Shown here piece by piece: positions 1-64,000 of a stretch of 64,000 nucleotides of DNA. The notes beneath the pieces are model-generated. The model saw nothing but the letters and a program-made list of their open reading frames with translations, made no database searches and had not been told where the DNA came from. The stretch is from assembly GCA_014762635.1 (NCBI GenBank), contig JABURR010000039.1, positions 1 to 64,000 on the forward strand, read 5' to 3'. The DNA is from Paracoccaceae bacterium (GTDB taxonomy: Bacteria; Pseudomonadota; Alphaproteobacteria; Rhodobacterales; Rhodobacteraceae). The position numbers were made by a program, and so were the translations under genes. Position 1 is the stretch's first letter; each line of letters starts with the position of its first letter.

Positions 1-140
1 CGCATCCCTTCAAGCGATCTGCGCCCCAGGACACGGGTCAGTGTCGAACCCGCCCCACGCACCGCCCCGTCGCCCCCCAACAGGACATGCATGGGCATCA
101 AAGTGTCCAGAGATGCCGTATCAAGGCACAACTCACTCAT
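1..140 (-). CDS. H-NOX-associated (HNOBA/PAS-like) signalling protein, N-terminal fragment
   Basis: The reading frame starts at an ATG that overlaps the stop of the upstream H-NOX-like gene (ATGA) and runs off the left window edge after 46 codons. The visible residues contain the block LDTLMPMHVLL followed by a glycine-rich turn and a G-S-T-L-T-R-V-L-G segment. This is the typical opening of the HNOBA domain, a PAS-like module usually found in proteins that receive the H-NOX signal. Full-length relatives often end in a GGDEF diguanylate cyclase or a histidine kinase, but the effector domain lies outside the window. The four-base overlap implies translational coupling. I am fairly sure of the domain; the output is unknown. 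Confidence 0.7.
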   Translation of the reverse strand, partial: MSELCLDTASLDTLMPMHVLLGGDGAVRGAGSTLTRVLGRRSLEGM

Positions 141-727
141 GCCAGCGGCACAGCGAGTGCAAATTCCCGCCCCTTTGAGAATCCACAGTCGAATATTGTC
201 AATCCTACAGCATGATGTGCGCCACTCACTCGCCCAAAATGTTCTAAAAAGACAAGTGCGCCATAGTCATCTGCCATCGCCCGAAGGACCCCGGAACACA
301 AAAACCCATATCCCGACCAATGCGCATGACAAAAGATCTCGTATTTGCCGCGCGCCAACTCCCGCAACTCCAAGGTCGGCAGGTCCAGATCCGGAACTGC
401 AAGCCGCGCCCTGTCCGGGAGGTCATCCAGGGAATCCAGAAATTCCATGAACGTGTCCCCACCAAAGCGCAGCAGCCTCCGGACCGAAGACATCGACGGG
501 TGCGACACGAGGAAGGCGCCGATATCCTCAAGAATGACGTCACGCGGACGCCGTAGCCTAATGGCTGCCGCGTCAAGGACATCGTCCGTCAGGCGATCCT
601 CGTAGATGAGCATCGGCTCGAAGCCCGGCCCGGGAATATCCGCCTTACGAAGAATATCCTTCCAAGCGTCCTCCCCATAATTCTGGCAGACGAAGGCCTG
701 GATGGAGCGGTTGATCAGTCCATGCAT
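137..727 (-). CDS. H-NOX-like (heme NO-binding fold) protein lacking canonical heme ligands
   Basis: This 196-residue protein has the length and opening (MHGLINRSIQAFV...YGEDAW) of bacterial H-NOX domains, which normally bind heme and sense nitric oxide or oxygen. The region that should carry the proximal heme histidine (consensus L-x-x-L-H) reads L-D-D-L-P-D-R, with Pro104 where histidine is expected. The usual Y-x-S-x-R heme-propionate motif near residues 131-137 is also unrecognisable (C-H-A-H-W). It is therefore probably a heme-free or unusually liganded member. It overlaps the HNOBA gene downstream, its likely partner. The start codon has only a weak ribosome site (GGA). Family confidence is good; the ligand is unknown. 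Confidence 0.8.
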   Translation of the reverse strand: MHGLINRSIQAFVCQNYGEDAWKDILRKADIPGPGFEPMLIYEDRLTDDVLDAAAIRLRRPRDVILEDIGAFLVSHPSMSSVRRLLRFGGDTFMEFLDSLDDLPDRARLAVPDLDLPTLELRELARGKYEIFCHAHWSGYGFLCSGVLRAMADDYGALVFLEHFGRVSGAHHAVGLTIFDCGFSKGREFALAVPLA

Positions 728-738
728 TGTATGTCCGT

Positions 739-755
739 TCGCGTATTACACGCGA
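739..755. promoter_or_regulatory. Perfect inverted repeat upstream of the H-NOX-like gene
   Basis: TCGCGT-N5-ACGCGA is a perfect six-base inverted repeat 12 to 28 bases before the H-NOX-like start codon. It could be a regulator operator or a 5' leader hairpin. It does not resemble an FNR/NnrR half-site pair (TTGAT/ATCAA). No regulator can be assigned from sequence alone. Confidence 0.4.
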
Positions 756-795
756 GCCTAGGACCGGAGGATTAACAAATCCGAAAGATTTGCGA

Positions 796-2547
796 TCAAG
801 GGGTGATCGACAGTTCCACATCCCCGGAAAAGATCGCACGGGCGGTCGGCGCCCCGACACGGAAATCGCCCGCATGAAGCCGGTCGATCAGGGATGGGTC
901 CTGGAACCCGCCCCATGTTCCTGAAATCACGCTTGCTAGATCGAGTGTCTCCCGGTTCCGCGAGGTGAAGGCCTGGACGCTGACCCGATCCCCGTAGACC
1001 TGGGTGAACAACAGAACCTCGTCCCCCGGCGATTTGGGCAGAAGGTCCACCACCAGCGCCAGGCAGCCCGGATTACCTTCGGGTGTCCGGCGGTCGCAGC
1101 TCTGCACCCAGCCGTCGACCATACCGTAGCCGGTCGCGAACATGCTTGCTTCAAGCGCAATGCCTTCGGGGCGAACCACCAGTTTGGAAATGAACTCGTC
1201 TATCGTCGCGTCTCGCGTGCCGCCGCGACCGCTTTCGAACTCCCAACGGGAAGAACTGGCCTCCAGAAGCGCGAGGCGCTCCTTCAAACGCTCGGAATCA
1301 TCCAGGTCCATATTCTCCATCCGGGCCAGCGCGGCCTTTCCAGCCCTGCCCCACTCGCGCCCGATGGACCAGAGGTCGACCTCATCCACCGAGACGGCGC
1401 CCCGCTCCAAACGGGAAAGCTGCGACGCGGCCGAGAGCCACTGCGCGTTGATGGCAGGCGTCAGCCACAGCGCCGCCACGGACAGCAAGACCAGCGCCAG
1501 AACCCCGTTCGCGCGCCGGATCCGTCCCATCCAGTCGGTCCGCATGACCACGGACCCCGCATAGGCCACCGCGTAGAGCGACAGGATCCCCGCCGCCGTC
1601 GCGGCCGCCACACGGGTCGGCGTCCACCCATATTGCTGGACACGAAGCGCCACCGCCCAGAACGCCAGCAGCGTCAGGACCGGGATCATCAGCGCCATGG
1701 CCTGCGCCGCCAGCTTCATCAGGGGGCTTTCCGTGGCCTCCTCATCCCACGCATCTAGCGCCGAGGTGACCAAGGTCACCGCCCCCACCGCTGCAGCCAT
1801 CAGCGTTCCTGCGGCCGACAACCCACCGAAAAGGCCCGACAGACCCCGGAACGGCAGTGCCGCCACGAAAATCGCCAAGACGACCAGAACGAAGGGCAGC
1901 AGCAGTCGCAGAAGCCGGATCGCGAGGAAGGGCGAGACGTAGTCCGACATCTCGTTCACCACGGCAAGCGCAAGCCCCAGCATCATGCCGGTCATGATGT
2001 AGGGCACCGGTTCGATATCCAGCAGGTCCTCGATGATCTCGAGGCCGACAATCTGCAGAAGCGCGTCCGAGAAGAACAAGACCGCCCAGAACAAACCCAC
2101 GAAAGTCCACGCGACGACGAAGCGCACGACGATGCTCCAGGACTCGTTGAACAGGGTCTGGTAGTCGCGCCAGTCCGGCGCCATCCGCCACGCGATGAGA
2201 TAGGGCAAGGGAATGAATACGAGGGCCGAGAAGGCAAAAACGGGCTGACCGCTCTCCATGTAGGGGCCGACTTCGTCGAAACGAAAACTCCCCCAAAGCA
2301 GCAGGAGGGTCGCCGGAATCGCCACCAAGGGGGCCAAAGCCACCGCCCACCGAGGACCGAGGGGACCGGCCATCGCCAGGAGCGACACGAAAAACGCCCC
2401 GGCCGCGGCCGCGATCCCAAGCAACACACGCTCATTCTCGATCCGGTCGGGCAGGATCTCCACGAGGCCCCAAAGCGCCATGCCCGCCAAACCACCCAAA
2501 AGCGCCATCACCGCGCGTTGGATCGCTTTTTCATTCATATCGGTCAT
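796..2547 (-). CDS. DUF4153 domain-containing polytopic membrane protein
   Basis: This 583-residue protein has about ten or eleven hydrophobic segments over roughly residues 10-390, followed by a soluble C-terminal domain of about 190 residues rich in charged residues. The pattern of long helices, including the PYIMTGMMLGLALAVVNEMSDYVSPF region, matches the uncharacterised DUF4153 inner-membrane family. No catalytic motif is recognisable, so no reaction is proposed. It lies upstream of, and on the same strand as, the H-NOX-like gene with a 68-base gap, so co-transcription is possible but not shown. The first ATG is used; a second ATG three codons later is also plausible. Confidence 0.75.
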   Translation of the reverse strand: MTDMNEKAIQRAVMALLGGLAGMALWGLVEILPDRIENERVLLGIAAAAGAFFVSLLAMAGPLGPRWAVALAPLVAIPATLLLLWGSFRFDEVGPYMESGQPVFAFSALVFIPLPYLIAWRMAPDWRDYQTLFNESWSIVVRFVVAWTFVGLFWAVLFFSDALLQIVGLEIIEDLLDIEPVPYIMTGMMLGLALAVVNEMSDYVSPFLAIRLLRLLLPFVLVVLAIFVAALPFRGLSGLFGGLSAAGTLMAAAVGAVTLVTSALDAWDEEATESPLMKLAAQAMALMIPVLTLLAFWAVALRVQQYGWTPTRVAAATAAGILSLYAVAYAGSVVMRTDWMGRIRRANGVLALVLLSVAALWLTPAINAQWLSAASQLSRLERGAVSVDEVDLWSIGREWGRAGKAALARMENMDLDDSERLKERLALLEASSSRWEFESGRGGTRDATIDEFISKLVVRPEGIALEASMFATGYGMVDGWVQSCDRRTPEGNPGCLALVVDLLPKSPGDEVLLFTQVYGDRVSVQAFTSRNRETLDLASVISGTWGGFQDPSLIDRLHAGDFRVGAPTARAIFSGDVELSITP

Positions 2548-2653
2548 CTGGTGCCACCTGCCTCAGCCGTTTTCCGAACCCTAGCGGTAAGTGCAACGTC
2601 CCGCAAAGCGCCACGTCAGAAATTTCGGGAACTCGCGGCGAGTTGCCCGCCGA

Positions 2654-3346
2654 TCAAAACCCGTCCAGCCAATCGGGCAGATGGCCGATGTCCGGCAAGA
2701 CAGCATCGGCAAGCGGCGCCAATTGCTCGGCCGGTGCCACACCCGTCAGCACGGCAACCGTCGCCATGCCGGCGACCCTGCCCGCGATCAGGTCATGGGT
2801 GCTGTCGCCGACCATGACGACCTGCTCGGTCGCGATTTTCATGGCACCGGCGAAGGCCAGGCACATTCCCGGCGCTGGCTTCGCCCCATGACCGCTATCG
2901 GACCCTGCTATGAAATCGAAATGCCCGGTGATCCCGGCCCCGTCGAGATGGGCCTTTGCCGGGGCATGGGCATCATTCGTAGCCACTCCAAGCGACAATC
3001 CACGTTCACGCAGCCCCGTCATCAGCGGCACCAGGGGAGCCGCCTCGATCATCTGGGCCTGAGCCGCTGCGGAATTGATCTGGTTGGCGATCTCCCGCGC
3101 AGTCAGGTGCGGGAACTCGGGGGCGACAAGCCCGACGATTTGGTCCGGCGTCCCGGCGATAACCGGGCTTTCAAGGTCAAATCGCGCAGCCTCCAGATCA
3201 AAGCCTATCCGCGCCGCGAGGCGGGTCGCGCGAACCATGTCGCCTTCGCTAATCTCAACGAGGAAATCCCGCGCCCAGGCACCCCAGCTCAGGTGAAAAT
3301 CGAACAGCGTGCCATCCTTGTCGAAGAGTATCGCGCGAAATGTCAT
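2654..3346 (-). CDS. HAD-family hydrolase (phosphoglycolate-phosphatase-like)
   Basis: This 230-residue haloacid-dehalogenase-superfamily phosphatase opens with FRAILFDKDGTLFDF, which contains the nucleophile and acid/base aspartates (DxDGT). The conserved threonine region is GVATNDAHAP, and the metal-binding motif is MVGDSTHDLIAG near residue 180. The helical insert after motif I indicates a subclass-I cap. The substrate is not determined; small phosphomonoesters such as phosphoglycolate are typical. The start is the ATG preceded by GAGG, which places DxD close to the N-terminus as expected; longer upstream frames are not needed. It is divergent from the MarR gene. Confidence 0.88.
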   Translation of the reverse strand: MTFRAILFDKDGTLFDFHLSWGAWARDFLVEISEGDMVRATRLAARIGFDLEAARFDLESPVIAGTPDQIVGLVAPEFPHLTAREIANQINSAAAQAQMIEAAPLVPLMTGLRERGLSLGVATNDAHAPAKAHLDGAGITGHFDFIAGSDSGHGAKPAPGMCLAFAGAMKIATEQVVMVGDSTHDLIAGRVAGMATVAVLTGVAPAEQLAPLADAVLPDIGHLPDWLDGF

Positions 3347-3391
3347 TTCGGGACATCCTCTCACGTCAAGACCAGCCAGATTTGCACTACA

Positions 3392-3420
3392 TTGACACTC
3401 AAACCGATATATTTGACAAA
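3392..3420. promoter_or_regulatory. AT-rich divergent control region with two TTGACA boxes
   Basis: The 81-base gap between the divergent HAD and MarR genes contains TTGACA at 3392 and again at 3413, 21 bases apart (two helical turns). The second lies inside the short dyad TTTGACAAA, and TATATT sits between them. They could be half-sites for the adjacent MarR protein or a promoter element, but no clean -35/-10 spacing is seen. Confidence 0.25.
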
Positions 3421-3427
3421 GTACATC

Positions 3428-3889
3428 ATGGCGACGGAAACAAAAGAGCGATACCGGCTGCACCAGTCTCTGGGCTATCAACTGTCGGTCACCTCACGCA
3501 TCCAGGAACGCAGGCTGGACGAGGGCTTGAAGGAACTCGGCCTGACCCGGATCACTTGGTGTGTGCTTCTGGCCGTCGGAAACGAAGACCTTGAACACCC
3601 TTCCGCGATTGCCGAATTCGTTGGAATCGACCGAACTGCGACCTCTCGCGCCCTACGCCAGATGGAAGAGGACGGGCTGATTGCCCGCCGCACCGGCACC
3701 GGCGACCGCAGGACGACCAGTGTCCGCCTGACCGACAAGGGGTCCCGCTACCTGGACCGTGGAACCCCCCTCGCGGAATCCAACAATGCGATCCTCGAGA
3801 GCAAACTCACGACATCCGAGCTCGCCGAACTGCGGCGGTTGCTCAAGAAGGTCCGGGAAGGACAGGAAGTGCCGCTGACGCGCCTCTAG
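3428..3889 (+). CDS. MarR-family winged-helix transcriptional regulator
   Basis: This 153-residue protein has the MarR layout: N-terminal dimerisation helices, a winged helix at about residues 50-110 with IAEFVGIDRTATSRALRQMEEDGLIARR as recognition region, and the wing sequence GDRRTTSVRLTDKG, then a C-terminal helix pair. MarR proteins repress neighbouring genes until they bind a small aromatic or an oxidant. The ATG at 3428 matches the family start, although the frame stays open upstream. Its stop overlaps the convergent DUF3572 gene by four bases. The ligand and regulon are unknown; autoregulation and control of the divergent HAD gene are the simplest expectation. Confidence 0.87.
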   Translation: MATETKERYRLHQSLGYQLSVTSRIQERRLDEGLKELGLTRITWCVLLAVGNEDLEHPSAIAEFVGIDRTATSRALRQMEEDGLIARRTGTGDRRTTSVRLTDKGSRYLDRGTPLAESNNAILESKLTTSELAELRRLLKKVREGQEVPLTRL

Positions 3890-4164
3890 GTCCAGTTGAC
3901 CTGCTCTCCCCCCGGAAGCGCCGCCCGCGCGGCCATCAGCACCTCGTAGGCCAGACCTTCGGAATCGCAGAATGCCACGACCCAGGCATCATCCATCAGC
4001 AGGAAATCCAGGATCGCACCGAGGAAGGCGGGATCACCCGCCCCGGCCTTCAGATCTTCGAGCCCGGCCCCGGACGACCCAAGAAAGACCGGCAGCAATT
4101 CGTCATGCCCTGCCACCCACCCCAGGGCCCTGAGGCCTATTTCTTCTGCCTTGTCGCGCTGCAT
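3886..4164 (-). CDS. DUF3572 family protein
   Basis: This small acidic 92-residue protein matches the alphaproteobacterial DUF3572 family: an N-terminal helix A-E-E-I-G-L-R-A-L-G-W, the central D-P-A-F-L-G-A-I-L-D-F-L-L block, and a C-terminal A-R-A-A-L-P-G motif. There is no signal peptide or membrane segment, so it should be cytoplasmic. Its function is not known. It is divergent from the diguanylate cyclase gene and shares with it the intergenic region holding a CtrA-type site, so both genes may be under that regulator. Confidence 0.8.
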   Translation of the reverse strand: MQRDKAEEIGLRALGWVAGHDELLPVFLGSSGAGLEDLKAGAGDPAFLGAILDFLLMDDAWVVAFCDSEGLAYEVLMAARAALPGGEQVNWT

Positions 4165-4186
4165 GTGCCTGCCTGCCCAGTCAAAA

Positions 4187-4201
4187 TTAACCTTTTGTTA
4201 A
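4187..4201. promoter_or_regulatory. CtrA-type binding site TTAA-N7-TTAA
   Basis: Sequence shows TTAA CCTTTTG TTAA, a perfect match to the full CtrA consensus TTAA-N7-TTAA, and both half-sites extend to TTAACC. It lies 59 bases before the cyclase start and 23 bases before the DUF3572 start, in the only stretch between the two divergent genes. In Rhodobacterales CtrA governs motility, gene transfer agents and cyclic-di-GMP genes, which suits a GGDEF target. Actual binding is an inference. Confidence 0.65.
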
Positions 4202-4259
4202 CCCTTTTCATTGAACCCTTAGGCGAAATTTCCGAAACCGCATCGTATTGCGAGGGTCC

Positions 4260-5636
4260 ATGGGTGGCCGTATTTATATTGCAGACATCGACGCCGCCAA
4301 CCGAATAAGTCTCAAGAGCAAACTCTCTGAATCCAATTATGACGTCATCGACGTTTCGGACGACCCCCATCTGTCGGAGCGGTTGGTCCGGGAGCGACCT
4401 GATCTCATCGTACTCGGGGCCGATCTTCCCGGCAAATCCCTCCTGACGGTTCTGTCAGAGTTCAAGGCCCATGACCGCCAGAACGAAACCCCTGTGCTGG
4501 TCGTCGCGCGAACGCCCTGCCCGGGGCTGCGCTTGGCGGCCTTCGCAGCGGGCGTGGAAGACGTCCTTGACCTGCCCGTCGACGAAGGCCTGTTCCTTGC
4601 CAGAGTTCGCAGGGCCCTACGTGCGCACTGCACCTTTCGCCGACTGCGGGAGCGGGCAAGATCCGTCGCGAGCATCGGCTTTCACGAGGGGGTGCCGGCT
4701 TTCACCACAAGAACAAGCCTTGTTCTTGTCTCCGATGATCATGACACCGCCACTCCGCTCGCGTCGCAACTCGCCGATCATATGGGGGCCAGCGTCGACA
4801 TTGTTCCAAGCAATCAGGCGCTTCGGCATCTCGGGAACGTTCCGGCTCCGGACGTTGTTCTGATCGCCTCGGATTGCGCGGCAGATGCATCGCGCCTTGT
4901 GGCCGAACTCGGAAGCCGCCCGGAAACCCGGCACGTTCTATGTGTGCTTAGCTACAATCGCGACAGCCCGGAGAGTGCCATCATCGCGATGGATGTGGGC
5001 GCCAGAGAGGCGGTTCCGGACGACATCGACCCGCGCGAACTCGCGCTGCGCATCGGCAACCACTTGAAGGTCTTTCGCCATCTGGAGGGTCTTCGCAAGG
5101 CAAGTGACCGCGGATGGCTGTTGGCCACAAGGGATCAGTTGACCGGGCTTCTCACCCGTCGTGCCGGGCTGGCCCAACTGGAGAACCTTTCGGACCGGCT
5201 TCGAACGCAGGGTCAGAATTTCGCTGTTCTCTTTCTCGATATCGACCATTTCAAACGGGTGAATGACAATCATGGCCATGCCGGGGGTGACGCGGTCCTG
5301 AGCGAGGTCGCGCGTCGGATCGTCGAGAATCTGGCAAATTCGGCGCTGGTTGTGCGCTACGGCGGGGAAGAATTCCTGGCCGCCCTTCCCGACATCGACC
5401 TTGCGGCGGCAAACGTGGCCGCTGAACGCATACGGCGCGCGGTGGAAGCCATCCCGGTGCCCCTGCCCGGAGGCGCATCAGTGTCGGTGACCGTTTCGAT
5501 CGGCCTTTCCATGGGCGGCAGGATCCGATCCCCGGCCCCGGGCCTGCGGGGCCTGATAGAACAGGCCGACCGGGCCCTCTATGGCGCCAAGGCCGAGGGT
5601 CGGAACCAGGTCACCATCGATCACTCGCCGCGCTGA
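4260..5636 (+). CDS. PleD-type diguanylate cyclase with degenerate receiver domains
   Basis: This 458-residue protein has the PleD layout: receiver 1 (about 1-125), receiver-like adaptor (about 150-275) and a GGDEF domain (about 285-455). The cyclase half is intact, with D-Q-L-T-G-L-L-T-R-R, F-L-D-I-D-H-F-K and GGEEF at 368-372, so it should make cyclic di-GMP from two GTP. The receiver is not intact: the phosphoacceptor position 53 is glycine and the first acidic pocket is altered. The primary inhibitory RxxD just before GGEEF is replaced by A-N-S-A at 359-362. The ATG at 4260 is preferred over a TTG 12 bases upstream because it follows GAGGG. A CtrA site precedes it. Confidence 0.88.
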   Translation: MGGRIYIADIDAANRISLKSKLSESNYDVIDVSDDPHLSERLVRERPDLIVLGADLPGKSLLTVLSEFKAHDRQNETPVLVVARTPCPGLRLAAFAAGVEDVLDLPVDEGLFLARVRRALRAHCTFRRLRERARSVASIGFHEGVPAFTTRTSLVLVSDDHDTATPLASQLADHMGASVDIVPSNQALRHLGNVPAPDVVLIASDCAADASRLVAELGSRPETRHVLCVLSYNRDSPESAIIAMDVGAREAVPDDIDPRELALRIGNHLKVFRHLEGLRKASDRGWLLATRDQLTGLLTRRAGLAQLENLSDRLRTQGQNFAVLFLDIDHFKRVNDNHGHAGGDAVLSEVARRIVENLANSALVVRYGGEEFLAALPDIDLAAANVAAERIRRAVEAIPVPLPGGASVSVTVSIGLSMGGRIRSPAPGLRGLIEQADRALYGAKAEGRNQVTIDHSPR

Positions 5637-6121
5637 CCCCGCACCGCGCGGGCAAGGTTGTGCCGCAGGCGAAATACATACTCGCGTCGCTCGGGCACGG
5701 TCATTTCCGCCAATTGGTCCATCAGCAGCCTTTGCCCGAGGGCTTGTCGCTCAGCGAGGTGTGCCGATTGCTCTGCGAAAAGCCGCTGCACGGCGCCAGC
5801 GTCATAGGGGTCTGCCAGAAGCGCTGCCATCAACCGTTGAAAATGCGCCCGCATTTCACTGCGGCTGGTCGGCAGCGATCGTGCCGAGTCAGTCGCCGCC
5901 CGTGCGAATTCGGCACGATCTTCTCCGGACAGCGCCGCCACGAATGGCGTGTTTCCCAGTGCCCGCATCTGGCGCGGAAGCGGATCGGAGAGACGCTCTC
6001 TCCCCGCCAGCCCCCCAAGAACAACGCCCAGTACAAGCAAGTTGACCGCAAGCGACAGAACGAACGCCACCTGCATCCACCTGGGTGCTCGGATCATCGT
6101 GCGAGTTTCAACATCCGACAT
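5621..6121 (-). CDS. Periplasmic heavy-metal-sensor/Spy-like membrane-anchored protein
   Basis: This 166-residue protein has a short cytoplasmic N-terminus, one membrane segment (about 15-38) and a helical periplasmic domain rich in Arg, Glu and Gln, with L-S-x-E-D-R-A-E-F and V-P-E-R-R-E-Y-V-F-R-L typical of the Metal_resist (CnrX/ZraP-like) family. Such proteins sense or buffer metals or misfolded proteins in the periplasm. The ATG at 6121 is chosen because GGAGGG lies six bases upstream; a GTG at 6127 would abut that site. It is the third gene of a sigma/anti-sigma unit and its 3' end overlaps the convergent cyclase gene. The metal is unknown. Confidence 0.75.
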   Translation of the reverse strand: MSDVETRTMIRAPRWMQVAFVLSLAVNLLVLGVVLGGLAGRERLSDPLPRQMRALGNTPFVAALSGEDRAEFARAATDSARSLPTSRSEMRAHFQRLMAALLADPYDAGAVQRLFAEQSAHLAERQALGQRLLMDQLAEMTVPERREYVFRLRHNLARAVRGQRGE

Positions 6122-6123
6122 CG

Positions 6124-6519
6124 TCACCCCTCCGAAAGGAGTTCGGAATAGGAGGGCGCAAAAGCCTCGGCCGCGTCATAGGCTTGGGCAGCCACGCTGG
6201 CCTCCAGACTTAGAACATCCAGGGTTTCCGGAACGTTTGTCCCGATCCAAATCCCCAGCAGGCTTGCCGCCCCAAGGCCCGCAAGCGCGCGCCAACCTCC
6301 CAATTGAACGAGAACTGGCGCAAAAACCGGAGGTGCCTTCACCGGCTGCCGCGTCTCGGGCTTGTTCGGAATCGGCATCGGAAGGGCTTCGGGTTCCGCA
6401 GGAGCCTCGGCCTCTTCCACGATCCACAGCAACAGGTCCTCGCGCACTTGCGGATTGTTGGCGCGAGCCGCCGCGAAGACATCATCCAATTCTTTCTTGT
6501 CGAGCGGTTTTTCACCCAT
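6124..6519 (-). CDS. Putative single-span anti-sigma factor
   Basis: This 131-residue protein has an acidic cytoplasmic N-terminal part (K-K-E-L-D-D-V-F-A-A-A-R), a proline-rich linker, one membrane segment near residues 75-95 and a short periplasmic tail. I do not recognise a named domain. The call as anti-sigma factor rests on position: its start overlaps the end of the ECF sigma gene by eight bases, it is followed immediately by a periplasmic sensor-like gene, and the topology is what an ECF anti-sigma needs. The ATG at 6519 is preferred over one six codons upstream. The alternative is an uncharacterised membrane protein. Confidence 0.55.
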   Translation of the reverse strand: MGEKPLDKKELDDVFAAARANNPQVREDLLLWIVEEAEAPAEPEALPMPIPNKPETRQPVKAPPVFAPVLVQLGGWRALAGLGAASLLGIWIGTNVPETLDVLSLEASVAAQAYDAAEAFAPSYSELLSEG

Positions 6520-7096
6520 CACAAAACCCCAATTCACGACGCTGGCGCCCCAATTCTTCCGCCAGCGCCTTCTTCCCGCGCGCGGTCAGACTTTCTACCG
6601 CTTCGACGCTTGTGTCCATAACTTCTGCGATTTCCGTGTTTTGGAGCCCATCCAGATGTCTCAGAATGATGGCGGTTCTCTGTCTTTCCGGCAGACTGAG
6701 AAGCGCCTGCTCAAGCGCCGCGGAGCGCGCCTTGTCCTGCAAGGTCTGATCGGCCCGGGGCGACGGGTCCACAGGATCGGGAACCGTATCCAGACCAACG
6801 TTGCGCCGCGCTCTCAACCGATCCGTACAAAGGTTTGTCGCCACCCGGAACGCCCAGGTTGAGACCTTGGCCCGCCCGTTTTCCCACTTCGGCGCGATCC
6901 TCCAGAGCCGGAACATCGTCTCTTGCGTCACGTCCTCGGCTTCCGAGACATCTCCCAGCATCCGGTTGGCATAGGCCAGGATTCTGGGTGCAAGGCGCAG
7001 GGTCAGTTCGCGCGCCGCCGCGCGATCCCCGTTCCCATAGGCAACGAGCAAAGCCTCGTCCGGCGCCTCGCCCAAACCGTCAAATGCCATACTCAT
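6512..7096 (-). CDS. ECF-type RNA polymerase sigma factor
   Basis: This 194-residue group 4 sigma factor has region 2 (G-D-V-S-E-A-E-D-V-T-Q-E-T-M-F-R-L-W) binding the -10 element and core polymerase, and region 4 (L-P-E-R-Q-R-T-A-I-I-L-R-H, then N-T-E-I-A-E-V-M-D-T-S-V-E-A-V-E-S) reading the -35. There is no region 1 or 3, as usual. The ATG at 7096 follows AAGG by six bases; longer N-termini lack a ribosome site. The putative anti-sigma gene overlaps its end. The target promoter is not known; autoregulation through the upstream EF-hand gene would be typical. Confidence 0.9.
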   Translation of the reverse strand: MSMAFDGLGEAPDEALLVAYGNGDRAAARELTLRLAPRILAYANRMLGDVSEAEDVTQETMFRLWRIAPKWENGRAKVSTWAFRVATNLCTDRLRARRNVGLDTVPDPVDPSPRADQTLQDKARSAALEQALLSLPERQRTAIILRHLDGLQNTEIAEVMDTSVEAVESLTARGKKALAEELGRQRRELGFCDG

Positions 7097-7170
7097 TCTC
7101 TGCCTTGCTACCCCGGCGGCGGGATCACGGCAATCGCCGCGCACGAGACAGCCCCGTGCACGGCGCCTGT

Positions 7171-7653
7171 TCAGTTGTGGCGGCGCGGTCCCGGACCTTG
7201 ATGCCGCCCCACACGCGCCTGGGCCTGGGCGAATTCCTCACGCGAGATCGCGCCATCATCGTCCCGGTCGAGACGCGAGAACATGCGATCCAGCCGGTCC
7301 CCAGCCGCAAGTTCCTCGCCACTCAAGACGCCATCTCTGTTGCGGTCGCGGCGCTCAATCATCCGCTCGGCCATTTCGGCCGCCCGGTCCGCGGCCTTTG
7401 CAAGGATGCTGGCTTCGATTTCCGCAGCGGTGATCTCACCGTTGCCATCGGCATCCACCTCGGCGATGCGGTCTCCGGCCAGGGTTTCGGCGCGGGCCTC
7501 GGCCTCCGCCCGGGTGATCAACCCGTCGCCATCCGCATCGAAGGCCGCGAAGTCGAACCCGCCACGGTGGCCTCGCTGATGCTCGCCTTCCTCTGCCTGG
7601 GCGGACACGCCCGCCAGCGACATCGCCAAAAGAAACGGAACAAGTCTTGTCAT
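7171..7653 (-). CDS. Secreted EF-hand calcium-binding protein
   Basis: This 160-residue protein has an N-terminal signal peptide (MTRLVPFLLAMSLAGVSAQA) and four EF-hand loops starting at Asp39 (DADGDGLITRAE), Asp67 (DADGNGEITAAE), Asp103 (DRNRDGVLSGEE) and Asp129 (DRDDDGAISREE). All have Asp/Asn at positions 1, 3 and 5, a Gly at 6 and Glu at 12, so all four should bind calcium in the periplasm. The start follows GGAG. It is 74 bases upstream of the ECF sigma gene on the same strand, suggesting either a common transcript or a target of the sigma factor. It may act as a calcium-responsive input; this is inference. Confidence 0.85.
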   Translation of the reverse strand: MTRLVPFLLAMSLAGVSAQAEEGEHQRGHRGGFDFAAFDADGDGLITRAEAEARAETLAGDRIAEVDADGNGEITAAEIEASILAKAADRAAEMAERMIERRDRNRDGVLSGEELAAGDRLDRMFSRLDRDDDGAISREEFAQAQARVGRHQGPGPRRHN

Positions 7654-7838
7654 AATCAACTCCATTTGCTCGAACGCGCTCGTCATGAGGGCGTCATGAT
7701 CCTCAAACGGAGCAGCCCGGAATTTCCGTCGAAAAAAGTTTCGTGCCTTTGCGACATCCCGACGCAAGAGCCATTCCGGCCCTACACACCGTTCCTGATC
7801 CTGTTATCTTCAGGCATTCCAAAGTCTGGGGCGCGATA

Positions 7839-8228
7839 ATGTACGATTCCGGAGAAGCTCCGGCCGAAAGGCCTTTGCGCCCCGCGCTTTTGCGTGGCTG
7901 GCGCCGGCGCTGCCCGAATTGTGGCGCGGGTCCGATGCTCAAGGGGTATCTCAAGGTTCGCGACGCCTGCCCGGTTTGCGGGGAAGCCCTGCACCACCAC
8001 CGTGCTGACGACGGCCCCGCCTACCTGACGATCCTGTTCGTGGGCCACCTGATGGCACCGGTCATGCATTGGTCCTACGTGACCTTTCGGCCCGAACCAC
8101 TGGTTCTTTTCACCATCATCGCCGTGGGCTGCGTTTCGCTTTCGCTGTTCTTGCTCCCGCGTCTGAAAGGCGCCATGGTGGCGTTTCAGTGGGCCAAGCG
8201 CATGCATGGCTTTGGCGGAACAACCTGA
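7839..8228 (+). CDS. DUF983 membrane protein with zinc-ribbon motif
   Basis: This 129-residue protein has an N-terminal zinc-ribbon-like pair (R-C-P-N-C-G ... C-P-V-C-G-E-A-L, residues about 24-50), the D-D-G-P-A-Y-L-T-I motif that defines DUF983, and two membrane segments (about 62-84 and 88-108). The function is unknown; family members are often near cytochrome oxidase or NUDIX genes in alphaproteobacteria. It is followed eight bases later by a NUDIX gene, so the pair is probably one operon. The start ATG lies after GGGGCG. The 185 bases between it and the EF-hand gene must hold divergent promoters, none of which I can define. Confidence 0.8.
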   Translation: MYDSGEAPAERPLRPALLRGWRRRCPNCGAGPMLKGYLKVRDACPVCGEALHHHRADDGPAYLTILFVGHLMAPVMHWSYVTFRPEPLVLFTIIAVGCVSLSLFLLPRLKGAMVAFQWAKRMHGFGGTT

Positions 8229-8236
8229 AAGGCCTC

Positions 8237-8929
8237 ATGGATCAACCGGTTGACAAGACAGCGATCCGCCACGCGGCGACGGTAATTCTCGTTCGAGATC
8301 CCGAACATTCTCCCAAGGTACTGATGGGCCAACGTGGCGCCTCGGCGGCGTTCATGCCAAACAAGTTCGTCTTCCCGGGCGGTGCCGTGGATGCCGAAGA
8401 CGCCCAGGTTCCGCTGGCCGAGACATTTGCCGACCGATGCGCCGCGCAGCTTGCGCAAAACGCCGACGCGGCGCTTGTACCCGCCCTGGCCGGGGCCGCG
8501 GTGCGCGAACTTTGGGAAGAAACCGGGCTAGTGCTCGGGCAACCCGGCGAATGGCGCGATCCGCCTGCGGGATGGCGCAGTTTTGCACAAACGGGGCATA
8601 TCCCCTCAGCGGGCGGGCTTTCCTTCGTCTTCCGCGCGATCACGCCCCCGGGCCGCCCGCGCCGGTTCGATGCGCGGTTCTTCCTGGCCGATGCGGCGCG
8701 GGTCGTCGGTGATCCCGATGACTTCACCCATGCGACCGACGAGTTGCGGCACCTGCAATGGATCCCGCTGGACGAGGTCCGCGGCTTCGCCCTACCCTTC
8801 ATCACCGAGGTCGTTCTGGCCGAGGTCGAGGCACGACTTCCCGACATGAACCCGCCCGAAACCGTGCCCTTCTTCAAGAATGACGATGAGGAAAGCCTGT
8901 TCCTGCGTCTGGCCGGTCAGGCCCGCTAG
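8237..8929 (+). CDS. NUDIX hydrolase
   Basis: This 230-residue NUDIX-superfamily hydrolase, which cleaves nucleoside diphosphates linked to another moiety, has the catalytic helix A-A-V-R-E-L-W-E-E-T-G-L (about residues 88-100). The glycine portion of the NUDIX box (F-P-G-G-A-V-D) is about 35 residues upstream. This split box with an insertion resembles the CoA-pyrophosphatase/NUDT7-19-like branch. The ATG follows AAAGG. It is downstream of DUF983 with an eight-base gap, and its stop overlaps the convergent EamA gene. The substrate is not predictable. Confidence 0.85.
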   Translation: MDQPVDKTAIRHAATVILVRDPEHSPKVLMGQRGASAAFMPNKFVFPGGAVDAEDAQVPLAETFADRCAAQLAQNADAALVPALAGAAVRELWEETGLVLGQPGEWRDPPAGWRSFAQTGHIPSAGGLSFVFRAITPPGRPRRFDARFFLADAARVVGDPDDFTHATDELRHLQWIPLDEVRGFALPFITEVVLAEVEARLPDMNPPETVPFFKNDDEESLFLRLAGQAR

Positions 8930-9813
8930 GCGCTCAGGATCAGGATCGGCAGGCTGACCATCAAAAGGATGGCTCCGGCCAGTTCGCGGGCCGTCACCCG
9001 CTCGCGGAAGAACAGCACCGAGGCGATAAACCCGAAGACCAGTTCCACTTGGCCAAGCGCACGCACATAGGCCGCGTTCTGCAGGGTGAAGGCGGTGAAC
9101 CACCCCAGCGACCCCAACATGCCCGTCAGCCCCACCGGGGCGGTCGCCTTCCAGCTTTGCGCCACAAGGGTCAACTGCCCCGGTTCACGCACACGCAGCC
9201 ACAGGGTCATCACGATCGTCTGGAGGCTGGTCACCGCGGCCAGGGTAACGGTGGCGCGGGCAACGAAATGCATATCCCCAAGCGTCACCGCCGCGGCACG
9301 GTAGCCGATCGCCGACAGGCCAAACCCGGCCCCGGCCAGAAGCCCCAGCGCCATTGCCTTGTTGAAAAGGCCGCCTCGCAACCCCTTCGGAGGGAGAGAA
9401 AGCAAGACCACGCCAGCCATGCCCAGCAGAATCGCGGCCAGCCCCAAGGGCGCCACGGCCTCCCCCAGGAAGATCATCGAGAAGACCACGACCTGAACCG
9501 TCTCGGTCTTGGTGAAGGCGATCCCAACGCCGAAATTCCGCTCGGAAAACAGGGCGACGGTGCAGAAGGTGCCAAGGATCTGCATCAGCCCCCCGGCCAA
9601 TGCCCAGATCCAGAAGGTCGGCGACATCTCCGGCAACCCCGTGTCCCACGTCAACACGGCGGCCAAGCCAATCGCCAGCGGCGCGGCAAACAGGAACCGG
9701 GAAAAGGTCGCGCCGCCCGTGGACAGGCCTGCCCCCTTGAGGCGCTTTTGCAGCATCAGACGCACGGTCTGTATCGCGGCCGCCGCGAACGTAATGAAGA
9801 CCCACAGTTCCAT
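8926..9813 (-). CDS. EamA/DMT-family transporter
   Basis: This 295-residue inner-membrane protein has ten predicted helices arranged as two five-helix EamA repeats, including F-S-E-R-N-F-G-V-G-I-A-F-T-K-T-E and Q-N-A-A-Y-V-R-A-L-G-Q-V-E-L-V-F at equivalent positions. Members export or import amino acids, sugars or other metabolites; the substrate cannot be read from sequence. The ATG at 9813 is chosen because GAGG lies six bases upstream, unlike the ATG four codons earlier. Three bases of overlap with the convergent NUDIX gene. There is a 72-base gap to the next same-strand gene upstream. Confidence 0.85.
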   Translation of the reverse strand: MELWVFITFAAAAIQTVRLMLQKRLKGAGLSTGGATFSRFLFAAPLAIGLAAVLTWDTGLPEMSPTFWIWALAGGLMQILGTFCTVALFSERNFGVGIAFTKTETVQVVVFSMIFLGEAVAPLGLAAILLGMAGVVLLSLPPKGLRGGLFNKAMALGLLAGAGFGLSAIGYRAAAVTLGDMHFVARATVTLAAVTSLQTIVMTLWLRVREPGQLTLVAQSWKATAPVGLTGMLGSLGWFTAFTLQNAAYVRALGQVELVFGFIASVLFFRERVTARELAGAILLMVSLPILILSA

Positions 9814-9885
9814 GCCAAGCCTCATGGCATGGGTTCCAACTAGTTGCCAGAGAGATCAAGGCCCGGCGGAAAAGGTTGAAATCGC

Positions 9886-10929
9886 CTAGCTTCGCGCCCC
9901 AGAGCCGTTTTCCCGCACCGAGGACCAGAACGCGAGCCCGATCAGCCCTGCCCCTACCAGCCCGGTCAGCACCTCGGGCACATGCACCTGCGACTGCGCC
10001 ATCATGATCAACGACAGGAAAAAGATCGAGTAGAACGCCCCATGCTCCAGGTAACGGAAGTGCGCCAGAGTCTCCCGCTCGACCAGCATGATCGTCATGG
10101 AACGTACATACATCGCGCCCACGCCAAGACCGATTGCGATCAGGAACAGGTTCTTGGTCAGGGCAAAGGCGCCGATCACCCCATCGAACGAGAAACTGGC
10201 ATCCAGCACCTCGAGATAGAGAAAGGCCCCCAGCCCCCCTGCCCGCGCGGTGTCGCGCGCGGCCCGTTCCCGATCCAGAAGCTGCCCGATGACCTCGACC
10301 GCGCTGAAAGTCACCAGGCCGAACATCGCGGAATAGAGGAAGGTCGACCGCTCCTCCCCGCCGAGCGCTGTACCAAAACCCAAAACGAAGACCAGAACGC
10401 AACTGATCTGCATGCCGCGGATCGGCGCAAGGCGGCGCAGGTTGGTCTCCAATGTGGCGATCCAGTCAACCTTCTTGCCGTCGTCGATGAAATAGGTCAG
10501 CGCCACCATCATCAGGAACGCGCCCCCGAAGGCCGAGATCGACAAATGCGCCTCCTCCATGATCCGGGCGTATTCATCGGGCTGCGAGGCGGCCAGAACC
10601 AGCGCCTCCCACGGGCCAATGCGGGCCGCAATCGCCACCACCGCCAGCGGAAAGATGATCCGCATCCCGAAGACGGCAATCAGGATACCCCAGGTCAGAA
10701 ACCGGCGCTGCCAGACCGGCGCCATGGTCTTGAGCTTGTTGGCGTTGACCACCGCGTTGTCGAACGAGAGCGAAATCTCGAGGATCGCCAGAACTGTCCC
10801 CACAAGGCCGAAACTCAGCGCACCGGCCAATGTTCCGGTCGTGGTCCAGCCCAGCCAGAACGCCAGGATCACCCCGATCAGCGTGAAAACAAACGCCCAG
10901 CGGAAATAATGAACTGCCGTCGTGATCAT
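9886..10929 (-). CDS. DUF475 family TerC-like integral membrane protein
   Basis: This 347-residue protein has about nine membrane segments and the hallmark E-I-S-L-S-F-D-N-A-V-V-N-A and V-L-D-A-S-F-S-F-D-G-V-I-G-A-F-A motifs of the TerC/DUF475 group, each with acidic residues inside a helix. TerC-type proteins are linked to manganese or other metal export and tellurite resistance; DUF475 itself is not characterised. The frame is open 97 codons further upstream, but that extension is low-complexity; ATG at 10929 opens directly into the first helix and is preferred. No operon partner. Confidence 0.82.
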   Translation of the reverse strand: MITTAVHYFRWAFVFTLIGVILAFWLGWTTTGTLAGALSFGLVGTVLAILEISLSFDNAVVNANKLKTMAPVWQRRFLTWGILIAVFGMRIIFPLAVVAIAARIGPWEALVLAASQPDEYARIMEEAHLSISAFGGAFLMMVALTYFIDDGKKVDWIATLETNLRRLAPIRGMQISCVLVFVLGFGTALGGEERSTFLYSAMFGLVTFSAVEVIGQLLDRERAARDTARAGGLGAFLYLEVLDASFSFDGVIGAFALTKNLFLIAIGLGVGAMYVRSMTIMLVERETLAHFRYLEHGAFYSIFFLSLIMMAQSQVHVPEVLTGLVGAGLIGLAFWSSVRENGSGARS

Positions 10930-11323
10930 CGGCTCGTTAGCCCTTCCGCCTTTCCGCCCGCGACTCGGATACCCGCCCCGTCGGCTGTTCTCAAGGGCCG
11001 CCGGTGTCACAGCCCGGGAAGATACCTTCCATTCAGATCCACTATGGCGCGGTTGATCCGCGCCGCCGCGAGCCGAAGCTCCTGATCCGCGCGGTGCAGG
11101 AAGACTCGGCACATCAAGTGTCACCAAACGGCCCGGCAGGAATTCCTCCATCACCGTGTGCTGGGAAATCCGCCAACAAGGCGCGCCTTCGGCAGCCCAA
11201 TCGGCTGTTCCGCACGGCAAAAGGACCTCTGGACGCCGACGCCCTTTCGACGATATGCGAGGAGGACATCAGGGCCAGCCGGGTTTTCCAGGGTGGGCTC
11301 AACGTTGACAGGAGACCCCAGCC
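10930..11323. other. 394-bp gene-poor interval
   Basis: This is the only gap over 300 bases. It carries the promoter region of the leftward DUF475 gene and the rightward rpe gene. A leftward 35-codon ORF (11007-11114, M-C-R-V-F-L-H-R-A-D-Q-E-L-R-L...) looks protein-like, and a segment reading H-T-V-M-E-E-F-L-P-G-R-L in a neighbouring frame lies just upstream of it. This would fit a small gene broken by a frameshift, but the evidence is weak. No tRNA or repeat is seen. Confidence 0.4.
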
Positions 11324-12022
11324 ATGAGCTTCGACCGTTCCATCAAGATCGCCCCCTCGATCCTTTCCGCGGATTTTGCCAATTTCGGCCAGGAATGCGA
11401 GGCCATCGAGGCACAGGGCTGTGACTGGGTCCACGTGGATGTCATGGACGGGCATTTCGTGCCGAACATCACCTTCGGGCCCCAGACCTGCAAGGCGATC
11501 CGCCCCCATATCAAGACCGTGATGGACGTTCACCTGATGATCGCGCCGGTCGATCCCTATATCGAGGCCTTCGCTCAGGCAGGCGCTGACGTGATTACCG
11601 CCCACGTGGAGGCCGGACCACATATTCATCGCACCCTGCAAGCCATCCGCGGCGCGGGCGCCAAGGCCGGGGTGGCGCTGAACCCCGGCACCCCGGCCGA
11701 GTCGGTGGACTACCTGCTCGACATGGTTGACCTCATCTGCGTGATGACCGTGAACCCCGGTTTCGGCGGGCAGAAATTCATTCACAGCCAGGTCGAGAAA
11801 GTGCGCAAGCTGCGCTCCATGATCGGTGACCGCCCCATCCATATCGAGATTGACGGCGGCGTCGATCCCACCACCGCGCCCCTGGTGGCCGAGGCCGGGG
11901 CCGATGTGCTCGTCGCCGGATCGGCCGTCTTCCGGGGCGGTTCGGTTGGAAACCCAGCCCCCTATGGCGAGAACATCCGCGCCATCCGCGCGGCGGCCGA
12001 GGGTGCGCGCAAGGCAGCATGA
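11324..12022 (+). CDS. rpe: Ribulose-phosphate 3-epimerase
   Basis: This 232-residue TIM-barrel enzyme interconverts ribulose 5-phosphate and xylulose 5-phosphate in the pentose phosphate and Calvin pathways. Catalytic and metal residues are visible: I-A-P-S-I-L-S-A-D-F near the start, H-V-D-V-M-D-G-H-F-V-P-N-I-T-F-G (metal His and Asp), V-H-L-M-I, M-T-V-N-P-G-F-G-G-Q and the phosphate-binding E-I-D-G-G-V loop with V-A-G-S-A-V-F. Length is standard. The ATG follows GGAG. It is a monocistronic-looking gene; 68 bases separate it from the next gene, which has its own operator. Confidence 0.97.
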   Translation: MSFDRSIKIAPSILSADFANFGQECEAIEAQGCDWVHVDVMDGHFVPNITFGPQTCKAIRPHIKTVMDVHLMIAPVDPYIEAFAQAGADVITAHVEAGPHIHRTLQAIRGAGAKAGVALNPGTPAESVDYLLDMVDLICVMTVNPGFGGQKFIHSQVEKVRKLRSMIGDRPIHIEIDGGVDPTTAPLVAEAGADVLVAGSAVFRGGSVGNPAPYGENIRAIRAAAEGARKAA

Positions 12023-12056
12023 ACGCATTTTCTTGCATATTCCGCGCCGCTCCGTC

Positions 12057-12076
12057 ACATTCGCGCAAACGAATGT
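12057..12076. promoter_or_regulatory. Inverted repeat with ATTC-N8-GAAT core (SqrR/BigR-type operator candidate)
   Basis: ACATTCG-N6-CGAATGT forms a perfect seven-base inverted repeat ending 14 bases before the start of the TAT-exported metallo-hydrolase. Its core is ATTC-N8-GAAT, the arrangement reported for persulfide-responsive ArsR-family repressors SqrR/BigR. A TTGCAT box lies at 12033, so the repeat would cover the -10 and start region. The repressor gene is not in this window. Confidence 0.5.
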
Positions 12077-12090
12077 AATGGAGAGCGCCC

Positions 12091-13008
12091 ATGTTCCTGA
12101 CTCGTAGACAACTGTTACAAACCTCGGCCGCGGCGACGCTTGGCGGGCTTGCCCCGATGCGGAGCTGGTCGTCGACGGAACTCACCGACGGCAACATTAC
12201 CGTCCAGACCCTCAGCGACGGGAAACTGACCCTTCCTGCCAGCTTCCTGCTGGACGGGCTTCCGATGGACGAGGTTCAGCCGATCCTCGACAAATACGGG
12301 TTCACGGGCGACCAGTACACGCCGGACTGCAACATCACGCTGGTGCGCGACGGCACCAACACGATCCTGTTCGACGTCGGCTCCGGCCCCGACTTCATGT
12401 CCTCGGCCGGCAAGCTTGGCGAGGCGATGGACGCGATCGGCCTCGATCCGATGGATGTGACCCACGTGGTCTTTACTCATGCCCACCCCGATCACCTCTG
12501 GGGCCTTCTCGATGATTTCGGCGACCCGCTCTTTGCCGAGGCGACCTACATGATTGGTCGCGCCGAGTGGGATTACTGGATGAACCCCGAAACCGTGAAC
12601 ACCATAGGGACGTCCCGCCAGGTCTTCGCCGTCGGCGCGCTGAACCGTCTGCAGACCATCGAGGACAATGTCGTGCTGTTCGACGATGGCGAAGAGATCA
12701 TTCCCGGCGTCGCGGCACGCGGCACCTTTGGTCATACGCCGGGCCACATGTCCTTCGACGTGGCCATGAGCGAAGGCGGCCTGATGATCGTCGGCGATGC
12801 CATCGCCAACTACCACATCGCATTCGAACGTCCCGATATCCTGTCCAACTCGGACCAGGACCCCGAGATGGGCGCCGCCGCGCGAACGTCCCTGCTTGAC
12901 CAGATCGCGTCGGAGAAAAAGCGCCTGATCGGCTTCCACCTGCCCTACCCAGGCATCGGGCGGGCCGAACGCAAGGACGGGGGCTTCGTCTTCGTCCCCG
13001 AAACCTGA
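12091..13008 (+). CDS. TAT-exported metallo-beta-lactamase-fold hydrolase
   Basis: This 305-residue protein has a twin-arginine signal (T-R-R-Q-L-L-Q-T-S-A-A-A, residues 5-16) and a metallo-beta-lactamase fold. The dinuclear metal motif is T-H-A-H-P-D-H (about residue 130), with later ligands in G-H-T-P-G-H and V-G-D-A. It should fold with metal in the cytoplasm and be exported to the periplasm. The substrate is unknown; related enzymes hydrolyse lactones, phosphotriesters or act near sulfur oxidation genes. A thioredoxin-like gene follows 24 bases later. The ATTC-N8-GAAT palindrome upstream suggests persulfide-linked control. The start has a GGAGAG ribosome site. Confidence 0.85.
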   Translation: MFLTRRQLLQTSAAATLGGLAPMRSWSSTELTDGNITVQTLSDGKLTLPASFLLDGLPMDEVQPILDKYGFTGDQYTPDCNITLVRDGTNTILFDVGSGPDFMSSAGKLGEAMDAIGLDPMDVTHVVFTHAHPDHLWGLLDDFGDPLFAEATYMIGRAEWDYWMNPETVNTIGTSRQVFAVGALNRLQTIEDNVVLFDDGEEIIPGVAARGTFGHTPGHMSFDVAMSEGGLMIVGDAIANYHIAFERPDILSNSDQDPEMGAAARTSLLDQIASEKKRLIGFHLPYPGIGRAERKDGGFVFVPET

Positions 13009-13032
13009 CTGGCACCAGAGGAGCCATAATCC

Positions 13033-13587
13033 ATGCCCGTATCTCCCCCAGTCTGTGACTTCGGTTGGAAGGCCGTGGATTTCATCCTCCCCTCGACAGA
13101 GGGTCCCTGCCTGGGCCTGGAAGATATCAGGGGGCCGAAAGGCACCCTGATCATGTTCATCTGCAATCACTGCCCCTATGTCCTGGCCGTATTGGACCGG
13201 ATCATCCGGGATGCGCGCGATCTGCAGGACCTCGGGATCGGCATCGCCGCGATCTCCTCGAACGACGCGAACAGCTACCCGGCGGACGGCTTCGAGAAGA
13301 TGAAGGAAATGGCCGAGGCTCGGACCTTTCCGTTCCCCTATCTCTATGATGAAAGCCAGGCGGTGGCGCGGACCTACGGCGCGGCCTGCACCCCGGATTT
13401 CTTCGGCTTCGACGCGGATCTTGGCCTGCAATACCGCGGCAGGCTTGATGCCTCACGCAAGCAATCCGGCCCGGCCGACCTTCGCCGTGACCTCTACGAG
13501 GCAATGCGCCAGGTCGCCCTGACAGGAAAGGGCCCCGAGGAGCAGATCCCCTCGATGGGCTGTTCGATCAAGTGGAAAGCTGCATGA
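13033..13587 (+). CDS. Thioredoxin-fold (AhpC/TSA-like) protein with CNHC motif
   Basis: This 184-residue protein has a thioredoxin/peroxiredoxin-like fold: a strand then M-F-I-C-N-H-C-P-Y-V, where the C-N-H-C pair and cis-proline region (A-A-C-T-P-D-F-F-G-F) occupy the usual redox positions. There is no signal peptide, so it is cytoplasmic unless exported by other means. Family members occur widely as uncharacterised thioredoxin-domain redoxins. GAGGAG precedes the ATG. It sits between the TAT metallo-hydrolase and gph, whose start overlaps its stop by ATGA, so the three are probably one transcript. Partner proteins are unknown. Confidence 0.82.
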   Translation: MPVSPPVCDFGWKAVDFILPSTEGPCLGLEDIRGPKGTLIMFICNHCPYVLAVLDRIIRDARDLQDLGIGIAAISSNDANSYPADGFEKMKEMAEARTFPFPYLYDESQAVARTYGAACTPDFFGFDADLGLQYRGRLDASRKQSGPADLRRDLYEAMRQVALTGKGPEEQIPSMGCSIKWKAA

Positions 13588-14249
13588 GCGCAATTGTCTT
13601 CGACCTCGACGGAACCCTGATCGACAGCGCGCCCGATATCCACGCCTCGGCCAACGGCGTTCTTGCCGATGAAGGATTGGGCGAGATCACCCTACAGCAG
13701 GCGCGCAGCTTCATCGGCCATGGCGCGGGCATCTTCGTCAGCAGGTTGATGGCGGCCGTCGGACTAGGCGAAGACACCGAGACCCATGACCGGATGCTTG
13801 GGAACTTCCTCGAAAGATACGAGACCGAGCCGAAACTGACGCGGCTCTATCCGAACGTGGCCGAGACCCTGCATGGGCTGAAAGATCAAGGCTTTACGCT
13901 TGGACTTTGCACCAACAAGCCCCTGTCGCCGACCAAGGTCGTGCTGCGCCATTTCGACCTTCTCCCGCTCTTCGACGTGGTGATCGGGGGCGACAGCCTG
14001 CCGGTGCGCAAGCCCGACCCCGCGCCGCTGAACACGGTCTTTCTCCAGATCGGGCAACGCGGCCTTTTCGTAGGCGACAGCGAGGTCGATGCCGAAACCG
14101 CGCAGCGCGCGGCGGTCCCCTTCGCGCTCTACACCGAGGGCTATCGAAAGACCCCTGTCAGCGAACTCTACCACAGCCGCAGCTTCCAGGACTTCGCAGA
14201 CCTGCCCGCGATCGCCGAAACGCTCCTGAACCGCGCCGCCGCCGAGTGA
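13584..14249 (+). CDS. gph: Phosphoglycolate phosphatase (HAD family)
   Basis: This 221-residue HAD phosphatase has F-D-L-D-G-T-L-I-D-S-A-P-D-I at the N-terminus (nucleophile Asp), the C-T-N-K-P motif-II threonine region (L-G-L-C-T-N-K-P-L-S), the conserved lysine in R-K-P-D-P-A-P-L, and the metal-binding G-D-S-E-V-D-A-E-T. It matches Gph, which removes phosphoglycolate formed by Rubisco oxygenation or DNA repair. The start overlaps the thioredoxin-like gene by four bases. A second, more divergent HAD phosphatase lies at 2654-3346, so substrate sharing is possible; the Gph label is likely but not certain. Confidence 0.8.
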   Translation: MSAIVFDLDGTLIDSAPDIHASANGVLADEGLGEITLQQARSFIGHGAGIFVSRLMAAVGLGEDTETHDRMLGNFLERYETEPKLTRLYPNVAETLHGLKDQGFTLGLCTNKPLSPTKVVLRHFDLLPLFDVVIGGDSLPVRKPDPAPLNTVFLQIGQRGLFVGDSEVDAETAQRAAVPFALYTEGYRKTPVSELYHSRSFQDFADLPAIAETLLNRAAAE

Positions 14250-14319
14250 CGCTACGCGCGCAGATCTTCGACCGAGCGCGACATTTGCCATGATAGCCCA
14301 ACCCGTAGGCTGAGCCGTG

Positions 14320-14733
14320 CTAGCTCGCGAACACCTGATCCATGCGGGCGAACCCCTTGATCTCGATCGGGTTTCCGGCCGGATCGCGGAAGAACATGGT
14401 CCACTGCTCGCCCGGCTGCCCCTCGAACCGCACCGTGGGCGGGATCACGAAATCGATCCCGGCAGCGGTCAGACGATCCGCCAGCGGCCGCCAGTCGTCC
14501 AGACCCAGCACCAGCCCCAGATGTGGCATGGGCACCATGTGATCGCCGACCTTGCCGGTATCGGTGGTCTGAAACGGCGTCCCAAGATGCAAACTGATCT
14601 GGTGCCCGAAGAAATCGAAATCCACCCAGGTCTCGGTCGAGCGCCCCTCGGCGCAGCCCATGACGCCACCGTAGAACGCCCGCGCCTCGTCAAGGTCGGT
14701 CACGTGATAGGCAAGATGAAACGGCGTGGGCAT
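14320..14733 (-). CDS. VOC-family (glyoxalase/dioxygenase fold) protein
   Basis: This 137-residue single-copy vicinal-oxygen-chelate protein has the N-terminal P-F-H-L-A-Y-H-V-T-D-L-D-E-A-R-A-F-Y-G motif (metal His9), the middle H-L-G-L-V-L segment and the C-terminal F-F-R-D-P-A-G-N-P-I-E-I-K (metal Glu) characteristic of glyoxalase/bleomycin-resistance folds. The substrate is unknown. It is divergent from metY, with the TGATTG-N9-CAATCA dyad between them, so the two genes may share a regulator. It has no partner on its own strand. Confidence 0.85.
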   Translation of the reverse strand: MPTPFHLAYHVTDLDEARAFYGGVMGCAEGRSTETWVDFDFFGHQISLHLGTPFQTTDTGKVGDHMVPMPHLGLVLGLDDWRPLADRLTAAGIDFVIPPTVRFEGQPGEQWTMFFRDPAGNPIEIKGFARMDQVFAS

Positions 14734-14749
14734 GGCAAACCTCGGGATT

Positions 14750-14770
14750 TGATTGTTGCGAGTTCAATCA
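14750..14770. promoter_or_regulatory. TGATTG-N9-CAATCA dyad between metY and a VOC gene
   Basis: A perfect six-base inverted repeat spaced by nine bases lies in the 81-base gap between the divergent VOC and metY genes, 44 bases before the metY start. Its size and position fit an operator for a dimeric regulator of sulfur-amino-acid genes. I do not see the conserved core of a SAM-II or SAH riboswitch here. Regulator identity is unknown. Confidence 0.45.
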
Positions 14771-14814
14771 TCGCCTACACCTGATCCAAAATCATTTGAA
14801 GGGAGGATACGACA

Positions 14815-16101
14815 ATGGATAGCCCCTACGGCTTCGACACGCTGCAAATTCACGCCGGGGCGCGGCCCGATCCGGCCACCGGCGCCCGACAGACGCCAAT
14901 CTACCAGACCACCTCCTACGTGTTCCGGGATGCTGATCACGCGGCGGCGCTCTTCAACCTGCAGGAAATCGGCTACATCTATTCGCGCCTGACGAACCCG
15001 ACCGTCTCGGTCCTGCAGGAACGTCTGGCGACACTCGAGGGCGGTGTTGGTGGCGTCTGCTGCTCGTCGGGGCACGCGGCGCAGCTCATGGCGCTCTTCC
15101 CGCTCATGGCACCCGGGCGCAACGTCGTGTCCTCCAGCCGGCTCTACGGCGGCACGGTCACCCAGTTCAGCCAGACCATCAAGCGCTTTGGCTGGTCGGC
15201 GAAATTCGTGGATACCGATGACCTGGACGCGGTGAAGGCCGCCATCGACGAGGACACCCGCGCGATCTTCTGTGAAAGCATTGCCAACCCCGGCGGCTAC
15301 ATCACCGACCTCGATGCCATCGCCAAGATCGCGGACGAGGCCGGTCTGCCGCTCATCGTCGATAATACCACGGCCACGCCCTACCTCTGCCGCCCGATCG
15401 AACATGGCGCCACGCTGGTGGTGCATTCGACCACGAAGTACCTGACGGGCAACGGCACCGTCACCGGGGGCGTCGTAATCGACAATGGCCGCTTCGACTG
15501 GTCGGCCAGCGACAAGTTCCCCTCGCTCAGTCAGCCCGAGCCTGCCTACCACGGGCTCAAGTTCCACGAGACCTTCGGCCACCTGGCGTTCACCTTCCAC
15601 TCCATCGCCATCGGGCTGCGCGATCTTGGCATGACCATGAACCCGCAGGCGGCGCATTACACGCTGATGGGGATCGAGACGCTGAGCCTCAGGATGCAGA
15701 AACACGTGGAGAACGCGGTCAAGGTCGCCACATGGCTCGAGAACGATCCGCGCGTGGAATATGTGACCTACGCGGGCCTGCCATCCTCGCCCTACCACGG
15801 GCGCATGGCGAAGATCTGCCCCAAGGGCGCAAGCTCGCTATTCACCTTCGCGCTGAAGGGCGGGTACGAGGCCTGCGTCAAGTTCGTGGACGGGCTGAAC
15901 CTGTTCTCCCATGTGGCCAACCTGGGTGACACGCGGTCCCTAGTGATCCATTCGGCCTCGACCACCCACCGCCAATTGACCGAGGAACAGCAGAAGGCCG
16001 CCGGCGCCGCGCCCAACGTGATCCGCTTGTCGATCGGGCTGGAGGACGCCGACGACCTGATCCGCGACCTGGACGAAGCGCTGGCGGCGGCTTCTGCCTA
16101 G
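14815..16101 (+). CDS. metY: O-acetylhomoserine aminocarboxypropyltransferase (sulfhydrylase)
   Basis: This 428-residue Cys/Met-metabolism PLP enzyme makes homocysteine from O-acetylhomoserine and sulfide. It shows the expected N-terminus (G-F-D-T-L-Q-I-H-A-G-A-R-P-D-P-A-T-G-A-R), the substrate arginine block Y-S-R-L-T-N-P-T, the cofactor aspartate in I-V-D-N-T-T-A-T-P, and Schiff-base Lys208 in V-H-S-T-T-K-Y-L-T-G-N-G. Length suits the MetY/OAH-sulfhydrylase branch rather than the shorter MetB/MetC. GGGAGG precedes the ATG. It is monocistronic; the dyad upstream suggests control by a methionine or sulfur regulator. Confidence 0.93.
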   Translation: MDSPYGFDTLQIHAGARPDPATGARQTPIYQTTSYVFRDADHAAALFNLQEIGYIYSRLTNPTVSVLQERLATLEGGVGGVCCSSGHAAQLMALFPLMAPGRNVVSSSRLYGGTVTQFSQTIKRFGWSAKFVDTDDLDAVKAAIDEDTRAIFCESIANPGGYITDLDAIAKIADEAGLPLIVDNTTATPYLCRPIEHGATLVVHSTTKYLTGNGTVTGGVVIDNGRFDWSASDKFPSLSQPEPAYHGLKFHETFGHLAFTFHSIAIGLRDLGMTMNPQAAHYTLMGIETLSLRMQKHVENAVKVATWLENDPRVEYVTYAGLPSSPYHGRMAKICPKGASSLFTFALKGGYEACVKFVDGLNLFSHVANLGDTRSLVIHSASTTHRQLTEEQQKAAGAAPNVIRLSIGLEDADDLIRDLDEALAAASA

Positions 16102-16107
16102 GGTCTG

Positions 16108-16788
16108 CTACTCGATCTGCCAGGTTATATTGACGTGCTGGGCGATGGAAACCTCGCCCGGCGCCACCGGAACCGGGCTCGATACCGCCATTTCGCGCAT
16201 CATCACCGGGCCCGGCGCCCCGCCGCCCGCCTCGGTGATCGACAGAATTCGCCCAAGCTTCACCCCGGCGGCACCGGCATAGAGCTCGGCCTTGGCGCGG
16301 GCGTCGGCCACGGCGCGGCGGCGCGCCTCGTCCTGCAGCGGGCGCGGCTCCTGCATGCCGAAACTCAGACCATGGAACTGGTTGGCCCCGTCGGCCACCG
16401 CGGCGTCGAGAACCACGCCAAGGATCGACAGATCGCGCACGCGGACCGTCACCATGTTCGTGGCGACGAAGCCACCGATACGAGGACGACCGTTGTCCAT
16501 CGAGCGGGGATTCTCCCACCGGGGCGACAGGCTCAACCCGCTGGTCTGCATGTCCCGCTCGGCCACCCCGGCCGCCGCCAGCCGCGCCAGAACCGCTGCC
16601 GTGGCCCGGTTGGTCGCATCCAGCGCGTCGGCGGCCGCCACGGCCTCGCGCACGGCGCCAAGCGTGATGATCGCCATGTCGGGCGCCATTTCGACGGACC
16701 CTTCGCCCTGCATCGAAATCTGGGCCAGGGGCTCATCGGCCCAAGCCGGCAGGGACCAGAACGCCAGGCAGATGAAAAACAGTCGCAT
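16108..16788 (-). CDS. SIMPL (DUF541) periplasmic protein
   Basis: This 226-residue protein has a cleavable signal peptide (M-R-L-F-F-I-C-L-A-F-W-S-L-P-A-W-A) and the SIMPL/DUF541 domain: the start I-S-M-Q-G-E-G-S-V-E-M-A-P-D-M-A-I-I-T-L-G, the central T-S-G-L-S-L-S-P-R-W, and the late A-R-R-R-A-V-A-D-A-R-A-K-A-E-L-Y-A. E. coli YggE-type members are linked to oxidative-stress tolerance, but the molecular role is not defined. The ATG at 16788 is preferred because GGAGGG lies eight bases upstream and it places the signal peptide at the terminus. Convergent with metY, six bases away. Confidence 0.88.
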   Translation of the reverse strand: MRLFFICLAFWSLPAWADEPLAQISMQGEGSVEMAPDMAIITLGAVREAVAAADALDATNRATAAVLARLAAAGVAERDMQTSGLSLSPRWENPRSMDNGRPRIGGFVATNMVTVRVRDLSILGVVLDAAVADGANQFHGLSFGMQEPRPLQDEARRRAVADARAKAELYAGAAGVKLGRILSITEAGGGAPGPVMMREMAVSSPVPVAPGEVSIAQHVNITWQIE

Positions 16789-16941
16789 TGCAAAACCCTC
16801 CAAGTAATCACACATGAATGTTACGGCAGCGATTGCCATGGTGGGAAGGCCGATACTTTGCCTAGGCCAAAAGCTGCTATAGTGTCGTCGTCAAAGGAAT
16901 TGGCACCTTCTCCGTTTTGGGAAGCATGATAAATCCACGAG

Positions 16942-18951
16942 ATGAAACCCGGCTTTGCACTCGATCTCAGCCATCATGGCATCGGACTCCTGCGTCGCAC
17001 GAAAGGCGGCTGGCAGAGCCTTGGTGAAGTTGCGCTCGACGCTCAGGACATGGCCGAGCAGTTGGCGGCCCTGCGCCGCACCGCCGCGGACCTTGAAAAG
17101 GGCGGCCTGACGACCAAGCTGCTTATCCCGGCGGACCAGATCCTGTACACCGAGGTCGAAGCGCCCGGCACGGATGAGAAATCCCGGGAAGAGAAGATCG
17201 GCGCCGCGCTGGATGGGCTTACACCCTATCGGCTGGAGGAGATTTCCTTCGACTGGGCGCCGCTAAAGGGCGACCGGGTCGCCGTGGCCGCCGTGGCCCG
17301 CGAAACCCTGGCAGAGGCCGAGAAATTCGCAACCGAGCACCGCTTCAACGCGGTCAGCTTCGCCTCGGTCCCGGCAGAAGGGAAATTTCCCCGCGAGCCG
17401 TTTTTCGGCACGGCCGGCGCTGCCTCGGACTGGTTGGGCAACGGGGAAACAGTCGAGAGGGAAGATGAGCCGGTTCGGATCATATCCACACCGCCCGGGT
17501 CGCCGGACCATGCGACCTCTCTCGGTGAAAAAACCCCGGTTGCAGCGGTTCCAGAACCCGAGACGGCCATTGAAACTGTGTCGGAAGATGAGGACCTACC
17601 CCCTCCCGACCCGAGTCACCTGACACGTCAGGTCGAAGATGCCCCGCAGGTAGAGGGCGTGGATGACCCGGGCGTTACCGACCTGTTCGAGGAAACGGCC
17701 ACGCCTCAAACGGAAGCCGGGCCCGATACGGCAGCTGGGTCAAAGAAGTCCAAGGCGCGACTTTTCGCAATTCTCGGCATTCTTGCCGTCGCAGCGATCG
17801 CGATCGCCTACTGGATATTCCTCGTGGCGCCATCCGAGGAGGAGCAGGCGACCGCGCTCCCCTTGGCAGAGCCGGAACTGGTGGCCGAGGAAGGCACATC
17901 CCAGGAACAAGACATCGTCACCGAGGCCCCGACAGAGCTTTCGCCTCCGGATTTGGCGGTTACCACGGCCCCGCCAGAAATCGCCCCACAGCCGAGCGCG
18001 CTTCCCAACCTCGTTCCGACACCCGAAGAACTTGCGGAGGCCGCCGAGAGCGAAGTCCTACCAACCGATCTCGAGGCGGCGGTCGAGCCGGCAGAGACGC
18101 GAGAAGACGCCGCGATAGACTTCGCCATAACGGGCATCCGAACGATGCTCGACCCGCAGCCCTCCATGCCACAGGTAGACTACCTCGAAGGCCTGGTCAT
18201 TGCGCGCAGCGTTCCGCCCACGATCGGGTTTGATGCGGTTGCACTTCCCTCCGAGACAGGCTTCGACCACGACCGTCGCCCGACAGGATACACTCCTCCG
18301 CCCCCACCCGGAACGACGTTTGAATTCGGTGACAACGGCCTCGTGATTGCCACGGAAGACGGCGCGTTGACACCCGATGGGATCACGGTCTTTGCAAGCA
18401 GACCGCCCCTTCAACCGCCCGAACGCCCGACGACACTGGTTCTGGCGGCAGATCCCGATGCCGTGCGAATTGCCGCAATCCGGCCAAGGGCGAGGCCTGC
18501 CAATCCGCAACTGGCAGAGCGGATCGATGGAGAGCCCACGGGGGCGGCTGTCCTGTCCTCACTCGTTCCTCGGACGCGGCCGCAGGGCTTCTCGCAGACC
18601 GTTCAGGAAACGATCGCCGCGATCCAGGCTGAAGAGGCCCGCCGCTCGGAGGAGGCCGATGGCGAACCCGAGGTGACCTCGGCGGCCGTCAGGACGCCTT
18701 CGATCCCGACCTCGGCCTCTGTGGCGCGCACGGCCACGCTCGAGAACGTCATGAACCTGCGTGAAATCAACCTGATCGGCATCTTCGGAACGTCATCGTC
18801 ACCGCGGGCACTGGTCCGCATGCCCACGGGCAGACTGATCCGCGTGGGCGTCGGGGACCGGCTGGACGGCGGACAGGTGGCCGCCATCGGCAACAGGGAA
18901 CTGGCCTATATCAAAAATGGTCGCACCTACCGTCTGACGATCCCAGAATAG
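16942..18951 (+). CDS. Bitopic protein with PilM/GspL-like N-terminus and PilP/GspC-like C-terminus
   Basis: This 669-residue protein has three parts. Residues 1-150 (F-A-L-D-L-S-H-H-G-I-G-L-L, L-L-I-P-A-D-Q-I-L-Y-T-E-V-E, L-T-P-Y-R-L-E-E-I-S-F-D-W) look like the cytoplasmic actin-like half of PilM or GspL. An acidic linker leads to one membrane helix (about 272-294). A long proline-, Glu- and Ala-rich periplasmic region follows, and residues 603-669 (L-R-E-I-N-L-I-G-I-F-G ... V-G-V-G-D-R-L-D-G-G-Q-V) resemble the PilP/GspC beta domain. No other pilus or secretion gene is nearby. A TATAGT box at 16879 may be its -10. The function is not known. Confidence 0.6.
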   Translation: MKPGFALDLSHHGIGLLRRTKGGWQSLGEVALDAQDMAEQLAALRRTAADLEKGGLTTKLLIPADQILYTEVEAPGTDEKSREEKIGAALDGLTPYRLEEISFDWAPLKGDRVAVAAVARETLAEAEKFATEHRFNAVSFASVPAEGKFPREPFFGTAGAASDWLGNGETVEREDEPVRIISTPPGSPDHATSLGEKTPVAAVPEPETAIETVSEDEDLPPPDPSHLTRQVEDAPQVEGVDDPGVTDLFEETATPQTEAGPDTAAGSKKSKARLFAILGILAVAAIAIAYWIFLVAPSEEEQATALPLAEPELVAEEGTSQEQDIVTEAPTELSPPDLAVTTAPPEIAPQPSALPNLVPTPEELAEAAESEVLPTDLEAAVEPAETREDAAIDFAITGIRTMLDPQPSMPQVDYLEGLVIARSVPPTIGFDAVALPSETGFDHDRRPTGYTPPPPPGTTFEFGDNGLVIATEDGALTPDGITVFASRPPLQPPERPTTLVLAADPDAVRIAAIRPRARPANPQLAERIDGEPTGAAVLSSLVPRTRPQGFSQTVQETIAAIQAEEARRSEEADGEPEVTSAAVRTPSIPTSASVARTATLENVMNLREINLIGIFGTSSSPRALVRMPTGRLIRVGVGDRLDGGQVAAIGNRELAYIKNGRTYRLTIPE

Positions 18952-18955
18952 AAAA

Positions 18956-18979
18956 GGCCCCGCGCCAAAGCGCGAGGCC
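18956..18979 (-). terminator. Hairpin terminator between convergent genes
   Basis: A ten-base stem (GGCCCCGCGC / GCGCGAGGCC, one mismatch) with a CAAA loop is followed on the minus strand by TTTTC. It would end leftward hpd transcripts and may also limit rightward transcripts from the 669-residue gene. Confidence 0.7.
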
Positions 18980-19008
18980 TCTCCCGGCCGGTTTGTACGG
19001 CCCCTCCC

Positions 19009-20106
19009 TTATTCTGCGGCGGTCAGGACGCCCCGTTCGATCTGATCCTGTTCGATCGACTCGAACAGCGCCTTGAAGTTGCCCTCGCCAAACCCGTCAT
19101 CGCCCTTGCGCTCGATGAACTCGAAGAAAATCGGCCCGATCACTGTCTTCGAGAAGATTTGTAGCAGGATGCGCGTCTCACCTCCGTCGACAACGCCTTC
19201 GCCGTCGATGAGGATGCCATGCTTCTTCATCCGCTCCACCGGCTCTTCATGGCCAACCACCCGGTCGTGGCTCAGGTCGTAATAGGTATCGGGCGGCGCA
19301 GGCATGAATTTCAGCCCATTCGCGGCAATCGCATCGGTCGCGTCGTAGATGTTACGCGCCCCGACGGCGATATGCTGGATGCCTTCGCCATTGTAACGCT
19401 TCAGATACTCGACGATCTGGCCCTTGTCGCTGCGATCCTCGTTGATCGGGATGCGGATGCGGCCGCAAGGAGAGGTCAGCGCACGAGAGAAGAGCCCGGT
19501 GAACTTGCCCGCGATATCGAAGAAGCGGATTTCCTTGAAGTTGAAGATATCCCCGTAAAACCGGAACCAGACGTCCATGTTGCCCTTGTGGACGTTGTGG
19601 GTCAGGTGATCGAGGTAATAAAAGCCCACGCCCGCAGGGTGCGCGTCGGTGATCCAGTCGAATTCTTCGTTATAGGGCGAGGTCTCGTAATACTGGTCGA
19701 TGAAATAGATGAGGCTGCCGCCGATCCCCTTGATCGCGGGCACGTTCATCGTCTTGTCGTCGCCGGTGTATTCCTCGGCGCCCTTCGCGATCGCGTGCTT
19801 CAGCGCGTGCTCAGCATCCACCACACGCCAAGCCATCGAGGGCGCACAGGGGCCGTGTTCCTCGACAAAACGGGCGGCAAAACTTCCCGGCTCGGCGTTC
19901 AGCACGTAGGTGATGTCACCCTGCTGCCAAAGCTCGATCGCCTTCGATTTGTGGTTCGCCACGTGGACATAGCCCATCTTGGCGAACAGCTCGCGCAGCT
20001 TTTCCGGTTCGGGATGCGCGAATTCGACGAATTCGAAACCATCGGCACCTGCGGGGTTCTCGGCCGTGATCGTGGCCTTCGGCGCGTCATGGGGGAACGG
20101 ACCCAT
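19009..20106 (-). CDS. hpd: 4-hydroxyphenylpyruvate dioxygenase
   Basis: This 365-residue iron-dependent enzyme converts 4-hydroxyphenylpyruvate to homogentisate in tyrosine breakdown. It has two VOC-type halves; iron ligands sit in F-Y-Y-L-D-H-L-T-H-N-V (His), G-I-Q-H-I-A-V (His) and F-F-E-F-I-E-R-K-G-D-D-G-F-G-E-G-N-F (Glu). The ATG at 20106 is chosen over an upstream in-frame start because AGGAGG precedes it. It is divergent from a Lrp-family regulator, a common arrangement for amino-acid catabolic genes, so that regulator probably controls it. No other tyrosine pathway gene is in the window. Confidence 0.96.
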   Translation of the reverse strand: MGPFPHDAPKATITAENPAGADGFEFVEFAHPEPEKLRELFAKMGYVHVANHKSKAIELWQQGDITYVLNAEPGSFAARFVEEHGPCAPSMAWRVVDAEHALKHAIAKGAEEYTGDDKTMNVPAIKGIGGSLIYFIDQYYETSPYNEEFDWITDAHPAGVGFYYLDHLTHNVHKGNMDVWFRFYGDIFNFKEIRFFDIAGKFTGLFSRALTSPCGRIRIPINEDRSDKGQIVEYLKRYNGEGIQHIAVGARNIYDATDAIAANGLKFMPAPPDTYYDLSHDRVVGHEEPVERMKKHGILIDGEGVVDGGETRILLQIFSKTVIGPIFFEFIERKGDDGFGEGNFKALFESIEQDQIERGVLTAAE

Positions 20107-20181
20107 CCTGTCCTCCTGTTTTCCTGTTCGGCGAAAGGATACACCTGTCGGCCTGCACAAGATGCGCATACTCAAGACCTA

Positions 20182-20211
20182 TTACGCCATTTTACGCGTC
20201 ATATTTTCGTG
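20182..20211. promoter_or_regulatory. AT-rich Lrp-type control region between hpd and its regulator
   Basis: The 118-base divergent gap contains TTACGCCATTTTACGCG followed by CATATTTTCGTG. These are two related blocks with A/T-rich centres flanked by ACG/CGT, as seen in Lrp/AsnC binding regions. A site for the adjacent Lrp-family protein is plausible but unproven. Confidence 0.35.
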
Positions 20212-20224
20212 TTATCGAGTCTTC

Positions 20225-20707
20225 ATGCACAATTCCCGCACCCCAATCGACGAAACCGACTCGCGGCTGCTGACAGCGCTGCAGCAGAATGCCCATCTCA
20301 CGACGCAGGAACTGGGTGAGATACTGAACCTCTCACCCAGTCAGGCAGGACGACGGCGGCAACGGCTTGAGGCGGAGGGCTTTGTTCTGGGTTATACCGC
20401 GCGCCTCTCGGCCGAGCGGTTGGGTCTGGCGGTGCAGGCTTTCGTGCAGGTGCAGATGGCGACCCACGACCCCGACAAGGTGCGCACCTTCGCGCGCGTC
20501 GTGCAGCTTCGGCCCGAGGTCACCAGTGCCTGGACCCTGACCGGCGAGGCGGATTACCTGCTCAGGGTCTATTGCGAGGATCTTTCCGCGCTCAACGTCC
20601 TGATCCACCAGGTTCTGCTGCCACATCCCGCCGTGGCCCGGGTGCAGAGCCAGATCGTCATGGACCAGTTCAAGCCGGATACACACCTTCCGGTTTCAAC
20701 GACCTAA
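20225..20707 (+). CDS. Lrp/AsnC-family transcriptional regulator
   Basis: This 160-residue protein has an N-terminal helix-turn-helix (I-D-E-T-D-S-R-L-L-T-A-L-Q-Q-N-A-H-L-T-T-Q-E-L-G-E-I-L-N-L-S-P-S-Q-A, split for readability) and a C-terminal RAM effector domain (about 75-150) with T-G-E-A-D-Y-L-L-R-V. It should bind an amino acid or related effector and control genes in the same pathway; hpd, transcribed divergently 118 bases away, is the obvious candidate target. The ATG at 20225 places the HTH at the usual distance from the N-terminus, although the frame is open further upstream. Confidence 0.9.
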   Translation: MHNSRTPIDETDSRLLTALQQNAHLTTQELGEILNLSPSQAGRRRQRLEAEGFVLGYTARLSAERLGLAVQAFVQVQMATHDPDKVRTFARVVQLRPEVTSAWTLTGEADYLLRVYCEDLSALNVLIHQVLLPHPAVARVQSQIVMDQFKPDTHLPVSTT

Positions 20708-20811
20708 CGGCGGTGCGCATCTTGCCGCCCGCACCGCAAAGGCCAATGGACCTTTGGCGGTCCTGACACTAGGTTCACGTCAGGCAGTAAAATCCAGAAC
20801 CCGGGACCCCG

Positions 20812-22701
20812 ATGGAAGGCTTCTTCTACCAGGCCACCATATTTCTCGCCGCCGCGGTGATCGCGGTGCCGATTGCTGCGCGCTTGGGGCTGGGATCGGT
20901 TCTGGGCTACCTGTCTGCAGGCATCCTGATCGGCCCGGTTTTCGGCCTGGTCAGCGACAATGTCAGCGACCTCCAGCATTTTGCAGAATTCGGCGTCGTC
21001 ATGATGCTGTTCCTGATCGGGCTTGAACTGGAGCCCCGCGCGCTCTGGGACATGCGGCACCGGTTGATCGGCCTTGGCGGGCTGCAGATCCTGCTGACCA
21101 TGGCCGCCGTCACCGCCTGGGCTGTCGGCGTGGGCCAGCCATTCAAGACCGGCCTCGCCATCGGGATGATCTTTGCGCTGTCATCGACAGCCATCGTGCT
21201 GCAGACCCTCAGCGAGAAGGGCCTGATGCAGACGCAGGGCGGGCGATCTACCTTCTCGGTCCTGCTCACGCAGGATATCGCCGTGATCCCCATGCTGATC
21301 CTGCTGCCTCTTCTGGCTGTGCCGATGGAGCCGACCTTCGGTCCGGACGGGTCCGTGGTGCGCCCCGGAGCGGATGCAGCCGATAAATCGCACGAGGCGC
21401 TGTCCCTGGTCGAAGGTCTGCCCGGATGGGGCGTGACGCTTGTCACGCTTGGCGCTATCGCCGCGATCATCCTTGCCGGCATCTACCTGACCCGGCCGGT
21501 TTTCCGCTTCATTCACATCGCCCGCCTACGCGAGATGTACACGGCCCTGGCCCTTCTCATGGTGATCTCGATCGCCTTCGTCATGTCCCTGGTCGGGCTT
21601 TCACCCGCGCTTGGCACCTTTCTCGCCGGGGTCGTTCTGGCGAACACCGAATTCCGCCACGAACTCGAGGCCGATATCGAGCCCTTCAAGGGCCTGTTGC
21701 TTGGGCTTTTCTTCATCACCGTAGGCGCGGGCCTCAACTTCGCGGTCTTCCTGCGCGATCCGGTGACGATCGTCACGCTGACCCTGTCGGTAATGGTGCT
21801 GAAAGGGTTGATCCTTTTTGGGCTTGGGCATTTGTTCCGCCTGAAGGGGCGGAACCAGTGGCTCTTTACCCTCGGGCTGGCCCAGGCAGGGGAATTCGGC
21901 TTCGTTCTGATCTCGTTCTCGGTACAACAGCACGTCCTGCCCGTCCCGCTTGCCGAGACACTGCTTTTGTCAGTTGGCCTCACGATGCTGCTGACTCCTC
22001 TTTTCTTCATTCTCTACGAATGGCTCTCGAAGCGGCTCGGCGAAGGCGGCGAGGAAATGCCCGCGGACGTGATCGACGAGCAAGGACCCATCATCATCGC
22101 CGGGATCGGGCGGTTCGGGCAGGTGGTGAACCGCATGGTGCAGACCGCGGGCCTGAAGACGACCGTTCTGGACCATGACCTGAAGACCATCGAACTGATG
22201 CGCAGCTTCGGGTTCAAGAGCTTCTTCGGAGACCCGACTCGGCCCGAACTTCTGCACGCGGCGGGTCTTAAGAAGGCAAGTGTTCTCGTCGTGGCGCTGG
22301 ATGACCCGGACAAGGCTACGCGCCTTGTCAGGTTCGCCCGGCAGGAACGCCCCGATCTGCATATCGTTGCCCGCGCACGCGACCGGATCCACGTGTTTCA
22401 ACTTTTCAAGGCCGGGGCCGACGACATCGTGCGCGAGATGTTCGACAGTTCTCTGCGCGCCGGACGCTATGTTCTTGAAAACATGGGTCTGACGGATTTC
22501 GAGGCCGCCGAGATGACGGCAGCTTTCTCGCAACTGGATCGGGAGTCCCTAAAGGAACTGGCCGAGCTTTGGCGCCCGGGCGTCCCGATCGAGAAGAATG
22601 AAGCCTACGTTGCGCGTGCGCGCCAGCTGAACAAGGATCTGGAAACGGCCCTGCTCGAGAAATTCGAGCAGGGTCGCGAAACGCGCAAGACCGGGACCTG
22701 A
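20812..22701 (+). CDS. Kef-type monovalent cation:proton antiporter with TrkA-N domain
   Basis: This 629-residue CPA2 antiporter has an N-terminal sodium/hydrogen-exchanger domain of about 12 helices (1-400), with characteristic G-Y-L-S-A-G-I-L-I-G-P, F-A-L-S-S-T-A-I-V-L-Q-T-L and Q-D-I-A-V-I-P segments. A cytoplasmic TrkA-N/RCK nucleotide-binding domain follows (from about 422, G-I-G-R-F-G-Q-V). This is the KefB/KefC layout of potassium efflux systems gated by glutathione adducts or nucleotides. No kefF/kefG ancillary gene is adjacent, so exact regulation is unknown. It is convergent with cobT three bases downstream. Confidence 0.9.
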   Translation: MEGFFYQATIFLAAAVIAVPIAARLGLGSVLGYLSAGILIGPVFGLVSDNVSDLQHFAEFGVVMMLFLIGLELEPRALWDMRHRLIGLGGLQILLTMAAVTAWAVGVGQPFKTGLAIGMIFALSSTAIVLQTLSEKGLMQTQGGRSTFSVLLTQDIAVIPMLILLPLLAVPMEPTFGPDGSVVRPGADAADKSHEALSLVEGLPGWGVTLVTLGAIAAIILAGIYLTRPVFRFIHIARLREMYTALALLMVISIAFVMSLVGLSPALGTFLAGVVLANTEFRHELEADIEPFKGLLLGLFFITVGAGLNFAVFLRDPVTIVTLTLSVMVLKGLILFGLGHLFRLKGRNQWLFTLGLAQAGEFGFVLISFSVQQHVLPVPLAETLLLSVGLTMLLTPLFFILYEWLSKRLGEGGEEMPADVIDEQGPIIIAGIGRFGQVVNRMVQTAGLKTTVLDHDLKTIELMRSFGFKSFFGDPTRPELLHAAGLKKASVLVVALDDPDKATRLVRFARQERPDLHIVARARDRIHVFQLFKAGADDIVREMFDSSLRAGRYVLENMGLTDFEAAEMTAAFSQLDRESLKELAELWRPGVPIEKNEAYVARARQLNKDLETALLEKFEQGRETRKTGT

Positions 22702-22704
22702 GGT

Positions 22705-23721
22705 CTAGCCTTCGGAAACGCCCGCCTCTGCAAAGGTCGCCATACCCGAATGGCAGGCGACCGCGCCCTTCAGAACACCGATGGCCAGGGCCGCGCCGGA
22801 GCCTTCGCCAAGCCGCATCCCAAGCGACAGGAGCGGCTTTTTCCCGATCTTCTCAAGCAGAACCGCATGGGCGGCCTCGGCCGAGACATGACCGGCAACC
22901 GCGTGATCCAGCGCCCCCGGTGCAGCAGCCTCAAGCACAGAGGCCGCCGAGGTGCAGATGAACCCGTCAAGGATAACCGGAATCCCCTCCGCCCGCGCCC
23001 GCAGGATCGCGCCCGCCATGGCGGCAAGCTCTCGCCCGCCAAGGCAACGCAACACCTGCAGCGGATCGGAAAGATGGGCCGCATGGCGCTTCAGCCCCGC
23101 CTCGACGACCTCGGCCTTGATCTTCAGCCCCTCGTCGGTGACGCCCGTGCCCCGGCCAACCCAGTCGGCGGCATCCCCCCCGTAGAGACCCGCTGCAACG
23201 GCCGCCGCCGCCGTGGTGTTGCCGATGCCCATCTCGCCGGTGACAAGCAGATCGGCCTGCGGATCAACCGCGGCCCAACCTGTGTTGATCGCCTCGATGA
23301 AGTCTTCCTCGCTCATGGCCTCGGTCTCGGTGAAATCACCAGTGGGCCGGTCCAGCGACAGGGCATGCACGTCCATCTTCGCGCCGAAGGCCTTGGCCAG
23401 TTGGTTGATCGCGGCACCCCCGGCCTCGAAATTCGCCACCATCTGCACCGTGACCTCTGCCGGAAAGGCGGAAACACCCCTGGCCGTGACCCCGTGATTC
23501 CCCGCAAAGACAATGACTTGCGGAGCATTGATCGCTGGCCGCGCATTCCCGCGCCACGCCGCGTACCAGATGGCAAGATCCTCGAGCCGCCCCAATGCCG
23601 CCGGAGGCTTGGTCAACTGCATGTTGCGCGCCGTGGCACCCTCCCGGGCCGCCCCGTCGGGTGCCGGCAGCGCCCCCAAACGGGCCCACAGATCCTCAAT
23701 GCTCGAAAACGCTCTGCTCAT
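22705..23721 (-). CDS. cobT: Nicotinate-nucleotide--dimethylbenzimidazole phosphoribosyltransferase
   Basis: This 338-residue enzyme transfers phosphoribose from nicotinate mononucleotide to dimethylbenzimidazole, making alpha-ribazole phosphate for the lower ligand of cobalamin. Conserved blocks visible are [41 protein letters not shown] and the late [12 protein letters not shown] with catalytic G-E-G-S-G-A-A. Length is standard. It is divergent from cobS, 78 bases away; the gap is too short for a cobalamin riboswitch and none is seen. Confidence 0.96.
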
Positions 23722-23799
23722 CTCGTCCCTCGTTGATTGGTGTTTGCGAAATCTTTATCGCTGGTTGCAGGCAAGGGACAGTAGATAAGGACCGGTTGC

Positions 23800-24570
23800 G
23801 TGACCGAACCCGACGAAAGTCTGACTGAAAGCGGCGACATCTCGGCGGCGCTGGGGTTGCTCAGCCGTTTGCCGATGTCGGTGGATACGGATCGCGCCCA
23901 GGCACGCGGTGCGGCAGCGGCCTGGGCATGGCCGCTGGCCGGGGCCGTTCTGGGGGGGCTTGCAGGGCTGGTCGGTTGGGTCGCGCTTGTGTTGGGCTTC
24001 ACGCCCGGGGTTTCCGCGGCGATTGTTCTTGCGGCACTGATCCTGATGACCGGCGCCATGCACGAGGATGGGCTGGCAGATACCGCCGACGGCCTTTGGG
24101 GCGGGTGGGAGCCCGCGCGACGGTTGGAAATCATGAAAGACAGCCGGATCGGCACTTACGGGGTGCTAGCACTTGGGCTGTCGCTTCTTGCCCGTTGGTC
24201 GGCGCTGACCTCGCTGATCGCCGCGGGGTCGCTTTTCGCGCCTCTGATCGCCGCCGGGATGCTCTCGCGTGCGCCGATGGTGGCGGTCATGGCCGCCCTG
24301 CCCAACGCCCGCGGCGACGGGCTGTCGCAAAGCGTTGGCCGCCCAGGGCAGCGTACGGTGACCCTTGCGATTCTGCTGGCCTTCGGCGGCGGTCTGGCGG
24401 TCACCGGATGGGCCGCTTTGCCTGCTGCGCTGATGGTGGCGATCGTCGTCTGGGCCCTGTCAGGTATCGCAATGGCTAAGATCGGCGGGCAGACCGGCGA
24501 TATCCTCGGCGCCTCGCAGCAATTGGCCGAGATCGCGGTTCTTGCGGTGCTGGCAGCACGGCTCGCGTGA
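23800..24570 (+). CDS. cobS: Adenosylcobinamide-GDP ribazoletransferase (cobalamin synthase)
   Basis: This 256-residue inner-membrane enzyme joins adenosylcobinamide-GDP to alpha-ribazole in the last steps of cobalamin assembly. Visible family features are L-L-S-R-L-P-M near the start, [16 protein letters not shown] (metal and substrate site), [10 protein letters not shown] and [13 protein letters not shown] near the C-terminus, with about six membrane helices. It starts at GTG, with AAGGA eight bases upstream. Divergent partner cobT supplies the phosphorylated ribazole. Convergent with holC downstream. Confidence 0.95.
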
Positions 24571-24571
24571 A

Positions 24572-25036
24572 TTAACCCGCGCTTTCGGCCTTCTTCTGCC
24601 AGCTACCGCTTTCCTGGCTCCAGTATTGAGCGGCACAGCCTGCGCCGGTGAGTTCGCGCCACTGGCCGCGTGCGCGCTCCACGGCGGCAGGATCATTGCC
24701 GTCGAACAGGATGCAGACCCGTTCGAGCGACTGCACCTCTTCCGGCGAAACAGGCGCGCCATCGACGGCCATGAGGCAGGCCGCATCATTGAGGTTGCCG
24801 GGTTCTTCGGTCAGCAGCACGGGCTGGTTCGCATCGAACTCACCTCCGGAGCGCCCGTGCGGCAGGAACCCGTCCTCGGGCCCCAGCCACAGTTTGTCAT
24901 CCAGCCAATCCAGCCGGGCGGCATCGACTCCGCGAACGAGGACCCGCCACCCGGCCTGGCGCGACTTTTCCAGCAACATCGGCAACGTCGCCTCAAGCGG
25001 CGCGCGCGTCAGGTGATAGAAATAGGCCGCGCCCAT
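24572..25036 (-). CDS. holC: DNA polymerase III chi subunit
   Basis: This 154-residue protein matches HolC, the clamp-loader accessory subunit that contacts single-stranded DNA-binding protein. It starts A-A-Y-F-Y-H-L-T-R-A-P and has L-P-M-L-L-E-K-S-R-Q-A-G-W-R-V-L-V-R, then W-L-G-P-E-D-G-F-L-P-H-G and the C-terminal L-F-D-G-N-D-P-A-A-V-E-R-A-R-x-Q-W-R-E-L-T. The ATG shares one base with the pepA stop (TGATG), so translation is probably coupled; the pepA-holC pair is common in proteobacteria. Upstream in-frame codons belong to the pepA region and are not used. Confidence 0.92.
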   Translation of the reverse strand: MGAAYFYHLTRAPLEATLPMLLEKSRQAGWRVLVRGVDAARLDWLDDKLWLGPEDGFLPHGRSGGEFDANQPVLLTEEPGNLNDAACLMAVDGAPVSPEEVQSLERVCILFDGNDPAAVERARGQWRELTGAGCAAQYWSQESGSWQKKAESAG

Positions 25037-26514
25037 CAGCCTTCGTACTTGTCGGCAATCAGCCGGTTCAGCGCCAGAACACCCCAGCCGGTGGCGCCTT
25101 TCGGTGCGAGGGTGGTGTCGGACTTCACGCTGGCCACGCCCGCGATGTCCAGGTGGATCCACGGAACACCTTCCTTGACGAAGCGTTGCAGGAACTGCGC
25201 CGCGGTGATCGACCCGGCGGGCCGCCCGCCGACGTTCTTCATGTCGGCGATCAGGCTTTTCAACTGCTTGTCATAGGCCGGGGCCAGCGGCATCCGCCAA
25301 GCGCCTTCGCCTTCGGTCTTGGCAGCCTTGAGGAAGGCATCGCAAAGATCATCGTCATTCGAGAAGACACCGGCCATTTCGTGGCCCAGACCGATGATGA
25401 TCGCGCCAGTCAGCGTAGCGAGGTCGACCATTCCGGTGGGTTTGAACCGCTCCTGCGCGTACCAGAGCACATCGGCCAGCACGAGGCGCCCCTCGGCATC
25501 GGTGTTGATGACCTCGACCGTGTCGCCCTTCATGGAGCGCACAACGTCGCCGGGACGCTGGGCGCGACCATCGGGCATGTTCTCGACCAGGCCAACCAGG
25601 GCCACGATATTGGCCTTGGCCTTGCGCAGGGCGATGGCTTTCATCACGCCCGCGACAACGCCCGCGCCGCCCATGTCCATGGTCATGTCTTCCATGCCGC
25701 CGGCGGGTTTCAGGCTGATGCCACCGGTATCGAAGACGACACCCTTTCCGATCAGGGCGAAAGGTGCTTCCGAGGCCCCGCCCTTCCACTGCATGACCAC
25801 GACCTGGCTCGGGCTTTCGCTGCCCTGCCCCACGGCAAGCAAGGTGCGCATCCCGAGGCGCTCCAACTCGTCTTCGCCCAGAACCTCCACCTCGACGCCG
25901 AGGTCGCGCAACTGTTCTAGGCGCGCGGCGAATTCCGTGGTCGTCAGAACATTGGACGGCTCGCTGACGAGGTCGCGGGTGAAAAAGACACCCTCGGCCA
26001 GCGCCGCAACGGCAGAGGCCGCCTCGCGCGCCTTGGTGGCGTCGGTGACCATGACTTTCAACGCGCCACCTTGCGCACCGTTCTCGTTATCGTTCCCGGT
26101 CTTGTGATCCTTGAAGGCATAGGCCCGCAGAACCGACCCGAGTACGACATCCTCGACGCATTTGTGCTGCGGAGCGAGGATCAGCGCCGATTTGCCGCCA
26201 AGCGCCTTGCCGATCGCGGCACCCGCCTTGCGGGCGGCTTCGCCATCGGCATTCCGGTCCAGCTTGATCAGTTGCAGCGCTTCGGCGGCCAGCCCCGCCG
26301 GAAACCCGAGATCCCGCGCATCGCCCTGTTTCATCTTGCCAAAACCTTCGGCGTCTACCGCGCGCTGCAAAGCGCCTTTCGTCAGGCGGTTCACGCGCCG
26401 CGCGGCCTTGTCGAGCTTGCCATCCGCCCCGACCAGAACCACCACGCGGCCTTCGGCACCAGCAATCGCCTCAAGATCAAGTTCGGCAAAGTCAAAAGCA
26501 ACGGGCGTCGTCAT
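25036..26514 (-). CDS. pepA: Leucyl aminopeptidase (cytosol aminopeptidase, M17)
   Basis: This 492-residue M17 metallo-aminopeptidase removes N-terminal residues from peptides in the cytoplasm. Its C-terminal catalytic domain has the signature N-T-D-A-E-G-R-L, the metal-binding lysine/aspartate region G-K-G-V-V-F-D-T-G-G-I-S-L-K-P, and D-M-G-G-A-G-V-V, all intact. The N-terminal nucleotide-fold domain spans about residues 1-160. The first ATG is used. It is divergent from lptF across 130 bases and coupled to holC downstream. In some bacteria PepA also binds DNA; nothing here speaks to that. Confidence 0.96.
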   Translation of the reverse strand: MTTPVAFDFAELDLEAIAGAEGRVVVLVGADGKLDKAARRVNRLTKGALQRAVDAEGFGKMKQGDARDLGFPAGLAAEALQLIKLDRNADGEAARKAGAAIGKALGGKSALILAPQHKCVEDVVLGSVLRAYAFKDHKTGNDNENGAQGGALKVMVTDATKAREAASAVAALAEGVFFTRDLVSEPSNVLTTTEFAARLEQLRDLGVEVEVLGEDELERLGMRTLLAVGQGSESPSQVVVMQWKGGASEAPFALIGKGVVFDTGGISLKPAGGMEDMTMDMGGAGVVAGVMKAIALRKAKANIVALVGLVENMPDGRAQRPGDVVRSMKGDTVEVINTDAEGRLVLADVLWYAQERFKPTGMVDLATLTGAIIIGLGHEMAGVFSNDDDLCDAFLKAAKTEGEGAWRMPLAPAYDKQLKSLIADMKNVGGRPAGSITAAQFLQRFVKEGVPWIHLDIAGVASVKSDTTLAPKGATGWGVLALNRLIADKYEG

Positions 26515-26644
26515 TCGGAACCTCCAGAAATTTGTTGTCCCGCCATTCCTAGTGCGCTGTCGCCCGCATTGCCAGATAGGAGTTTTCCCTGCCGTAACCT
26601 TGGGCTAGGGTCGGCGCCGATTGACATGTTTCGGGAAGGCCCCC

Positions 26645-27772
26645 TTGGGAAAGTTCGACAGATATCTCTTGTCGCAGCTGATGATGCTGTTCGGGTTCTT
26701 CTCGCTGGTCCTGGTGATGATCTACTGGGTGAACCGGGCCGTGGCCCTATTTGACCAGCTGATCGGCGATGGCCAGTCGGCCATGGTCTTTCTCGAGTTT
26801 ACGATCCTGACCCTGCCCAACGTGATCAGGCTCATGCTGCCCCTGTCGGCCTTCGCAGCCGTGGTCTATGTAGCAAACCGCCTGACGTCAGACAGCGAAC
26901 TCGTCGTCGTTCAAGCGACCGGTTTCAGCCCCTATCGGCTGCTGCGCCCGGTGCTGGTCTTCGGACTGATCGTCGGGCTCTTCGTGGCAGTCCTCGCGAA
27001 TTTCCTCGTACCGCGTTCCGTTGCAGAGCTGGACAAACGCAAGGGCGAGATCGCCGAGAACGTGACCAGCCAGTTGCTCAAGGATGGGACGTTCATGCAC
27101 CCCGCCCGAGGCATCACCTTCTACATCCGCGAGATTTCGCCTGCCGGGGAACTTCTGGATATCTTCCTGTCCGACGCAAGCGGTACAACCCAACGCACCA
27201 CATACACGGCACGCCGGGCTCTGCTGATCCGCTCCGAGACCGGGCCGAAACTCGCGATGTTCAACGGAATGGCACAGATACTGGAACTCGAAGACAATCG
27301 CCTGGCGACAACGGCCTTCGATGAATTCATCTATGACATCGGTGCGTTGATCGAGGAAACCGGGCCGAAGCGCAGGCGTGCAGATCAGCTATCCACCCTG
27401 GACCTGATCTTTCCTTCCGAGGAAATCCTGGCCGAGACCCGTACCAAGGCCTCTGTGCTGGTTGCTGAGGGGCACGACCGCATCAACCAGGCAATTCTTT
27501 CGGTCGTGGCGCCCCTCGTTGGGTTCGCCTGCATGCTTGTCGGTGGGTTCAGCCGGTTCGGACTGTGGCGACAGATACTTGGCGCGACTGTGACCATCAT
27601 CGTCATCAAGGCATTGGACAACACGATGGCCACAACCGTCGCCCGGGACCAGAGCCTTTGGCCGCTCGCCTACGCGGCCTCGACCTTCGGGCTGATACTG
27701 GCCTGGTTCCTGTGCTGGATTTCCGTCAAACCGCGTCTTTTCACCAGAAAATCGAATACCGCCGCGCCATGA
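26645..27772 (+). CDS. lptF: LPS export ABC transporter permease LptF
   Basis: This 375-residue inner-membrane permease works with LptG and LptB to extract lipopolysaccharide. It has three N-terminal helices, a periplasmic beta-jellyroll (about 110-280, R-G-I-T-F-Y-I-R-E) and three C-terminal helices. The start is a TTG at 26645, giving the family-typical G-K-F-D-R-Y-L-L-S-Q-L-M N-terminus, with GGGAAGG five bases upstream; an upstream TTG (26621) would add eight atypical residues. Its stop overlaps lptG (ATGA). First gene of the lptF-lptG-lptD-surA-pdxA-rsmA cluster. lptB is not in the window. Confidence 0.93.
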   Translation: MGKFDRYLLSQLMMLFGFFSLVLVMIYWVNRAVALFDQLIGDGQSAMVFLEFTILTLPNVIRLMLPLSAFAAVVYVANRLTSDSELVVVQATGFSPYRLLRPVLVFGLIVGLFVAVLANFLVPRSVAELDKRKGEIAENVTSQLLKDGTFMHPARGITFYIREISPAGELLDIFLSDASGTTQRTTYTARRALLIRSETGPKLAMFNGMAQILELEDNRLATTAFDEFIYDIGALIEETGPKRRRADQLSTLDLIFPSEEILAETRTKASVLVAEGHDRINQAILSVVAPLVGFACMLVGGFSRFGLWRQILGATVTIIVIKALDNTMATTVARDQSLWPLAYAASTFGLILAWFLCWISVKPRLFTRKSNTAAP

Positions 27773-28863
27773 TGTTGCATTTCTACTTTGCCAGACGTTT
27801 CCTGCGCGCCCTTGCGACGGTCTTTGGCGTGTTCTTCATCCTCTACGTGCTGGTGGGGCTGGTCGATCACATCACCTGGTTCCGGGCTCGCGAGGCGGGG
27901 ATGGGCGATATTCTGAAACTCACCCTCCTTTATGTGCCCGAAGAACTCTACAAGGTCTTCCCGCTGCTGTTCCTGATGGGATCGCTGCTTCTGTTCCTGT
28001 CGCTTGCCCGATCGAGCGAGTTGGTTGTGTCACGGGCGGCGGGCCGATCGGCCATCATTTCGCTGTTGTCACCGCTGGCCGTGTCGCTCCTGCTCGGAGC
28101 CTTGATCCTCGCGATCTACAACCCGATCGTTGCTGCGACCTCGAAGGAATACGAAAGCCTCTCGCGCAGCTACAAACGCGGCACCACGAGTCTCCTGTCC
28201 ATCAGCCGCGAGGGTCTGTGGCTAAGGCAGGGAACCGAAAGCACGCAGACCGTAATCAAGGCGGAACGTTCCAATCTGGACGGCACCGAGATCTTCGATG
28301 TGACCTTCATCGAACTGTCCAAGGACGGGATTCCGCAACGCCGAATCGAAGCCGAAAGCGCCCAACTCCGGCCTGGATCGTGGGAATTGACGAACGCCAA
28401 GTCCTGGCCCCTCACCGGTGAGAACCCCGAGGTCGGCTCCGAGATCCACGAAACGCTGAGCGTTCCCTCGAGCCTCACGAAGAACCAGATCCGCGACAGC
28501 TTCGGCACACCTTCGGCGATCCCGATCTGGGACCTTCCGCGCTTCATTCAGCAACTCGAGGCAGCCGGGTTTTCGGCACGTTCGCACCGGGTCTGGCTGC
28601 ATATGGAGCTCGCCCTTCCGGTGCTTCTGATGGCGATGGTCATGGTCGGCGCCGGATTTACCATGCGCCACACCCGTTTCGGCCGAACCGGGATCATGGT
28701 GCTGGCGGCGCTCGGGCTTGGCTTTTTCGTTTTCTTCATCCGGAACTTCGCCCAGATCCTTGCCGAAAATGGACAGGTGCCTATTCTGCTCGCCGCCTGG
28801 GCCCCGCCCCTGGTTGCGATCATGCTGTCGTTGTCGCTGCTCTTGCACCTGGAGGACGGATGA
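27769..28863 (+). CDS. lptG: LPS export ABC transporter permease LptG
   Basis: This 364-residue partner of LptF has the same layout: three helices, periplasmic jellyroll, three helices. Family residues include Y-F-A-R-R-F-L-R-A at the N-terminus and the coupling region R-S-S-E-L-V-V-S-R-A-A-G-R-S, which contacts the LptB ATPase. The start overlaps the lptF stop by four bases; a second ATG follows directly. Its own stop overlaps the lptD start (ATGA), so the three genes are tightly coupled and probably made in fixed ratio. Confidence 0.95.
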   Translation: MMLHFYFARRFLRALATVFGVFFILYVLVGLVDHITWFRAREAGMGDILKLTLLYVPEELYKVFPLLFLMGSLLLFLSLARSSELVVSRAAGRSAIISLLSPLAVSLLLGALILAIYNPIVAATSKEYESLSRSYKRGTTSLLSISREGLWLRQGTESTQTVIKAERSNLDGTEIFDVTFIELSKDGIPQRRIEAESAQLRPGSWELTNAKSWPLTGENPEVGSEIHETLSVPSSLTKNQIRDSFGTPSAIPIWDLPRFIQQLEAAGFSARSHRVWLHMELALPVLLMAMVMVGAGFTMRHTRFGRTGIMVLAALGLGFFVFFIRNFAQILAENGQVPILLAAWAPPLVAIMLSLSLLLHLEDG

Positions 28864-30980
28864 GACGCATTTTCGCGATCATTGCCGTTGTTCTGGCTTG
28901 GCTCCCCACGGTTCTGGCGGCACAAAACTCGGCCGCGATCCTTGCCGACAGCGTCACCATAGTCGGCGAGTCGACCATCATCGCGGAAGGCAACGTCGAG
29001 GTGATCTACGGAGATACGCGCCTGGAGGCCCGCCGGGTGACCTACAACAGGCTGACGGAAGAACTGATCATCCAGGGACCCATCATCCTGACCGAAGGGG
29101 AGGAAAGCAGGGTCACGGCCGACTACGCCGAACTCGACAGCCAGCTGCGCAACGGCATCGTGGAGGGCGCGGAGATCGCGCTGGAGCAGCGATTGAACAT
29201 CCGGGCCGAGCGCATTTCGCGAACCGACGGAACCTACAACGACATGTACGGGGCCGTCGCCACGACCTGTCAGGTCTGCAACGAGAACGAAACCCCGTTC
29301 TGGGAGGTCCGCGCCCGGAGTATCCGTCACGACACGACGGCACGCCGACTCTACTTCCGGAACGCGCATATTCGGGTTCTGGGAATACCCGTCTTTTTCA
29401 CCCCGCGATTGAGCATCCCGGACCCGAGCGTCGAGCGCGCGAGCGGGTTCCTGTTGCCGTCCCTGAAGACGACTTCGGAACTCGCTACAGGGATCAAGAT
29501 TCCCTATTTCCAGACCTTGGGCGACCATGCGGACGTCACGATCACCCCGTATGTCTCGCCCGTTACCCGGACGCTCGAGTTGCGCTACCGTCAGGCGTTT
29601 CGGCGTGGCGAGATCGAATTCAACGCTGCGGGCTCGGATGACGATATCCGACCAGGGGAATTCAGGGGATATCTCTTCGGCGAAGGCCAGTTCCGCCTCC
29701 CCCGCAGGTACAAGCTGAGCTTCGATTTTCAGACCACCTCTGATCCGGGCTACCTTCTCGACTACGGCTATTCCAACGAGGACCGGCTTCGAAACGAACT
29801 CTCGCTCACGCGGACGACACGGGAAGCCTATGTAGGGATCGGCCTGCTGAACTTCCGCACGCTCAGGGATTCGGAAATTCCGACGTCAGATCAACTGCCC
29901 TATCTGCTGGGTGAAGCCATCTGGGAACGTCGGTATCATCCGTCGTTCATTGGTGGTGAGACACGGCTGTCTTTCGATGCACAAGGCCACAGCCGGGAAT
30001 CCGAGTTGGATATCTTGGGCCGCGACGTTCTGCGGTTGGGTGGCTCCGCCGAGTGGCACCGCGACTGGACGCTACGAACCGGCATGGTTGCAGGGCTTGA
30101 CACGGCACTGGACATTGATCTCTACCAGATCGCCCAGGACAGTACCTACGAGACGCAAGTCGCGCGCTACACCCCCGCTTTGGCCGCGGAGTTGCGCTGG
30201 CCCTTCGCGAAGGTCGAGACCTCCGGTGCCGCCCAACTCCTGGAACCGATCGTGCAACTGGCATGGACAGAAAGCTATGGCGATCCGGTTCCGAACGAGG
30301 ACAGTGCCCTTGTCGAATTCGACGAGGGCAATCTGATTTCCCTGTCGCGCTTCGCGGGCAAGGACGCCGAAGAAGTCGGCCTGCGCGGGGCCTTCGGAAC
30401 GACATGGAGCCGCGACGATCCCACCGGCTGGTCGATCGGTGTCACCGTGGGTCGTATTTTCAGAGCCGAGGAAAACACCGCCTTTTCCGAAAGCTCCGGA
30501 CTGTCCGGCCTGAGTTCGGACTGGCTGCTGGCCGGGCGGGTAACCCTAGGCGATCGCTTCGCGCTAAGCCAGCGCACCCTGGCCGACGACATGGGCGGAA
30601 TCGGCAAGAGCGAAACGCGGATCGACTGGTCTACGAGCCAATTGAATTTGGGGCTGGGCTACACATGGGTCGAGGCAGACCTTGCAGAAGATCGTCTTGA
30701 ACACATATCAGAAGCTCGCGGCAACGGGCGCTATCGCTTCAAGCGGCATTGGACGGCGCGGGTGAACGCGCGCTACGACGTCAACGCCGAGCGCATGGCC
30801 CAGGCCGGTGCCGGGTTGGAATATCAGAACGAGTGCATCAAGATGGATTTCTCGGTTTCTCGCCGGTTCACGTCTTCCACAAGCGTATCGCCCACGACGA
30901 ATGTCGAATTCACGCTCTCCCTAGGGGGTTACGGCGAAGAGTCCGAGCGCTATCGCCGGATTTGCAGTGAATTCCGCTGA
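28860..30980 (+). CDS. lptD: LPS assembly outer-membrane protein LptD
   Basis: This 706-residue protein has a signal peptide (M-R-R-I-F-A-I-I-A-V-V-L-A-W-L-P-T-V-L-A-A), an N-terminal OstA/LptA-like jellyroll (about 25-130, A-E-G-N-V-E-V-I-Y-G-D-T-R-L-E-A) and a large C-terminal beta-barrel (about 230-706) with alternating aromatic strands. It inserts lipopolysaccharide in the outer leaflet with LptE. A C-Q-V-C-N pair near residue 139 may take part in a disulfide, as in E. coli LptD. It is translationally coupled to lptG and followed by surA, its chaperone. Confidence 0.94.
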   Translation: MRRIFAIIAVVLAWLPTVLAAQNSAAILADSVTIVGESTIIAEGNVEVIYGDTRLEARRVTYNRLTEELIIQGPIILTEGEESRVTADYAELDSQLRNGIVEGAEIALEQRLNIRAERISRTDGTYNDMYGAVATTCQVCNENETPFWEVRARSIRHDTTARRLYFRNAHIRVLGIPVFFTPRLSIPDPSVERASGFLLPSLKTTSELATGIKIPYFQTLGDHADVTITPYVSPVTRTLELRYRQAFRRGEIEFNAAGSDDDIRPGEFRGYLFGEGQFRLPRRYKLSFDFQTTSDPGYLLDYGYSNEDRLRNELSLTRTTREAYVGIGLLNFRTLRDSEIPTSDQLPYLLGEAIWERRYHPSFIGGETRLSFDAQGHSRESELDILGRDVLRLGGSAEWHRDWTLRTGMVAGLDTALDIDLYQIAQDSTYETQVARYTPALAAELRWPFAKVETSGAAQLLEPIVQLAWTESYGDPVPNEDSALVEFDEGNLISLSRFAGKDAEEVGLRGAFGTTWSRDDPTGWSIGVTVGRIFRAEENTAFSESSGLSGLSSDWLLAGRVTLGDRFALSQRTLADDMGGIGKSETRIDWSTSQLNLGLGYTWVEADLAEDRLEHISEARGNGRYRFKRHWTARVNARYDVNAERMAQAGAGLEYQNECIKMDFSVSRRFTSSTSVSPTTNVEFTLSLGGYGEESERYRRICSEFR

Positions 30981-31000
30981 GAAGGATGCAGGATAGTTCA

Positions 31001-32233
31001 ATGCGATTGCACAGGCTCTTCACTGCGATCTTCTCGGCGTTCCTGTCCGGGCTGTTCGTCGCCGCCCCAGAAATGGTCGCGGCGCAGTCGCTCTTTTCTC
31101 CGGAAATCCGGGTCAACGATCAGGCCGTGACCTATTACGAGCTTCGGCAGCGGATCGCGCTTCTGGAGGCACTCAACGCGCCCGGAGACCGAGAGGAGAC
31201 CGCGAAGGAAGCGCTGATCGACGAACGTCTGCAGATCGAGGAAGCCAAGCGGCTGGGGATCACGGTTTCGGACGCGGCGGTGACCGAGGGCATGGCCGAA
31301 TTTGCCGCAAGGGCCAATCTCACCACCCAGCAATTCCTGGCCGAGGTTGGCAAATACGGCGTCGCCAAGGAAACCTTCCGGGATTTCGTGAAAGCCGGCC
31401 TTTTGTGGCGCGGGGTCATTCGGGAGCGCTTCGGCCCGCGCGCGCGTGCTCAGGTCACGGAAGCCGATATCGAGCGCGCGCGGATCGCCGGCACCGGGAC
31501 CGGCGGCGCACAGGTGCTGCTAGCCGAGATGTTCCTGCGTGCGGATACGCCCGAATACGCCGCCCAGAGCGAGGCGTTTGCCGAACAGATCAAGACCTTC
31601 CGGAGCTTCGAACAATTCTCGGATGCCGCGCGTCAGATTTCACTGGCGCCGTCGCGGGAAAACGGCGGGCAGGTGGAGTGGATGAACCTCTCGAACCTGC
31701 CGCCTCCGCTGGCCGACCAGCTTCTTTCCATGTCACCGGGCGAGGTGACGGAGCCGATCCCGGTTCGAAACGCCATCGCCCTGTTCCAGCTTCGCGGACT
31801 TCGCGACACCGGGCAGACGTCGCTGCCGCCCTCGCAGGTGAAGGTTGATTTTCTATTGGTCGCACTGGGCGAAAACGCCGCCGCTAGGGCCAACAGGTTG
31901 CGTGAAACGGCCGCCTCCTGCGACGACGTCTATGGCCGCCTGGCCAATCTTCCGGAAGACAGGTTCCGTCGCGAAACCCTCGCCATGACGCAGGTGCCGA
32001 ACGACCTTGCTCTGGACCTGGCACGGCTTGACCCCGGCGAGATCACGCTCCGTTCGAATGATGAAGGCATCGCGCGAGACCTTCTCATGCTGTGTGCGCG
32101 CGCGGTGGGATCCTCCGGCGAGACACCGGAGCGAGATGATATCCGCCAGAGACTGATCGGAGAGCGCGTGAATGCCATGGCCCAAGCCTATATCGCCGAT
32201 TTGCGCGCCGACGCGATCATCATCTACCCGTGA
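31001..32233 (+). CDS. surA: Periplasmic chaperone and peptidyl-prolyl isomerase SurA
   Basis: This 410-residue SurA-type protein guides outer-membrane barrels such as LptD through the periplasm. It has a signal peptide (residues 1-28), a SurA N-terminal helical domain (about 30-150, V-N-D-Q-A-V-T-Y-Y-E-L-R-Q-R) and one parvulin domain (about 160-270, with S-R-E-N-G-G-Q-V-E-W-M and P-G-E-V-T-E-P-I-P-V). The ATG at 31001 is used because AGGA lies eight bases upstream; the ATG at 30986 has its purine tract directly against it. The stop and the pdxA start share a base (TGATG). Confidence 0.9.
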   Translation: MRLHRLFTAIFSAFLSGLFVAAPEMVAAQSLFSPEIRVNDQAVTYYELRQRIALLEALNAPGDREETAKEALIDERLQIEEAKRLGITVSDAAVTEGMAEFAARANLTTQQFLAEVGKYGVAKETFRDFVKAGLLWRGVIRERFGPRARAQVTEADIERARIAGTGTGGAQVLLAEMFLRADTPEYAAQSEAFAEQIKTFRSFEQFSDAARQISLAPSRENGGQVEWMNLSNLPPPLADQLLSMSPGEVTEPIPVRNAIALFQLRGLRDTGQTSLPPSQVKVDFLLVALGENAAARANRLRETAASCDDVYGRLANLPEDRFRRETLAMTQVPNDLALDLARLDPGEITLRSNDEGIARDLLMLCARAVGSSGETPERDDIRQRLIGERVNAMAQAYIADLRADAIIIYP

Positions 32234-33207
32234 TGCTGCCGCCCATTGCCCTCAGTTGCGGGGAACCCGCTGGCGTAGGCCCCGAGATCGCGGTCAAGGC
32301 GTGGCAGGCCTTGGCAGGCACCCTGCCCTTCTTCTGGATCGGCGATCCGCGGCACCTGCCCCGGGCAACGGCTCATGTCCTGATCAGTGATCCCGCCGAG
32401 GCGACCCGGGCTTCGACCTCGGGGCTGCCGGTGTTGCCCCATGAATTCGCCGGGGTCGCCATTCCCGGCCAACCCGATCCCGCAAATGCCCGAGGTGTCA
32501 TCGATGTCATCGCGCGCGGGGTGGATCTTGTGCAATCCGGGCGGGCCTCGGCGCTCTGCACCGCGCCGATACACAAGAAGGCGCTGAAGGACGGTGCCGG
32601 TTTCGCCTATCCGGGTCATACGGAATACCTCGCGGCGCTGGCGGGCGTGGACCGGGTGGTGATGATGCTGGCCTGCGATGAACTGCGGGTGGTGCCGGCA
32701 ACAATCCATATTCCTCTGGCCGAGGTTCCCATGTCGCTCACCCGCGAAACCCTGAGCGACACGCTTCGCATCACCCATGAAGCGCTGATCCGGGATTTCG
32801 GGATCCCCTCGCCCCGGATCGCCGTGGCGGGGCTGAACCCCCATGCGGGCGAAGGCGGCGCCATGGGGCGCGAGGAGATCGAACTCATCACCCCGGTGAT
32901 CGAAGCGCTCCGGGCCGAGGGGCTTGGGCTGTTCGGGCCGCTGTCAGCCGATACCATGTTCCACGCGGCCGCGCGGGAGGGCTACGATGCGGCGGTGGCG
33001 ATGTACCATGACCAGGCGCTGATCCCGATCAAGACGATCGACTTCGCCGGTGGTGTCAACGTGACCCTGGGTCTGCCTTTCATCCGGACCTCGCCCGATC
33101 ACGGAACCGCCTTTGATATCGCCGGGCAAGGCAAGGCGGATCCGACGTCCTTGATCGCGGCATTGAGGATGGCCGACCGGATGGCCCGGGCCCACGCGGC
33201 GGGATAG
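32233..33207 (+). CDS. pdxA: 4-hydroxythreonine-4-phosphate dehydrogenase
   Basis: This 324-residue enzyme oxidises 4-phosphohydroxy-L-threonine in pyridoxal 5'-phosphate synthesis. It has the family opening [15 protein letters not shown], the metal-binding H-T-E-Y-L (Y-P-G-H-T-E-Y), [10 protein letters not shown] and [11 protein letters not shown] blocks, the last two carrying zinc and substrate residues. ATG at 32233 overlaps the surA stop; a GTG at 32230 is also possible. The surA-pdxA-rsmA order is conserved in proteobacteria. Confidence 0.96.
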
Positions 33208-33253
33208 AGATTTCTTGCCTCCGGCGGGGATATTTTTTGGAACAGAAGAAGCC

Positions 33254-34090
33254 ATGAGCGGAATCGACGATCTTCCCCCCCTACGCGACGTGATCGCGAG
33301 CCACGACCTGCGCGCCAAGAAGTCGCTTGGGCAGAATTTTCTTCTGGACCTGAACCTGACCGCGAAGATCGCGCGAACCGCGGGTGATCTGGAAGGCTGC
33401 GATATTCTGGAGGTGGGACCAGGACCGGGCGGTCTGACGCGGGGATTGCTGGCCGAGGGCGCGCGACATGTGCTGGCGGTGGAAAAGGATGCGCGCTGCC
33501 TGCCGCCTCTGGCCGAGGTCGCTGCGGCCTATCCGGGGCGGCTCGAGGTGATGAACGCGGATGCGCTGGAAATCGATGCGACGGCGCATCTGACCCCGCC
33601 GATCCGGATCGTGGCGAACCTGCCCTATAACGTGGGGACGGAATTGCTGGTGCGCTGGCTGACGCCGCCCTCCTGGCCGCCGTTCTGGGAGAGCCTGACG
33701 CTGATGTTCCAGAAAGAGGTGGCCGAGCGGATCGTGGCGAAGCCGGGCTCCAAGGCCTATGGGCGCTTGGCAATCCTGGCGCAATGGCGCGCGGACGCAC
33801 GGATCGTGATGACGCTACCGCCCGAGGCCTTTACCCCGCCGCCCAAGATCCATTCGGCGGTGGTGCATCTGACCGCGCGGCCCGAACCGCTTTTCCCGGC
33901 CGAGCCCGAGGTGCTGTCCCGAGTGGTGGCTGCGGCCTTCAACCAGCGGCGCAAGATGCTGCGTTCGGCCTTGCGCGGGCTTGCTCCGGACATCGAGGAC
34001 CGGATCCTAGCTGCAGGTCTGAAGCCCACCATGCGTGCGGAAGAGGTTTCCATCGAAGGATTTTGCGCGCTGGCGCGACAGTTGGCATGA
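33254..34090 (+). CDS. rsmA: 16S rRNA (adenine-N6,N6)-dimethyltransferase
   Basis: This 278-residue methyltransferase (KsgA) dimethylates two adjacent adenosines in the 3' hairpin of 16S rRNA using S-adenosylmethionine. Motif I is [12 protein letters not shown], motif IV is N-L-P-Y-N-V (target base), and K-K-S-L-G-Q-N-F-L at the N-terminus is the usual rRNA contact. ATG at 33254 follows AGAAG; the frame is open 13 codons upstream without a ribosome site. It is the last gene of the lpt/surA cluster, followed by a strong hairpin. Confidence 0.96.
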
Positions 34091-34092
34091 AA

Positions 34093-34117
34093 AAACCCCG
34101 CCGGTCGGGCGGGGTTT
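34093..34117. terminator. Bidirectional terminator between rsmA and DUF4167
   Basis: The sequence AAACCCCGCC then GGTCG then GGCGGGGTTT forms a perfect ten-base stem with A and T tracts on both sides. It can therefore end transcripts of the rightward rsmA cluster and of the leftward DUF4167 gene, whose stop codon is five bases away. Confidence 0.9.
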
Positions 34118-34121
34118 CGTC

Positions 34122-34718
34122 TTACTCGGCCGCTTCGGGCGTTTCCGGAGCCTCGGGTTGCGCCGGTGCGTCGGGTTGCGCCGGAGCCTCGCCCGCAGCG
34201 GCTTCGGGTGCCTTGCGCGGTTTGCGCGGCTTTCGCTCTCGCTTGGGCTTGCTCTCGGGGGTTTCCACGAGGCCGCTGTCCTCGGTCTGCGCTTCGCCCA
34301 TGTCGATCACATCGTCGGGTTTGCGTTCTTCGCCGCGCGCCTCATCGGGCTGACCGTTGCGCCGGTCGTCCGGGCGACGGTCCTGGCGGCGATCCTCGTC
34401 ACGTTTTCGGCTGCCGTCGTCGTCCCGGCCCTGCGGCTGCTGCTCTTGCTGGTCGCGGCGGCTCTGGTCCATCTCGCGCTGCGCTTCGCCCAACATGCGG
34501 GTATAGTGCTCGGCATGTTGCTGGAAGTTTTCGGCGGCGACACGGTCATTTCCCAGATGTGCATCGCGTGCAAGCTGGTTGTACTTGTCGATGATCTGAG
34601 CCGGGGTGCCGCGCACCTTGCCCTCGGGGCCGGAGCTATCGAAAACCCGGTTAACGATATTGCCGACGGAGCGATTGCGGTTCGACTTCGACCGCGAGCG
34701 TGACTTGGAAGATCTCAT
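34122..34718 (-). CDS. DUF4167 domain-containing protein
   Basis: This 198-residue, very charged protein has an N-terminal conserved block of about 75 residues (R-N-R-S-V-G-N-I-V-N-R-V-F-D-S, G-T-P-A-Q-I-I-D-K-Y-N-Q-L-A-R-D-A, R-V-A-A-E-N-F-Q-Q-H-A-E-H-Y) that defines DUF4167. A long disordered tail of Arg/Asp and then Pro/Glu/Ala repeats follows. It has no membrane segment and is probably an RNA- or ribosome-associated protein, but its function has not been established. The conserved alphaproteobacterial position downstream of prfA-prmC, which encode termination and release-factor methylation, hints at a translation role. Confidence 0.85.
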   Translation of the reverse strand: MRSSKSRSRSKSNRNRSVGNIVNRVFDSSGPEGKVRGTPAQIIDKYNQLARDAHLGNDRVAAENFQQHAEHYTRMLGEAQREMDQSRRDQQEQQPQGRDDDGSRKRDEDRRQDRRPDDRRNGQPDEARGEERKPDDVIDMGEAQTEDSGLVETPESKPKRERKPRKPRKAPEAAAGEAPAQPDAPAQPEAPETPEAAE

Positions 34719-34923
34719 ATTGTCCTAAAATCCAGCCTTGTTATGGCTTCGCGCCCCTGAGCGGATACATCATACCTGCGATTGCCCGGGGCTATGCGAT
34801 TTTGTGGCTACGCAGCAAGGGGGACAGTCTTTGTCCCGCCGCCTGCTGTTCTTGAGTAATCACGAGAGGCGGAAAGAGACAAGCGGAATCTGAGAATTTC
34901 GACGTTTTCCCCGTCATTCGGCG

Positions 34924-35763
34924 TCATTTCGCCTCAGGGAGACGTCCTGCCACGACCCGATCCCTGCCATCCATGTCGGAATGGACGGTGGTATCTTGGA
35001 GCCCCGCCGCGCGGAACAGGGTTGCGACCGCCTCTCCCTGCGAGGCGCCGATCTCAACCAGTATCCTTCCGCCCGGGCGCAGATGGCCCGGGGCGTCGGC
35101 CAGGATCGCGCGGTATGCGCCCAGGCCATCCCCCTCGTCGGTGAGGGCCTGACGGGGCTCGTGGTCGCGCACCTCGGGCGCCAGGTCGGGCATTTCGGAG
35201 AGCGCGATATAAGGCGGGTTCGAGACGATCAGGTCGAAGTCGCCGGTCACGGGCGCGAACCAGTCACCGAGACGGAATTCCACGCGGTCGGCCAATCCGA
35301 GACGCGCGGCATTATCTCGTGCGATGGATAGGGCCGCCTCGGACACATCCGTGCCGAGACCGGTGGCGGCAGGGCGTTCGGCCAGAAGGGTCAGCAGGAT
35401 GCAGCCGGAACCTGTGCCAAGGTCGAGAACGCGAGCGAAACCCTGCGAAAGCGCCATATCCACAAGGGTTTCGGTTTCGGGCCGTGGGTCGAGAACGTCG
35501 CTGGTGACACGGAATTCGCGCCCGTAGAACTCGCGCCGACCGATGATCTGCGAGACTGGCACGCGGCGAAGACGCGCGGCGATGGCATCCTCGAAAGCAG
35601 CTTGGGCACCTTCGGGGATCGGGTCGCGCAAAACGAGGCTCAGGCGATCCGGGGCAATGCCAAGCGCATGGGCCATGAGGCGGCGGGCATCGCGCTGTGC
35701 GCCCTCGATCCCGGCCTCGGCCAGCCGCGCCGCGCCTTCGCGCAGCGCCTCGGCGGCGGTCAT
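34924..35763 (-). CDS. prmC: Peptide chain release factor N5-glutamine methyltransferase
   Basis: This 279-residue SAM-dependent enzyme methylates the GGQ glutamine of release factors. It shows the N-terminal helical domain, motif [12 protein letters not shown], and the catalytic N-P-P-Y (S-N-P-P-Y-I-A). Its start overlaps the end of prfA, its substrate gene, by four bases, giving coupled production. A 205-base gap to DUF4167 downstream contains a weak hairpin (34821-34837) that may end the transcript. Confidence 0.96.
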
Positions 35764-36809
35764 GCCTCCATCTCGGCCAGTTTCGCGGCCTGATCTTCGG
35801 AGATCAGTGCGTCGATGATCTCGTCGATGTCGCCCGCCATGATCTGGTCGAGCTTGTAGAGGGTAAGGCCGATGCGGTGGTCCGTCATTCGTCCCTGCGG
35901 GAAGTTGTAGGTCCGGATCCGTTCCGAGCGGTCACCCGAGCCGACCTGGCTTTTTCGGGCGGCGGAGCGTTCGCTGTCGACCCGCTGGCGTTCAAGATCG
36001 TAGAGCCGCGCGCGCAGCACCTGCATGGCGATCTCGCGGTTTCGATGCTGGGATTTCTCGGAGCTGGTGACCACGAGGCCCGTGGGCAGGTGGGTGATCC
36101 GTACCGCCGAATCCGTGGTGTTCACGTGCTGCCCGCCCGCGCCCGAGGCGCGCATGGTGTCGATGCGGATATCCGTGGCGGGGATGTCGATGTCCACATC
36201 CTCGGCCTCGGGCAGCACGGCGACCGTGGCGGCGGAGGTGTGGATGCGGCCGCCGGATTCGGTTTCCGGCACACGCTGCACCCGGTGCACGCCGGATTCA
36301 AACTTGAGCCGGGCAAAGACGCCCTCGCCCTTCACGTTGGCGACCACTTCCTTGATGCCGCCCAGTTCGGTCTCCTGCAGTTCCACAACGTCGAACTGCC
36401 AGCCGCGCGCCTCGGCATAGCGTTGATACATGCGCAGCAGGTCGCCTGCGAACAGCGCCGCCTCCTCGCCGCCGGTGCCCGGGCGGATTTCCAGGATCGC
36501 GGGCCGCGCGTCGGCGGCGTCCTTGGGCAAGAGGGCCAGGCGCAGGGCCTGTTCAACCTCGGGCAGGCGTTCCTTCAGGCGGGGCAACTCGTCCTCGGCC
36601 AAGGCCCGCATTTCCGGATCGTCCAGCATCGCCTCGGCCTCGGCGATTTCGTCGGTCAGGCTGCGATATTCGGCGATCTGGGCCACGACCGGGCGCAGAT
36701 CGGCGTATTCGCGGCCAAGCGCGGCGATATCGCCCTCGCCGGTGGCAAGCTTCGCCTCGAGGAACTCGAAACGCTGGGTGATCTGGGCAAGGGTATCCTG
36801 GGGGACCAT
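35760..36809 (-). CDS. prfA: Peptide chain release factor 1
   Basis: This 349-residue class-I release factor recognises UAA and UAG. The codon-reading motif is near R-Q-V-D-S-E-R-S..., and the catalytic G-A-G-G-Q-H-V-N (about residues 222-229) contacts the peptidyl-transferase centre. The [11 protein letters not shown] and H-R-V-Q-R-V-P-x-T-E-x-x-G-R-I-H-T-S blocks are standard. Length is within the usual range. ATG is followed directly by the family sequence. It is coupled to prmC, which methylates this protein. A DUF1499 gene lies just upstream on the same strand. Confidence 0.97.
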
Positions 36810-36840
36810 GGTGGCGGTTTTGCCGATCCGGGCGGCGCGG

Positions 36841-37296
36841 TCAAGTGGCGCCTTCGATCCGCGCGAGCCATCCCATGAGCCGCGCGCGGTTCACGCCAAG
36901 GTCAGACCCGCCGAAGCGCAGCCGCGAGAAGACGGCGAGCGTCGCCTTCCCCTCGCCCGCCGGAACCGCGCGGACCGAGACGTAATCGGGGAATCCCATC
37001 CATTTCGTGCGGGTCACGTAGGTGATCTGGCCCTCTTCCACGCTTCCGGCCAGCTTCCGGGTGCGCGGCGCGGCCCGTGCCACCTGATCAAAAGCCGCCA
37101 GCAGGTCTTCGGACGTCATCTGCCATGTGGGCGCAACATCGTCACCGCCCTCAGGGCGCAGCAGGATGCCGGCCTCGCCCGGGCTGTCGGCGGAGAGCGG
37201 ATTCACGTGCCAGCGGACGGGGTCCGAGGGCGCAAGGCGGATATAGGCCAGAAGGCCAAGCAGCGCCACGACGACAAGAAGAAGGGTCAGTTTCAT
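36841..37296 (-). CDS. DUF1499 family membrane-anchored protein
   Basis: This 151-residue protein has one N-terminal membrane helix ([17 protein letters not shown], 3-19) serving as uncleaved anchor or signal, and a C-terminal DUF1499 region with [13 protein letters not shown] and [16 protein letters not shown]. The function is not known. It lies 31 bases upstream of prfA on the same strand and may be the first gene of that operon, though I see no mechanistic link to translation. Confidence 0.75.
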
Positions 37297-37399
37297 TCCG
37301 ATCCAGATATGCCGCCCGGACGCTCAGTAAAAGCCCCGGCGGTGGACATTTCCCCCGTCCCCGATTGATAACGCCCTCAGGAAAGCAAAGGATGGCCCC

Positions 37400-38227
37400 A
37401 TGTCCGACTCCAGCGACGCCCTGATCCACGACCCCGACGGCGGGATGCCCCGGTTGCTCGAAATCATGCGTCGGTTGCGCGACCCTGAAACCGGCTGCCC
37501 CTGGGATATCGAACAAGACTTCGCGACCATCGCGCCCTACACCATCGAAGAGGCCTACGAGGTGGCCGACGCCATCGAGCGCGAGGCCTGGGGGGAGTTG
37601 AAAGGCGAGCTTGGCGACCTGCTCTTCCAATCGGTCTTCCACGCGCAGATGGCCGAGGAAAAGGGCCTGTTCGACTTCCACGATGTCGCCAACCAGATGT
37701 CCGACAAGATGGTGGCGCGCCACCCCCATGTCTTCGGCGACGAAAGCCGCGACAAGAGTGCCGAGCAGCAGACCCGCGACTGGGAGGAGATCAAGGCCGC
37801 TGAGCGCGCCGAACGGGCCGAGCGCGGCACGTTGGATGGTGTGGCGGCGGGGCTGCCTGCCCTGACCCGGGCCGTGAAGCTGCAAAAGCGCGCCGCGCGG
37901 GTGGGATTTGACTGGCCCTCGACCGACGAGGTGCTCGACAAGGTCGCCGAAGAGATGGCCGAACTGGTGGAGGCGCGCGAACAGGCCTCGCAGAACGAGG
38001 TTGAGGAAGAATTCGGCGATCTGCTCTTCGTCATGGCCAACCTGGCCCGGCACTTGGAAGTCGACCCCGAATCCGCCCTGCGCCGTGCCAATGCCAAGTT
38101 CACCCGCCGGTTTCGTTCGATCGAGGCGGCGCTGGCCGAGCGGGGCAAGCGGCCGGAACAATCGAACCTCGAGGAAATGGATGCGCTTTGGGACGCGGCG
38201 AAAGCTGCGGAAAAGGCCTCTCGATAG
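37400..38227 (+). CDS. mazG: Nucleoside triphosphate pyrophosphohydrolase MazG
   Basis: This 275-residue all-alpha NTP pyrophosphohydrolase cleans non-canonical nucleotides and may lower stringent-response alarmones. It has two MazG domains: the first opens with L-L-E-I-M-R-R-L-R-D-P-E-T-G-C-P-W-D and E-E-A-Y-E-V-A-D-A-I with metal-binding E-x-x-E-D/E-x-x-D helices (G-E-L-G-D-L-L-F-Q); the second repeats E-E-F-G-D-L-L-F-V near residue 205. ATG follows AAAGGA by seven bases. Divergent from DUF1499. A long T-rich stretch after the stop may help termination. Confidence 0.95.
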   Translation: MSDSSDALIHDPDGGMPRLLEIMRRLRDPETGCPWDIEQDFATIAPYTIEEAYEVADAIEREAWGELKGELGDLLFQSVFHAQMAEEKGLFDFHDVANQMSDKMVARHPHVFGDESRDKSAEQQTRDWEEIKAAERAERAERGTLDGVAAGLPALTRAVKLQKRAARVGFDWPSTDEVLDKVAEEMAELVEAREQASQNEVEEEFGDLLFVMANLARHLEVDPESALRRANAKFTRRFRSIEAALAERGKRPEQSNLEEMDALWDAAKAAEKASR

Positions 38228-38253
38228 GGTCGAAATTTTTCCGATTTTTTTCG

Positions 38254-38289
38254 TCAAGTATTGACCTGACCAAAAGACTCGGGTTTAAG
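38254..38289 (+). promoter_or_regulatory. Promoter with overlapping TCAA-N3-TTGA dyad for the iron-binding protein gene
   Basis: TTGACC (38261-38266) and TTTAAG (38284-38289) are separated by 17 bases, a good sigma-70-type promoter 28 bases before the start codon. A short TCAA-N3-TTGA inverted repeat (38254-38264) overlaps the -35 box and could bind an iron-responsive repressor. No full Irr or Fur box is recognisable. Confidence 0.45.
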
Positions 38290-38316
38290 CCTCCTCGTCA
38301 AGAACAGGAGGCACCT

Positions 38317-39324
38317 ATGACCTTGCGCACGATTTTCCTGGGCAGCGTGGCCGCTCTGATGGCCCTGCCCGCAGTCGCAGACGAAGTGAACATCTACACC
38401 ACCCGCCAGCCCGAGCTGATCCAGCCGGTGATGGACGCTTTCACCAAGGAAACCGGGATCGAAGTCAACATGGCCTTCGTCGACGGCGGCATTGTCGAAC
38501 GGTTGAAGGCCGAGGGCGCACGTTCTCCCGCCGACCTGGTGATGACGGTGGATATCGCCAACCTGAAGCAGATCGTGGACGCGAACGTGATCCAACCTGT
38601 GGACAGCGACGTGCTGGAGGCCAACATCCCCGCCGCCCTGCGCGACAGCGATGACCTGTGGTTCGGCCTCACGGCCCGCGGTCGCGTGGTCTATGCCTCC
38701 AAGGATCGCGTGGCGGACGGCGAAGTCGTCACCTACGAGGGGCTGGCCGATGACAAGTGGGAAGACCGGATCTGTACCCGCTCGGGCACCCATAACTACA
38801 ACCTCGCGCTTCTGTCGGCGGTGATTGCCCACCACGGCGAAGAGGCCGCCAAGGAATGGGCCGCGGGCGTGAAGGACAACCTGGCGCGCAAGCCCCAGGG
38901 CAACGACCGCGCGCAGGTCAAGGCGATCTGGGCCGGGGAATGCGACATCTCGCTGGGCAATACCTACTACATGGGCGCCATGCTCAATGACGACGAGCAA
39001 AAGGAATGGGCGGATTCGGTTCGCATCATCTTCCCGGTCTTCGAGGATGGCGGCACCCACCTGAACGTCTCGGGCGTCGCACTGACCAAGGCGGCCCCCA
39101 ACAAGGACGCGGCGATCCAACTCATGGAATACCTCTCCTCGCCCGAGGCGCAGGCGATCTACGCCGAGGTGAACTATGAATACCCGGTGCTGATGTCCGC
39201 CGAGGTTTCGGACATGGTTGCAAGCTGGGGCACCTTCCTGCCCGATGACATCCCGCTGACCGATGTGGCCGAGAACCGCGGCACCGCGCTCCGGATCATG
39301 GAAGAGGTTGATTTCGACGGCTGA
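38317..39324 (+). CDS. Ferric-iron ABC transporter periplasmic binding protein
   Basis: This 335-residue protein has a signal peptide (M-T-L-R-T-I-F-L-G-S-V-A-A-L-M-A-L-P-A-V-A) and the FutA/FbpA-type fold that binds Fe(III). Visible features are N-I-Y-T-T-R-Q-P at the N-terminus, A-D-L-V-M-T-V-D, and paired tyrosines in G-N-T-Y-Y-M-G near residue 225, the usual iron-ligand position. CAGGAGG precedes the ATG. The permease and ATPase genes that normally follow are absent; a strong terminator closes the gene after 32 bases, so it is monocistronic and must use a transporter encoded elsewhere. Confidence 0.9.
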   Translation: MTLRTIFLGSVAALMALPAVADEVNIYTTRQPELIQPVMDAFTKETGIEVNMAFVDGGIVERLKAEGARSPADLVMTVDIANLKQIVDANVIQPVDSDVLEANIPAALRDSDDLWFGLTARGRVVYASKDRVADGEVVTYEGLADDKWEDRICTRSGTHNYNLALLSAVIAHHGEEAAKEWAAGVKDNLARKPQGNDRAQVKAIWAGECDISLGNTYYMGAMLNDDEQKEWADSVRIIFPVFEDGGTHLNVSGVALTKAAPNKDAAIQLMEYLSSPEAQAIYAEVNYEYPVLMSAEVSDMVASWGTFLPDDIPLTDVAENRGTALRIMEEVDFDG

Positions 39325-39356
39325 ACCGTATCGGGTCACCGTACACGATCACAGGA

Positions 39357-39386
39357 GGCGGGGGCGGAGATGCCCTCGCCTTTTTT
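39357..39386 (+). terminator. Rho-independent terminator after the iron-binding protein gene
   Basis: A nine-base stem (GGCGGGGGC / GCCCTCGCC, one G-T wobble) with a six-base loop is followed by TTTTTT. It separates the iron-binding protein gene from the nucleoside hydrolase gene. Confidence 0.9.
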
Positions 39387-39426
39387 CGTTTCCAAGGCTA
39401 CAGGGGAAGAAACGGCGGAGGGTTTC

Positions 39427-40368
39427 ATGGCACGGCGCAAGATCATCATCGACACCGATCCCGGGCAGGACGATGCCGTCGCGATCCTTCTGGCGCTTTC
39501 CAGCCCCGAGGAGCTGGACGTGCTGGGCATCACGGCGGTCGCCGGAAACGTGCCGCTGCCGCTCACCTCGCGCAACGCGCGGGTGATCTGCGAGCTGGCG
39601 GGGAAGCATGAAACCCCGATCTTCGCGGGCTGTGCCGCGCCGTTGCAGCGGCGGCTGGTGACGGCCGAGCATGTCCACGGCAAGACCGGCCTCGACGGCT
39701 ATGACCTGCCGGACCCGACCCTACCGCTGCGTGATGCCCATGCGGTGGATTTCATCATCGAGACCCTGCGCACCGAAGCCCCGGGCAGCGTGACGCTCTG
39801 CCCTCTGGGACCGCTCACCAACATCGCCACGGCCCTGACCCGCGCCCCGGATATCGCCGGGCGGGTGCAGGAGATCGTTCTGATGGGCGGCGCCTATTTC
39901 GAGGTGGGCAACATCACCCCGGCCGCAGAATTCAACATCTACGTCGACCCGGAAGCCGCTGATATCGTGTTCAAATCAGGCATTCCTATAACCGTTATGC
40001 CGCTGGACGTGACCCACAAGGCGCTGATCAACCCGCCCCGGCTGGAAGCGATCCGCGCGATCGGCACGCCGCTGTCGCAGGCGGTGGGCGGCTGGATGGA
40101 TTTCTACGAGCGTTTCGATGTTGAGAAATACGGCGGCGCGGGCGGCCCGCTGCACGACCCGACGGTGATCGCCTACCTGCTGCGGCCCGATCTGTTCTCA
40201 GGCAAGCATATCAACGTGGAGATCGAAACCGCCTCGGACCTGACGCGGGGCATGACCGTCGCCGACTGGTGGCGGGTGACGGACCGCAAGGCCAACGCCA
40301 CCTTTGTCGGAGATCTGAATGCGGAGGGGTTCTTCGGCCTTCTGACCGAGCGGCTGGCCCGCCTTTGA
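39427..40368 (+). CDS. Inosine-uridine-preferring nucleoside hydrolase family protein
   Basis: This 313-residue nucleoside hydrolase cleaves the N-glycosidic bond of ribonucleosides. The calcium-binding signature I-I-I-D-T-D-P-G-Q-D-D-A is at the N-terminus. L-G-P-L-T-N-I-A-T-A-L, M-G-G-A-Y-F-E-V-G-N-I-T-P-A-A-E-F-N and the late H-D-P-T-V-I-A-Y-L carry the other metal and ribose contacts. The ATG at 39427 follows GGAGGG; the upstream frame includes the terminator and is not coding. No transporter or kinase for salvage is adjacent. Confidence 0.92.
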   Translation: MARRKIIIDTDPGQDDAVAILLALSSPEELDVLGITAVAGNVPLPLTSRNARVICELAGKHETPIFAGCAAPLQRRLVTAEHVHGKTGLDGYDLPDPTLPLRDAHAVDFIIETLRTEAPGSVTLCPLGPLTNIATALTRAPDIAGRVQEIVLMGGAYFEVGNITPAAEFNIYVDPEAADIVFKSGIPITVMPLDVTHKALINPPRLEAIRAIGTPLSQAVGGWMDFYERFDVEKYGGAGGPLHDPTVIAYLLRPDLFSGKHINVEIETASDLTRGMTVADWWRVTDRKANATFVGDLNAEGFFGLLTERLARL

Positions 40369-40408
40369 CATGGTGGAAACCGGTGCGTTGCCGACCTAGG
40401 TTCTGGGC

Positions 40409-41848
40409 ATGACCTTGCAGTTCCCCTTCGACAACAGCTACGCTCGCCTGCCCGACAGGTTCTACACAAGGCTTGCCCCCACCCCGGTGAAGAAACCCGG
40501 GCTGATCGCGGTGAACGAGGCCCTGGCGCATGAACTTGGCCTCGACCCTCAGGCGCTGGCCTCGGACGGCGGCCTGTCGGTTCTGGCGGGCAACGCGGTG
40601 CCGGAAGGTGCCGATCCCCTGGCCCAGGCCTATGCCGGGCACCAGTTCGGCGGCTGGGTGCCGCAACTGGGTGACGGGCGCGCGGTTTTGCTGGGCGAGG
40701 TTGTGGGCCAGGACGGGGCCCGCCGCGATATCCAGCTCAAGGGCTCTGGTCCCACGCCCTATAGCCGGATGGGTGACGGGCGCGCCTGGCTGGGGCCTGT
40801 GCTGCGGGAATACATCGTGTCCGAGGCGATGCACGCCCTTGGCATTCCCACAACCCGCGCGCTGGCCGCTGTCACCACCGGCGAGACGGTGGTACGCGAG
40901 GCACCCCTGCCCGGCGCGGTGCTGACCCGTGTCGCCCGCAGCCATATCCGCGTGGGCACGTTCCAGTTCTTCGCCGCGCGGGGGGATGAGGACGGCCTCA
41001 AGGCGCTGACCGATCATGTGATTGCCCGCCATTACCCCGAGGCAGACAACGCCTTGGAGTTGCTCGAGGCCGTCATCGGGGCGCAGGCCCGACTCGTGGC
41101 AAAATGGTTGGGGGTGGGCTTCATCCACGGCGTGATGAACACCGACAACATGGCGATCTCGGGCGAGACGATCGATTACGGCCCCTGCGCCTTCATGGAT
41201 CGCTACCACCCCGAGACGGTCTTCAGTTCGATCGACGCCTACGGGCGCTATGCCTATAACAAGCAGCCCGATGTCGCGGTCTGGAACCTCGCGCAATTCG
41301 CGACCTGCCTGCTGCCGCTGATGGAGGGCGGGCGCGACAAGGCCGTGGCCGATGCGACCGAAGCCGTGCATCGCTTCCCCGCGCTGTTCCAGGCTGCATG
41401 GCTGGAGGTCTTCCGCGCCAAGCTGGGGCTGGAAACGGTCGAAGACGGGGATGAAGACCTGATCGACGACCTGCTGAACCGCATGGCGGCTGGCGGCGCG
41501 GATTTCACCAACGCGTTCCGTGGCCAATCCGACGGAACCGCCCGCGATGCGTTTGAAAATTCGGCTCTCTATGACGAGTGGCACCCGCGCTGGACCGCCC
41601 GGCTGGCGCGTGAGGACACCACGCCCGAGGCCCGCCAATCGGCCCTCGAGGCCGCCAATCCGGCCCTCATCCCGCGCAATCACCGGGTGGAACAGGCGAT
41701 CCAGGCCGCGGTCAAAGGTGACCTCGACCCCTTCCGCAGGTTGACGCAAGCCCTTGCCAACCCGTATGAATTGAAGGGCGAGAACAAGGATCTGACCGCG
41801 CCGCCCACGGCGGCGGAGGTCGTAAGACAAACATTTTGTGGCACATAG
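40409..41848 (+). CDS. selO: Protein adenylyltransferase SelO (YdiU/UPF0061)
   Basis: This 479-residue pseudokinase-fold enzyme transfers AMP to hydroxyl side chains of proteins, a role described for bacterial and mitochondrial SelO in redox stress. Conserved blocks are [42 protein letters not shown] and D-Y-G-P-C-A-F-M-D. It ends F-C-G-T, with cysteine third from the end, the position of selenocysteine in many eukaryotic forms. Length is normal. An orphan GAF histidine kinase gene starts 58 bases downstream. Confidence 0.94.
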
Positions 41849-41905
41849 CTCGACCGTGACGAGTTGAACTCGCCGTGGCCCGGCGCAATTGGGAAAGGGC
41901 CTGGC

Positions 41906-42985
41906 ATGCTTGTCGCGCCCACGCCAGAAACGACCGAGCGGCTGCGCGCCCTCCGCGAACTCGGGATCCTCGACACCCCGAACGAGAGGGAATTCGACGA
42001 CATCACCGCATTCGCCGCGCGCATGTGCAACGTGCCGGTGGCGCTGATTTCCTTCGTCGACCTCGATCGTCAGTGGTTCAAATCCTCGACCGGGGTCAAT
42101 GTGCGGGAAACGCCGCTCAGCAACTCCATCTGCAGCTATGCGCTTGACGAGGAAGAACTGCTCGAGATCCCTGATTGCACCAAGGACGCGCGGTCCAAGG
42201 ACAACCCCACCGTTACCGGCGCGCCGCAGTTCAGGTTCTACGCGGGCGCCGTTCTGCGCACCTCGGACGGGGTGGCGATTGGCACGCTCTGCGTGCTGGA
42301 TCACCAGCCGCGCAAGCTGTCCGCCCGGCAACGGGACGTGCTGCTGCTGCTGGCCAAGCAGGTGATGAAGCAGGTGGAGTTGCAACACGCGCTGGATCTT
42401 CAGCAACTGCTGCGTGCCGAGGTCGATCACCGGGTAAAGAACTCCCTGCAAATGGTGGCGACCCTTCTGCGGTTCCAGAAGACCTCTCTGACGACACCCG
42501 AGGCCCGCGCGGCGATGGACGATGCCGGCCGCCGGGTCGAGGCGATCGCGGCCCTGCACTCAGAGCTTTACCGCGGGAACGACGTGTCTACCGTCGCGCT
42601 CGGGACCTTCCTGATCCGGCTTGCAGAGCTTCTCAGGCAGCAATTGCCCGACCATATCAGCCTGGACGTGGATATCGCCCCCGCCGCCCTCGTCACCTCC
42701 AAGGCCAGCGCCCTGGGCATGATCGTCAGCGAGTTCGTCGCGAACTCGACCAAACATGCGTTTCAGGACCGCGAGACCGGGTTCATCGGCGTGATGGGCC
42801 GCGCGGTGGGCGACGTCTATGTCCTGACGGTCGAGGATGACGGGATCGGCATGCCGGAAACCCGGTCCGGATCGGGGCTGGGCCTCAGGATCATCCAGAT
42901 CTCGGCCGGGCAACTGGACGCCGAGGCGGACACCACCAGCACCCCGGGCATGGGCACAAGGCTCAGGCTGGAGTTCGCGCTCTAG
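41906..42985 (+). CDS. GAF-domain sensor histidine kinase (HisKA_2 type)
   Basis: This 359-residue soluble kinase has a GAF domain (about 10-165, with F-D-D-I-T-A-F-A-A-R-M-C-N-V-P-V and A-I-G-T-L-C-V-L-D), a HisKA_2 dimerisation helix with E-V-D-H-R-V-K-N-S-L-Q-M-V (phospho-His about 176) and a HATPase_c domain (V-S-E-F-V-A-N-S-T-K-H-A-F, D-D-G-I-G-M-P). There is no membrane segment, so it senses a cytoplasmic cue, perhaps a small molecule or redox change. No response regulator is adjacent. ATG at 41906 follows GGGAAAGGG. The C-terminus overlaps the convergent membrane-protein gene by four bases. Confidence 0.88.
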   Translation: MLVAPTPETTERLRALRELGILDTPNEREFDDITAFAARMCNVPVALISFVDLDRQWFKSSTGVNVRETPLSNSICSYALDEEELLEIPDCTKDARSKDNPTVTGAPQFRFYAGAVLRTSDGVAIGTLCVLDHQPRKLSARQRDVLLLLAKQVMKQVELQHALDLQQLLRAEVDHRVKNSLQMVATLLRFQKTSLTTPEARAAMDDAGRRVEAIAALHSELYRGNDVSTVALGTFLIRLAELLRQQLPDHISLDVDIAPAALVTSKASALGMIVSEFVANSTKHAFQDRETGFIGVMGRAVGDVYVLTVEDDGIGMPETRSGSGLGLRIIQISAGQLDAEADTTSTPGMGTRLRLEFAL

Positions 42986-43626
42986 CGCCGGCGCCCCAGG
43001 CGGGAAAAGAACCGGCGGTTCAGGCGCACGAACTCACCGATAAGCCAGGGCAGGCCACCCTCTTCCCGCCCGATCAGGTAGAGGAACCCGGCCCCGGCTC
43101 CGATCGCGCCGCCCAAAAGGTCCACGATCAGGTCCCACATCGTGTCGATCAGGCCGGATTTCTGCATGTTCAGGCCGAAGGACTGGTCCATCAGGAACTC
43201 GAATATCTCCCAGCTGACGCCCATGGCCACGGCAAAACACCACCCCAGGAAGGCCACCGCCCAAGCGGGCGCGGCATAGCGGTCGCCCTGGAACAGCACG
43301 AAGATGAAGATGAACCCCACCATGCCGAAGCCCACGGCGGAGAGCCCGTGCAGCGCGATATCCCACCACCAGTAGCGCTCGTAGAAGGCCACCGCCTCGC
43401 CCAGGAAAAGGGTCGCGAAGATGAAGAGGACCACGCCGCTGAGGAAGGGCATCGGCACCCTGACCCCGTATCGCGCCGCGATATGGCCGGGCGCCAGCGT
43501 GACGAGGAATGTCACCAGCGCGACGAACCCCATGGACCAGCGCGCCTCGGCCAGGGACCAGACAAAGGCAACGGCCAGCGTCGCCCAGACCCCGTAGACA
43601 AGATAGCTTTGGCCCCTCCAGAACAT
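42982..43626 (-). CDS. DUF2238-like integral membrane protein
   Basis: This 214-residue protein has about six helices and the blocks W-W-D-I-A-L-H-G-L-S-A-V-G-F-G, S-W-E-I-F-E-F-L-M-D and I-D-T-M-W-D-L-I-V-D-L-L-G-G, similar to the YjdF/DUF2238 family. The conserved His, Glu and paired Asp residues inside or next to helices suggest a metal or proton site. The function is not known. It is divergent from the endonuclease/exonuclease/phosphatase gene 66 bases away and convergent with the kinase. Confidence 0.65.
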   Translation of the reverse strand: MFWRGQSYLVYGVWATLAVAFVWSLAEARWSMGFVALVTFLVTLAPGHIAARYGVRVPMPFLSGVVLFIFATLFLGEAVAFYERYWWWDIALHGLSAVGFGMVGFIFIFVLFQGDRYAAPAWAVAFLGWCFAVAMGVSWEIFEFLMDQSFGLNMQKSGLIDTMWDLIVDLLGGAIGAGAGFLYLIGREEGGLPWLIGEFVRLNRRFFSRLGRRR

Positions 43627-43692
43627 GGAGAAAGGCTATCCGCAGCCGCCGCGATCTACAATTGCCATGAAACCATCCCCATATAGAGAGCA

Positions 43693-44370
43693 ATGAGCAG
43701 TACAACACGCCTTGCCAGTTACAACATCCGGAAATGCCGGGGACTCGACCGACGCCGTCGGCCGGGACGAATCCTTGATATCCTGAACGATATCGGCGCC
43801 GATATCATCGCCTTGCAAGAAGCCGACCGCAGGCTCGGGGCGCGCCCCGCCGCCCTGCCCGCCCGGATGATCGAGCAGGAAACCGATTTCCAGGCCGTAC
43901 CGCTGGCGAGGAACCACGTCAGCCTTGGTTGGCACGGCAACGCGGTGCTGGTGAAAAAGGGGATCGAGGCCCGCAACTTCCGCCATATCCACCTGCCGGG
44001 GTTCGAGCCGCGCGGCGCCGTGGCGCTGGACGTGGGCGATCTTACGGTGGTGGCCGTTCACCTCGGGCTGCGGCGGCGCGACCGGCTGACCCAGCTTGCC
44101 CATATCCGCGATGAAGTCGGCGCGGCCCGGCGCACCGTGATCCTGGGAGATTTCAACGAATGGTCCCCCCGCCGCGGCATGGAACCGCTGGAGGATCACT
44201 ACGCCATCCACGCCCCCGGCCGCAGCTTCCACGCTGCCCGGCCCGTGGCCGCGCTGGATCGTTTCGCGCTGGGGTCGGACCTAGAACTCAGGGATGCAGG
44301 CGTGATCGAGACGAAACTCAGCCGGATCGCCTCGGATCACCTGCCCGTCTGGGCGGATGTCTCGGGCTGA
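43693..44370 (+). CDS. Endonuclease/exonuclease/phosphatase-family protein
   Basis: This 225-residue EEP-superfamily hydrolase has L-A-S-Y-N-I-R-K-C-R-G at the N-terminus (metal Asn), I-I-A-L-Q-E-A-D (metal Glu), I-L-G-D-F-N-E-W (catalytic Asp/Asn) and C-terminal I-A-S-D-H-L-P-V-W-A (catalytic His). It should cleave phosphodiesters or phosphomonoesters; DNA, RNA, lipids or inositol phosphates are possible. There is no signal peptide. Its 3' end overlaps the convergent EamA gene by 34 bases. Confidence 0.88.
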   Translation: MSSTTRLASYNIRKCRGLDRRRRPGRILDILNDIGADIIALQEADRRLGARPAALPARMIEQETDFQAVPLARNHVSLGWHGNAVLVKKGIEARNFRHIHLPGFEPRGAVALDVGDLTVVAVHLGLRRRDRLTQLAHIRDEVGAARRTVILGDFNEWSPRRGMEPLEDHYAIHAPGRSFHAARPVAALDRFALGSDLELRDAGVIETKLSRIASDHLPVWADVSG

Positions 44371-45260
44371 CGGCGTGGCGGGCGGTTGATGAGGGCGATG
44401 CCCACCGCCACCAGCACCAATGCGCCAAGGATACCAGTTGAGACCTCCTCCCCCAGCAGCGCCCAGCCCATGAACACCCCGAAGATCGGTGTCAGGAAGC
44501 TGAACGAGGCCACGCTCGAGGCCGGGTAGATCGTCAGGATCCAGAGCCAGAACAGGTAGGCGCCCGAGGCCACCACCACGATCTGGAACGCCATACCCCA
44601 AAGGTGAATGGGCTGCACATCGCGCATCATTGGCCCAAAGAAGAACGACGCGCCCACCAGCACCAGTGCCGAGATCGTCAATTGCCAGAAGAGCTGCGTC
44701 TCGGGCGGCACTGTGATCAGCTTCGTGCCCCGCGCACAGAGCGCGATCCCCGCCCAGGCGATCGCTGCGAGAAGTGCGAAAAGATCGCCGACAAGGCTTG
44801 CCTGCCCGCCGGACGCGCCGTCGCGGTCGAGGATCGCCCAGGTGACGCCCGCAAAGGCCAGCGCAAGGCCCAGCGATTTCTGCCGGGTCATCCGCTCACC
44901 GGGCAGGATCAGATGCGCCCCCAGCGCCAGCCAGAGGGGCATGGAGTAGAAGATCACGCTGGTCCGCGCCACGGTGGTCAGGTCCAGTGCGATGAAAAGG
45001 AACAGGAATTCGGCCGAAAAGACCATTCCGATCAGGATACCCGCCGGGATCGTCTCGCGCGTGAAAACCAGCTTCTTTCCCCGCGCCCAGAGGAACAGCG
45101 CGATGCAGACCATCGCCCCGGCCGAGCGCAGACCCGCGAAGAACACCGGCTGAAACCCGTCGTTCACCACCTTGATGACAACCTGGTTGAACGCCAGGAT
45201 CAGCGTGAAGACAAGCAGCGAGACCAGGCCGAAGCCGTCGATGTGATCCTTGCGTTCCAT
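44337..45260 (-). CDS. EamA/DMT-family transporter
   Basis: This 307-residue inner-membrane protein has ten helices in two EamA repeats (V-V-I-K-V-V-N-D-G-F-Q-P-V-F-F-A-G-L-R early, and F-L-T-P-I-F-G-V-F-M-G-W-A-L-L-G-E-E late). It is unlike the EamA proteins at 8926 and 45874 in detail, so likely carries a different metabolite. ATG at 45260 (M-E-R-K-D-H-I) is preferred to an upstream TTG. It is divergent from the Fur-family gene with a 120-base gap. Confidence 0.85.
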   Translation of the reverse strand: MERKDHIDGFGLVSLLVFTLILAFNQVVIKVVNDGFQPVFFAGLRSAGAMVCIALFLWARGKKLVFTRETIPAGILIGMVFSAEFLFLFIALDLTTVARTSVIFYSMPLWLALGAHLILPGERMTRQKSLGLALAFAGVTWAILDRDGASGGQASLVGDLFALLAAIAWAGIALCARGTKLITVPPETQLFWQLTISALVLVGASFFFGPMMRDVQPIHLWGMAFQIVVVASGAYLFWLWILTIYPASSVASFSFLTPIFGVFMGWALLGEEVSTGILGALVLVAVGIALINRPPRRQPETSAQTGR

Positions 45261-45345
45261 GCCCGCCACAGGAGAGTGCGCCGCGGCAACTGTCAAGCCA
45301 CGGTAATTCCGCTTGCATCGATTTCATGTTTTCGGCAGTTGGGGC

Positions 45346-45361
45346 GTCCTTTAGTAAGGAC
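45346..45361. promoter_or_regulatory. Palindrome GTCCTT-N4-AAGGAC before the Fur-family gene
   Basis: A perfect six-base inverted repeat with four-base centre ends 19 bases before the Fur-family start codon. It may be an autoregulatory operator or a leader hairpin; it does not match the classical Fur box or the Mur site well enough to assign. Confidence 0.35.
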
Positions 45362-45380
45362 CGAAAGACCGGACAGGACG

Positions 45381-45803
45381 ATGACGAAGAGCATTCTCCA
45401 GCGCTGTGAGAACCGCGGCCTGCGCATGACCGAGCAACGCAAGGTCATCGCCGGTGTGCTGGAAGAGTCCGACGATCACCCGGACGTGGAGGAACTTTAC
45501 GCCCGCGCCAGCGCCGTCGATCCGCGGATTTCGCTGGCGACGGTCTATCGCACGGTGAAACTGTTCGAAGAGTCCGGCATCCTCGACAAGCTGGATTTCG
45601 GCGATGGACGCGCGCGCTATGAAACCTCGGACCGCGACCACCACGACCACCTGATCGACCTGAACACCGGCCAGGTGATCGAATTCGTGGACGAGGAAAT
45701 CGAGGCCCTGCAGGAAAAGATCGCGCGCAAGCTGGGCTACCGGCTCAAGGGGCACCGGATGGAACTCTACGGCGTTCCGCTGAAAAATTCCGACAAAGAC
45801 TAG
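45381..45803 (+). CDS. fur: Fur-family metalloregulator (Fur/Mur type)
   Basis: This 140-residue protein has the N-terminal winged helix (R-C-E-N-R-G-L-R-M-T-E-Q-R-K-V-I, H-P-D-V-E-E-L-Y, S-L-A-T-V-Y-R-T-V-K-L-F-E) and the C-terminal metal/dimer domain with D-H-H-D-H-L-I-D-L and I-E-F. It has no C-x-x-C zinc pairs, as in alphaproteobacterial Fur/Mur proteins that respond mainly to manganese. It presumably represses metal uptake genes; the iron-binding protein gene at 38317 could be a target but lacks a recognisable box. GGACAGG precedes the ATG. Confidence 0.85.
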   Translation: MTKSILQRCENRGLRMTEQRKVIAGVLEESDDHPDVEELYARASAVDPRISLATVYRTVKLFEESGILDKLDFGDGRARYETSDRDHHDHLIDLNTGQVIEFVDEEIEALQEKIARKLGYRLKGHRMELYGVPLKNSDKD

Positions 45804-45873
45804 CCTGCCCATTTCCCTTCCCCGCTCGGGGCGTTAGGACGGGCGCGAAATTCGTGAAAGGGCGAGGTCCGCA

Positions 45874-48083
<2,210 letters not shown>

Positions 48084-48104
48084 TCCCGCACCAAGCGTGA
48101 CAGG

Positions 48105-48130
48105 AACCCCCGCCCAACGGCGGGGGTTTT
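48105..48130 (+). terminator. Rho-independent terminator after eno
   Basis: AACCCCCGCC, a CAAC loop and GGCGGGGGTT make a perfect ten-base stem followed by TTTTCG. It lies 22 bases after the enolase stop. Confidence 0.92.
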
Positions 48131-48225
48131 CGTTTGCGCCCATGAACTTGATCCCTGTCAAAGCCAAACCCGCACCAACCGCCGAAACTGTCTTTCAAAC
48201 AGAAACAGACAGAAAGGCTATCGTC

Positions 48226-48390
48226 ATGACCAAGGCATTCACGGCGCTTCTCGCCGCGCTGACCGTCCTCGCCTCATGCGCGACGACCGAATACCCGCTC
48301 TCGGGCGAGGAATGCGGCCCCAGCGATCCGGTGCAGACCCTAGACGCGGGCGACTGCACACTGCCCAACACGGGCACGGGCACCATGTAA
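48226..48390 (+). CDS. Small lipoprotein
   Basis: This 54-residue product has a lysine-starting signal peptide (M-T-K-A-F-T-A-L-L-A-A-L-T-V) and a lipobox L-A-S-C, giving a mature peptide of only about 35 residues that contains two further cysteines (E-E-C-G and G-D-C-T). AGAAAGG precedes the ATG by eight bases, supporting this start over upstream in-frame codons. I cannot assign a family; similar short entericidin-like or Rhodobacterales lipoproteins are known, but the cysteines set it apart. It lies alone between the enolase terminator and the haloacid dehalogenase gene. Confidence 0.65.
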   Translation: MTKAFTALLAALTVLASCATTEYPLSGEECGPSDPVQTLDAGDCTLPNTGTGTM

Positions 48391-48429
48391 CCCATTGCGC
48401 TTTGCCGCCATCCGCGCCAGTTTCGCGGC

Positions 48430-49110
48430 ATGGTGGACGCATATATATTCGACGTGTTCGGCACCTGCGTGGATTGGCGCGAGAGCGTCGCGCGCGAGGT
48501 GGCCGAACATCTTCCCGGCGTGGATGCCCACGCCTTTGCCGATGCGTGGCGGGGCGAGTACCAGCCCGCGATGGAGCGTATCCGCGCGGGCGGGCGCGGC
48601 TACGTGGCGCTGGACGATCTGCACATGGAAAACCTTGCGATCGTATCCGAGCGGTTCGGCGTGACAGCCCCCGACCCCGAGGCGCTGAACCGCGCGTGGG
48701 AGAAGCTCGATCCATGGCCCGACACGGTGGCGGGGCTGACCGCGCTGAAACGTCAGGCGATCATCGCGCCCTGCTCCAACGGGTCGATCGCGCTGATGAC
48801 CCGGCTCGCGCGCCATGGCGGTCTGCCGTGGGACTGCATCCTCGGGGCCGAGATCGCGCAGGACTACAAGACCAAGCCTGTCGTCTACCTCGCCTCCTGC
48901 GCGGCACTGCGGCTACCGCCCGAGCGGGTGATGATGGTCGCCGCCCATAACGATGACCTGGAAGCGGCCCGTGTGCTGGGGCTGAAGACCGGCTTCGTAC
49001 CCCGGCCCACCGAATACGGCCCCAACCAGACCACGGATCTGGAACCGAGCGCGGATTGGGACGTGATCGCCACGGATCTCCAGGACCTCGCCGCACAGGT
49101 GGGCGCGTGA
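48430..49110 (+). CDS. Haloacid dehalogenase type II
   Basis: This 226-residue L-2-haloacid dehalogenase-type HAD enzyme has the nucleophile in Y-I-F-D-V-F-G-T-C-V-D-W, the motif-II serine/asparagine C-S-N-G-S, and the motif-III lysine in D-Y-K-T-K-P. The V-A-A-H-N-D-D-L-E-A-A-R region is typical of dehalogenases, which have His-Asn before the Asp pair, rather than of phosphatases. It may remove halogen from 2-haloacids. The stop overlaps the GTG start of a cupin gene. Confidence 0.88.
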   Translation: MVDAYIFDVFGTCVDWRESVAREVAEHLPGVDAHAFADAWRGEYQPAMERIRAGGRGYVALDDLHMENLAIVSERFGVTAPDPEALNRAWEKLDPWPDTVAGLTALKRQAIIAPCSNGSIALMTRLARHGGLPWDCILGAEIAQDYKTKPVVYLASCAALRLPPERVMMVAAHNDDLEAARVLGLKTGFVPRPTEYGPNQTTDLEPSADWDVIATDLQDLAAQVGA

Positions 49111-49529
49111 CGGCGGACGAGATCATCTCAACCCTCGGCCTTGCTCCACACCCCGAGGGCGGCTGGTTCCGCGAAACCTGGCGCGCCGAGGCGGCCACTG
49201 GCGAACGGGCCGCAGGCACCGCGATCTATTTCCTGCTGAAAGCCGGGGAACGCAGCCACTGGCACCGGGTCGACGCCGACGAGATCTGGCACCACTACGC
49301 GGGCGCGCCATTGCTGCTACGCATCGCGGAAACCGAGGCCGGTCCCGCGGAAACCCGGCGTCTCGGCCCGGACGTCGCGGGCTGCGAACGCCCCCAGGTC
49401 CTCGTCCCTGCCCATCACTGGCAAGCCGCCGAAACCACCGGCGACTGGACGCTTGTGGGCTGCACCGTTTCGCCCGGCTTCCAGTTCGAGGGCTTCGAAC
49501 TGGCCGCGCCAGCCTTCAACATTCCCTGA
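49107..49529 (+). CDS. DUF985 cupin-domain protein
   Basis: This 140-residue cupin-fold protein starts at GTG, overlapping the dehalogenase stop by four bases. It shows the DUF985 pattern P-H-P-E-G-G-W-F-R-E-T-W, R-S-H-W-H-R-V-D-A-D-E-I-W-H-H-Y (metal-binding histidines and glutamate) and V-S-P-G-F-Q-F-E-G-F-E-L. It is a cytoplasmic protein of unknown reaction; the coupling to the dehalogenase suggests shared substrates, but this is inference. Confidence 0.82.
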   Translation: MTADEIISTLGLAPHPEGGWFRETWRAEAATGERAAGTAIYFLLKAGERSHWHRVDADEIWHHYAGAPLLLRIAETEAGPAETRRLGPDVAGCERPQVLVPAHHWQAAETTGDWTLVGCTVSPGFQFEGFELAAPAFNIP

Positions 49530-49546
49530 ATTCAGAGAAAACAGTT

Positions 49547-49561
49547 TGTTTCCTGGAAACA
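49547..49561. promoter_or_regulatory. Perfect palindrome upstream of an orphan membrane-protein gene
   Basis: TGTTTCC-T-GGAAACA is a perfect 15-base palindrome 38 bases before the gene at 49599. Overlapping it, ACATCTA (49559-49565) pairs with TAGATGT (49591-49597) directly before the start codon. The first may be an operator, the second a leader hairpin. No regulator is identified. Confidence 0.45.
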
Positions 49562-49598
49562 TCTAAATAGGGCAGCAGTCCTTCCCCATATAGATGTT

Positions 49599-49985
49599 AT
49601 GACCATTAACAATGCGACGCTTCTGCGCGCCCGGCTGCAAACGTGGCTGGACGCGCATCTGAAGGATATTGCCATGATCGCAGTGCTTGGCGCCGGGTGC
49701 GCGGGGTTCGGGCTGTTCTATATGCGCGTCCCCGAGAACCTCGGCTACCACCTGGCGACGATCACCCATGTGGAGGCCAGCTTCGCCTCGAAGGCGCCGG
49801 GTATCCGGCTCTGGGCGAAAACCGACGACGGACGGATGATCATCGTCAGAAGCCGCCGCTACAACGCGGGGGTGCGTGAAGGCGCGATGATCTGTGTGCA
49901 GCGGCTGCGCGACAAGCTGCGCGGCCGGACCTGGCACCAGTTCGCGCTGCCGAAACGCTGCGAGGCTTTCCTGAACGCCCCCTAA
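49599..49985 (+). CDS. Uncharacterised membrane-anchored protein
   Basis: This 128-residue protein has a short amphipathic N-terminus, one hydrophobic segment (about 25-42, I-A-M-I-A-V-L-G-A-G-C-A-G-F-G-L-F-Y) and a C-terminal domain of about 75 residues that reads as beta strands (R-M-I-I-V-R-S-R-R-Y, I-C-V-Q-R-L-R). Two cysteines (97, 121) lie in the soluble part. I do not recognise a family. There is no ribosome-binding site before the ATG, which directly follows an inverted repeat; a strong terminator follows. It is monocistronic. Confidence 0.6.
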   Translation: MTINNATLLRARLQTWLDAHLKDIAMIAVLGAGCAGFGLFYMRVPENLGYHLATITHVEASFASKAPGIRLWAKTDDGRMIIVRSRRYNAGVREGAMICVQRLRDKLRGRTWHQFALPKRCEAFLNAP

Positions 49986-49998
49986 CCCGGGGGCCGCA

Positions 49999-50028
49999 AC
50001 AGGCGCGGTTTGACCGCGCCTGTCCTTT
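49999..50028 (+). terminator. Rho-independent terminator
   Basis: ACAGGCGCGGT, a three-base loop and ACCGCGCCTGT form a perfect 11-base stem followed by CCTTTTG. It ends the membrane-protein transcript and separates it from the convergent reductase gene. Confidence 0.9.
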
Positions 50029-50036
50029 TGCAGGCC

Positions 50037-50909
50037 TCAGCCCATGCTCCGCAGGCGCTTGATCAGCGAGGACGTATCCCAGCGATTCCCGCCCAGCTTC
50101 TGCACGTCCTTGTAGAACTGGTCCACCAGCGCCGTCACCGGCAGGGACGCGCCGTTCTCATCCGCCGTATCAAGGCAGATGCCCAGATCCTTGCGCATCC
50201 AGTCCACCGCGAAGCCGAAATCGAACTTGTCGTCGATCATGGTCTCATAGCGGTTCATCATCTGCCAGCTTCCGGCCGCGCCGCCGCCGATCACGTCGAT
50301 CACCGCGCGGGAATCGAGGCCCGCCTTCTCGGCGAAATGCAGCCCTTCGGCGAGGCCCTGAACGAGGCCCGCGATGCAGATCTGGTTGACCATCTTGGTC
50401 AACTGGCCCGACCCGCTTTCGCCCAGACGACGGCAGGCCTTGGCATAGGCGTCGATCACCGGCTCGGCCCGGCCATAGGCGCCTTCTTCACCGCCGCACA
50501 TGACGACCAGCTGGCCGTTTTCGGCCCCCGCCTGCCCGCCCGAGATCGGCGCATCCACGAAGGCCACGCCCTTCTCGGCGGCCAGCGCGTGCAATTCGCG
50601 GGTCACCTTGGCCGACACGGTGGTGTGGTCGACGAAAACCGTCCCCTCGGCCATCCCGGCAAAAGCGCCATCATCGCCCTTGCAGACCGAGCGCAGGTCG
50701 TCGTCATTGCCCACGCAGGACATGACAAATTCCGCACCCTCGGCGGCCTCGCGCGGGGTTTTCGCAGCCTTGCCGCCATGTTCCGCCGCCCATTTTTCGG
50801 CCTTGGCGAAAGTGCGGTTGTAGACCGTCACCTCGTGACCCGCCTTCGCCAGGTGCCCCGCCATCGGGTATCCCATGACCCCGAGCCCCAGAAATGCAAC
50901 CTTCGCCAT
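50037..50909 (-). CDS. 3-hydroxyisobutyrate-dehydrogenase-family NAD(P)-dependent reductase
   Basis: This 290-residue beta-hydroxyacid dehydrogenase has the Rossmann motif F-L-G-L-G-V-M-G-Y-P-M-A, substrate motif D-A-P-I-S-G-G-Q-A-G-A, catalytic lysine in G-Q-L-T-K-M-V-N-Q-I and the C-terminal D-F-x-F-A-V-D-W-M-R-K-D-L segment. It may act on 3-hydroxyisobutyrate, tartronate semialdehyde or a related acid; the specificity cannot be decided here. ATG at 50909 follows GGAGG; upstream in-frame residues are not part of the family. Divergent from the penicillin-acylase gene. Confidence 0.88.
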   Translation of the reverse strand: MAKVAFLGLGVMGYPMAGHLAKAGHEVTVYNRTFAKAEKWAAEHGGKAAKTPREAAEGAEFVMSCVGNDDDLRSVCKGDDGAFAGMAEGTVFVDHTTVSAKVTRELHALAAEKGVAFVDAPISGGQAGAENGQLVVMCGGEEGAYGRAEPVIDAYAKACRRLGESGSGQLTKMVNQICIAGLVQGLAEGLHFAEKAGLDSRAVIDVIGGGAAGSWQMMNRYETMIDDKFDFGFAVDWMRKDLGICLDTADENGASLPVTALVDQFYKDVQKLGGNRWDTSSLIKRLRSMG

Positions 50910-50987
50910 GTCTTTCCTCCCGCTTCGCATTGGCCTAAGTTCGCTCCTAAGTAACGGCTCGGCCGCGCACGTCAACAACAGGCACTC

Positions 50988-53447
50988 ATGGTACTCGTTT
51001 TTCGCTGGCTTCTCAGGTTCTTCACTGGCGCAGTTCTGCTAGGGCTGGCCACCTTCGCGGGGGCCTTGTGGCTGGCTGGCCGCTCCTTGCCGGAATACAA
51101 CGCCGAGCACCCGGTCAGCGGCATCTCCGCCCCGGTGGAGATCGTGCGCGACAATGCCAACGTGCCGCATATCTTCGGCCAGAGCGACGAGGACGTCTAT
51201 TTCGGCCTCGGCTTCGCCCATGCGCAGGACCGGCTCTGGCAGATGATGATCCTGCGCCGCACCGCGCAGGGGCGCCTGTCCGAAGTCTTCGGCGAGCGCA
51301 CGGTCCGAATCGACGAGATCATGCGCCGGCTCGATTTCTACCGACTCGCGACCCAATCGGTAGAGGCGCAGGACGAGTATGCCCGCGCCGCGCTCACGGC
51401 CTATTCGGCGGGCGTGAACGCCTGGCTGACCCGCGTCAACGAAGAGGCCATGGGCCGCGGCGCGCCGGAGTTCTTCCTGTTCTCCAACCAGATCGCCCCC
51501 TGGCAGCCCGCCGATTCCATCGTCATGATCAAGATGATGGCGATGGAGCTCATGTCCCAGCTTGAGGACGAGGTGCTGCGCGCCCGAACCTCGCTTATGC
51601 TGTCAGAAGAGCGCGTGGCCGACATCCTGCCCGAGGCCCCTGGCGAAGGCGTGGCCGCCCTGCCCGACTATGCCGCGCTCTTCCCCGAGCTGCCGCGCTA
51701 TGCCGAAGCCGCGCCGCGCCCCGAGGATCCGCTCTGGCCCGCCAACACGCATGAACTTGCCGGGGCGTCGAACGTCTGGGCCGCCGATCCCTCGCGTTCG
51801 GCCGCGGGGGGCACGCTTCTGGCCAACGACCCGCACCTGGGCTTCTCGGCACCCGGATTCTGGTACCTGGCACGGATGGAGTTGCAGACCGGTGGCGTCA
51901 TCGGCGGCACGATCCCGGGCATCCCGGCGGTGCTGGTGGGCCGGGGCGAGCAGATGGGATGGGGCCTGACGTCTTCCTACATGGATGATCAGGACATCTT
52001 CATCGAGAAGCTGAACCCCGACAACCCCGACGAGGTGATGTCCCCGACGGGCTGGGAGCCGCTCCAGATCCGCAACTCGATCATCAACGTGAAGGACGCG
52101 GCTCCGGTCACGATCACCCTGCAATGGTCCGAAAACGGCCCGATCATCCCCGGCGACTATTTTGGACTGAATACCGTGACTCCGCGCGGCCACGTGGCCA
52201 GCCTTGCCTGGACGGCGCTTTCACCGCGCGACACCTCGATGTCCTCGGTCCTGCGGCTGATGCGGGCGCAGTCGGTCGAGGATGGCATCGCCGCCGGCGA
52301 ACTGTTCATCGCCCCCAGCCAGAACCTCACGCTGGCCGATGCGACCTCGATCGCGATGAAGACCGTGGGCGCCATGCCGAGACGGTCGTCCAACCACCAG
52401 AGCCAAGGGCGCATCCCCGCCCCCGGCTGGCTTGCCGTGAACCGCTGGCAGGGCCGCATGGGCTATGCCGCGAACCCCGAGTTCACCGCGCCCGAGGGCG
52501 GGATCGTCGGCAATACCAACAACAAGATGACCGACCGGCCCTTCCCGTTCCACGTCAGCTTCAATTACGGCGACACGCAGCGGGTCCAACGCTGGAACCG
52601 CCTGATGCAAAGCCGCGAGGTGCATACCCGCGAAAGCTTCATCGAGGCGCAGTTGGACACGGTCTCGATCTCGGCCCGAACCTTGCTGCCGCTGGTGGCC
52701 GCCGATCTCTGGTTCACCGGCGCCGCCGCGCCGGAAGGCACCCGCGAACATCAACGCCAGCGTGCGCTGGAGCTTCTGGCCGACTGGAACGGCGAGATGA
52801 ACGAGCACCTGCCCGAGCCGCTGATCTACTCGGCCTGGATGCGCGCCCTGCAGGACCGTCTGATCCGCGACGAGCTTGGCCCCCTCGCCCGCGAATTCAC
52901 CCATTTGGAGCCGCTGTTCGTGGAGCGGGTCTTCCGCGACGTGGATGGCGCCTCGGTCTGGTGCGACGTGATCCAGTCCGCCGCCACGGAAACCTGTGCC
53001 GAGATGGCGCGGCTGGCCCTTGACGACGCGCTGCTCTGGATCGACGAGAACTGGGGCGACGCGCTGGAATCGCTGCGCTGGGGCGACGCCCACGAGGCCG
53101 TTCACCGACACAAGGTGATGGGCGACATCCCGGGCCTTGGGTGGCTGGTGAACGTCCGCCAATCGACCTCGGGCGGGGACAATACCCTGATGCGGGGCAA
53201 GTCCGTGGGAACCGGGCCGAACCCGTTCCTGAACATCCATGGCGCGGGCTATCGCGGCGTCTATGATTTCGCCGACCCCGACAGTTCGGTCTTCATCACC
53301 GCCACCGGCCAGTCCGGCCATTTCCTGAGCAGCCATTACGATGATCTGGGTGAACTCTGGCGGCGTGGCGAATACATCCCCATGTCGCTCGACCCCGAGC
53401 TTGCCCGGGCGGCGGCTGTGGGCATCACCCTGCTGGAACCGCGCTGA
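50988..53447 (+). CDS. Penicillin-acylase-family N-terminal-nucleophile hydrolase
   Basis: This 819-residue Ntn hydrolase has an N-terminal hydrophobic anchor or signal (F-R-W-L-L-R-F-F-T-G-A-V-L-L-G-L-A), an alpha-chain part with G-L-G-F-A-H-A-Q-D-R-L-W-Q-M, and the autocleavage site G-A-S-N-V-W-A, where Ser261 becomes the beta-chain nucleophile. N-D-P-H-L and N-T-N-N-K-M hold further catalytic residues. It should be exported and self-process. Substrates could be beta-lactams, N-acylated amino acids or acyl-homoserine lactones. It is convergent with hflX across a short tandem-repeat interval. Confidence 0.92.
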   Translation: MVLVFRWLLRFFTGAVLLGLATFAGALWLAGRSLPEYNAEHPVSGISAPVEIVRDNANVPHIFGQSDEDVYFGLGFAHAQDRLWQMMILRRTAQGRLSEVFGERTVRIDEIMRRLDFYRLATQSVEAQDEYARAALTAYSAGVNAWLTRVNEEAMGRGAPEFFLFSNQIAPWQPADSIVMIKMMAMELMSQLEDEVLRARTSLMLSEERVADILPEAPGEGVAALPDYAALFPELPRYAEAAPRPEDPLWPANTHELAGASNVWAADPSRSAAGGTLLANDPHLGFSAPGFWYLARMELQTGGVIGGTIPGIPAVLVGRGEQMGWGLTSSYMDDQDIFIEKLNPDNPDEVMSPTGWEPLQIRNSIINVKDAAPVTITLQWSENGPIIPGDYFGLNTVTPRGHVASLAWTALSPRDTSMSSVLRLMRAQSVEDGIAAGELFIAPSQNLTLADATSIAMKTVGAMPRRSSNHQSQGRIPAPGWLAVNRWQGRMGYAANPEFTAPEGGIVGNTNNKMTDRPFPFHVSFNYGDTQRVQRWNRLMQSREVHTRESFIEAQLDTVSISARTLLPLVAADLWFTGAAAPEGTREHQRQRALELLADWNGEMNEHLPEPLIYSAWMRALQDRLIRDELGPLAREFTHLEPLFVERVFRDVDGASVWCDVIQSAATETCAEMARLALDDALLWIDENWGDALESLRWGDAHEAVHRHKVMGDIPGLGWLVNVRQSTSGGDNTLMRGKSVGTGPNPFLNIHGAGYRGVYDFADPDSSVFITATGQSGHFLSSHYDDLGELWRRGEYIPMSLDPELARAAAVGITLLEPR

Positions 53448-53473
53448 TCTGCACAGGTTCGCGGTCGGCAAAG

Positions 53474-53517
53474 TCCGATGAAATTCCGATGGAATTCCGA
53501 TAGTTTTCCGATTTGGA
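53474..53517. repeat. Four-copy 11-bp tandem repeat
   Basis: TCCGAT occurs at 53474, 53485, 53496 and 53507, exactly 11 bases apart, with A/T-rich spacers (GAAAT, GGAAT, AGTTT, TTGGA). It lies in the 92-base gap between convergent genes. The pitch is close to one DNA helical turn, so it could be a phased binding array, a curved segment or a local duplication. Confidence 0.85.
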
Positions 53518-53539
53518 TTTTCGGGGATTCCGGGCGGGG

Positions 53540-54814
53540 TCAGAGATCGCGGAACCGCTTCTCCTGACGGGCGGTCCAGCGCACCTTGAAGCGGAATCCG
53601 GTCTCGGTCGGGGTCTCGGATTCGACCACGCCCTGTTCGTGCAGCCAGGCCCGGCGCTGGCCGTCCGCGAAGGGCAATTCGATTTCCCGCTCCACCCGTT
53701 CTTCGTCCAGAGCGTCCGAGACGGCTTGCAGAAGCTCGTCCAAGCCGTCACCCGTAAGCGACGACAAAGCAAAGATATTTTCCCGCCGGTCGGCCTGCGC
53801 CTCGACCGCGGAACGGGCGTCGGGTGACAGCCGGTCGATCTTGTTCCAGGCCTCGAGCAGCGGCGCATCCTCGGCCACGCCAAGCTCGGCCAGGATGGTG
53901 TTCACGTCCTCGGCCTGCTCCTCGGTCTCGGCATGGCTGATGTCGCGCACGTGGATGATCAGGTCGGCGCCCAGAACCTCTTCCAGCGTGGCGCGGAAGG
54001 CGGCCACAAGCTGCGTCGGTAGATCGGAAATGAACCCCACCGTATCCGACAGAATAACCTTCCGCCCCGAGGGCAGAACCAACCCCCGCATGGTGGGGTC
54101 GAGCGTGGCGAAGAGCATGTCTTTCGCCATCACCTCTGCGCCGGTCAACCGGTTGAAAAGCGTGGATTTCCCGGCGTTCGTGTACCCCACCAGGGCCACC
54201 ACCGGAAACGGCACCTTGGCGCGCGAGGCGCGGTGCAACTCACGCGTCTTCACCACCTTCGCCAACTGCCGCCGCAGCCGGGTGATCGCCTCGTCGATGG
54301 CGCGGCGGTCGGCCTCGATCTGGGTTTCCCCCGGGCCGCCCACGAAGCCAAGCGCGCCGCGCTGCCGCTCAAGGTGGGTCCAGGCCCGCACCAGACGCGT
54401 GCGTTGGTAACTCAGCGCGGCCAGTTCCACCTGCAGCACGCCTTCGCGCGTCCGGGCGCGATCCGCGAAGATCTCGAGGATCAGCCCGGTCCGGTCCAGA
54501 AGCTTGACGTTCCACTCTTTTTCCAGGTTCCGCTGCTGGATTGGCGTCACCGGCCCATCCACCAGAACCAGATCGACCTCGGCCTCTTCGAACCAAGCCT
54601 TCAGCTCCGCGATCTTGCCGGTTCCAAACAGCAAACCCGCCTTGGCCTGCGGCAAGCGCACCACGTCGGCGCCGACCACCTCCAGCCCCGGCAGCGCCGC
54701 GGCAAGCGCCACAGCTTCCTCAAGCGCGGGACCCGGCTCTCGCCGTTCGCGGTCAGTCTTGATGTCAGGATGCAGCACCCAGGCGCGCGTTGCGCCCCCC
54801 GGATCAGTTCCCAC
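53540..54814 (-). CDS. hflX: GTPase HflX
   Basis: This 424-residue HflX GTPase splits or rescues stalled ribosomes. It has the N-terminal nucleotide-binding-like domain (about 1-165), helical linker (R-G-A-L-G-F-V-G-G-P-G-E-T-Q-I-E) and G domain with P-loop G-Y-T-N-A-G-K-S-T, switch II D-T-V-G-F-I, and N-K-I-D. The conserved hfq-hflX pairing is present: hfq stops two bases upstream of its start. It is the last gene of the leftward ntr/trk/hfq block. Confidence 0.95.
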   Translation of the reverse strand: MGTDPGGATRAWVLHPDIKTDRERREPGPALEEAVALAAALPGLEVVGADVVRLPQAKAGLLFGTGKIAELKAWFEEAEVDLVLVDGPVTPIQQRNLEKEWNVKLLDRTGLILEIFADRARTREGVLQVELAALSYQRTRLVRAWTHLERQRGALGFVGGPGETQIEADRRAIDEAITRLRRQLAKVVKTRELHRASRAKVPFPVVALVGYTNAGKSTLFNRLTGAEVMAKDMLFATLDPTMRGLVLPSGRKVILSDTVGFISDLPTQLVAAFRATLEEVLGADLIIHVRDISHAETEEQAEDVNTILAELGVAEDAPLLEAWNKIDRLSPDARSAVEAQADRRENIFALSSLTGDGLDELLQAVSDALDEERVEREIELPFADGQRRAWLHEQGVVESETPTETGFRFKVRWTARQEKRFRDL

Positions 54815-54816
54815 GT

Positions 54817-55050
54817 TTACTCGTCACCCTCGTAAAGCGAAATCGGCTGTGAGGGCATCACGGTCGAAATCGCGTGCTTGTAGACCAGCTGGGACTGACC
54901 ATCCCTGCGCAGAAGCACGCAGAAGTTGTCGAACCAGGTGATAACCCCCTGCAACTTCACACCGTTAATAAGGAAAATGGTGACCGGAACCTTGGCTTTC
55001 CGGACATGATTCAAAAATGCGTCTTGTAAATTCTGCTTGTCTGCAGCCAT
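54817..55050 (-). CDS. hfq: RNA chaperone Hfq
   Basis: This 77-residue Sm-fold protein forms a hexamer that pairs small RNAs with messages. It has the Sm1 motif ([25 protein letters not shown]) and Sm2 motif (Y-K-H-A-I-S-T-V). As in Rhodobacter-type Hfq, it lacks the long C-terminal tail of E. coli. In alphaproteobacteria Hfq influences nitrogen regulation, which matches its place next to ntr genes. It is followed by hflX two bases later. Confidence 0.98.
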
Positions 55051-55182
55051 TGCGTTCGCCTTTGTTCTTGTTTCCGCCCCGCTGTGGCGGACCTCAGTGC
55101 GCGAGGCCGAGTATGGAGTTCAATAGGGATAGAATCCACCGCAAATTTCAATCTGTTAGGGCGGATATCTACCTAACTCGCC

Positions 55183-56694
55183 TCAACTGCGCCAGAAATC
55201 CGGATTCAGCAGCGCAATAATTGCCAACGTTTCCAAACGCCCCAGAACCATCGCGGCCCCGACGATCATTTTCGCAGAATCATTCAAGGTCGCATAGCTG
55301 ATCGGAACCTCCGAGGCGACCTGTGCAAGCGGCCCCGTGGTTGAAAGGCTGGCCACCGCAAGAACCATGGCGGGCTCGAAATCCAGACCTGCCAGCCCCA
55401 ACGCAAGACATACCGCTGCAAGCGAAAGGGCAAAGAGCATGAAGAAGATCCAGGCCACGTAAGCGCCCTGACGCCTGATGCGGCGGGCCTCGACCCCGGC
55501 GCCGCCGACAGAGTTCGGATGGGTCAGCTTGTCGAGTTCCCGTCGCCCATGCATGTAGAGCGCGTAGACCCGCAAGAGCTTCACGCCCCCGGCGGTGGTC
55601 GCCACCCCGCCGCCAACAAGCGACAGGCCAAGCAGGATCACACCCGGCGTCGGCAGGCCCGACCAGGCCTGCGACGCGTCCCAAGCGCCCGACACGAAGC
55701 CGGTCGTGGACAGGAACGACAGAACCGTGAACACCGCCCCCCAGAGCGCGGAAATGGCGGCAGGTGCGTTCTCTTCCATATCCGTGGAGAAAGCGCCCAC
55801 CCAATGACGAAGGAACAGCAGGCCGGGGATAACGGTCACCGCGACGACAGCCATTCTGAACTCGGGATTCCTGAACAGAAACTGCACGCGCTGATGGGAC
55901 CGGTCCGGCGCGAATGTCTGGCGCGACACCGCGAACACGAAGAACAGCAGGATGATCGGTTCCCCCGAGCCGCCGCTCGGAGCGCCGGCAGGGCCGCCCA
56001 CCGGGGAAATCCCGCTGGTGGCAAGCGTGGACATGGCATGGCAGACCGCCACGAATGGCCCGTCTCCAGCCACGACGAGGGACACCCAAAGCACCAGGGT
56101 CAGACCGGAATAGACCGGCAACAGGTCGACCGCGAAACGCACGAGCCGTTCGGATGGGTCGGCCACATGGGTGATTTGCGGTGCGGCCTGGCCGATCTCG
56201 GCCGCCGACTCCACCTCGAACCCGCCAAGGTTCATCGGTGCGAGAATCGCGATGGCCGTCACCCAGACGAAGAAGCCGCCCAACCACCCCACCAGCGCGC
56301 GCCAGAAATGCACCGCCTGTGCCACGCGGCCAGCGCCTTCGATGAAATTGGCGCCGGTGGTGGTGAAGCTCGACACCATGTCGAGATAGGCGTTGAAGAA
56401 CCGCGCCCCGGGCACCGCGTCATAGACCGGCACGGCCAGCATCAGCGGCAGGATCAGATAGGCCCCCAGCAGCGCCAGCAGGTGGCTGCGGGCCTGGTTG
56501 GACACCTCGTAGGTCGACGTGGCGATGCCCACGATGGCGAAGAGAACCAGGAACAGTGTGCCCCAGTTGAAGAAGGCCAGCGCCACCTCGTAATCCCGCC
56601 CCGAAAAGGCGAGGGCCGCAGGCAGATACATCGCCAGCGCGCCGATCCCCATGAGGATGACAAGCAACGGCAGGCTGAGAATGCGCCCCAGCAT
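55183..56694 (-). CDS. trkH: Potassium uptake protein TrkH
   Basis: This 503-residue polytopic protein is the channel-like subunit of the Trk potassium uptake system. It has about ten helices in four M-P-M repeats, with selectivity-filter-like turns such as T-T-T-G-A-N near residue 113 and T-T-G-F-V-S-G near residue 328. Its start shares one base with the trkA stop, so the two subunits are translationally coupled. A 132-base gap separates it from hfq downstream. Potassium supply tied to ntr genes is a conserved alphaproteobacterial linkage. Confidence 0.95.
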   Translation of the reverse strand: MLGRILSLPLLVILMGIGALAMYLPAALAFSGRDYEVALAFFNWGTLFLVLFAIVGIATSTYEVSNQARSHLLALLGAYLILPLMLAVPVYDAVPGARFFNAYLDMVSSFTTTGANFIEGAGRVAQAVHFWRALVGWLGGFFVWVTAIAILAPMNLGGFEVESAAEIGQAAPQITHVADPSERLVRFAVDLLPVYSGLTLVLWVSLVVAGDGPFVAVCHAMSTLATSGISPVGGPAGAPSGGSGEPIILLFFVFAVSRQTFAPDRSHQRVQFLFRNPEFRMAVVAVTVIPGLLFLRHWVGAFSTDMEENAPAAISALWGAVFTVLSFLSTTGFVSGAWDASQAWSGLPTPGVILLGLSLVGGGVATTAGGVKLLRVYALYMHGRRELDKLTHPNSVGGAGVEARRIRRQGAYVAWIFFMLFALSLAAVCLALGLAGLDFEPAMVLAVASLSTTGPLAQVASEVPISYATLNDSAKMIVGAAMVLGRLETLAIIALLNPDFWRS

Positions 56695-58070
56695 CAGAAG
56701 AAGTCGATCGAGACCTGCAGGAGGCGCTCCACCTCGGGCACGTCATCGGCCATCGAGAACAGGACGATCACGTCGCCATCGTCGATCCGGGTCGCGCCTG
56801 TGGGTTTGACCACCTTGTCGCCCTTCAGCACCGCGCCCACCAGCACGCCCTCGGGGAAATCCACGTCGCGGATACGCTGCCCGGCAATGGGAGAGGTCGA
56901 CAGAACCTGCGCTTCCAGAACCTCGGCCTCGGCATCGCCGATCGCGTAGACGCCGCGCACCCGCCCGTGGCGGATGTGACGCAGGATCGAGCTGACAGTT
57001 GTGGCGCGCGGGTTGATATAGGCGTCGATCTCCAGTGCGGTCATCAGCGGCACAAGCGAGGGGTCGTTCACCAGGCAGATCGCCATGGAACAGCCCGCCT
57101 GCTTGGCCCGAACCGACGCCAGCAGGTTCACCTTGTCGTCATCGGTCACAGCCAAGATCGCATCGGCCCGATCGATATTCGCCTCGGCCAGAAGCTCCAT
57201 GTTCAGGCCGTCGCCGTTCAGGACGATGGTCCGCTCCAGCGCATCGGCAGCCCGTTCGGCGGCGGCGCGGTTGCGCTCGATCACCTTGGCGCGCACCCGG
57301 TCGGGGCGGCCCTCCAGCGCCTTGGCCACGGCAAGGCCGACGTTGCCGCCGCCCACGATCACCACCCGCTCCTGCTTCTTCACCGACTTGCCAAAGATCT
57401 CCAGCGTCCGGTTCACGTCCTCCACGTGGGAGAAGACATATATCTGGTCATCAGGGAAAAGCTGGTCCCCGGGTTCGGGCGCGAAGAGCGTGCCCTCGCG
57501 CCGCACCCCCACCACGATGGCCCGAAGGGTCGAGAAGAGGTCGGTCAACTGCCGCAAGGGCGTGTTCACCACCGGGCAGTCGTCATCCAGAGCGATGCCC
57601 AGAAGCTGGAGCCGGCCATCAAGAAAGCTTTGGGTGTCAAAGGCCACCGGCGCGCCCAGACGCCGCAGGGCGGCCTCGGCCACCTCCCGCTCGGGGCTGA
57701 TCACCACGTCGATGGGCAGGTGATCCCGGCGGTAGAGGTCGGAATAGATCGCGGACAGATAGGATTGCGCCCGGATTCGCGCGATCTTGCGCGGGACCGA
57801 GAAGACCGAATGCGCCACCTGGCAGGTGACCATGTTCACCTCGTCGGACAGCGTCGCAGCGATCACCATGTCCGCGTCCCGGGCCCCTGCCCGATCCAGC
57901 ACATCGGGATAGCTGGCATGACCCGCCACGCCCTGCACGTCGAGCGTATCCATCGCCCGCCGCACAAGGTCAGCGTTGCTGTCCACGACGGTGACGTCGT
58001 TACGCTCGCCCGAGAGGTGCCGCGCGATCTGCCAGCCAACCTGGCCCGCGCCGCAGATGATGACTTTCAT
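56694..58070 (-). CDS. trkA: Trk system potassium uptake protein TrkA
   Basis: This 458-residue cytoplasmic regulator of TrkH has two tandem RCK units. Each has a Rossmann NAD(H)/ATP site: I-C-G-A-G-Q-V-G-W-Q-I-A at residue 4 and I-V-G-G-G-N-V-G-L-A-V-A at about 234, each followed by a TrkA-C domain. Binding of nucleotide gates potassium flow. It is downstream of ntrX (53-base gap) and coupled to trkH. Confidence 0.96.
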   Translation of the reverse strand: MKVIICGAGQVGWQIARHLSGERNDVTVVDSNADLVRRAMDTLDVQGVAGHASYPDVLDRAGARDADMVIAATLSDEVNMVTCQVAHSVFSVPRKIARIRAQSYLSAIYSDLYRRDHLPIDVVISPEREVAEAALRRLGAPVAFDTQSFLDGRLQLLGIALDDDCPVVNTPLRQLTDLFSTLRAIVVGVRREGTLFAPEPGDQLFPDDQIYVFSHVEDVNRTLEIFGKSVKKQERVVIVGGGNVGLAVAKALEGRPDRVRAKVIERNRAAAERAADALERTIVLNGDGLNMELLAEANIDRADAILAVTDDDKVNLLASVRAKQAGCSMAICLVNDPSLVPLMTALEIDAYINPRATTVSSILRHIRHGRVRGVYAIGDAEAEVLEAQVLSTSPIAGQRIRDVDFPEGVLVGAVLKGDKVVKPTGATRIDDGDVIVLFSMADDVPEVERLLQVSIDFF

Positions 58071-58123
58071 CCCTCAGTCCCTGTCTACCTCTGCCGAAGG
58101 GATGGCAGATGGTCGGGGGGGCG

Positions 58124-59536
58124 TCAATCGGCAGGCTCCTCTTCCACGTGGGCGACGCGCGCCCCGGACTTGTTCGTGGTGACCACGCCCAGCGACTTGA
58201 GCTTGCGGTGCAGCGCAGACCGCTCCATGCCCACGAAATTCGCCGTGCGGCTGATATTCCCGCCGAAACGGTTGATCTGGGTCAGAAGGTATTCACGCTC
58301 GAACAACTCCCGCGCTTCGCGCAGGGGAAGGGTGGCAAGGCTGCCGCCAAGCACCACGCGATCTTCCGAACCGGACCGCGGCGAAACGTCCTGCGCCGGA
58401 ATCTCCTCGGCCGAGATCGGACCGCTTCCGTCGCCCAGGATCAGGATCCGCTCGATCACGTTCTTCAACTGCCGCACGTTCCCGGGCCAGCGCATGGTCT
58501 GCAGCAAGGCAACCGCATCCTCTGAGAGCGGGCGCAACGGAAGGCCCTGGCTCTTGTTGAACCCGGCGATGAAATGGTCGGCCAGCTTGGGAATGTCTTC
58601 GCGTCGATCTTCCAGCGGCGGAACCTCGATCGGCACGACGTTCAGGCGATGGTAAAGCTCCTGGCGGAAGTTCCCGGCATCAATCTCGGACTGCAAATCC
58701 CTGTTGGTGCTGGAAATTACCCGGATGTCGACCCGCACCTTGTCGGTGCCGCCGACGCGCTGGAACTGCTGCTCAACCAGCACCCGAAGGATCTTGGACT
58801 GGGTGCCAAGCGGCATGTCGGCCACCTCGTCGAAATAAAGCACCCCGCCATGCGCCTCGTCGAGCATCCCCTGCTCGACCCCGCGTTCGGGCGTTTCACG
58901 GCCGAACAGAACCTCTTCCATGCGCTCGGGCTCGATCGAAGCGGCATTCACGCAAACGAACGGCGCCGAGGCGCGCGTGGAATTGGCGTGGATGAAGCGC
59001 GCCGCGACTTCCTTGCCCACCCCGGCAGGCCCGGTCAGCATCACCCGCCCGTTGGACTTGGTGACCTTTTCAAGCTGCGATTTCAGCGTCTTGAACACCG
59101 TGCTTGTCCCAATCATGTCCGAGCATGTCACGTCGCGGCGGCGCAGATCGTGGTTCTCTCGGCGCAGGCGCGAGGTCTCCATCGCCCGCCCGATCACCAC
59201 CATCAACTGGTCGATGTTGAAGGGCTTCTCGATGAAGTCATAGGCACCCTGCTTGATGGCGGCGACCGCGATCTCGATGTTGCCATGCCCCGAGATGATG
59301 ACCACAGGAATATCGGGATTGTCGCGTTTCACCGATTTCAGGATGTCGATGCCGTCCATCCGACTGTCCTTTAGCCAGATATCCAGGATGATCAGCGACG
59401 GCGGATCGTTGTTGATCTCCTTCATGCAATCGTCGGAATTTCCCGCCAAACGAACCGTGTACCCCTCGTCGCGCAGGATATCCCCGATCAATTCCCGGAT
59501 ATCGCGCTCGTCATCCACGATAAGAATGTCGCCCAT
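58124..59536 (-). CDS. ntrX: Nitrogen-related response regulator NtrX
   Basis: This 470-residue NtrC-family regulator has a receiver (1-120, D-D-E-R, phospho-Asp52 in I-I-L-D-I-W), an AAA+ domain (about 140-370, Walker A G-P-A-G-V-G-K-E, Walker B G-V-L-Y-F-D-E-V-A-D-M) and a Fis-type HTH (about 425-455, N-I-S-R-T-A-N-F-V-G-M-E-R-S-A-L-H-R-K). The sigma-54 contact GAFTGA is not present; the loop instead reads G-R-E-T-P-E-R-G-V-E-Q. It follows ntrY by 12 bases, forming the NtrY/NtrX pair that responds to redox or nitrogen respiration conditions. Confidence 0.95.
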   Translation of the reverse strand: MGDILIVDDERDIRELIGDILRDEGYTVRLAGNSDDCMKEINNDPPSLIILDIWLKDSRMDGIDILKSVKRDNPDIPVVIISGHGNIEIAVAAIKQGAYDFIEKPFNIDQLMVVIGRAMETSRLRRENHDLRRRDVTCSDMIGTSTVFKTLKSQLEKVTKSNGRVMLTGPAGVGKEVAARFIHANSTRASAPFVCVNAASIEPERMEEVLFGRETPERGVEQGMLDEAHGGVLYFDEVADMPLGTQSKILRVLVEQQFQRVGGTDKVRVDIRVISSTNRDLQSEIDAGNFRQELYHRLNVVPIEVPPLEDRREDIPKLADHFIAGFNKSQGLPLRPLSEDAVALLQTMRWPGNVRQLKNVIERILILGDGSGPISAEEIPAQDVSPRSGSEDRVVLGGSLATLPLREARELFEREYLLTQINRFGGNISRTANFVGMERSALHRKLKSLGVVTTNKSGARVAHVEEEPAD

Positions 59537-59548
59537 AACTTTACCTCC

Positions 59549-61807
59549 TCAAACCGCTAGGGCCTTCAGGCCCTGATCTTGTTCAACCGTTGTCACCGGC
59601 AGGCGGATATCGACCCGTGCCCCGCGATGCGCGCCCTCGGCAAAGGGCTCGGCATCGCTCAGGGTGAGCGTCCCGCCATGTTCCTCGATAATCTTCTTCA
59701 CGATAGGCAGGCCGAGGCCCGTCCCCTTGTCACGTGTCGTCACGTAGGGTTCGAACAGGCGCGACCGGTCCTCGGGGAAGCCGCAGCCATTGTCCGAAAT
59801 CGAGATCAGAGCCGCCCGGGGCTCTAGCGCCATCTCGATATTGATCCGCGGGATATAGCCATCCGGCGCGCCGGACAGGACGAAACCGTCGATCGCCTCC
59901 CCGGCATTCTTGATCAGGTTGGTGAGGGCCTGGCCGATCATCGTGGCATCGAGGTCGGCCAGCACCTTGTCTTCGGGCAGGTCCGCAGAAATCAGCACCC
60001 CGTCCAGCGCCTCTTCCTGCAAGATGACCGACTCGCGGACCAGCTTCACCAGGTCCTGCAGCTTGCGCTCGGGCTCGGGCATCCGCGCGAATTTCGAGAA
60101 TTCGTCCACGATCCGGCGCAGGTCCTCGGTCTGGCGGACGATCACATCGGTGTAGTTTTCCAACAACGCCTCGTCCTCGCCCACGGCTTTGCGGAACTTG
60201 CGCTTGATGCGTTCCGCCGACAGCTGGATCGGGGTCAGCGGATTCTTGATCTCATGCGCGATACGGCGCGCCACGTCGCCCCAGGCCGCCATCCGCTGCG
60301 CTGAAACCAGGTCTGTCACGTCGTCGAATGCGATCACGTAGCCTTCAAGCTGGTCGCGGGCCCCGCGCCGGGTCGCCATGCGGACAAGCAGGTTTTCCAT
60401 CCGTCCGGCACGCGAAACGCGGATTTCCTCCTGGGCCACTTCCAACCCGCTCTCGCGCAGCCGGTCGAACAGGGACGCGAACTCGGGCACGACCTCGGCG
60501 AGCATGACCGAATGTTCTTCCAGGGTCGGCATCCGAAGCAACCGCTCGGCAGAGCGGTTGGCAAAGGTCACGCGACCATCGGAATCCACCCCGACAACGC
60601 CTGCCGTGATCGACGACAGCACCGAGTCGAACAGCCGTCGCCGCCGGTCGATCTGGCGGTTCGTCTCCATCAGCGCGTCCCGCTGTCCCTTGAGCTGAAG
60701 CGTCATCTGATTGAACACCCGGCCCAGCATCGCAATCTCGTCGTCGGTATCTTCTTCGACCACCTGCACGTCCAGGTCGCCCGAGCCGACTCGCTGCGCC
60801 GCCCCTGCCAGCCGCCCGACTGGCCGCGAAAGGCGCTCTGCAAACCACAAGCCGAGCCAGATCGACGCAAGAATCAGGATCACCGCGAACCCGAGATACA
60901 GCAGCCCGAACTCGAACAGCAGCCGCCCACGCTCGGACTCGAGCTGGTTGTAGAAGCGGACGGTTTCCTGGGTTTCGTCCAGCAGGCTCAGGATTTCGCC
61001 GTCCACGCTGCGCGAGACATAGAGGAACCGGTCCACGTAGTTGTTCAGCGCGACCAGCGCGCGGAATTCGTTGATGTCCCAGTCCTCGATGATGACGGTT
61101 TCGCCCGCGCGGGCGCGGTTGAACTGGTCGCGCGTCGGGAGTTCGTAGTCGAAAAGGTAGGAACGGTCACCGCGCGCGCGGATCTCGCCGGTGCCGTCGA
61201 TGAGATAGGCCTCGCGCAGGCCCCGCTGGATCTGGCTTTGCCCTTGGGTCAGGACCTGCCGCAACTGGCCATCGGCGATGAAGAAATTCGCGTTCCGCGC
61301 GGCATCAAGGTAATCGGCGAGGACCTCGGCGTCTTCTGCCAGGTCGCGCCGGTGTTCCTGCTCATAGGCCTCCGCTGCAGCCAGCGAGCTTCCGACCACC
61401 TGCCGAACCCGATCCGAAAACCACCCCTCCAACCCGACGTTGACCGTCAGACCGGCAAAGATGGCAACCATGACCGTGGGAATGAGCGCCATGATCGCGA
61501 AGACACCGGTCAGGCGCAGGTGAAGTCGCGAGCCTGCCGACTTCCGGCGGGTGGCCGCGATCATCTGCGCCACCCGTTGCATCACGAGCGCAACCAAAAC
61601 CAGCACGTACACAAGGTCGGCCAGAAGAACGAGCCGAAGCGAGAGCGCCGATGCGCCCTTGTCCAGAGGACCGAGGACCAGGAAGGTGGCAAACGCCAGC
61701 ACAGGCCCCAACAGAACAAGCCCGAGCGCAACAGCGTTCTGTAGCCGCTGAAGAATATGGAGACGCGTCAGCCTGTCCCAAGTCGCCAGTCGCGCAGCTG
61801 TGCGCAC
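59549..61807 (-). CDS. ntrY: Membrane sensor histidine kinase NtrY
   Basis: This 752-residue kinase has three hydrophobic segments in the first 110 residues, a periplasmic sensing region (about 130-290), a fourth helix, HAMP (about 320-370), PAS (about 390-490), HisKA with I-A-H-E-I-K-N-P-L-T-P-I-Q (phospho-His near 512) and HATPase_c with D-N-G-C-G-F-P. It phosphorylates NtrX. The usual start near T-W-D-R-L-T-R-L is present after an arginine-rich N-terminus. The 77-base gap to ntrC may contain its own promoter. Confidence 0.95.
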   Translation of the reverse strand: MRTAARLATWDRLTRLHILQRLQNAVALGLVLLGPVLAFATFLVLGPLDKGASALSLRLVLLADLVYVLVLVALVMQRVAQMIAATRRKSAGSRLHLRLTGVFAIMALIPTVMVAIFAGLTVNVGLEGWFSDRVRQVVGSSLAAAEAYEQEHRRDLAEDAEVLADYLDAARNANFFIADGQLRQVLTQGQSQIQRGLREAYLIDGTGEIRARGDRSYLFDYELPTRDQFNRARAGETVIIEDWDINEFRALVALNNYVDRFLYVSRSVDGEILSLLDETQETVRFYNQLESERGRLLFEFGLLYLGFAVILILASIWLGLWFAERLSRPVGRLAGAAQRVGSGDLDVQVVEEDTDDEIAMLGRVFNQMTLQLKGQRDALMETNRQIDRRRRLFDSVLSSITAGVVGVDSDGRVTFANRSAERLLRMPTLEEHSVMLAEVVPEFASLFDRLRESGLEVAQEEIRVSRAGRMENLLVRMATRRGARDQLEGYVIAFDDVTDLVSAQRMAAWGDVARRIAHEIKNPLTPIQLSAERIKRKFRKAVGEDEALLENYTDVIVRQTEDLRRIVDEFSKFARMPEPERKLQDLVKLVRESVILQEEALDGVLISADLPEDKVLADLDATMIGQALTNLIKNAGEAIDGFVLSGAPDGYIPRINIEMALEPRAALISISDNGCGFPEDRSRLFEPYVTTRDKGTGLGLPIVKKIIEEHGGTLTLSDAEPFAEGAHRGARVDIRLPVTTVEQDQGLKALAV

Positions 61808-61884
61808 GGCCTACACCCCGCTCGTTCACCGTTTCCCGGTGGCTGCGGCGTGTGACGCCGATTTGCCACTTCTATGTGACCTTT

Positions 61885-63249
61885 TTACATCAACTTGCGG
61901 CGGCGTGTCACCTGAATATCCAGATCCGTGATCTTCTTGCGCAAAGTATTCCGGTTGATGCCCAGCAGATCGGCACATTTCGCCTGGTTGCCCGCCGTCG
62001 CATCCAGCGCAATCTCGATCAGCGGCAGTTCCACTTCGCGCAGGATCCGCTGATAAAGTCCCGGCGGCGGCAGCACGCCGCCATGCAGATCAAAGTACCG
62101 GCGCAGGTGCTTGTGAACCGAGGTCGACAGCTTGTCGCCGTCGCCCCCACCCTGCAGCGGCTCCATAGCCGGTTGATTTCCAAGGACTTGTTCGGCCTCG
62201 GCGCGGGTGATCTCTTCTTCCGAGGAGGTCACGACAAGGCGCCGGATCGTGTTTTCAAGCTGCCGGACGTTGCCGGGCCAGCTGTAGGCGCGGATCAAAT
62301 CCATCGCCTCGGGGCTGAAGCGGCGCAGGTTGAACCCCTCCCGCTCGGCCCGGGCAAGGAAGTGATCAGCCAAAAGCGGGATGTCCTCGACCCGTTCGCG
62401 CAGGGACGGAACGGTCAGCGAAACTCCGCCGAGGCGGTAGAACAGGTCCTGTCGGAACTGCCCAGCCTCCATTTTCTTGGCCAGGTCGGCCTGGCTGGTG
62501 GCCATGATGCGCGGCGCGTTGTCGGTGAAACTGTCGAGCATGCGCACGATTCGGGCCTGGGCCTCCTCGCTCAGGTCGCCCACCTCGTCGAACAGGATCG
62601 AGCCATTGCGCGCGCGGCTGATGATCGCGGAGGGGCCTTCCATCGTAGACAGGTCGGCGGCCATGGCGGTGACGAAGGGAAGGTTCCGCCGGTCCGAGAA
62701 ATCGTGGATCGCGCGCGCGATCAGGGACTTGCCCGTGCCCGACTCGCCACTGATCAGCACCGGCAGATCCGTGTTCATCACCCGCGCGACCAGCCGGTAG
62801 AGCTCCTGCATGGCCGGCGTGCGGCCCACCAGCGGTAGATCGTCCGACTGCTCGTCGTCCTTCGCCTTCGCCACCGGCGCGCGGCGCTTGACCTCAAGCG
62901 CGCGCGAGGCCCGTTTCATCAGGTCCGGCAGGTCGAATGGTTTGGGCAGGTAGTCGAAGGCCTCGGCCTCGGCGGCCTGGATCGCGGTCATGATCGTGTT
63001 CTGCGCCGAAATGACGATCACCGGCAGGCCCGGCCGTTCCTCGGCGATCAGCGGCAACTGCTCGAGCCCGTTCCCGTCGGGCATGACCACGTCCGAGATG
63101 ACGAGGTCGCCCTTGCCCTCTTCCACCCAGCGCATGAGCGTCACCAGAGACGAGGTAGCATGGACTTTACACCCCGCCCGCGAGAGCGCCTGGGTCAATA
63201 CCGTGCGGATCGTCTTGTCGTCGTCGGCGACCAGAACTGTCCCGTCCAT
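61885..63249 (-). CDS. ntrC: Nitrogen regulatory protein NtrC (GAFTGA-less type)
   Basis: This 454-residue response regulator has a receiver (1-120, phospho-Asp53 in V-I-S-D-V-V-M-P-D), AAA+ domain (about 140-370, Walker A G-E-S-G-T-G-K-S, Walker [10 protein letters not shown]) and Fis-type HTH (about 425-450, [18 protein letters not shown]). Between the Walker motifs the usual E-L-F-G-H-x-x-G-A-F-T-G-A segment is deleted. Rhodobacter capsulatus NtrC has the same loss and activates sigma-70 promoters. It follows ntrB directly with no gap. Confidence 0.95.
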
Positions 63250-64000
63250 CTATTCTTCCTCCATCGACTTGGGTGCCACGGGCAATGAGATGCGGAACAC
63301 GGTGCGCCCGGGCACCGAATCCACCGAAATCCAGCCGTCGTGGTCGGAAATGATTTTTGAAACCAGGGCGAGCCCCAGCCCGGTGCCGTTTTCACGGCCC
63401 GAAACGAAGGGCTCGAAGATATCTCCCGCAAGCTCGGGCGGCAGGCCCGGGCCGTCGTCTATGATCTCCACCTGAAGCGGGAGAGGGTTGCCCGACCCGT
63501 CCTTGCGACGCAGCCTCAGCGACAGGTCATAAAAGGTACGCAACCGGATCGTGCCACCATCCTTGTCGGCGACCTCCGAGGCGTTCTTCAGAAGGTTGAG
63601 GAAGACCTGCAGCATCTGGTCGCCATCCACATAGGTGGGCGGCAGAGAAGGGTCGAATTCCTCGAGGAACTTCATGTTCGCGGCATAGCCGACCTCGGCC
63701 GACTTGCGCGCCCGGTCCAGCAGGTCATGCACGTTCACCGCCTTGCGTTGCGGCGGGCGCAGGTTGCCGAACTGCTCCACCTGGTCCAGCAGCGCCACGA
63801 TCCGGCGACTCTCGGCCACGATCAGGTCGGTCAATTCCTGGTCTTCCTTGCTCAGGTTCATCGACAGAAGCTGCGCCGCGCCGGTGATCCCGGCGAGCGG
63901 GTTCTTGATCTCGTGCGCCAGCATCTCGGCCATGCCGATCGCCGACCGGGCCGAGGATTTGACCGATCCGGCCCGGCCCATCCGGTCGGCCAGGTGGCGC
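63250..64000 (-). CDS. ntrB: Nitrogen sensor histidine kinase NtrB, C-terminal part
   Basis: The frame enters from the right window edge (R-H-L-A-D-R-M...) and covers about 250 residues: HisKA with M-L-A-H-E-I-K-N-P-L-A-G-I-T-G-A-A-Q (phospho-His), then HATPase_c with N-A-S-E-V (N-box), D-D-G-P-G-L-P (G1) and G-T-G-L-G-L-A-L (G2). The N-terminal PAS domain lies outside the window. NtrB phosphorylates or dephosphorylates NtrC under control of the PII protein. The stop codon abuts the ntrC start, so expression is coupled. Confidence 0.95.
   Translation of the reverse strand, partial: RHLADRMGRAGSVKSSARSAIGMAEMLAHEIKNPLAGITGAAQLLSMNLSKEDQELTDLIVAESRRIVALLDQVEQFGNLRPPQRKAVNVHDLLDRARKSAEVGYAANMKFLEEFDPSLPPTYVDGDQMLQVFLNLLKNASEVADKDGGTIRLRTFYDLSLRLRRKDGSGNPLPLQVEIIDDGPGLPPELAGDIFEPFVSGRENGTGLGLALVSKIISDHDGWISVDSVPGRTVFRISLPVAPKSMEEE

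Follow-up and report, generated by a model that had tools for sequence, protein, structure and literature searches.

The sequence at positions 4187-4201 of the DNA analysed here, a 64,000 bp stretch of contig JABURR010000039.1 from a Paracoccaceae bacterium ("the window" below), is one lineage's version of an element that most of the sampled relatives carry before pleD. We consider it quite probable that this site serves as a CtrA box in the promoter of pleD, an inherited element through which the cell-cycle regulator CtrA activates pleD and a feedback by way of cyclic di-GMP (c-di-GMP) is closed. A single predicted site is in this way broadened into a family-wide promoter element that can be tested.

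The site and its setting

Both direct reading of the sequence and a pattern search show that TTAACCTTTTGTTAA, at 4187-4201, matches TTAA-N7-TTAA exactly, so the full CtrA box that a first-pass annotation of this DNA had claimed is indeed present at these coordinates. That annotation also held such a box to be rare by chance in GC-rich DNA, and this is borne out: it is the only one in the 64-kb window, where 0.03 are expected (the mean of 100 dinucleotide shuffles, three of which contained one). It lies, as had been said, in a small divergent region, namely the 95-bp gap between the genes for DUF3572 and a REC-GGDEF protein. The relevant features are as follows:

3886..4164, minus strand: DUF3572 protein, 92 aa, the conserved neighbour (PF12096, E 1.5e-30; start codon at 4164)
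4165..4259, no strand: divergent intergenic region, 95 bp (between the gene starts on either side)
4187..4201, plus strand: perfect TTAA-N7-TTAA full CtrA box, the site of the first-pass annotation (pattern search)
4187..4206, plus strand: whole CtrA-type box, positions 0-19 (alignment to the family pleD and ctrA promoters)
4214..4219, plus strand: -10-like hexamer AACCCT of the predicted pleD promoter, positions 27-32 (alignment columns 27, 28 and 32)
4260..5636, plus strand: PleD-type gene (receiver domain(s) and GGDEF), 458 aa (ATG at 4260)

The family form of the whole box on the pleD side is GAAA[GC]-N6-TTAACC-N2-T. The alignment hints weakly that AACCCT at 4214-4219 could be the -10 region of the pleD promoter, in which case transcription would start near 4226. 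The MarR-family gene at 3428-3889 (plus strand) and the DUF3572 gene (3886-4164, minus strand) converge, with a 4-bp overlap at their stop codons. Directly after pleD, 5621-7767 holds, on the minus strand, a Metal_resist protein, a small protein that has no Pfam match, an ECF-type sigma factor and an EF-hand protein.

A conserved element precedes pleD in most of the family sample

The family sample consisted of 149 genomes, one per genus, and DUF3572 is present in 144 of them. A PleD-type gene lies opposite DUF3572 across 60-250 bp in 123 of these loci, which make up the gap statistics (gene starts there were extrapolated from how each locus matched the proteins of the window). The remaining loci are L108 and L155, which were left out of the gap statistics, six with divK between the two genes, and 13 without an adjacent pleD, the last judged on the stretch around DUF3572. 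L108 and L155 have a diverged PleD and element scores of 23.6 and 14.7, and both were counted as pleD-adjacent.

Conservation of the box in this intergenic region had been proposed as a check, which fails in the form proposed. The perfect box occurs in one of the 123 gaps, that of the window's own genome (dinucleotide shuffles average 0.4), which rules out conservation of exact TTAA-N7-TTAA across the family; with one mismatch allowed, the pattern occurs in 18 of 123 gaps versus a shuffle average of 7.2. What is conserved is a variant, GAAA-N7-TTAACC. The aligned gaps give one element, G-A-A-A-[GC]-[GC]-N-T-T-T-[GC]-T-T-A-A-C-C-N2-T, in whose fitted copies the TTAA is universal and each A of the left AA is present in 98%. 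It reaches a matrix score of 10 or more in 117 of the 123 gaps (these gaps also served to train the matrix), and it usually ends 50-58 bp ahead of pleD, the full range being 41-161 bp. The copy in the window is this family element with TT replacing GA at the first two positions. Among the best 80 of 505 confirmed loci from named Rhodobacteraceae and their kin, which are partly the same organisms as the 123-gap set, all 80 have an element score above 10 and a PleD-type frame on the facing strand, and none has the perfect box.

A stringent form of the consensus, searched exactly in 147 genomes, matched 37 of them at 39 places, 30 at the DUF3572/pleD locus and nine elsewhere, compared with 13 for the reversed control. 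When one mismatch was allowed in the own genome, five places were found versus 17 for the reversed control. Neither search shows the full pleD consensus in use across a regulon.

The element goes with pleD rather than with DUF3572

The first-pass annotation had proposed that the box would place DUF3572 in the CtrA regulon. However, 12 of the 13 loci that have DUF3572 but no adjacent pleD lack the element (L028 is the exception), and for this reason it is probably not DUF3572's; it most likely belongs to pleD. Its well-conserved half and its -10-like columns are oriented toward pleD, and in at least 86 of the 123 loci no more than 19-31 bp separate its start from the extrapolated start codon of DUF3572, both of which speak against the proposal. 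The main reason for placing DUF3572 in the CtrA regulon is thereby removed, and as a target it is unsupported: DUF3572 is kept in most ctrA-less genomes, and the element is mostly missing where pleD is missing. The open-licence literature searched mentions DUF3572 in one paper only, on microproteins of Enterobacteriaceae. In L028, L032 and L137, genes that by eye look like all or part of the cluster found after pleD in the window come immediately after DUF3572, which would fit a loss of pleD by itself.

Comparison with the box before ctrA

The 400 bp before ctrA were taken from 40 of the 139 ctrA-bearing genomes, mostly those whose CtrA is closest to the own one. Every one of these 40 regions contains TTAA-N7-TTAA with no more than one mismatch, versus 5-12 of 40 at seven other spacings, and the perfect form is present in just two. 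The common form of the box, GTAAC-N6-TTAACC[AT]TT, starts 63-86 bp before ctrA in the 39 of 40 genera that were aligned (L348 was unalignable and was dropped from the profile). In these regions (L316-L355) the family box differs from the exact consensus of Caulobacter.

The ctrA and pleD promoters have in common G at position 0, AA at 2-3, TTAACC at 11-16 and T at 19, and the -10-like region is at 26-31 in the former and 27-32 in the latter; with the -10 placed by this alignment, the box would begin some 38-39 bp ahead of the predicted transcription start. A matrix derived from the ctrA promoters has its top match on the element in 113 of the 123 gaps (0.7 expected by chance; 114 with slightly wider ends), and in 71 when the TTAA core is masked, whereas 20 trials with column-shuffled ctrA matrices gave 0 in 18 cases, 1 in another and 38 in the last. 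Taken alone, the left half of the matrix found the element in one of the 123 gaps, its -10 columns in six, and its columns downstream of TTAA in 32. With the ctrA matrix the pleD elements reach a median score of 9.0, less than any of the ctrA boxes used (range 9.8-26.5, median 24.5); 54 of the 123 exceed 10, a score that 6e-5 of background positions reach. The central TTT, found in 78-92% of pleD elements, is absent from ctrA promoters. Because its layout resembles that of the ctrA boxes (39/40 genera), the pleD element is most likely a CtrA-activated promoter, and this likeness supports the earlier call of a CtrA-type site and of a CtrA link to a PleD-type cyclase.

The element can be placed beside three known arrangements. 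With Caulobacter CtrA-activated promoters, in which the full CtrA motif is TTAA-N7-TTAA and the ctrA P2 box is given at -39 (PMC4287350), it shares the spacing of 7, a location ahead of the -10 region (a predicted one in this case) and the TTAAC right half, but most Rhodobacteraceae pleD promoters have the left half GAAA and the central TTT. The Rhodobacteraceae ctrA box is at a similar distance from the -10 region and from the start codon, in addition to the shared columns, and differs in its GTAAC left half, its variable centre and its -10 columns, which are one base nearer. The osp control region of Rhodobacterales is described as having TAA-N7-TTAA 54 bp before the start codon, Osp being a CtrA-dependent CckA inhibitor (PMC9430884); by that description it too combines a CtrA-type site, placed about as far from the start codon, with a gene whose product would dampen CckA/CtrA, although Osp resembles a single-domain response regulator whereas pleD makes c-di-GMP. 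Our results suggest that searches with the exact Caulobacter consensus are likely to overlook the usual family forms, GTAAC-N6-TTAACC before ctrA and GAAA-N7-TTAACC before pleD.

TTAA pairs and CtrA in the own genome

The own assembly, 3.55 Mb in 98 contigs, contains 38 TTAA-Nx-TTAA pairs with x = 2-14, 11 at spacing 7 and 27 across the other twelve spacings, which hold 1-5 each (mean 2.25; Poisson p 2.4e-5 for the enrichment at spacing 7). Spacing 7 is a real class of TTAA pairs in this genome, and because the mean at other spacings is 2.25, about two of the 11 are expected as background. The genome encodes CtrA (NF045991 equivalog, 427.5 bits, cut-off 350; PDB 4qpj CtrA, E 9e-52). The box at 4187-4201 scores 18.4 with the ctrA-promoter matrix, more than any other of the 11 own boxes, and falls inside the 9.8-26.5 range of the ctrA-promoter sites.

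The neighbours of three boxes besides the window's were named by family search and the remaining boxes were read by eye. All three are perfect: the box at L007 1501-1515 precedes a small frame and then a large terminase (Terminase_6N), the one at L008 971-985 precedes dprA, and the one at L010 1501-1515 precedes a gene for a PAS protein adjacent to a histidine kinase. The first locus is probably where the gene transfer agent cluster begins, and the PAS protein of the third is probably the short DivL adjoining RegB. CtrA is reported to affect gene transfer agent genes and divL in Dinoroseobacter shibae (PMC4046655). The centre of the L007 box, TTAACCCTTTGTTAA, is similar to that of the pleD box. 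At least one own box (L006) sits within an open frame.

The PleD-type protein

The window protein aligns over residues 2-451 to the PDB PleD chain 9g85 (E 4e-56), that is, with full-length REC-REC-GGDEF similarity; Pfam finds one Response_reg and one GGDEF domain, and the second receiver is seen by alignment only. NCBIfam NF007135 is its best-scoring family and matches over the full length, at 240.8 bits, below the cut-off of 474. By these matches it is a diverged PleD-type protein. The first-pass annotation had called the cyclase degenerate, which is right for the receiver, where the phosphoacceptor Asp53 is Gly (codon 4416-4418), and for the inhibitory site, where RxxD is lost (Ala359, Ala362), but wrong for the cyclase motif: the GGEEF active site (residues 368-372, 5361-5375) is intact.

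Asp53 is lost in 64 of the 123 PleD proteins encoded without divK, the own one included, and kept in all six encoded with it, and GGEEF or GGDEF is present in 126 of the 127 PleD proteins longer than 400 residues. Loss of Asp53 in the absence of divK, with the cyclase motif kept, fits a shift of control from phosphorylation to transcription, and PleD control may have moved to transcription driven by CtrA. The elements are slightly stronger where Asp53 is lost (Mann-Whitney p 0.007, a test that ignores kinship); being uncorrected for kinship, this link was set aside as evidence.

Co-inheritance with ctrA

ctrA was found in 139 of the 149 family genomes and in 375 of 395 nearly complete genomes. 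Its absence was called from one query at E 1e-60, with a more sensitive look at G233, G006 and G219; G006, initially ctrA-less, carries a ctrA fragment and was counted as ctrA-bearing, and L289, at a contig edge, was dropped from the ctrA-less count. Among the 144 loci, pleD (with or without divK) adjoins DUF3572 in 130 of 138 ctrA-bearing versus one of six ctrA-less genomes (Fisher p 1.5e-5, a statistic that ignores kinship). The lone exception among the six, G008, is a genome that is 82% complete. In an enlarged ctrA-less set, which overlaps the 144-locus set, pleD adjoins DUF3572 in one of 14. A few related lineages may be behind the joint absence of pleD and ctrA. G233 (L288/L314) has no ctrA (best match 35% identity), yet it keeps pleD and an intact element, and L151, from a genome without ctrA, has a perfect TTAA-N7-TTAA beside DUF3572 and no pleD there.

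Alternative explanations

It is rather unlikely that the element is the site of another regulator, or a composite part of the core promoter, of which only the right half is CtrA-like; two substitutions by drift would then have given a CtrA-like sequence in the window, with or without binding by CtrA. Such an origin would suit the conserved GAAA and central TTT, which are no features of ctrA boxes, the low median score with the ctrA matrix, the near restriction of the element to one locus, unlike a regulon motif, and its persistence in the ctrA-less G233. It sits poorly with the right half, the T at 19 and the spacing, in all of which the element agrees with the ctrA promoters, with the enrichment of spacing-7 boxes in the own genome, with pleD adjoining DUF3572 in just one of the 14 ctrA-less genomes, and with the dgc2 transcript data described for D. 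shibae (PMC7232146, below). That the box arose by chance and has no function is highly improbable: it falls exactly on an element present in 117 of 123 genera, although the perfect form is unique to the own genome among the 123 gaps, about two of the 11 own-genome boxes would be background, and the perfect box of L151 stands beside DUF3572 where the genome has no ctrA and the locus no pleD.

Control of both genes by one CtrA site, with DUF3572 in the CtrA regulon and either activated or repressed, could coexist with the pleD-promoter explanation, and we regard it as distinctly unlikely. The near symmetry of the box and the shortness of the gap would allow it, and in R. sphaeroides the divergent fliF2 and fliL2 promoters are described as sharing a single CtrA site (PMC6180460). 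The loss of the element along with pleD in 12 of 13 loci although DUF3572 stays argues against it, as does the presence of DUF3572 in 16 of the 20 genomes first called ctrA-less (15 of 19 without G006); moreover, activation at the usual distance would put the transcription start at about the DUF3572 start codon. Repression of DUF3572 from the box may nonetheless occur. The reading that we prefer remains that of a CtrA box serving the pleD promoter.

Related loci in the literature

A published parallel to the proposed CtrA control of pleD is dgc2 of D. shibae, a receiver-bearing diguanylate cyclase gene with a predicted CtrA site that is presented as the first c-di-GMP gene to be induced by autoinducer (PMC6473078). 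Its transcript falls in CtrA-phosphorelay mutants, less than those of the other c-di-GMP genes in stationary phase (PMC7232146). If dgc2 should be the ortholog of the gene beside DUF3572, a CtrA-pleD link has already been proposed for one species. The R. capsulatus pair rcc02856/rcc02857, described as divergent, RegA-bound and also a CtrA target, was considered as the DUF3572/pleD locus and rejected, as its genes are annotated as encoding a PAS/PAC protein and a GGDEF-EAL protein. No description of the family-wide element, its GAAA form or the receiver loss was found in the open-licence literature searched, and in that literature only PMC9430884 mentions divK, pleD, operon, CtrA and Rhodobacteraceae together.

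Gene order around divK and a proposed circuit

divK lies between DUF3572 and pleD in six family genomes, most of which have only a weak or unclear element. Class-wide, DUF3572 is present in 34 of 114 genomes; the 29 new loci comprise 13 in which it faces divK followed by a PleD-type gene, three in which it faces a PleD-type gene without divK, and 13 with neither full arrangement. These gene orders indicate that the ancestral order was probably a DUF3572 gene diverging from divK-pleD. CtrA-like boxes with at most one mismatch precede divK in 11 of the 19 divK-bearing loci at spacing 7 and in 3-9 of 19 at nine other spacings, a weak enrichment that is suggestive only. In Caulobacter, divK has a CtrA motif with a ChIP signal, according to PMC4287350.

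We propose the following course of events. Loss of divK from the DUF3572/divK-pleD order would have left a CtrA box of this kind directly before pleD, where it was inherited as a promoter part in the variant form GAAA-N7-TTAACC, mostly 50-58 bp before the gene; in the own genome the left half would then have changed to TTAA, giving the perfect box. Phosphorylated CtrA would bind across the -35 region and activate pleD, raising c-di-GMP, and after the loss of divK the control of PleD would have shifted from receiver phosphorylation toward CtrA-driven transcription. In Caulobacter, c-di-GMP drives CckA to its phosphatase state, and for this reason the circuit CtrA to PleD to c-di-GMP to CckA would be a negative feedback on CtrA. 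More tentatively, and with less than even confidence, we suggest that the DivK/PleD branch as a whole was rebuilt in Rhodobacteraceae: divK was lost, the variant CtrA box was kept, PleD came to be set by its amount, and the feedback was closed. If this is true, the window is an extreme case of the rebuilt branch, with neither a phosphoacceptor nor a product-inhibition site in the protein and with a perfect CtrA box before the gene.

DivK and DivJ are reported to be absent in Rhodobacterales (PMC9430884), and the pleD element suggests how a family described in this way could still couple c-di-GMP to CtrA. One of the divK-bearing relatives, L120, has two CtrA-type sites before divK, GAAAGATAAAATTAACC and GTACGAACGAATTAACC.
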